From a virus: a DNA stretch of 23,794 nt. Positions 1-23,794 of this stretch are shown in pieces. The translations under genes were made by a program, and so were the position numbers. The notes beneath the pieces were generated by a model, which searched no databases, had not been told where the DNA came from, and saw only the letters and a list, made by a program, of their open reading frames with translations. Position 1 is the first letter of the stretch. Each line of letters opens with the position of its first letter. The stretch covers positions 1 to 23,794 of IMG/VR virus record IMGVR_UViG_3300010883_000476. The stretch is one strand, 5' to 3'.

Positions 1-668
1 TCGTTATCAAAGTTGTACTTTGTAATGTCTGGCAGTTTAGCGTATTGTTCATGTTTGTATTCCATTTCTACTTCTTGCATTTTTGGTGTAAGAGTTTTAA
101 TGCTTTTCTTAAACAACGATGGCATGTCTGGTAGTATCAGTGACAAGTCATCAATGTCTACGCAGATACCACCTAGTGTGCATCGTAGGTGTATGTCACA
201 GCTGTCTTTGTCGTTGAGGTTACCGATGGTAAAGTGGAAGCCTTCACGGTTTGTTTCGTCGGCTTCGTCGGTCCCTGACTGAAATGCAGATGTACTACAA
301 TGATGATGAACAGTACCAAACAAGGTGTCAGGATAGGCGGCACGTTGTTTTGAAAACTCTGGATTTGTGGGATCGGACTTAACAGACATTCCACTAGTTG
401 TTTGAGGCGGAACCCAATAAGACCAAGGACTTTCAGCATTGTTTTCATCATAGTATAGGAATAGTAGTGTTTCTGACTTTAGTTTATCGTAACTAATTTT
501 CATAAACGCAAGAATGTCATTCCACATTTCTAGCGGTATTTTTTTACCATACCACTTTGGTTCAAGTGCTGGAACTTCTGGGACTTCTTGTAGTCGGTAC
601 GTAGTGAACAGCGGGTGATTAACGCGTTCAAATACTTCATTATCGTATACAACATATTTATTAGACAT
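1..668 (-). CDS. JAB/JAMM metallopeptidase, PRTRC protein A-like (C-terminus cut by window edge)
   Basis: An open frame of 222 residues starts with ATG at 668 and runs off the left edge without a stop. It contains an intact JAMM zinc-protease signature: His121-x-His123, seven residues, Ser131, two residues, Asp134, followed by an acidic ADE stretch and a Gly-Phe-His-Phe strand. Glu66 is a plausible upstream catalytic glutamate. JAB/JAMM enzymes remove ubiquitin-like modifiers or trim their precursors. The His-x-His...SGTDEADE arrangement is the form found in PRTRC system protein A and related prokaryotic JAB proteins. The start codon overlaps the E1 gene's stop by 8 bases (ATGTCTAA), indicating translational coupling. 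In context it is the deconjugating or processing enzyme of the Ubl-E2-E1 cassette. The catalytic motif is read directly; substrate and family assignment are inferred. Confidence 0.85.
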   Translation of the reverse strand, partial: MSNKYVVYDNEVFERVNHPLFTTYRLQEVPEVPALEPKWYGKKIPLEMWNDILAFMKISYDKLKSETLLFLYYDENNAESPWSYWVPPQTTSGMSVKSDPTNPEFSKQRAAYPDTLFGTVHHHCSTSAFQSGTDEADETNREGFHFTIGNLNDKDSCDIHLRCTLGGICVDIDDLSLILPDMPSLFKKSIKTLTPKMQEVEMEYKHEQYAKLPDITKYNFDN

Positions 669-1377
669 TGTGAGTTGGTGTTTGGATGTTAACTAAATCA
701 GCAAGAGTAATTGTCTCTATACGTGAAAAGGTTGTTTGATATTCTACAGGCATGTAGTTTTCAATAGTGTCAGTTCCTGAGAACCACAGCCATAGAAGAA
801 GGTTGCCAAGGGAGGCACTTGTTTGGTTTGCTATTGCTAGTTGTGGCGTTGCTTCCAGCGCCTCACCTTGACAACGGATTGGGGAACCTTCGTTTGAGGT
901 TTGTAGCTCAGGATACCTGAGAAGTGGGTTCATCATTGGATATTGCTCTGTTAGTCGAGGATCAAAGTAATACGCTTGACTGGTTGAGTATTCATTGGCG
1001 CAGATTAGAATTGGTTTATCTAATTCAATTGCTACTTCCAATAGATGACGACGTGCTGGGTGGTTGTCTGCACAACAGATAAGTACGTCAGCTTCGTGAA
1101 AGAAGAATTTGTACTCTGTGTCAAGCATGTCTTTGTCAAAGTAGCCGCGTACGATCTGTCCTTCGTTTTTGCGAAAGTTGTACGTACGCATCAGTGCTTC
1201 GGCTTTGTTCATGCCAACGTGGTTGTTGCGAAAGAGTTGACGGTCGAGGTTACGTTTCTCAAGGACGTCGCCGTCGATGAGTGTAAGCTGTAAGTCAAAA
1301 CTGTTTTTAAGTGCTGGTAGCATGTAACTGGTTACGCCGCCTGCACCTACGATTAGGGCTTTTAGTTTTGGTTTCAT
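661..1377 (-). CDS. E1/ThiF-like adenylating enzyme (PRTRC ThiF-like)
   Basis: This 238-aa protein has the Rossmann-type nucleotide-binding fold of the ThiF/MoeB/E1 superfamily. Visible landmarks are the glycine loop VGAGGV (10-15), the acidic strand end LIDGDVLEKRNLDRQ (33-47) with Asp35, Asp37, Asn43 and Arg46, Lys58 in the NKAEAL segment, and the CCADNHPARR segment (101-110) with Asp104. Cys126 and Cys169 are candidate catalytic cysteines. No CxxC zinc pair is obvious. Members adenylate the C-terminus of a ubiquitin-like protein with ATP, often followed by thioester transfer. The length suits a compact ThiF or PRTRC ThiF protein. Its ATG overlaps the stop of the upstream 109-aa gene (ATGA), and its own stop overlaps the JAB start, so the three genes are translationally coupled. 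Activation of the 75-aa Ubl is inferred from context. Confidence 0.9.
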   Translation of the reverse strand: MKPKLKALIVGAGGVTSYMLPALKNSFDLQLTLIDGDVLEKRNLDRQLFRNNHVGMNKAEALMRTYNFRKNEGQIVRGYFDKDMLDTEYKFFFHEADVLICCADNHPARRHLLEVAIELDKPILICANEYSTSQAYYFDPRLTEQYPMMNPLLRYPELQTSNEGSPIRCQGEALEATPQLAIANQTSASLGNLLLWLWFSGTDTIENYMPVEYQTTFSRIETITLADLVNIQTPTHNV

Positions 1378-1703
1378 AGTGATGATCGAGTTAGGTTTCT
1401 GTGTAACTTAGATAGAGAAAGCTTTGGCTTTGCTTCATCTGCTACCTCTTTGTAATGTTTGATGTAACGGAGGATTGCGCCACGTTTGCGACCACAATCT
1501 TCGTAGTCTTTTCTAAGTATCTTAAATAAAACACGAAGATCTTGTTCGCATAGACCGTGCTCAATTGTGTGCAAGTCTCTAATCTGTAGATCGCGTTGTT
1601 CAATCTCTTGAGTATTGTAGCTGTGCGCACCAAGCTGCCACCGACGATCGTAACGTTGATGCAACGAATCTATTTGGGTTACTGCTTCTGTGATAGTAGC
1701 CAT
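1374..1703 (-). CDS. Unknown 109-aa helical protein inside the Ubl/E2/E1/JAB cassette
   Basis: I do not recognise this protein. It is charged and predicted to be mostly helical. It is rich in Arg, Lys, Glu and Gln, has two cysteines (51 and 69), no membrane segment, and a basic C-terminal tail (residues 93-109). Its start overlaps the end of the E2 gene by 25 bases and its stop overlaps the E1 start as ATGA, so it is very likely real and co-translated with both enzymes. That position suggests a partner in the conjugation pathway, such as an adaptor, an E2-E1 bridging factor or a target selector, but nothing in the sequence proves this. It does not have the length of PRTRC protein F, nor any RING-type Cys/His pattern. 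Confidence 0.75.
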   Translation of the reverse strand: MATITEAVTQIDSLHQRYDRRWQLGAHSYNTQEIEQRDLQIRDLHTIEHGLCEQDLRVLFKILRKDYEDCGRKRGAILRYIKHYKEVADEAKPKLSLSKLHRNLTRSSL

Positions 1704-2599
1704 TGTGCAAATTGGTTAATGTATTCTTGTGACATGGGTCTGTGAAACGCGTTGTAGTTGTTTCCTGAACCTTCGATTGCTTCGTGCATGTAATCTTGTT
1801 CCTGCTTGTTTTGTATGAAGTAACTACCAGTTTGTTCGTCTTTCTTGTACACAAGGTACATTTCTTCGGCAGCTTCCATACGTAAGTCGTTGTTTATCTG
1901 CGTTGTGTGTATGTTAAACATCAGCTCTTGGACAATTGATTCCATGTTAGCAGATGTTAAAGAATACATAGTAACAGTTCTTGGAACAAACTCACTGTTA
2001 CCTGTGCAGATTTGACCTGTGTCATAAATGTTGGGTAAAGCAAAGGTAGTAGCTGCGCCTGTCTCATTGTTAATACCAAACAAATACGCTTTAATTGAAT
2101 GACTGAAGGGTCCAATTGTTTGTCTTGTTGTATTGATTGGTATGTTTTTTAACATAATATACATTCTGTGTGTTGCGGACTTGAACGTTATTAAGTTGTT
2201 TGGTCTAACAGCAGCCTCAGAAGTCTTTGTGCCGTCTGATCTGCGTGTACGTATTTGGTAAGCTTCTGTGCCAGCGTACTGTGTTAGATGATCTGACTTG
2301 ATTAAGTCGGTTTTTGGTAGTGGGAAACCAGCAGGTAAGTGTACAAAAGCATTTACTGTATTGTATGGCTCTCTGTTTTGATAACCATAAAACACATTGT
2401 AAGGTATGCTACTGTAGTCTGCATCAAGTACAGGTACTTCTAGTTCGCTGTAGCTTGGTACTGGGTTGATTACTAGCTGTGGCTCGACAATGCAGTCAAG
2501 GATTGCATTCTCTGCACACTGTATAACAGATTCTCTAGTCTCACGTTTTCTAAAGAAACCGTCTTCGCCTAGGATTATTTCGGATTTGTATTGTGACAT
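1679..2599 (-). CDS. E2-like ubiquitin-conjugating fold protein (PRTRC protein B-like)
   Basis: This 306-aa protein is read from the ATG at 2599. A longer frame from 2623 is possible but would place eight extra residues inside a strong inverted repeat, so the internal start is preferred. The key feature is ALPNIYDTGQICTGN (187-201), which resembles the E2-like signature 'PN-hydrophobic-x-x-G-x-[IV]-C' of PRTRC protein B and the prokaryotic E2 families. Cys198 is the candidate thioester cysteine. The N-terminal half (about 35-180) looks like mixed beta strands, and the C-terminal 80 residues look helical. In E2 proteins the cysteine accepts the activated modifier from E1 and passes it to a target. 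Lying between Ubl and E1, it fits the carrier role. The family call rests on one motif plus context, so it is strong but not certain. Confidence 0.75.
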   Translation of the reverse strand: MSQYKSEIILGEDGFFRKRETRESVIQCAENAILDCIVEPQLVINPVPSYSELEVPVLDADYSSIPYNVFYGYQNREPYNTVNAFVHLPAGFPLPKTDLIKSDHLTQYAGTEAYQIRTRRSDGTKTSEAAVRPNNLITFKSATHRMYIMLKNIPINTTRQTIGPFSHSIKAYLFGINNETGAATTFALPNIYDTGQICTGNSEFVPRTVTMYSLTSANMESIVQELMFNIHTTQINNDLRMEAAEEMYLVYKKDEQTGSYFIQNKQEQDYMHEAIEGSGNNYNAFHRPMSQEYINQFAQWLLSQKQ

Positions 2600-2611
2600 A
2601 GTAAATAGTAA

Positions 2612-2640
2612 GCCTCTGCCCACAGTAAATAGGCAGAGGC
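2612..2640 (-). other. Inverted repeat between Ubl and E2 genes (possible processing or attenuation hairpin)
   Basis: A perfect 9-bp G/C-rich stem (2612-2620 with 2632-2640) surrounds an 11-base loop in the short gap between the Ubl stop (2647) and the E2 start (2599). On the minus strand it is followed by a mixed A/T sequence and not a run of T, so it is a weak terminator at best. It could allow more Ubl than enzyme to be made, by partial termination or by protecting the 3' end of a processed Ubl message. Confidence 0.6.
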
Positions 2641-2646
2641 AGTGGG

Positions 2647-2874
2647 TTATGCTTTGCTTGATGCCTGACGCTCAAGTGTGATGGACGTGTAGTCATCAAC
2701 TAACGCGTCGTGCGATAGTGTAACTCCATTGCTGACTGCTACGCAGCCCTCTGGTGCAGAGAGTGCACCAAGGATAGAACGATCATTGAGAATACTACCT
2801 ATGGTAGCTTCAATGTCGAACGAACGGCTGACTGAATTAGACATGCCGTAACGGATTGTAGTTGTATTTGACAT
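2647..2874 (-). CDS. Ubiquitin-like beta-grasp protein, PRTRC protein C-like
   Basis: This 75-aa protein opens the five-gene conjugation cluster. The order of elements suits a beta-grasp fold: strand TTTIRYG (4-10), strand VSRSF (15-19), helix IEATIGSILND (21-31), then GCVAVSNGVTLSHDALVDDYTSITLER (43-69). The last part has the 'V-x-x-NG-x...D-x-x-L-x-D-x-x-x-I-x-L' pattern common to small ubiquitin-like and ThiS-like modifiers and to PRTRC protein C. It ends in a short tail, RQASSKA, with no terminal Gly-Gly. The modifier may therefore be conjugated through another residue, be trimmed by the JAB protein first, or act non-covalently. Context (E2, E1 and JAB immediately downstream) carries much of the assignment. 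A candidate promoter lies directly upstream and no Shine-Dalgarno sequence is present. Confidence 0.7.
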   Translation of the reverse strand: MSNTTTIRYGMSNSVSRSFDIEATIGSILNDRSILGALSAPEGCVAVSNGVTLSHDALVDDYTSITLERQASSKA

Positions 2875-2890
2875 AGTGTATTATGTGTTG

Positions 2891-2919
2891 GTTATCGGTT
2901 TAGTGAGCAACATGCTCAA
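2891..2919 (-). promoter_or_regulatory. Candidate promoter with overlapping operator for the Ubl cassette
   Basis: On the minus strand, TTGAGC (2919-2914) and GATAAC (2896-2891) are separated by exactly 17 bases, each matching 4 of 6 positions of the sigma-70 consensus. A transcript would start about ten bases before the Ubl ATG (2874), agreeing with the lack of a ribosome binding site. A perfect 6-bp inverted repeat, TGAGCA-ACA-TGCTCA (2904-2918), covers the -35 box and half the spacer, as an operator would. The boxes are weak, so this is a candidate only. Confidence 0.35.
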
Positions 2920-3006
2920 AAATGTTATCTCTTTGTACTTGACAGCTGGGTGTTGTAAGTGTGAGATGGTGACTTAGTTGTTTGATGTGTATATCGTGTT
3001 CATATT

Positions 3007-3041
3007 GTAGCCACCCCGCTGTGTGCAGGGTGGCTACTTTT
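3007..3041 (+). terminator. Plus-strand intrinsic terminator-like hairpin in the gap between two leftward genes
   Basis: A perfect 10-bp stem (GTAGCCACCC 3007-3016 with GGGTGGCTAC 3028-3037) and an 11-base loop are followed on the plus strand by TTTTATG. On the minus strand the hairpin is followed by AATATG, so it suits a rightward transcript better. No rightward gene lies upstream of it in this 237-base gap (2875-3111). It may stop antisense transcription into the leftward genes or end a small plus-strand RNA. A TTGACA sits at 2939-2944, but no convincing -10 box follows it. Confidence 0.5.
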
Positions 3042-3111
3042 ATGTAACTACCTCTATCGCCTTCTTGACCGACCTCTCATAACTTTATACGCGACTCTGT
3101 TTAGGACACAT

Positions 3112-3435
3112 TTAGCGACGTCTAAAGCGAGGGGGATGAGTATGGTAGCTGCTAGTTGTGTTAGTCTCCTTGCCATATGGAATTGAGAACAACCTGACGA
3201 GGGTGCTGTCGGAAGACAACACAGCTAGCAAATAGGTCATGCAGGAAAATAGGATACCTGCAATAAATGCGGTCGCCATGCCACTGAATGTGCCAGTAAA
3301 TAGCACGGGCATACCGAAAGTAAAAACGATGTCCCAAAGGACTTGAGTCTTTACTACGAACTTGAGTGAGAACATCTTACATAGTATAACTAAGTAAGAT
3401 ATAGAACATATGAAGCTGAGAAACATGATTTCCAT
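3112..3435 (-). CDS. Small membrane protein, unknown function
   Basis: This 107-aa protein is not recognised. It has about three hydrophobic segments (roughly 4-24, 31-50 and 51-74), each long enough to cross a membrane, followed by a polar tail that ends in three arginines and is likely cytoplasmic. It sits alone between a strong leftward terminator (3488-3532) and the Ubl cassette. Small multi-span proteins in phages can be holins, superinfection-exclusion proteins or membrane remodelling factors. Two or three membrane segments and a basic C-terminus would fit a holin, but no endolysin is seen beside it, so this is only a possibility. The nearest upstream sequence is A/T-rich without a Shine-Dalgarno motif. 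The start at 3435 is chosen over the Met codon three residues downstream only because it is first. Confidence 0.65.
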   Translation of the reverse strand: MEIMFLSFICSISYLVILCKMFSLKFVVKTQVLWDIVFTFGMPVLFTGTFSGMATAFIAGILFSCMTYLLAVLSSDSTLVRLFSIPYGKETNTTSSYHTHPPRFRRR

Positions 3436-3487
3436 AACAATTATTTTATCTCTTTAGTCTTTGTGCCCAGAGTAAACCCTCGGCGGT

Positions 3488-3532
3488 AAAAAAAGCCACT
3501 CAGCCAGACTCGTGAAAGCCTGACTGAGCAGC
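3488..3532 (-). terminator. Strong leftward intrinsic terminator
   Basis: On the minus strand a 13-bp stem (3532-3520 with 3507-3495, including three G-T wobble pairs) and a 12-base loop are followed directly by seven Ts (3494-3488). It starts ten bases after the stop of the 283-aa gene. The wobbles make the hairpin better on the minus strand than on the plus strand. It ends the first leftward transcript, so the membrane protein and the Ubl cassette need readthrough or promoters of their own. Confidence 0.85.
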
Positions 3533-3541
3533 AGTTGTGTA

Positions 3542-4393
3542 TTATGAACGAATTTTGGAGATGAGCACCTCACGATTATTACGTCTCTTGGTAAGGCGTA
3601 TAGACCAGTCGGCATCGGACTCGTGATCTTTGCGTCGCATGGGGATCATAGAGTAGGCAAGCTCGATGTCTTGAACATTGTCGGAGCTTAGATAAGTCTT
3701 GATTAGCAACCGCTTGCGCTCGGGTGTACGGTAGCTAGGCTCTGGGTCCGTGTTGTCGTAGACACCAGCGAGAACGCCGATGGAACCACGGGGTCGACCA
3801 CGATTGCGACGTTGAGTGTCGCGAATGTTACGTGCGTCATCTGGATCGCACTCGGATTCTTGCTTGAACGTTGTAGCATACTCGCGTCTGCGAACTGTGC
3901 GCTCGGTTTCTGTGGGTAGCTCGACTGTGTCGAAGTTGGCAGAAGAACCAAGGGCTTCGTGTGAGTCAAAGGTGACTTGGCGAAGATTGGTATTATTCTC
4001 TTGATCCCACAGGCTGCGTAGACGATCTACACGAGCACGGCATTTCTTGCGTAGCTTGTCGCTGAGATTTGGATTAGCCCACTGACGCAGAGCTGTGTAG
4101 TAGTGAATCTTGATGTCGTTGAGATACTCACGTTGCTGTAACGCTAAGGACTGCAAGCAGGACATGTCGCCGCATTGAGCGTCGTCGTCAGGATGGCAGT
4201 GGCTGGTAGGTATCTCGTGCTCGGCAACCCAGTCGTCGACAAGAGTCACGGGATCAATGTCACGGTTGGGTATAGTCTTGGCAAGTGAGGTTGCAAAGAC
4301 GAACAGCGTGCGCCATGCGTCTCTGTAGTCTTGAGTGTAGCGCTCAGCCGATGTGGCTGCACGGACGATGGATGGAATGTCTGATATGTTCAT
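3542..4393 (-). CDS. AT-hook-containing protein, unknown function
   Basis: This 283-aa protein is not assigned to a family. Residues 196-203 (RNRGRPRG) form a good AT-hook core, which inserts into the minor groove of A/T-rich DNA. A cluster HCH (65-67), Cys74 and Cys79 could bind a metal ion. The protein is highly charged, with acidic stretches at 44-76 and 181-187 and basic regions at 112-126 and 224-273. The C-terminal region DWSIRLTKRRNNREVLISKIR looks helical and basic. This suggests a DNA-binding phage protein such as a transcription or replication regulator or a DNA organiser. It is the last gene before a strong terminator and follows a run of three small genes. The start at 4393 lies in an A/T-rich context with no Shine-Dalgarno sequence. 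Confidence 0.75.
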   Translation of the reverse strand: MNISDIPSIVRAATSAERYTQDYRDAWRTLFVFATSLAKTIPNRDIDPVTLVDDWVAEHEIPTSHCHPDDDAQCGDMSCLQSLALQQREYLNDIKIHYYTALRQWANPNLSDKLRKKCRARVDRLRSLWDQENNTNLRQVTFDSHEALGSSANFDTVELPTETERTVRRREYATTFKQESECDPDDARNIRDTQRRNRGRPRGSIGVLAGVYDNTDPEPSYRTPERKRLLIKTYLSSDNVQDIELAYSMIPMRRKDHESDADWSIRLTKRRNNREVLISKIRS

Positions 4394-4437
4394 AATATAT
4401 AGTGAACAGTTTAGACTCGTGTTCAGGAGTGTTAGTG

Positions 4438-4728
4438 TTACGCGGCTAGGAAGAAGTCAGCAGGAGCTGGGACAATCGTGTAGTAGTGATTGCCTGTCTT
4501 CGGGTTAACGTTCTCTTGTGTGCGAACGATAACCTCGACGATGTCGCCCTCTTTACCGAACACTGAGTTAGTGTTAGAGAAGTAGACATGCTCTTGCTTG
4601 TCTTGAGTCATGAACTTGGTAAGACCTAGTGGTTTCTCTGGAGCAGAGCTGTTAGGTAAGTCCTTGACGGCTTCGATGATGAGCACCTTGCAGATGCTAG
4701 TGACGTTGGGTTGGTCTAGTTGGATCAT
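4438..4728 (-). CDS. Hypothetical 96-aa protein, possibly a small beta-barrel
   Basis: This protein is not recognised with confidence. It looks like an all-beta domain: strand residues 12-20, then HVYFSN (47-52), GDIVEVIVRTQENVNPKTGNHYYTIVPA (61-88) and a short hydrophobic tail. Alternating strands with an 'NPKTGNHYY' hairpin are seen in small OB-fold proteins, so a nucleic-acid-binding role is possible but is only an impression. It lies 11 bases downstream of the 63-aa gene and about 45 bases upstream of the AT-hook gene, in the same direction, so they are probably one operon. No Shine-Dalgarno motif precedes the start. Confidence 0.7.
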   Translation of the reverse strand: MIQLDQPNVTSICKVLIIEAVKDLPNSSAPEKPLGLTKFMTQDKQEHVYFSNTNSVFGKEGDIVEVIVRTQENVNPKTGNHYYTIVPAPADFFLAA

Positions 4729-4739
4729 ATTGTGTAGTA

Positions 4740-4931
4740 TTAGTAGTTAGATGAGTCAGAATTAACTCGGTTATTTATCTCTTTGATAGAGTAGTGAGTA
4801 GAGATAAGAGAGAGATCGCGCTCGTTTTGCTCGATTTCTTTGTCGAGTCCAATGACGAGGAGGACTCCGAACAAGCCGCCGACGAACAGGCAGGCGACGA
4901 AAGTCTTGATGTGCTCGATAGGCTTATCCAT
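4740..4931 (-). CDS. Single-span membrane protein, 63 aa
   Basis: This frame is read from the ATG at 4931, which overlaps the stop of the upstream 87-aa gene by 8 bases (ATGGATAA). A longer frame from 5066 exists but would overlap that gene almost entirely, and its extra part has a low-complexity, shadow-like composition, so it is not used. The product has one clear hydrophobic segment (about 11-28, VACLFVGGLFGVLLVIGL) with a short N-terminus and a charged C-terminal region of about 35 residues that may be helical. It could be a small inner-membrane effector of the phage. Spanin or holin accessory roles are possible but unsupported. The same 8-base stop/start overlap is used at the E1/JAB junction. 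Confidence 0.65.
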   Translation of the reverse strand: MDKPIEHIKTFVACLFVGGLFGVLLVIGLDKEIEQNERDLSLISTHYSIKEINNRVNSDSSNY

Positions 4932-5187
4932 TGGATACCTTGTAGTTAGGGTGTGAAAGCATTGCGTGAGGATCGTCATCAAACCCGCGCCTGTTGAGGT
5001 CGTAGTGCTCGTCGTAACGACGGTCGTGTTTAGCTGCTTCGTAGTCGTCGCGGGTCCAAGGATCAAAGCTGCCGCAAGGCTCGTCGGGTCCGAGGTCGTC
5101 GTTTGAGTAATCGAAGCAAGCGTCGAACAAATGCTCGCGTTGCGCTTCGATGAGTGTGTCGATGTCAGTAGTATGTGTATCTTTCAT
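4924..5187 (-). CDS. Hypothetical acidic 87-aa protein, first gene of the leftward block
   Basis: This small soluble protein is rich in Asp, Glu, His and Tyr, with no membrane segment. Residues 23-50 are strongly acidic and contain FDYSNDDLGPDEPCGSFDPW. The family is not recognised. It is the leftmost-reading gene next to the divergent non-coding region, so it may be expressed first in the leftward direction. Small acidic proteins at this position in phages are often host-takeover factors or DNA mimics, but that is only an analogy. The ATG at 5187 follows an A/T-rich TTATACATT stretch. That stretch resembles a -10 box and would give a nearly leaderless message. Confidence 0.65.
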   Translation of the reverse strand: MKDTHTTDIDTLIEAQREHLFDACFDYSNDDLGPDEPCGSFDPWTRDDYEAAKHDRRYDEHYDLNRRGFDDDPHAMLSHPNYKVSNG

Positions 5188-5740
5188 AATGTATAACAGT
5201 TAGTAGTTAATGTAACCAAGGGCGGTTACCCCACGGTCAACTGTATCGAGTCAATGGTCGGGCATTGCCACAGCTTCTCTGAGTTTCCGTGGATAGAAGT
5301 CCTGCGACTAACAAATCTTGCCAACAGGAAACACAGGAAGAAGCGTAAGCAAGACAGCAATCCATTGACCGATACATTAGTATTAGGAAACAACCGCCCC
5401 TCCCCCATACAACACTGTTGCGTACGCGACTGGTCGTGCATAAGCTGCAGCGGATCAAGGGCTTACGGCTCGCGCGGCACAGGGTTGGGTGTCCGCTGGA
5501 CCGTGTATCGGATCGGCGAGGGATCGCAGGCTCGTAAGGTACTGTAGATCAGGAGCTTATGGTTGGTTGGATATGTGGTCAGATGGCTGGGGTTTCAGGA
5601 GGTGCATAGATACTAGGTTTATCGGAGCTGGGAGCAGGGTTCAAAGGACCGTGAGGCTCTAGAATCTAGGGATCGGGGATCGAAACTGACGTTTGGGGGG
5701 GGCACTGGGGGGAAAAGGCTGAGAGAATTACAAAGGGTCC
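5188..5740. other. Non-coding G/C-rich half of the divergent region
   Basis: No credible gene lies here. The available frames are short, conflict with each other and have no protein-like composition. By direct count the 60 bases at 5461-5520 are 68% G+C, against 28% at 5761-5820. The stretch holds several copies of GGATCG (near 5510, 5521, 5670 and 5677), small hairpins such as GTCC-GCT-GGAC (5491-5501) and a 6-bp stem around 5657-5671, and two long G runs (8 Gs at 5695-5702, 6 Gs at 5707-5712). It could be a structured RNA, a replication or packaging site, or imported DNA. I cannot decide between these. No tRNA fold was recognised. Confidence 0.5.
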
Positions 5741-6110
5741 CTACCTGCGTACAAATTTTCTAGTTTTTGAGAGTTTAGGTAAACAAAGGTACAGTAGTAT
5801 TGGTACTTTTTTACATTTGACAGACGGGGTAGACAGCTAACAGACACTTTTTGAAACTAGGTGGCTGTTGTTAACATTAATGATTACCAACGACTTACGG
5901 GATGACAGACACAAAAGACACTTTATTTACCCTATTAAGAAAATCTTTTTGAAATGCTCTCCGTAGGTGTCAAAAGTGTCTATCTCTTCGTAAGTCCTTG
6001 ATTACCTTATATGTTAATAGCAGACAACCCCCCTTTTTTGGGTGTCTACTAGGTGGCATAGGTGTCTGTCTGCTTGACAAACTCTGCGCAATTGTACATT
6101 ACTTTGGACA
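5741..6110. repeat. A/T-rich non-coding region with symmetric GTGTC/GACAC repeat cluster upstream of terminase
   Basis: AGACAC occurs at 5842, 5907 and 5916. Its reverse complement GTGTCT occurs at 5976, 6042 and 6062, with a GTGTCA at 5967. The longer form GACACTTTT or GACACTTTA is seen at 5843 and 5917, and inverted at 5972-5980. The copies are mirrored around about 5945. Such clusters serve as binding sites for replication initiators, repressors or small terminases. The region also has an imperfect hairpin at 6022-6047 and TTGACA at 6074-6079 (with a weak TACATT at 6095) that might be a promoter for the terminase genes. Confidence 0.5.
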
Positions 6111-6656
6111 GTGCCCGTAAAAACAACTAAGCAGAAAGCTGACCGTCGGACCTATGAGGCAGGTAAACCGAAACAGGTAACTAAGCAACAGGCATCTAAA
6201 CGTAGCCGTTGTCACCGAAGACGCATGAAAGCAGAAAAGGACATGAAAGAAGCACAGGGTAAGTTGGCAAAGGTCGAAAAGGATCTAAGTATCAAGCAAC
6301 AATTCCTAGATACCATGAGCAAAGCACCTACGCCAGCAGAGCAGCGTAAGGCACTATTGGCTATGTTTGCTGAGCGGGGCATTAACCCTATTGACGAGTT
6401 GATGCAATATACCGATGATCCCGACGTAGCCAAGAAAGACAAGATTTCTATATGGAAAGAGCTTGCCAGCTTCACCCAACCCAAGTTAAAGAGTGTCGAC
6501 GTGCAGGGCACACTGAGCGGGGAGCTAAAGATACTAACGGTAGATTATTCCAATGTTTCTAAATCCGAGCTTGCCAAGACGGTTGAAGCGGAGATAGTAG
6601 ATGAAGATGATGATTATGACGAATTTTTAAGCGAAGAAGAGAAACATGACACTTGA
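6111..6656 (+). CDS. Terminase small subunit
   Basis: This 181-aa protein begins with GTG at 6111. The next good start, ATG at 6226, would remove the basic N-terminal 38 residues. Layout: a Lys/Arg-rich N-terminus (1-45), a helical or coiled region (about 40-75), then residues 77-140 with AERGINPIDELMQY and WKELASFTQPKLKSVDV. The last of these resembles the 'x-QPKLKS-h-x-h-x-G' segment seen in podophage small terminases. An acidic tail follows. Small terminases form rings that recognise viral DNA and recruit the large subunit for packaging. The position next to the large subunit gene supports the call. The stop overlaps the following small gene by 11 bases. The repeat cluster just upstream might be its recognition site. 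Confidence 0.75.
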   Translation: MPVKTTKQKADRRTYEAGKPKQVTKQQASKRSRCHRRRMKAEKDMKEAQGKLAKVEKDLSIKQQFLDTMSKAPTPAEQRKALLAMFAERGINPIDELMQYTDDPDVAKKDKISIWKELASFTQPKLKSVDVQGTLSGELKILTVDYSNVSKSELAKTVEAEIVDEDDDYDEFLSEEEKHDT

Positions 6657-6879
6657 TGAGGTAAAGTCGGTTGTATCGGAGCACTACACAAACTATGTAT
6701 TAGTAGTGTTGGATGAAGACACTGGCGGCATGGACTACAGATTTAACAACGATATGATAGGCAAGATGCTTCTACATGAAGCCCACTCTGACATAGTTAG
6801 CTACGGCACGGATGTTGCAATAGATTTCGATATAGACTGGGACGAGGAAGAGGTAGAGGACGACAACGAAGAGTTTTAA
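6646..6879 (+). CDS. Hypothetical acidic 77-aa protein between terminase subunits
   Basis: This protein is not recognised. It is soluble and very acidic, especially at the C-terminus (residues 59-77 are nearly all Asp, Glu and Asn). The N-terminal 55 residues look like a small alpha/beta domain. The start overlaps the end of the small terminase gene by 11 bases, and the stop is one base before the large terminase gene, so it is translated as part of the packaging operon. An AAGAAGAG stretch before the ATG is one of the few purine-rich leaders in the window. A role in regulating the terminase or binding its basic partner is plausible from context only. Confidence 0.65.
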   Translation: MTLDEVKSVVSEHYTNYVLVVLDEDTGGMDYRFNNDMIGKMLLHEAHSDIVSYGTDVAIDFDIDWDEEEVEDDNEEF

Positions 6880-6880
6880 T

Positions 6881-8194
6881 ATGGACGTACAGGTTCCTGC
6901 ACAGGGATGGCAGCCGAGACATTATCAGCTGCCACTACTTAAGTATATGACACAAGCCAAGCGCGGATTGCGTGCGGTAGTTGCGTGGCATCGTCGTGCG
7001 GGTAAGGATTTGACCTGCGTCAACATTGTTGCAATTAAGGCGCTCCAGCGCGTGGGCACATACTGGTACGTTTTGCCGTATGGTAATCAGGCGCGTCGTA
7101 TTGTATGGAACGGTATGACGGGTGAGGGCAAGAAGTTCATTGACTACTTTCCCAAGGAGATTGTTGAACGCAAGAGTGAGCAGGAGATGCGCATCCACTT
7201 GAGCAACGGCTCGGTGATTCAGTTAATGGGTTCAGACGACCCAGATAAGATGGTTGGCGCAAACCCAGTTGGCGTAGTGTTCTCTGAGTATAGTATTTCT
7301 GATCCATCCGCGTGGCAGTTGATCAATCCAATTTTAGCGGAGAACGGGGGTTGGGCACTGTTCAACGGTACACCGCGTGGTGAAAACCACTTTTACAAGA
7401 TTTTGTTAAAGGCTCAATCCGACGGCTCATGGTACAGCAGTCACCTGTCAGTCAAGGAGACAAAGGCAATTGGTGCGGAGGAGATACGTAAGGCTCGCGA
7501 TGAGTTAAACAACGAAGCACGATTCCAGTCGGAGTACATGTGTTCGTTCAAGACTCCAGTGGAGGGGAGTTACTACGGTAGCTACATAAGTAAGTTATAC
7601 AAGAACAAGCAGATCCTCGACACGTTGACCCCAGACCCAATGTTACCTGTACACACTGCGTGGGATCTGGGTATGGATGACGCAACAACTATTTGGTTTA
7701 TACAGATTTTTAAGAATGAGATTCGTGTGGTTAACTACTATGAGAACAGCGGAGAGGGTTTACCGCACTACGCGCGAGAGCTTAACAGGTATGCTACGCA
7801 GAGGGACATTGTTTATGGTAAGCATTACGCACCGCACGACATTAAAGTACGTGAGCTAGGAACAGGTAAGAGTCGGCTAGAAATTGCAAGAAGTATGGGT
7901 TTGAAGTTTACAACTGTGAAGAAGCTGCCGATTATTGACGGCATCGACGCGGTACGTGCTATCCTACCAAGATGCTGGTTTGCCAAGAATGATTGTGCTC
8001 GCGGGCTTGAAGCACTAAAGGGTTACCACAAAGAGTATGACTCAAGCCGAGGTGTGTTCCGTAAATCACCTGTGCACGACTCTAGTTCTCATGGAGCTGA
8101 CGCATTTAGAACACTGGCTGTTGGTATGAAACAACCTAAGCTGGACAACAAAAAACCAAAAACAACATATGACGTCGCAGCAGTTAGATGGTGA
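6881..8194 (+). CDS. Terminase large subunit
   Basis: This 437-aa packaging motor carries both ATPase and nuclease landmarks. The Walker A-like loop is AWHRRAGKDLT (35-45). The Walker B strand is GVVFSEYS (131-138) with Ser135-Glu136 in place of the usual Asp-Glu. The coupling motif is LFNGTPRG (160-167). The C-terminal RNase H-like nuclease has HTAWDLGMDDAT (258-269) with Asp262, Asp320 in APHD, and Asp407 in HGADAFR. The enzyme translocates DNA into the procapsid using ATP and cuts concatemers. The protein is slightly short compared with T7 gp19 (586 aa), and has the compact form seen in many marine podoviruses. The last 26 bases overlap the next gene. Confidence 0.95.
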   Translation: MDVQVPAQGWQPRHYQLPLLKYMTQAKRGLRAVVAWHRRAGKDLTCVNIVAIKALQRVGTYWYVLPYGNQARRIVWNGMTGEGKKFIDYFPKEIVERKSEQEMRIHLSNGSVIQLMGSDDPDKMVGANPVGVVFSEYSISDPSAWQLINPILAENGGWALFNGTPRGENHFYKILLKAQSDGSWYSSHLSVKETKAIGAEEIRKARDELNNEARFQSEYMCSFKTPVEGSYYGSYISKLYKNKQILDTLTPDPMLPVHTAWDLGMDDATTIWFIQIFKNEIRVVNYYENSGEGLPHYARELNRYATQRDIVYGKHYAPHDIKVRELGTGKSRLEIARSMGLKFTTVKKLPIIDGIDAVRAILPRCWFAKNDCARGLEALKGYHKEYDSSRGVFRKSPVHDSSSHGADAFRTLAVGMKQPKLDNKKPKTTYDVAAVRW

Positions 8195-8558
8195 TAATGA
8201 GCTGTCTCTACTGGATGAGGCAGTAATAAAATATCACGCCAAAGGTTTGGATTTTATAAGTATTCTAGACCAATATTTAAATTTTCGACCGCCCTACGAG
8301 CGGTATGTGTTTAGTACACCAGACGTGCTACTTTTAGTAGAGCGCGCGCACAGTGAGGAGCACGGACATTTTTGGTATATTTTGTATGCTGCATCACGAG
8401 GTGGCTCCAGCCTAATAGCGGAGTTTATGAAATATGCTCCATATAAGCTTGACACTGTTGCTTTTTCAAGGTATCGAATGATGTCACTGGACGACCCAGA
8501 TAAACTTAAATACCACAATTGGAAAAACCTAGAAAGAATTGTAAATTATGGGATCTAG
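8169..8558 (+). CDS. Hypothetical 129-aa protein after terminase
   Basis: This protein is not firmly recognised. It is soluble and mixed alpha/beta: FISILDQYLNF (29-39), a strand VLLLVERAH (53-61), FWYILYAASRGGSSLIAEFMKYA (68-90), and a C-terminal stretch with KYHNWKNLERIVNYG. The middle part, with a strand, a small Gly-Gly loop and a helix, is loosely like the small acetyltransferase-fold proteins (T7 gp13-like) found in related phages, but I cannot support that call. It overlaps the end of the large terminase gene by 26 bases and its stop overlaps the poly-proline protein gene by 11 bases, so it belongs to the same operon. Confidence 0.65.
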   Translation: MTSQQLDGDNELSLLDEAVIKYHAKGLDFISILDQYLNFRPPYERYVFSTPDVLLLVERAHSEEHGHFWYILYAASRGGSSLIAEFMKYAPYKLDTVAFSRYRMMSLDDPDKLKYHNWKNLERIVNYGI

Positions 8559-8808
8559 CGGATCATCATCATCTCCCCCACCACCACCTCCTCCACCACC
8601 CCCACCACCTCCTCCCCCTCCCCCCGCGCCGTCGCCAATTAGGCAGTCAATGACTAGCATTCGCGTTGGTACAAGATCAGGTGTTCAATCAGGAGCAGAT
8701 GTGCGTTCGCCAGCTCGTGTTGTTGCGTCGTCAGGTCAGCTTGCTCGCAAAACGGTTAGGGCTGGTCAAGGCAGTAAAACAGGTATGGGCTACGGGTCTA
8801 AGCTATAG
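8548..8808 (+). CDS. Poly-proline small protein, unknown function
   Basis: This 86-aa protein begins with a Gly/Ser-rich segment, then 17 consecutive prolines (residues 10-26, bases 8575-8625), an AP/SP segment, and a basic Ser/Gly/Arg-rich tail with no hydrophobic core. It is probably disordered. A proline run this long stalls ribosomes and would need elongation factor P. It is overlapped by the preceding gene and followed after two bases by the 100-aa gene. The position between terminase and portal suggests a minor structural or assembly protein. The family is not recognised. Confidence 0.65.
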   Translation: MGSSGSSSSPPPPPPPPPPPPPPPPPAPSPIRQSMTSIRVGTRSGVQSGADVRSPARVVASSGQLARKTVRAGQGSKTGMGYGSKL

Positions 8809-8810
8809 TT

Positions 8811-9113
8811 ATGGGCGGAAAGTCAGGACAAGAAGGGGGGGCGTTCTCCCAATCTAGGATTAATAAGGCTGATCGCCTAAGAGCCATGTATCCAGACAGG
8901 TACGAAAAAAATAATATCATGAACTTCTTTAAGCTAAATGACGACATAAAGGCGTTTGGCAAGTCTTTATCGGGTGCACCGATTATAACTAGAGAAATGG
9001 CAGTCGCAAGACGTAAATCTGGATCAGCCACTAAGCGTAAACAAATTAAAACCTCTCAACAAAATAGAAAAGATAAAGGCTCGCTTAGTGCAGGTGCAAA
9101 GGGTTTTCAATAA
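8811..9113 (+). CDS. Hypothetical basic 100-aa protein upstream of portal
   Basis: This protein is not recognised. It is basic, especially at the C-terminal 35 residues (RRKSGSATKRKQIKTSQQNRKDKGS), with a helical middle (about 17-55, INKADRLRAMYPDRYEKNN). There is no membrane segment. It lies two bases after the poly-proline gene and six bases before the portal gene. It may bind DNA or RNA or be a small head-assembly factor, but neither is supported by a motif. Its start lacks a Shine-Dalgarno sequence. Confidence 0.65.
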   Translation: MGGKSGQEGGAFSQSRINKADRLRAMYPDRYEKNNIMNFFKLNDDIKAFGKSLSGAPIITREMAVARRKSGSATKRKQIKTSQQNRKDKGSLSAGAKGFQ

Positions 9114-9119
9114 TTTTTA

Positions 9120-10736
9120 ATGCAGGAGTTACACCAGAGATATGAAGAGTTAAAGTTACTGCGGTCGAATCTCGACCACATGTTCCGAGACTCTCAACGG
9201 TATGTGCGTCCAAGCTCAAACGAGTTTGATCACCACAACACAACTCGAAAAGAAGATGACTCGCGAGAGATCTTTGACGACACTGCCGTCTGGTGTAATC
9301 AAATGTTTGCTAATGGACTGGCTTCAAACATGATTCCAAAGTCAGACCGCTGGATGTATCTTCGGGCAAAGAATACAGCAACAGCCGACTTAAGTCCGCA
9401 AGAGCTTGGTTACCTTCAAAAAGTATCTGACCGCATCATGCACGAACTGGCGCTCCCCGAGTCTCAGTTCTATTCTGCATCGCACGAGTGTTTTTTAGAT
9501 ATTGGCGCGTACGGCACATCGCCTGTGCAGGTTTCACATCAGGATGGGGTAGTTAACTTCCGCACTCGCCCATTAGCTGATACATTTTTTGATGTAGACA
9601 CCCACGGGCGTGTAGATACAGTATTCTATAGATGCTATAAAACAGCTCGTCAGTTGCTACAGATGTTTCCGCAGGTTGCGGATATGGAGGGGTTTGATAA
9701 GAGTCGTGGTGTTAGTTCAAAGTACGAAGTTATATACACGATTGAGCCGAGCAAAGATAAGCGGTCAAAGAAAGGTGGTCGTGTTGGACCAGAGCGTCAA
9801 TACACAGTTACTTATTGGTCACCATCATTTAAGGAGCCTCTGCAGGTAGACGGTTCAAGCTATTTTACTTTCTTAGTACCTCGGTGGTCTAAGTTGGCGG
9901 ATGAGGTGTACGGGCGCGGACCAGCATTTACGTGCTTGTCTCAGATTCGTGTGCTCAATAAGATGGTCAAGGAGGTTTTGATTTCATCCGAGTATTTAAA
10001 CTTCCCAACACTTACAGCCGAAGAAGACAGTATCATGCTTCCCATGAAGTATGGCTCTCGTCAGGTTGTGTTCCATGAGGCGGGTAGCGAAAAGCCATCT
10101 CCAATCATGGCGGGTAATCAGCCTCAGTATATGATGGACATGATTAGCATGTACCGTGATACAATTAATCGCTCATTCTTTGTTGACCAGATTATCCGTC
10201 AGGAGAAGAAGGAGCGCCAGAGTGTAACTGAGATTCAAGATACTCGTGGTCAGATGTTAAATCAATTGGCTCCACTAATTAATCGAATGGAGTCTGAGTA
10301 CATTGGACCCGCAATTGAAATTACTTATGAAATGCTAGAGCGTTCGGGCGAACTGCCAGAAGCACCTGCTTCGATGAGTGGGGTTGAGCTTGAAATTGCA
10401 TATGCAAGTCCAGCAGCACAGTCACAATACGCAACAAGGATTTCTGACATGAGTGCATTTATGCGTGACATTGCGCCGCTTGCGCAGGTTAAGCCTGAGC
10501 TTATGGAGGCACTAAACGAGCGCCAACTGTTTGAGGACTACGCACGTTACCGCAACGTATCTCCAACAGTAATTCGTTCAGAACAAGAACTACAACAAAT
10601 GAAACAAGGTGCTGCCGAGCAACAACAGATGGTATCAGCAGCACAAGCTGCCCCACAAATAGGGGGAGCAATGAAAGATATTGCACAAGCTAAGTCGATT
10701 GACCCCGAGGGGGTTGGTCAGCTTTTAAACATATAA
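9120..10736 (+). CDS. Portal / head-tail connector protein
   Basis: This 538-aa protein matches the T7 gp8-type head-to-tail connector in length and pattern. It has an N-terminal helical start (ELHQRYEELKLLRSNLDHMF), a region about 35-80 with FDDTAVWCNQMFANGLASNMIP, the FLDIGAYGTSPVQV stretch (122-135), LVPRWSKLADEVYGRGPA (about 249-266) and LNKMVKEVL, all typical of this connector family. The C-terminus is Gln/Ala-rich and helical, as in portal barrels. Twelve copies form the DNA channel at one capsid vertex, through which packaging and ejection occur. It sits between the terminase genes and the scaffold and capsid genes, as expected. Confidence 0.95.
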   Translation: MQELHQRYEELKLLRSNLDHMFRDSQRYVRPSSNEFDHHNTTRKEDDSREIFDDTAVWCNQMFANGLASNMIPKSDRWMYLRAKNTATADLSPQELGYLQKVSDRIMHELALPESQFYSASHECFLDIGAYGTSPVQVSHQDGVVNFRTRPLADTFFDVDTHGRVDTVFYRCYKTARQLLQMFPQVADMEGFDKSRGVSSKYEVIYTIEPSKDKRSKKGGRVGPERQYTVTYWSPSFKEPLQVDGSSYFTFLVPRWSKLADEVYGRGPAFTCLSQIRVLNKMVKEVLISSEYLNFPTLTAEEDSIMLPMKYGSRQVVFHEAGSEKPSPIMAGNQPQYMMDMISMYRDTINRSFFVDQIIRQEKKERQSVTEIQDTRGQMLNQLAPLINRMESEYIGPAIEITYEMLERSGELPEAPASMSGVELEIAYASPAAQSQYATRISDMSAFMRDIAPLAQVKPELMEALNERQLFEDYARYRNVSPTVIRSEQELQQMKQGAAEQQQMVSAAQAAPQIGGAMKDIAQAKSIDPEGVGQLLNI

Positions 10737-10737
10737 A

Positions 10738-11013
10738 ATGAATCTAGATGGACTGAACCTTAAGCGGCTTCGTAAGAAAGCGCAGCTTAAGAATGATTTG
10801 ACACAGATACTAACCACTTCGGCAGGAGTGAGGTTCTTTGCTGTACTCTTGCGAGAGTGCCACGTAACTAAGCCAGTATTTCACAGTGACGAAGCAAAGC
10901 TTCGAGAGAGCGAAGGACGTCGCCGTCTGGCAATGAGTTTTTTAAATTTACTAGCTGAGGATGACCCCCAGCGGTTAATAAGCAAAATAGAACAAGAAAA
11001 CCAAAATGAGTGA
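10738..11013 (+). CDS. Bbp19-like phage structural-cluster protein
   Basis: This 91-aa helical protein starts one base after the portal stop. It has the pattern of the Bbp19 family from Bordetella phage BPP-1-like genomes: a short helix, LTTSAGVRFFAVLLRECHV (25-43), VFHSDEAKLRESEGRRRLAMSFLNLL (47-72) and a small C-terminal part with DPQR. Family members are always near portal and scaffold genes, but their job is poorly known. The stop overlaps the scaffold start by 8 bases (ATGAGTGA), so the two are coupled. This is a pattern match by eye. Confidence 0.6.
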   Translation: MNLDGLNLKRLRKKAQLKNDLTQILTTSAGVRFFAVLLRECHVTKPVFHSDEAKLRESEGRRRLAMSFLNLLAEDDPQRLISKIEQENQNE

Positions 11014-11932
11014 AGAAACTACAGAGGGTTTGGGTAGCGGGTTAGTAGACACGCCCGTCCAAACTGAAAGTAATGTCACAGAGTCTGCGCCAAGTGTAGA
11101 TTTTGGTAACCAAGATATGTACCGACAGTTTGTTGATACACTACCAGAAGATGTACGCGGTGCAAAAGCTTTGCAGGAGACAAAAGATTTTACGTCTCTT
11201 GCGAATCAGATGCTTAACGCTCAAAGTGCTTTAGGCAAGAAACGCCTTGAAGCACCACAAGCAGATTGGAGTGATGACCAGTACGAAGAGTTTTATGGCA
11301 GTTTACGCCCAGAAAACGATGAGTATACTGTACCAGATGAGGTAAAACTACCTGAATCTTTTGAGGGTGTTGAAGCACCTAACTTTGATGATGGAACAGT
11401 GCAAGAGCTTGTTGATTTTGCAGGGCAGTTGGGATTGACTCAGCATCAGTTTGATCAGCTATATTCGCGCTACGGTCAGATGCACGCACAGGGTGATCAG
11501 AATATGACAAGTCATCAAACCGATGCACTAAAGCAGTTTAAAACAGCCCTTCAAGCAGACTGGCAGGATGATTTTGATGTTAACATGCGCAGCAGTACAG
11601 AGGCATTTAACGTACTGTCGAAGGAAATTCCTGAGCTTGGTGAATTAATTAGTGACCCAATTGTAGCTAATCATCCAGCCACAATGAAGTTGTTCCACAA
11701 GTTGTCTCAAACTATGGGGGATTCGTTACCACCGTCTGGAAGTAATGTGCCTTCAGCTTTTGGATCTAATTCTGTTCAGGGTATTCGGAGTCAAATTCAA
11801 GACCTAGACGCTAACAACTCAGAGTTAATATTGTCGAATCCAGCGTCATTACCGATGTCTGATCGAACAAAGCGGCAACAAATTCTTGATAAACGTACAC
11901 AACTTTATTCGCAGCTGTACGGGGAGAGTTAA
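11006..11932 (+). CDS. Capsid assembly scaffolding protein
   Basis: This 308-aa acidic, Gln/Asp/Glu-rich, mostly helical protein lies between the portal and major capsid genes, the standard scaffold position. Residues 35-100 carry TLPEDVRGAKALQETKDFTSLANQMLNAQSALG, a small helical pattern shared by T7-like scaffold (gp9-type) proteins. Then come the 'PEDEYTVPDE'-like linker (about 102-116) and a long helical middle region. The C-terminus (DKRTQLYSQLYGE) is a basic-to-acidic helix, likely the capsid-binding end. Scaffolds direct procapsid assembly and leave before DNA fills the head. An intrinsic terminator follows directly. The call rests on position and composition, not on a catalytic motif. 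Confidence 0.8.
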   Translation: MSEETTEGLGSGLVDTPVQTESNVTESAPSVDFGNQDMYRQFVDTLPEDVRGAKALQETKDFTSLANQMLNAQSALGKKRLEAPQADWSDDQYEEFYGSLRPENDEYTVPDEVKLPESFEGVEAPNFDDGTVQELVDFAGQLGLTQHQFDQLYSRYGQMHAQGDQNMTSHQTDALKQFKTALQADWQDDFDVNMRSSTEAFNVLSKEIPELGELISDPIVANHPATMKLFHKLSQTMGDSLPPSGSNVPSAFGSNSVQGIRSQIQDLDANNSELILSNPASLPMSDRTKRQQILDKRTQLYSQLYGES

Positions 11933-11937
11933 AAATA

Positions 11938-11967
11938 CTTGACAAGAACATTTTACTGGGCTATCTA
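11938..11967 (+). promoter_or_regulatory. Probable promoter for the major capsid gene
   Basis: CTTGAC (11938-11943), exactly 17 bases, then CTATCT (11961-11966). The full TTGACA is a perfect -35 box. The pair matches the CTTGAC-N17-CTATAT form of the housekeeping promoter known in alphaproteobacteria except for one base. The -10 box lies inside the upstream terminator stem, so RNA from this promoter would start near 11974 and lack the left arm of the hairpin. It would give a leader of about 130 bases before the capsid ATG. A second -10-like TATAAC at 12028 has no matching -35. Confidence 0.5.
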
Positions 11968-11990
11968 GGACATACTAGGTAGCCCTTTTT
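11958..11990 (+). terminator. Intrinsic terminator after the scaffold gene
   Basis: An 11-bp stem (11958-11968 with 11975-11985, one G-T wobble) and a 6-base loop are followed by five Ts (11986-11990). It ends or weakens the packaging-scaffold transcript 26 bases after the scaffold stop. The 5' half of the stem also holds the candidate -10 box of the capsid promoter. Confidence 0.85.
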
Positions 11991-12103
11991 GGGTCTAGGG
12001 ACAGCTCTTGGAAGCCGTTAGTTACGTTATAACTAGAAGAGTCCGTAAGGGTAGCTCGTCGAAAAACAAACTATCTTAAATTAACTTCTAATTATTAAAT
12101 ATT

Positions 12104-13153
12104 ATGGCATTATCAGCAGTAGGCGCACAGGGGTACTCTAACAGTACCGCTACAAACGCCGAGAATCATATTGAAAAATCATACGTTGCAGCTTTCCGCG
12201 AAGGTTTCGAACAAGCGTTCCAACAAAGCGAATCAAGGCTCCAACCGTATTTCGAACAAGAATCACAAAACGAAGAGTATCAGTACTTTGATCGTATCGG
12301 CACAGCAGCTGACATGACAACAGATACATCTCGTTTTGGAACCAATCCAAACTCAGAAATTGATCACGACAGACGTCGTCTTGGTTTGGTGGATTACGAA
12401 CTAGGTAAGTACATTGATGAAAAAGACCTAAAACGTGTTATCACCGACCCAATGAACGCTTACACGCAAGCACTACTTGCTTCGGGTAAACGTAAGATTG
12501 ACGACATCATCATTGACAAGTTCTTTGGAACTGCCGTTACAGGTAAGTCAGGTGGAACAAATGTTACCTTTACAGCTAATGCTGAAGATGCAACAACTGT
12601 TAAAGTTGGTGCGCTATCGGCTGGCAACATTGTAACAGGTGGCAAGTACGTAAAAGATACAGGGAATACTGAAGGATTCTCTGTTGGTGCTAATCTCACA
12701 AACGGTTCAGCAGGTGCATATGGACTTACAGTTGACAAATTGTTGGCTGCAAGATCTACAATGCTACGTCTGCACGCTATCGACCAAGATGAGGTTGTTA
12801 ACTGTTTCATCGGTGCTAAGCAGTTTGAAGACCTACTCCAAGAGGATAAGGTTATCAACTCTGACTTCGCAGTTCGTAAGTCACTAGCCGAAGGTAACAT
12901 CACTACATTCATGGGCTTCCGCTTCATTCACACAGAGCGTCTACCATTGTACAATGGAACAAATGATGACGAGCGTCGTGTTATTGTTGCAACGTCCAAA
13001 GCACTTAAGATGTCTGTTGGTACAGGTCTTAAGGGTGATATGTGGCGTGATCCCTCCAAGAAGAACATCCCATACATTTACTTCAAGCTTTGCGCTGATG
13101 CTTCTCGTATGTGGGGTGAGGTCGCTGGAGAAATCCGTTGCTCTGAAGCATAA
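12104..13153 (+). CDS. Major capsid protein
   Basis: This 349-aa protein lies between two intrinsic terminators. It starts with the helix HIEKSYVAAFREGFEQAFQQSESRLQPYF (22-50), then DHDRRRLGLVDYELGKYIDEKDLKRVITDPMNAYTQALLASGKRKIDDIIIDKFFG, which matches the E-loop and spine-helix region of HK97-fold capsid proteins of T7-like and BPP-1-like podoviruses. The middle part (140-210, Gly/Thr/Asn-rich) would be surface or inserted beta structure. The C-terminal P and A domains follow, with FMGFRFIHTERLP and the final YIYFKLCADASRMWGEVAGEI. Its own probable promoter and terminator suggest high monocistronic output, as expected for the most abundant virion protein. The start follows an A/T-rich leader without a Shine-Dalgarno sequence. 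Confidence 0.92.
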   Translation: MALSAVGAQGYSNSTATNAENHIEKSYVAAFREGFEQAFQQSESRLQPYFEQESQNEEYQYFDRIGTAADMTTDTSRFGTNPNSEIDHDRRRLGLVDYELGKYIDEKDLKRVITDPMNAYTQALLASGKRKIDDIIIDKFFGTAVTGKSGGTNVTFTANAEDATTVKVGALSAGNIVTGGKYVKDTGNTEGFSVGANLTNGSAGAYGLTVDKLLAARSTMLRLHAIDQDEVVNCFIGAKQFEDLLQEDKVINSDFAVRKSLAEGNITTFMGFRFIHTERLPLYNGTNDDERRVIVATSKALKMSVGTGLKGDMWRDPSKKNIPYIYFKLCADASRMWGEVAGEIRCSEA

Positions 13154-13161
13154 TTCAATTC

Positions 13162-13203
13162 GTAGCCTCCCCTGTAAATTCGGGGGAGGCTACTCCTTTT
13201 TTT
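13162..13203 (+). terminator. Intrinsic terminator after the major capsid gene
   Basis: A perfect 11-bp stem (GTAGCCTCCCC 13162-13172 with GGGGAGGCTAC 13183-13193) and a 10-base loop are followed by TCC and seven Ts (13197-13203). The T run ends two bases before the next ATG, so the tail genes need partial readthrough or a promoter not identified here. The stem resembles the hairpin at 3007-3037 (GTAGCC, then a C-rich arm). Confidence 0.9.
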
Positions 13204-13205
13204 AA

Positions 13206-13829
13206 ATGCCAATTACGCCTACAAAGCTAAACATAATGAATGCTGCACTACGAAAGGTAGGCAGTTATTTTTTGGATGCGACCGACACGACAAGTACTAC
13301 TTACCTGATTGCTAATCAGGCATACATTGATGCAATATTAGAAGTATTTGCTGATCACAGGTTTCATTATAACACAAAAAAAGTTACGCTAACAGCGACT
13401 AACGCAGTCGCACTCACTGATAGACCACATCAATACCAATTTCAGTTACCATCAGATTTTAATACGCTGCACGACTTAGAGCACCCAACACAGTTCTACA
13501 AGATTGCCGATTACGCAATAGAGCAGGATCAGGTGTACTTGGATGAGCCAAGCATCAATCTTTACTACACATTTATACCAGACTTAGAACTGTCTGCCGT
13601 AGCGTTACCACCTTTTTTAAATCGTATTATTGTTCTGCATATAGCTCAAGCGTTAAGCATTGAGTTGTCTGGCTCTGAAAGTCGTCACGAAATACTGTTT
13701 CAGCAGTATGTTGTTGCACTTCGTCGTGCGCGTGTGCTATCTGCTAGACAGGGAGCACCACAATCGCCAATCGACGACTCAACATCTAAAATATTAGGTA
13801 CGCAACGGACATATGGCACGATACAGTAA
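13206..13829 (+). CDS. Tail tubular protein A (T7 gp11-like)
   Basis: This 207-aa protein has the family's typical opening, TKLNIMNAALRKVGSY (6-21), followed by a helix AYIDAILEVFADHRFHYNTKKVTL and a beta region with HQYQFQLPSDFNTLHDLEHP. The C-terminal helix has LNRIIVLHIAQALSIELSGSESRHEILFQQYVVALRRAR, the 'A-x-x-L-A-x-x-L...E-x-x-x-x-x-L-L' pattern common to gp11-like adaptors. It forms the ring that joins the portal to the tail nozzle. The length is close to T7 gp11 (196 aa). The last 17 bases overlap the nozzle protein gene. Confidence 0.88.
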   Translation: MPITPTKLNIMNAALRKVGSYFLDATDTTSTTYLIANQAYIDAILEVFADHRFHYNTKKVTLTATNAVALTDRPHQYQFQLPSDFNTLHDLEHPTQFYKIADYAIEQDQVYLDEPSINLYYTFIPDLELSAVALPPFLNRIIVLHIAQALSIELSGSESRHEILFQQYVVALRRARVLSARQGAPQSPIDDSTSKILGTQRTYGTIQ

Positions 13830-16800
13830 TGTTACAACTAATTTTTCTGGTGGATTAATCACTGATAATTTAGCGGGAAGAAAAGATATTGACCGCGTTA
13901 CTAACTCGTGTCGTAAACTTACAAATTTTTTCCCATCCCTGCAGGGTCCAACAGGCTATCGCCAAGGGTTTCAGTTATCATATGTAGATGCAACTGAAAC
14001 TAACACACAGTTTAGACAGGTTCATTTAACAGTCGGCAAGGATGATTCGTATAGACTTGTATTTACAGATAAAAAACTCCGTGTGTTTGATATTAGTGGC
14101 ACACTCATTTATCAGTGGGTTACAGCGTACACAGGAACTCAGCTAAATGACTTACGGTTCAGCTCTGAGACAAGTGTTATTTACATCTGCCATCCAAACC
14201 ACAGACCACGAAAGTTTGAGATTAAAGATGATATTTCTTATTTCTTTGAAATAGACACATACATTGAACCCTTTTTGCAAGAAGAAGAGACGTTAACACG
14301 TCTTGACATTGTTGGGGGGGAAGAAGTAGCAAAAGTAGAGAGTACAGCTGCTGCTGGCGCAACTCCTGATTTTCAGGGTATATACGACGACTATAGCCCG
14401 CTTTCGATTAAGAATATTAGTGCTGCAGATACAAGCAGAGTAGCAGGCACGTATGCTGCCGTTGCTAGCACGTCCTCTGGGTCGGGAACAGGTGCAACTT
14501 TTAAGGTTGTTGTTAATACCCTTACTATTAAGAATACTGCGGCTGCACATCCAGACAGAACAGGGGGATTATATACTAACGTTGCTAGCACGTCATCTGG
14601 CTTAGGAACAGGCGCAACTTTTCTGGCTGTTGTGGCTAATGATGGTACTGCTATAGTTACTGTTACTACTATTGGTAGTGGTTACGCTGTAGATGATACA
14701 ATTACTATTGCGGATTCTGCATTGGGTAGTGGCGGCGCTCCTAATTTAACTTTTCAGGTAGCGACTGTGTATGATGGTTCTGCTATAGTTACTACTGTTG
14801 CTAATGGTAGCGGTTACGCTGTAGGTGATACAATTACTATTGCTAATTCTTTGCTAGGTAATGGTACTGGTGCTGCTAATTTAACTTTTAATGTAAAGTC
14901 CTTACCTAATTCTTTTTCAAAAGATTACTATGTTGAGTATCAGATAAGTGATGTTTGGTTATTAGGAAAGGTTATTGACTCAGCAACAAACTATCAAGAA
15001 GTAGTTGGTCCAACACCATCAGTTGTTTATGTAGATCAAGTTGATTTTGTAACGGACATTAACGACACGTCAGCTAAGATGTACGTGATCGACAATGATG
15101 TAACAACCTCTGGTTCGGATCAGGAGGACATACTAAAAAGAGACGCAGTTCCAATTGGTGAGATACACTTGCGCACAGACACTGATCTTTTTGAATCATC
15201 ACAGCTCAATTCATGGATTCGTGTTAGCGAACAAAGTTCATCAAGCGATGTATTGGTTGATAGTAGCAGTTCAATGACTCGCTGGGTAAAAGTTGAGAAG
15301 TATTTAGGTAATGAGGTGCACCCAGTCAAATTTGTTAGGGGTGCGGGTGTATTATCAACTCATTTAGGCTACTATGATTACGGATCTGTATATAAGTCTT
15401 ATGGGAGTGCTCAATTTGATGTCCACACTGGCTCTTTAGCCGCCGCAAGTACTCTGTCAGCTGAGATAAAAACAGCGGGTCAACGGACATTTGTTTGGGC
15501 TGGTGGAGTTTTTACAGGCAGTGGGAACGATACTGTTGCAGGCAACGTATCTGCAACTGATGTAATTGGTAATTTATCAGAATCATTAGAGTTTGATGTC
15601 CATAAAATAGATACAAGTGTACCTGCAATTCATTCAGGCACTCTTGGGACTACCGCCTCAAATCTTATTCAACCAACAGGTTCAATTAATGTAACTGAGA
15701 TTGCTAATGATGTTACGATAACAGCTACTGCTGATATTTTTACAGCAGCAACATGTATTAATCGCCACCTACGAGGTGTAATGCCAACAGGTGTTGTGCA
15801 CATGCAAATCATAGCAAGAACGTCGGACAAAGAGGTTCGTGCTAGGTTAAAAAACCCAGTACCGAGAAGTGATGTTACAGGGGGCTTTGTAAATTCAGGT
15901 AGGTTTGAAACATTTAGTTTTGGCGCGTGGTATGATAACAACTATCCAGCAGATGTAGTGTCTTTTGAACGTCGCCGAATATACGGAGGCACACCAGCTA
16001 ATCCAAACTATGTGTTTTTTAGTAAGTTAGATGATGAGAGTACCTTTGCGCCGTCAGAAGATGATAAGACTGTTTTGGATACAAATGGTATATCATACCC
16101 GTTGTCGAATGTAAATTCATCTGTTCGTTGGATGATTGCAGCAAAGGATCTAATTATAGGAACTACTAGAGGTATATTCTCTATGTCAGTAAATGAGTAC
16201 GAAGCAGCGGTTAGTCCAAAGACTATTCGTTTTGAGCTTGCTGATGAAGTTAACTGTAAAGATGAAGCCTACATGGTAGGTACATCTATATTCTTTCCAA
16301 ATGAGTCAGGTACTCAGTTATTAGAGTATAGATACGACGGTACGATACAGAGAAGTAACGCAAACGATGTTTCAAAATTTATATTTCCAATACTAACAAC
16401 AGACACAATTAAAAGAATTGCAGTACAGGAAACGCCTCAACCAAGAATTTGGGTTTTAACTACTTCAGGTGTTCTTTACTGCTTAACATATCAGCGACAA
16501 GAAGATTACTATGCGTGGTCAAAGATAGTTGTGGCAGGTCAGACCCCTGTGTTAGATTTAGTTGTTCTGCGTGAGACATACAAGTCGGGCTTAGATCAAG
16601 TGTACATTGTGGTCAATAGGTTTGGATTTGTTCAGCATGAAGTTTTATCCTCTTCTTCCGATATTAACGGAACACCAACAATTCCTTTTTCAAGACCTGA
16701 AGACGAGCCAAAGCTTTTTCTAGATAGTGCTGAAACAGGGGTTGTGGGTAAGAATACACAGGAGTATAATCAGGTAACTAAAACATTAACAATAACACCA

Positions 16801-17385
16801 GTAAACACGGATGTATTTAGTAGTAACCGCAGATTTGATCTGGTTGTGTCTGGGACTTATATGGGCAACTATGAGATTGTTGGTGGTAAAATACAGATAC
16901 AAATGTTACTAGAAGAGTCTGCACGTTGGACACTTGGCTTAAGTTATAAGGGGGAGGTGCAACCAATGTATCCTACATGGGATGGCTCAAACAAGCCATC
17001 GTACGGTTCAGACAACCAGCGTGTTATATCATCAAGGGCTTATTTGATTGATTCGTCACGTTACAGTGTTGGGATTGAAGATGACTTAGAGATAGTTGAG
17101 CTAGATGGTCATGTACCAACATCAGCTAGAATTATTTCTGATATAACACAGTATATATCGGACTTAAATGACTCAACAGGTGCTGAGCTAACAACCTCTG
17201 ATAATTTTACACTAGGTATGTTTCTTAACTATGAGGCTAAACCTCAAGGTAATTTCACAGGCTTTGATAGGGAAAAACCGCTTAGAGGTTCTTATTTTGG
17301 GGTTGAAAAATCTATAACTATAGAACAGGGTGAACCGTATCCTCTTACTATCGCGGCACTTGTAACAAAAACAGATTTAAACTAA
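13813..17385 (+). CDS. Tail tubular protein B (T7 gp12-like nozzle) with an inserted repeat region
   Basis: This 1190-aa protein, longer than T7 gp12 (794 aa), starts with NVTTNFSGGLITDNLAGRKDIDRVTNSCRKLTNFFPSLQGP, the family's usual opening ('...GG-x-x...R-D-x-x-x-x...C-x-x-x-N-h-x-P-x-x-x-G'). The segment RRIYGGTPANPNYVFFSKLDDESTF (about 719-743) and the region to about 850 (TRGIFSMSV, FFPNESGTQL) are also typical of gp12-like nozzles, which form a hexameric tube that opens for DNA ejection. Residues about 197-362 are an insertion made of two pairs of repeats (40 and 44 aa) of Gly/Thr/Ser-rich beta type with GSGYAVGDTITI. The gene overlaps the upstream gene by 17 bases and ends one base before the next start. 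Confidence 0.9.
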   Translation: MARYSNVTTNFSGGLITDNLAGRKDIDRVTNSCRKLTNFFPSLQGPTGYRQGFQLSYVDATETNTQFRQVHLTVGKDDSYRLVFTDKKLRVFDISGTLIYQWVTAYTGTQLNDLRFSSETSVIYICHPNHRPRKFEIKDDISYFFEIDTYIEPFLQEEETLTRLDIVGGEEVAKVESTAAAGATPDFQGIYDDYSPLSIKNISAADTSRVAGTYAAVASTSSGSGTGATFKVVVNTLTIKNTAAAHPDRTGGLYTNVASTSSGLGTGATFLAVVANDGTAIVTVTTIGSGYAVDDTITIADSALGSGGAPNLTFQVATVYDGSAIVTTVANGSGYAVGDTITIANSLLGNGTGAANLTFNVKSLPNSFSKDYYVEYQISDVWLLGKVIDSATNYQEVVGPTPSVVYVDQVDFVTDINDTSAKMYVIDNDVTTSGSDQEDILKRDAVPIGEIHLRTDTDLFESSQLNSWIRVSEQSSSSDVLVDSSSSMTRWVKVEKYLGNEVHPVKFVRGAGVLSTHLGYYDYGSVYKSYGSAQFDVHTGSLAAASTLSAEIKTAGQRTFVWAGGVFTGSGNDTVAGNVSATDVIGNLSESLEFDVHKIDTSVPAIHSGTLGTTASNLIQPTGSINVTEIANDVTITATADIFTAATCINRHLRGVMPTGVVHMQIIARTSDKEVRARLKNPVPRSDVTGGFVNSGRFETFSFGAWYDNNYPADVVSFERRRIYGGTPANPNYVFFSKLDDESTFAPSEDDKTVLDTNGISYPLSNVNSSVRWMIAAKDLIIGTTRGIFSMSVNEYEAAVSPKTIRFELADEVNCKDEAYMVGTSIFFPNESGTQLLEYRYDGTIQRSNANDVSKFIFPILTTDTIKRIAVQETPQPRIWVLTTSGVLYCLTYQRQEDYYAWSKIVVAGQTPVLDLVVLRETYKSGLDQVYIVVNRFGFVQHEVLSSSSDINGTPTIPFSRPEDEPKLFLDSAETGVVGKNTQEYNQVTKTLTITPVNTDVFSSNRRFDLVVSGTYMGNYEIVGGKIQIQMLLEESARWTLGLSYKGEVQPMYPTWDGSNKPSYGSDNQRVISSRAYLIDSSRYSVGIEDDLEIVELDGHVPTSARIISDITQYISDLNDSTGAELTTSDNFTLGMFLNYEAKPQGNFTGFDREKPLRGSYFGVEKSITIEQGEPYPLTIAALVTKTDLN
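14401..14640 (+). repeat. Tandem repeat, two 120-base units, inside the nozzle gene
   Basis: Units 14401-14520 and 14521-14640 align without gaps. Both carry GTTGCTAGCACGTC, GGAACAGG and GCAACTTTT at the same offsets and encode about 40 residues each, of the form 'IKN...VASTSSGxGTGATF...V'. The divergence sits largely at scattered codons in the first half of the unit. This is a recent in-frame duplication or part of a modular insert. Confidence 0.85.
14641..14898 (+). repeat. Tandem repeat, two units of about 132 bases, inside the nozzle gene
   Basis: Units begin at 14641 and 14773 and share GGTTACGCTGTAG and GATACAATTACTATTG at the same offsets. Each encodes about 44 residues containing GSGYAVxDTITIA and ending in NLTF-x-V, a motif common in beta-rich virion decoration and tail proteins. 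Codons here favour T endings (GGT, GCT, ACT, GTT) more than the surrounding gene, which hints at separate origin. Confidence 0.8.
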
Positions 17386-17386
17386 A

Positions 17387-18034
17387 ATGGGAGCAGCAGT
17401 ACCTTTTATTATAGCAGCAACAACCGCAGCAAGTGCAGTGGTTAGCTACATGGGCGCGCGCCAACAGGCTAAAGCTTTAGAGGCAAATGCAAAAGCTGTT
17501 CAAGCGCAGGGCAACTATAACGCAACTATTGAGCGTAACAATGCTCAAGGTCAGAAGCAGCAGTCAGATTTTGAGCGCGCGGTTGTTTTGGCAAATCGAG
17601 AGCGAGCACACGACGCGGCGGAGCGAGAGCAAGCAATTCTCCAAAGAAGGACTAGTCAGGAGTTAGCAGGCTTTGACGTTAAGTTTGGCTACGGTGGTAC
17701 ATTTAATTCTTATATGGATTCCCTAGAAAATGACGCATATGAGCAACAAATTGCTGTATCTGCTGATCTTGCAGATGAAAGTGTATCGGGGTATATGCAG
17801 GCAAATGAGCACACTCGCATGGGTAAGCTGTACAGTCAGCGTGGCGAAACAAACGCGCGTAATATAATCTTTGGTGCTCAAAACGAAGCTATGAATTTAA
17901 GAAATCAAGCAAAAGCTACAAAAACTGCAGGCATTGCATCTGCAATTGGTGGCATTGCAGGGGGCGTTGGTAGTACTTATTCCGCATTAGGACAAAACAA
18001 AGCAGCGGGCATCAAATCATTTGGATTTAGTTAA
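17387..18034 (+). CDS. Internal virion protein (T7 gp14-like)
   Basis: This 215-aa protein has the family's layout: a hydrophobic Ala-rich N-terminal helix (AAVPFIIAATTAASAVVSYMGA, 3-24), a long charged helical middle (25-165) with many Gln, Arg, Asn and Ala, and a Gly/Ala-rich hydrophobic C-terminal segment (AGIASAIGGIAGGVGSTYSALG, about 184-205). In T7, gp14 is ejected into the host outer membrane to form the first part of the DNA channel. Position after the nozzle gene and before two very large internal proteins is as in T7. The start and stop are one and two bases from the neighbouring genes. Confidence 0.8.
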   Translation: MGAAVPFIIAATTAASAVVSYMGARQQAKALEANAKAVQAQGNYNATIERNNAQGQKQQSDFERAVVLANRERAHDAAEREQAILQRRTSQELAGFDVKFGYGGTFNSYMDSLENDAYEQQIAVSADLADESVSGYMQANEHTRMGKLYSQRGETNARNIIFGAQNEAMNLRNQAKATKTAGIASAIGGIAGGVGSTYSALGQNKAAGIKSFGFS

Positions 18035-18036
18035 AA

Positions 18037-20775
18037 ATGGCAATTAAAGTAAAAACAGGCTTAGTAGAACAACAAAAAGCAGAAGCATCTGTTTTTGGGT
18101 ATCAGCAGACGTACACATCACCGTTAAGTGCTGTTTCTAGCGCCCTTAAGGATGTTGGACAGGCAGCAGGGTCAATAGGCGGTGGAATGGCTCGAGAGCG
18201 AATAAGAGGGCAGCAAGCGCAAGTTCAGGCAGAAGCAAAGCGCAAACGTGATACAGACGCAGCAGCGCGCAAACAGGCGGCTGTTGATAAAGCTGTAGCA
18301 AACACTGCATCCAGTACGTACGGTATGGGACTAGCCACTAGTATTGCAGCGGTTGAAGATGCGTACGCGCTTGAAAACGATGAAGCAATCGCTGCAGCAG
18401 AGCAAAATTTATCTACTTATAACCCATCCTCTGCAAACTTTACACTAGATAATTATACTAAAACCAAAGTATCAGACTCTACTTATTATGCAATGAATGG
18501 TCACAATGACGGAGTTGCTGAAAAGTATAATGCAGCAAGTCTTAAGCTTCGTTCTTTAAAACCACACTACCAGTTAGGTAATATTTTGAAGACAACGCGT
18601 AGTGACGCAAGTAACACGTTACACACAACACTTCAGAACCACCTTAATCAAACAATGAAACCAGAGGCGTTTGACGGTGCGCTAATGTCTATTGTGTCGT
18701 TAGGTAACCACGAAGGGTTGGATGCTTTATCATCTCCAGACGCAGTGACTGCGTTTAAGGGTGACGCAAGTGGTATGGTTGCTCAGCTTTTTGTACACAA
18801 CATTGAAAACTCTAGGAGCGTTGAAGATGTTAAGTATTACGCATCAAAGGGTGTTGAACAATATGGTGAGCTTCTTGAGTTTGTTAATGAAACTGACCGA
18901 GAGTTACTTTTTGATGCCGCTGAAAAAAGAGTTGAATCGCTACAAAAGGACGGTAATGCAGAACAGCGTGCTAACTATAAAGCGCAAGTAGATCAAACAG
19001 CAACTACATTCTTGAATACACTATCTCAGCAGACAGATATTGAAGGAATGGTTTCAGTCGCGTCGAATACAGCCGAAGCTTTACTGGGTGTTGAGGAAAA
19101 GTTTATTGAAGGCTCAGACTTAGAGAAGTTAAACTCGGTAAAAACATTAGTTAATTTTTTCGCACCAACACGGATCCAAAATAAAACTGGCGAAGATGTG
19201 GTAACCAGCCCCTTCAGACAGGGGTTAATAACTGCGTTAACTGTTGCAAAAACAGAGGGCGTGATGCCTATCTATTTGTTAGACGAAGAAATGCTTGCTA
19301 ATGTAAGACCAGACGATGCAGGTAAGCTACGACAGTACGTAGGTACGATGGCGTCAAAGATACACAAAGGGTTGCAGAACGGAGATACTCGTAATTTAGA
19401 GTTGTTAACACCAGATGTTACAGAGCAGGCAAAGTTGTTAAAAGACTTAGGTTATAACGACATACCATTGTTTAAGGGAACTAATATGCCATATGGTGAA
19501 GGACATATGCAGTCAATTTTAAGCATTAACACTCCAGCTGCAGTGGCTCATCGCGGTGAAAACATGATTAAAGACCCAAGCTCAACAGCAGTTGAGAGGG
19601 CACAAGGCTTAAATTATCAGTTTGCTGCTCTGGCTTCAAGCCCCGAAGAAGCTGAAAAAATCACAAAAGCAATGTTAGCTTTAACAGAGTCGTCTAGTAG
19701 GTTTGATAAGACTCAGCACACGCCAATTGTTCAGATGTTTCTTAACGGTGCTGCTGGTGAAGCGAGTACAACATCTGTGATGACAAGCAGCGAAGCATAC
19801 AACAACTATAAAGTAGCTTTGCAAACTGGTGATGCAGAGACAGCTGATGCGTATTTAGAGTTATTTCAAGGCTTGGTTGTTAGTGTAGCAGACGCCCACG
19901 CCGATGATTTAATGGGTATTAAAAAATCTGGGGTTTTATCAGCAGAAGGCTTTCTGAATATAATGGCAGGTGAGTCTCGAGTAATGAACTCGAAGATAAT
20001 GAAAACATTCTTTGATAAAGAGCGTGAGTTATTAACAGAGCGAGTAGGCATAACTAGAATAGCAGATAACGACACTAAAGTTACACTGCTGCCGTCAATG
20101 ATTGGTGCAGTTGATTTAGAGTTTCGTAAGCCAATGAACGTTTTATTAGAATCATTTCTTAGCGCGAACGTTCCATTTACAGACTTCCCCTTGCTTCTTG
20201 GTTTTGGACCCGACCAAGCAGAATCTTTTAGCCGCACAACTTATGCAAATCGACAAGCTATAGGGGCTATGCTTAAAGATGGTAATTATTCTGTATTACC
20301 AGATACAGCAACCAACCGTACAGCTGAGATTTACGCGATAGAAATAGCGCAAAACGGTAACTTAGATTTTACACCAGAGATGGTAAAAAACATTGAAAAG
20401 TTTCCAGCTGGTTTTAGAGACATGGTTGAAGAGTTTGAGTTAACAACCACAAACTCAAAAGAGGAGCTTGCAGAAATTTTACAAGAAGGTAATGTTTATG
20501 TTGGCGGTGCTACTTACCCATTACTAGACTATAGCGCTAAATCGTTTATTAATAACGAGATTGGGATTGCTGTAAGATACTACGACCGATTAACGGGACG
20601 TTATGAAAACTTAGTTGATTTAAACAATAACCAAGTTGTGATTACAAACTCAGCAGCAGCTAATAGACTCCAAGCAGAGGGCGGTTGGGTTCCAAATACA
20701 CTTGCAGAAAGTTTTGTTAAGACAGTCAGAGATACAACACCAATTATTAGCGCCCCCACAGTTAAAACCTTTTAA
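18037..20775 (+). CDS. Internal virion protein (T7 gp15-like)
   Basis: This 912-aa protein is in the gp15 position, between the gp14-like gene and a larger gp16-like gene. It is largely helical. The N-terminus (1-85) is Ala/Gln/Arg-rich with GQAAGSIGGGMARERIRGQQAQVQ, typical of these ejection proteins. There is no transmembrane segment and no lysozyme-like motif that I can see. T7 gp15 (747 aa) forms the periplasmic tube for DNA entry. The present protein is longer. Family assignment comes from order, size and the N-terminal pattern, since these proteins diverge quickly. The final A of its TAA stop is also the first base of the next ATG (TAATG). Confidence 0.75.
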   Translation: MAIKVKTGLVEQQKAEASVFGYQQTYTSPLSAVSSALKDVGQAAGSIGGGMARERIRGQQAQVQAEAKRKRDTDAAARKQAAVDKAVANTASSTYGMGLATSIAAVEDAYALENDEAIAAAEQNLSTYNPSSANFTLDNYTKTKVSDSTYYAMNGHNDGVAEKYNAASLKLRSLKPHYQLGNILKTTRSDASNTLHTTLQNHLNQTMKPEAFDGALMSIVSLGNHEGLDALSSPDAVTAFKGDASGMVAQLFVHNIENSRSVEDVKYYASKGVEQYGELLEFVNETDRELLFDAAEKRVESLQKDGNAEQRANYKAQVDQTATTFLNTLSQQTDIEGMVSVASNTAEALLGVEEKFIEGSDLEKLNSVKTLVNFFAPTRIQNKTGEDVVTSPFRQGLITALTVAKTEGVMPIYLLDEEMLANVRPDDAGKLRQYVGTMASKIHKGLQNGDTRNLELLTPDVTEQAKLLKDLGYNDIPLFKGTNMPYGEGHMQSILSINTPAAVAHRGENMIKDPSSTAVERAQGLNYQFAALASSPEEAEKITKAMLALTESSSRFDKTQHTPIVQMFLNGAAGEASTTSVMTSSEAYNNYKVALQTGDAETADAYLELFQGLVVSVADAHADDLMGIKKSGVLSAEGFLNIMAGESRVMNSKIMKTFFDKERELLTERVGITRIADNDTKVTLLPSMIGAVDLEFRKPMNVLLESFLSANVPFTDFPLLLGFGPDQAESFSRTTYANRQAIGAMLKDGNYSVLPDTATNRTAEIYAIEIAQNGNLDFTPEMVKNIEKFPAGFRDMVEEFELTTTNSKEELAEILQEGNVYVGGATYPLLDYSAKSFINNEIGIAVRYYDRLTGRYENLVDLNNNQVVITNSAAANRLQAEGGWVPNTLAESFVKTVRDTTPIISAPTVKTF

Positions 20776-23700
20776 TGTTTTCATCTTCAAGTAGTCATAC
20801 TCCGTCTGTGCCCACCAACATGGGTGATCGTGTTAGTTTAACAGGTCGAAAAGAGTCTTTTGATGCCTCATTAAAAGAGGGCTTTAACACTGCAACTGCG
20901 TACGTCTCTAACCCAGTTATGGAATGGTATGCAGGGACACAGGACAAAAAGAACGGGCTGGGTCCTGTTACCGAGGAAGATGTTGAGGAGTATCGTAGTT
21001 TTGGGTTACCTAATTTAAATTACATTAAAGGTGAAACTCCAACTCAATTGCACTTGCGATCAGAGGCACAGCTTGCTCAACAGATACGGCATCAGTCAAT
21101 AAATCAAAAGTATCCAATTACAAATACAATAGGGCAATTGGCTCCTCAAGTATTGGACCCTGCAAATGTTGTACCGTTTGGTAGGGTAGCGACTGCAGGC
21201 AGGAATGTTTCAAAGGTAAACAAACTTAACACAGCCATACTACAGGGAAACAAGTATTCTGCTGCAATGCACTCAGTAAAGGATTACACAGTTGAGGCTC
21301 TTGTAGCCAACACAGCAGTATCACCTTTTCATTATTTTAACATGAACTATCAGGGCGTAGACTATGACGCCTCAGATGTTGCTCTTGACATCTTTATGGG
21401 TACAGGGGTTGGAGCTGGATTCTTTGCCCCTATTGGAGCCTACAAAAACTTTAGACGTGCTGGCAGTAACCTAAACAAAAGGCAGATGTTTGAGGACATG
21501 AACCAGTTTTTCCAGACGGGGGATTACACTAAAGCTGCTAATGTTTTATATGAAGGCAGCCCTGATTTTCGTAAGAAGATTAAGAGAACAGGTGAGTTTA
21601 CAGAATTAATAAATACATCAATACAGTCGGATGGGGTTATTGATTTTACAAATTTAGAGACAGGTCAAATAAAAACTCTTCGCGGTGTTGTAGATTACTT
21701 TCAAGCAGAAGGGCTACAAGCATCGTTAACAAATGCTTTATCAAAACAGTTAGTTGCAGAACTAGAAGCTGATCCAGATGTAAGTATTAATGAGTTTGCA
21801 TATAATCAGCGCACACGTTTTGCAGATATACTTGTAGCCGTACAAGACCGCGATATTAGCAGACTAAGCGAAGTAGATCAAGGGATTGCAAGGTCGGTTA
21901 TTGATGATTCGGCTGGTGTAAATCTTGATGAAGATGGCGGTATGCTACCTACAGGTAGGAAACCAAAAGTACGTTTTGACACAGATAACTTAGGGTCGTT
22001 AGCCGAAGCACATAAACGTGCAGGTAACATCTTAAGAATGATAAAAGAAAATAAAGCAACTGGTGTGCAAGATCTTGTTGATCGAGGTATTATAAATGAA
22101 CAGCAAAAAACAGCTGCTTTAACAGCTTTTAACAAAGCATACGAGAAAGCTTACGCTAGAGAGATTGGCGTAGCAAACACTGTAATTAACAACATTTTCG
22201 GGCGTCAGTTTAATTACGACAGATTGCCAAAAGGAAAACGTGGCGTTAAAGCAACTGGCGGCACTCTTGGCGGTCAGGCATTTGCGGAGGCAGACAAGAT
22301 ATTAGTAAACAGAGCTGAGGTTATTCTAGGGATGGGTAAATCCCCATTTGCACTAATGTTGCATGAAGCCACGCATGTTTTAAGAGTTCAATCACCTGAG
22401 ATGTATGCAGAGCTACAGGCAGCAATTGGCAAGCACCCAGACTTTGAAGCTGAGATACGAAAATACAAGGGGCATTACAGCAAAAATTTAGTAGATGCTG
22501 AGATACCATCTGTTACGCTTGAGTGGGCTATAACTCAACCAGCGTTTTGGGTTGAATTAAATAAAGCAAATAAACCGTTGTTTAAACAGTTTTCAGAAGC
22601 AATTGTTGAAATGCTAAAGCGGGCTAAAGAGTTGTTTAGTAAGTCAAAGCTTAACACAGAGTTTTTAAACGACGTAGATAAGCTATTGGTAGACATGACA
22701 CCAGCTGAGTTTGCTACACAACTAGGAGCAATTATTAACAGTGGGCGTGGAAAGAACTTACCTTTTGATCAGATACTTACCGCAACGCAGAGTGTTAATA
22801 ACAACATTAGAAACCTTGTATACTCGGAGTCTATTGATGTTAAGCCAAAGACTGAGGTTGATCGTGTATTAGAGGATCACAAACCAGAGTCAACGGTGAC
22901 TGGACAGAACGCTAAGTTGCGAGAGCAGCGCAGACAGACGTTTAACCGCTTGGCAGCCACAACATTGCCAAATGTACGTGGAGAGAATGTACAGCGGTTT
23001 GTTGAAACATTAACTAACTACATTGATGAGTTAGCCGAAGAGGTTGATCCAGACGCACAAGAGTTTATTAGCTTTGACGAATACAAGGCTCGTATCCGTG
23101 AGTTTACAAGCGAGATTATTGACGAGAATTTAACACGGGAGGATATACTATCTAGCGCAGACTACACTGAGTTATATGATAACCTACGCCTGTACTCAAT
23201 GAATCTTGTTAATGACAAGTCGTTGCTTCGTAACAATGATCTGTATCGTAGAGTAATCCGTGGCACAAAACACTTAGACCAAGCATCAGCTCAATACCGA
23301 TCAGCTAAAAACAGCATTGTTAAAGAGTATTACGAAAACAAAGCTCAAGCAGTTGTTGGTAATTCAATGAAGCGGGCAGCAATTGAGTCAAGGCTACGAA
23401 ACTTTAAAACAGACGCACAGCGACTTTCGTATTTGCGTACACTACTAGACGGTCAGGAGCGCAAGAATATGCCCCGTATTGCAGGGCTTGAGAACGAGAT
23501 GACAGCAAACTCTCAAAATGCTGCAGTGCCTATTTTAGATGTGTTATATAAACATGGGCTAGACGAGCTGTTTATGCCTGACAATAGTTTTGGTGTTTTT
23601 CGTGCTGACCGTAAAGACCCAAAATGGCACATGTTTGGAAAGAATCGTAACAGCAGGTCAAAAGCTTTTCACGATGAGCTACATAAAGCGTTGTTAGCAC

Positions 23701-23794
23701 GTAAGCTTCCAGAAGCTTGGGGAGAAGTACCCGCACTAAAAGAGATGTTTGACGTTCTGATGGCAACAGAAGTTCGGTTGCTAGACGAGTTAAA
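20775..23794 (+). CDS. Large internal virion / ejection protein (gp16-like) with HExxH metalloprotease motif, 3' end cut by window
   Basis: This open frame of 1006 residues starts in the TAATG overlap with the previous gene and runs off the right edge. It is mainly helical. Near residues 520-590 it has FALMLHEATHVLRVQSPEMY, containing His530-Glu531-Ala-Thr-His534, a classical HExxH zinc-peptidase site, with Glu576 or Glu583 as possible third ligand. A hydrophobic glycine-rich segment lies at about 210-223 (FMGTGVGAGFFAPIGAY). No lysozyme or transglycosylase motif is visible at the N-terminus, where T7 gp16 has one. Position as third internal protein supports a gp16-like inner-membrane ejection role. 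The protease-like module might cleave wall peptides or host proteins on entry. The function of the domain is inferred. Confidence 0.8.
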   Translation, partial: MFSSSSSHTPSVPTNMGDRVSLTGRKESFDASLKEGFNTATAYVSNPVMEWYAGTQDKKNGLGPVTEEDVEEYRSFGLPNLNYIKGETPTQLHLRSEAQLAQQIRHQSINQKYPITNTIGQLAPQVLDPANVVPFGRVATAGRNVSKVNKLNTAILQGNKYSAAMHSVKDYTVEALVANTAVSPFHYFNMNYQGVDYDASDVALDIFMGTGVGAGFFAPIGAYKNFRRAGSNLNKRQMFEDMNQFFQTGDYTKAANVLYEGSPDFRKKIKRTGEFTELINTSIQSDGVIDFTNLETGQIKTLRGVVDYFQAEGLQASLTNALSKQLVAELEADPDVSINEFAYNQRTRFADILVAVQDRDISRLSEVDQGIARSVIDDSAGVNLDEDGGMLPTGRKPKVRFDTDNLGSLAEAHKRAGNILRMIKENKATGVQDLVDRGIINEQQKTAALTAFNKAYEKAYAREIGVANTVINNIFGRQFNYDRLPKGKRGVKATGGTLGGQAFAEADKILVNRAEVILGMGKSPFALMLHEATHVLRVQSPEMYAELQAAIGKHPDFEAEIRKYKGHYSKNLVDAEIPSVTLEWAITQPAFWVELNKANKPLFKQFSEAIVEMLKRAKELFSKSKLNTEFLNDVDKLLVDMTPAEFATQLGAIINSGRGKNLPFDQILTATQSVNNNIRNLVYSESIDVKPKTEVDRVLEDHKPESTVTGQNAKLREQRRQTFNRLAATTLPNVRGENVQRFVETLTNYIDELAEEVDPDAQEFISFDEYKARIREFTSEIIDENLTREDILSSADYTELYDNLRLYSMNLVNDKSLLRNNDLYRRVIRGTKHLDQASAQYRSAKNSIVKEYYENKAQAVVGNSMKRAAIESRLRNFKTDAQRLSYLRTLLDGQERKNMPRIAGLENEMTANSQNAAVPILDVLYKHGLDELFMPDNSFGVFRADRKDPKWHMFGKNRNSRSKAFHDELHKALLARKLPEAWGEVPALKEMFDVLMATEVRLLDEL

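Follow-up and report, generated by a model that had tools for sequence, protein, structure and literature searches.

Does a bacterial virus possess a ubiquitin-like conjugation pathway of its own, and on what would such a pathway act? The question is raised by a viral contig from IMG/VR, linear and 23.8 kb long, which is a piece of an uncultured virus genome and is referred to as a whole as the window. The initial annotation of this DNA proposed genes for a ubiquitin-like modifier (Ubl), a carrier (E2) with a candidate cysteine, an ATP-using activating enzyme (E1) and a JAMM deconjugase (JAB), and these assignments are borne out by family matches, active site residues, a model of the Ubl and the conservation of gene order. 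The bacterial Ubl conjugation systems of known role (Bil and CBASS Cap2) defend against phages, whereas here complete cascades are found inside phages and are fixed in at least one phage lineage. This suggests that these viruses may chemically tag proteins during infection.

Organization of the locus

The plus strand of the window encodes podovirus-type virion proteins, comprising the terminase, head-tail adaptor, capsid and tail proteins. On the minus strand, positions 4728 to 3 hold small genes of early type together with the cassette, which encodes Ubl, the E2-like protein, a protein denoted X, E1 and JAB (Table 1). The description of a podovirus with the cassette located beside early-type genes and away from the virion genes therefore holds, and genes for VRR-NUC, PolA and an AEP primase adjoin it in relatives. 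E2 and X overlap by 25 nt, X and E1 by 4 nt, and E1 and JAB by 8 nt; a 47 nt gap separates Ubl from E2. The reading frames are taken as genes rather than chance ORFs because the same order recurs in independent contigs and dN/dS is at most ~0.2 for all five, which also marks them as constrained. The cassette had been called complete. All five genes are indeed present, but the JAB gene is truncated in the window and E2 is assigned by motif and profile only.

Table 1. Features of the cassette and its upstream flank in the window
Feature	Position	Strand	Description
JAB (JAMM/JAB isopeptidase)	3..668	-	N-terminal 222 aa (222 codons); gene cut by contig end
E1 (ThiF/E1-like activating enzyme)	661..1377	-	238 aa; Pfam ThiF, PDB profile matches, invariant residues
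X	1374..1703	-	109 aa; invariant GRKRGAILRYI
E2-like carrier	1679..2599	-	306 aa; Cys motif and local PRTRC B profile match
Terminator-like hairpin, Ubl-E2 gap	2612..2640	-	Putative attenuator
Ubl (ubiquitin-like modifier)	2647..2874	-	75 aa; AlphaFold2 fold, Foldseek, alignment
Stem-loop upstream of Ubl	3007..3037	-	Conserved; low minimum energy and compensatory changes
107-aa flanking protein	3112..3435	-	Conserved; next gene upstream of Ubl where clade contigs reach that far
283-aa flanking protein	3542..4393	-	Conserved; no known family
96-aa flanking protein	4438..4728	-	Conserved

Distribution among viruses

A search with the JAB alignment identifies 76 viral loci, and the carriers form a group of bacterial viruses that are uncultured and for the most part marine. 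The search for the same gene order in other phage genomes, proposed in the initial annotation, was carried out with profiles and recovers Ubl-E2-X-E1-JAB in ~38 contigs (group I). A further 16 contigs of 21-97 kb, mostly above 42 kb, carry Ubl-E2-E1-JAB (group II). Here E2 and E1 are separated by a small gene that looks unrelated, E1 and JAB by other genes, and the cassette adjoins what reads from the sequence as a RecT-like gene. No link to X was found for the group II proteins that occupy its slot. The terminase shares a contig with the cassette in many cases, and many independent contigs combine the cassette with terminase, portal or PolA.

A scan anchored on the DNA polymerase, and thus independent of the cassette, finds all five genes in 18/18 clade contigs that reach at least 5.5 kb upstream of the polymerase and in 0/11 outgroup contigs, which makes the cassette a fixed core module of this lineage. 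In the clade, it sits between the conserved neighbors and the VRR-NUC/PolA/primase (AEP) block. Podovirus ct3Et533 (MW202510) has related terminase and PolA genes and gives no cassette match within the 24.5 kb examined. Genome contigs yield no match to JAB and two E1 loci, one on a phage contig binned as Sneathiella and the other on a contig of a Cloacimonadota bin that reads as carrying phage-like genes.

Components of the cassette

At the level of sequence, the identity of E1 as a ThiF-family activating enzyme is certain. The protein matches Pfam ThiF (2e-20) and resembles ThiF/MoeB, and the catalytic subunits of SUMO, NEDD8 and ubiquitin E1 enzymes are among its best PDB profile matches. 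It contains a GAGG nucleotide loop, D35, R46, K58, D104 and a candidate catalytic Cys169. Neither Cys169 nor any of the nucleotide-binding residues varies among 14 relatives, and cysteine occupies the matching position in the group II, L075 and L095 sequences listed. The assignment of JAB, by motif and PRTRC_A profile, is likewise certain. The exact HxHx7Sx2D motif is present (HHHCSTSAFQSGTD; H121, H123, S131, D134), and these residues and E66 are invariant in the aligned relatives; in most relatives, the JAB protein is 375-408 aa long. The PRTRC_A profile matches the window JAB at 1.4e-4 and 20 of 21 JABs overall (best 1.5e-8), and a PDB sequence search with the JAB profile returns chance-level matches only.

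The Ubl was modeled with AlphaFold2 (pLDDT 87.8). Foldseek places Caldiarchaeum ubiquitin and NEDD8 at the top of the PDB matches (E ~7e-4), and nearly every listed match is ubiquitin or a ubiquitin-like protein. The predicted ubiquitin-like fold is well supported, and the structural check that had been suggested for the 75-aa protein agrees with its annotation. Pfam ThiS matches 2/27 Ubls. The window Ubl ends in QASSKA, with alanine rather than Gly-Gly. This tail is found throughout group I with a single exception (QASCKA in L072), and group II tails are typically ANxKA, several with a short extension past K-A. Tandem Ubls occur in L078 and L095. All aligned group I and II Ubls share a conserved lysine followed by alanine; in L095, the tail has K-G. 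The tails and the extensions that follow K-A point to Ala75 as the putative conjugation end and to precursor maturation by JAB. The C-terminal alanine of CBASS cyclases, which is conjugated to lysine, provides a precedent for Ala-ended modifiers (PMC10097602, PMC11153139). K74 is the only lysine of the window Ubl, and the sole lysine is the penultimate residue in 29 of 33 group I Ubls. Such an arrangement would not favor chains, but lysine scarcity is weak evidence because 9% of 75-aa windows of virion proteins contain one lysine or fewer.

The E2-like protein is the least secure of the enzymes. Its candidate active site residue, Cys198 (LPNIYDTGQICTGN), is invariant across 39 diverse sequences with identities down to ~12%, as are N190, G200, D238 and L239; G195 is invariant in the group I alignment. 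The motif, LPN[IV][YF]xxGxxCxG, resembles the eukaryotic E2 active site, HPNIxxxGxICL. The histidine of the eukaryotic HPN motif is absent, and so is the downstream histidine reported for type 6d systems, with N-x-D-L found at a comparable distance instead. In hhalign, the protein matches PRTRC B locally at the Cys motif (2.7e-7, 23 columns only), and the PRTRC_B profile TIGR03737 matches 3/39 relatives (best 0.0014). Motif and profile match together indicate that the 306-aa protein is a probable E2-like carrier. A PDB sequence search with its profile gives chance-level matches only. The AlphaFold2 model, built from 14 sequences, has a pLDDT of 75.5, and Foldseek finds no E2 among the matching PDB folds or viral folds (BFVD), so the assignment stays motif-based. 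The proposed carrier with a candidate cysteine thus stands on its invariant motif and PRTRC B match, and the E2 fold was not recovered by structure prediction.

X has a fast-evolving N-terminus and an invariant GRKRGAILRYI stretch. Family scans reveal no known relative, and a PDB profile search gives chance-level matches only.

Hairpins and evolutionary rates

The hairpin between Ubl and E2 is stronger than -10 kcal/mol in 36 of 53 distinct gaps from groups I and II, and is absent from several subclades (e.g., L009, L016-L020, L030, L032 and L037). Its effect is probably to keep Ubl in excess over the enzymes. The stem-loop upstream of Ubl has minimum energies of -19 to -28 kcal/mol in 8/8 loci checked, with compensatory changes at 6 of 12 consensus pairs.

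Between distant group I lineages, E1, Ubl and JAB are roughly 50-75% identical. For the most distant lineages, identity is ~60-70% for E1 and ~70-76% for PolA, whereas it falls to 33-42% for X and, in most pairs, to 25-30% for E2. E2 and X are the fastest members of the cassette and diverge far faster than PolA and terminase.

Comparison with known systems

The initial annotation equated the cassette with the PRTRC set of plasmids. Homology accounts for part of this claim, as the viral E1, JAB and E2 have their homologs in ThiF, A and B (E1 aligns with PRTRC ThiF at 2.2e-20 in hhalign). The Ubl gives no profile match to protein C, but its K-A tail parallels the protein C tails, which are mostly KG or RG, some with extensions. 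Membership does not follow. The viral E1 and JAB score far below the PRTRC_ThiF and PRTRC_A cut-offs (39.5 vs 144.75 and 21.5 vs 101.8 bits), and the Ubl ends in alanine. The PRTRC order is ParB-E-C-F-B-A-ThiF rather than Ubl-E2-X-E1-JAB. ParB, E and F, which belong to PRTRC, are not found with the viral cassette, in keeping with their reported absence: family scans of the window neighbors show no ParB match, and X matches neither E nor F in profile comparison. In the E1 tree, whose root is not fixed, groups I and II, L075 and L095 form one clade (99/97) separate from the plasmid PRTRC ThiF proteins (99/97). By these comparisons, the cassette is homologous to PRTRC/type 6d yet is not a PRTRC member, and we regard it as a viral variant.

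The nearest system in composition is type 6d of Iyer et al. 2006 (PMC1779556), although the viral cassette lacks several of its defining features. Both group a Ubl, an E2-like protein, a JAB and a ThiF-type E1 with a further protein, and in both the E2 lacks the HPN histidine. However, the type 6d Ubl ends in a conserved glycine and its E2 has an absolutely conserved histidine downstream of the cysteine, and neither is seen here. The additional type 6d protein is largely α-helical; X, which fills this slot, is small and shows no profile kinship to PRTRC E or F. The viral cassette is, moreover, a core module in phages.

BilABCD has the same cascade of Ubl, E2, JAB and E1, and its JAB matures its Ubl (PMC11354881). 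The components differ in construction: BilA has two Ubl domains and a C-terminal glycine, as opposed to one 75-aa domain ending in alanine; BilD has two adenylation domains and a Cys domain, as opposed to an E1 of 238 aa; and BilB has a CEHH motif in place of C-x-G and N-x-D-L (PMC11354881). In type II CBASS, Cap2/Cap3 similarly conjugate a C-terminal alanine or glycine to lysine and reverse the linkage with a JAB, but the modifier is the nucleotide cyclase and E2 and E1 are fused in one protein. Lambda gpI and gpK are a phage Ubl and JAB pair, as here, but function in tail assembly without E1 or E2. Our literature search, incomplete in coverage, returned no description of such cassettes in phages, and novelty is provisional.

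Proposed pathway and alternatives

The locus as a whole is best explained as a working, phage-owned system for reversible Ubl conjugation, most likely directed at host proteins, and we rate this account at slightly better than even. Its chemistry can be judged separately: from the parts list, the conserved active sites and the Ubl tail, it is best read as reversible conjugation, which we consider highly likely. E1 would adenylate the C-terminal Ala75 of Ubl and then hold the modifier as a thioester on Cys169. Ubl would pass to Cys198 of the E2-like protein, perhaps with help from X, and E2/X would attach single Ubl molecules to lysines of target proteins. JAB would remove Ubl from the targets and, in relatives with an extension or second domain after K-A, would mature the precursor. 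The hairpin after the Ubl gene would probably hold the modifier in excess. The likeliest targets are host proteins that would be altered at an early stage of infection, and E2 and X, which evolve fast, would be the parts that select them. Fast change in these two proteins favors host targets that differ from one host to another; this step draws on relative evolutionary rates only, and the chance that host proteins are the main target falls just short of even. We hold more tentatively the fuller picture of an Ala-ended, lysine-poor tag that belongs to the virus lineage and is obligatory in its lytic cycle, its host targets being chosen by a rapidly evolving E2 and X.

The same chemistry could instead act on early or replication proteins of the phage, such as PolA, primase or the 283-aa and 96-aa neighbors, with tagging regulating replication or assembly. 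The location beside the VRR-NUC/PolA/primase block and, in group II, next to the RecT-like gene speaks for such targets, but it would be odd for proteins that recognize conserved phage partners to outpace PolA and terminase so far, and we consider this unlikely. Even less probable is a counter-defense role, in which the cassette would counter a host Ubl conjugation defense such as Bil or CBASS Cap2 by competition or reversal. Such defenses exist and JAB could strip host tags; this purpose would nevertheless not require a complete forward cascade that includes a modifier, and fixation throughout the clade is unlike typical accessory counter-defense genes and argues against a purely optional one.

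A sulfur-carrier pathway of the ThiS/MoaD type would agree with the ThiF/MoeB character of E1 and the few ThiS matches, but the Ubl lacks Gly-Gly, JAB and E2-like genes are present, and no rhodanese or sulfur gene occurs among the neighbors scanned; we view it as very improbable. The concern that the contig is misassembled, or that bacterial or plasmid DNA was joined to a phage, has a negligible chance of being correct. The window does come from an uncultured virus and is fragmentary, but many independent contigs show the same order together with terminase, portal or PolA, and with the polymerase-anchored scan this led us to reject a misjoin or plasmid origin.

If the cassette is active, phages would wield ubiquitin-like tagging as an infection tool. 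The question is testable at once because two cultured phages appear to have cassette-like sets, in which Ubl and E2 are putative readings of the sequence. Long branches make the placement of both phages in the E1 tree unsure. In Bacteroides phage DAC15, a ThiF gene accompanies a JAB gene with the JAMM motif HSHHTMGAFFSGTD; the upstream protein reads as a β-grasp-like start, a KSGA tail and then an extension. The set of Flavobacterium phage FpV4 is comparable and has KSGG.

Conserved elements and related loci

The stem-loop preceding the Ubl (ubiquitin-like protein) gene has a counterpart of equal strength in all eight loci checked, and compensatory changes are found between them. The tandem Ubl proteins of two related viral loci (L078 and L095) recall the layout of polyubiquitin, with K-A or K-G closing every unit. 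In the cultured phages, the proteins that appear Ubl-like from their sequences carry KSGA (DAC15) or KSGG (FpV4), followed by long extensions.

Locus L094 is filed as a Sneathiella MAG sequence, but it is a phage contig of the cassette clade, carrying terminase, portal, PolA and the cassette together. Its filing is at most a weak pointer to the host.

Within the virion region of the window, HEATH in the open-ended protein matches HExxH, a zinc-protease-like motif. The near-repeat of the tail protein lies within its N-terminal half.

Coordinates of the features discussed
Feature	Location	Strand	Remarks
Strong stem-loop	window 3007-3037	-	just upstream of Ubl gene
Canonical intrinsic terminator	window 3495-3532	-	after 283-aa gene; 17-pair stem and T-run
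Tail protein	window 13813-17385	+	internal near-repeat ASTSSGxGTGATF...
Virion-region protein	window 20775-23792	+	1006 codons, open-ended
Ubl-like, JAB, ThiF genes side by side	L172 (Bacteroides phage DAC15) 2480-6657		cultured phage
Ubl-like, JAB, ThiF genes side by side	L174 (Flavobacterium phage FpV4) 2607-6618		cultured phage
Tandem Ubl protein	L078 4833-5321		
Tandem Ubl protein	L095 3785-4240
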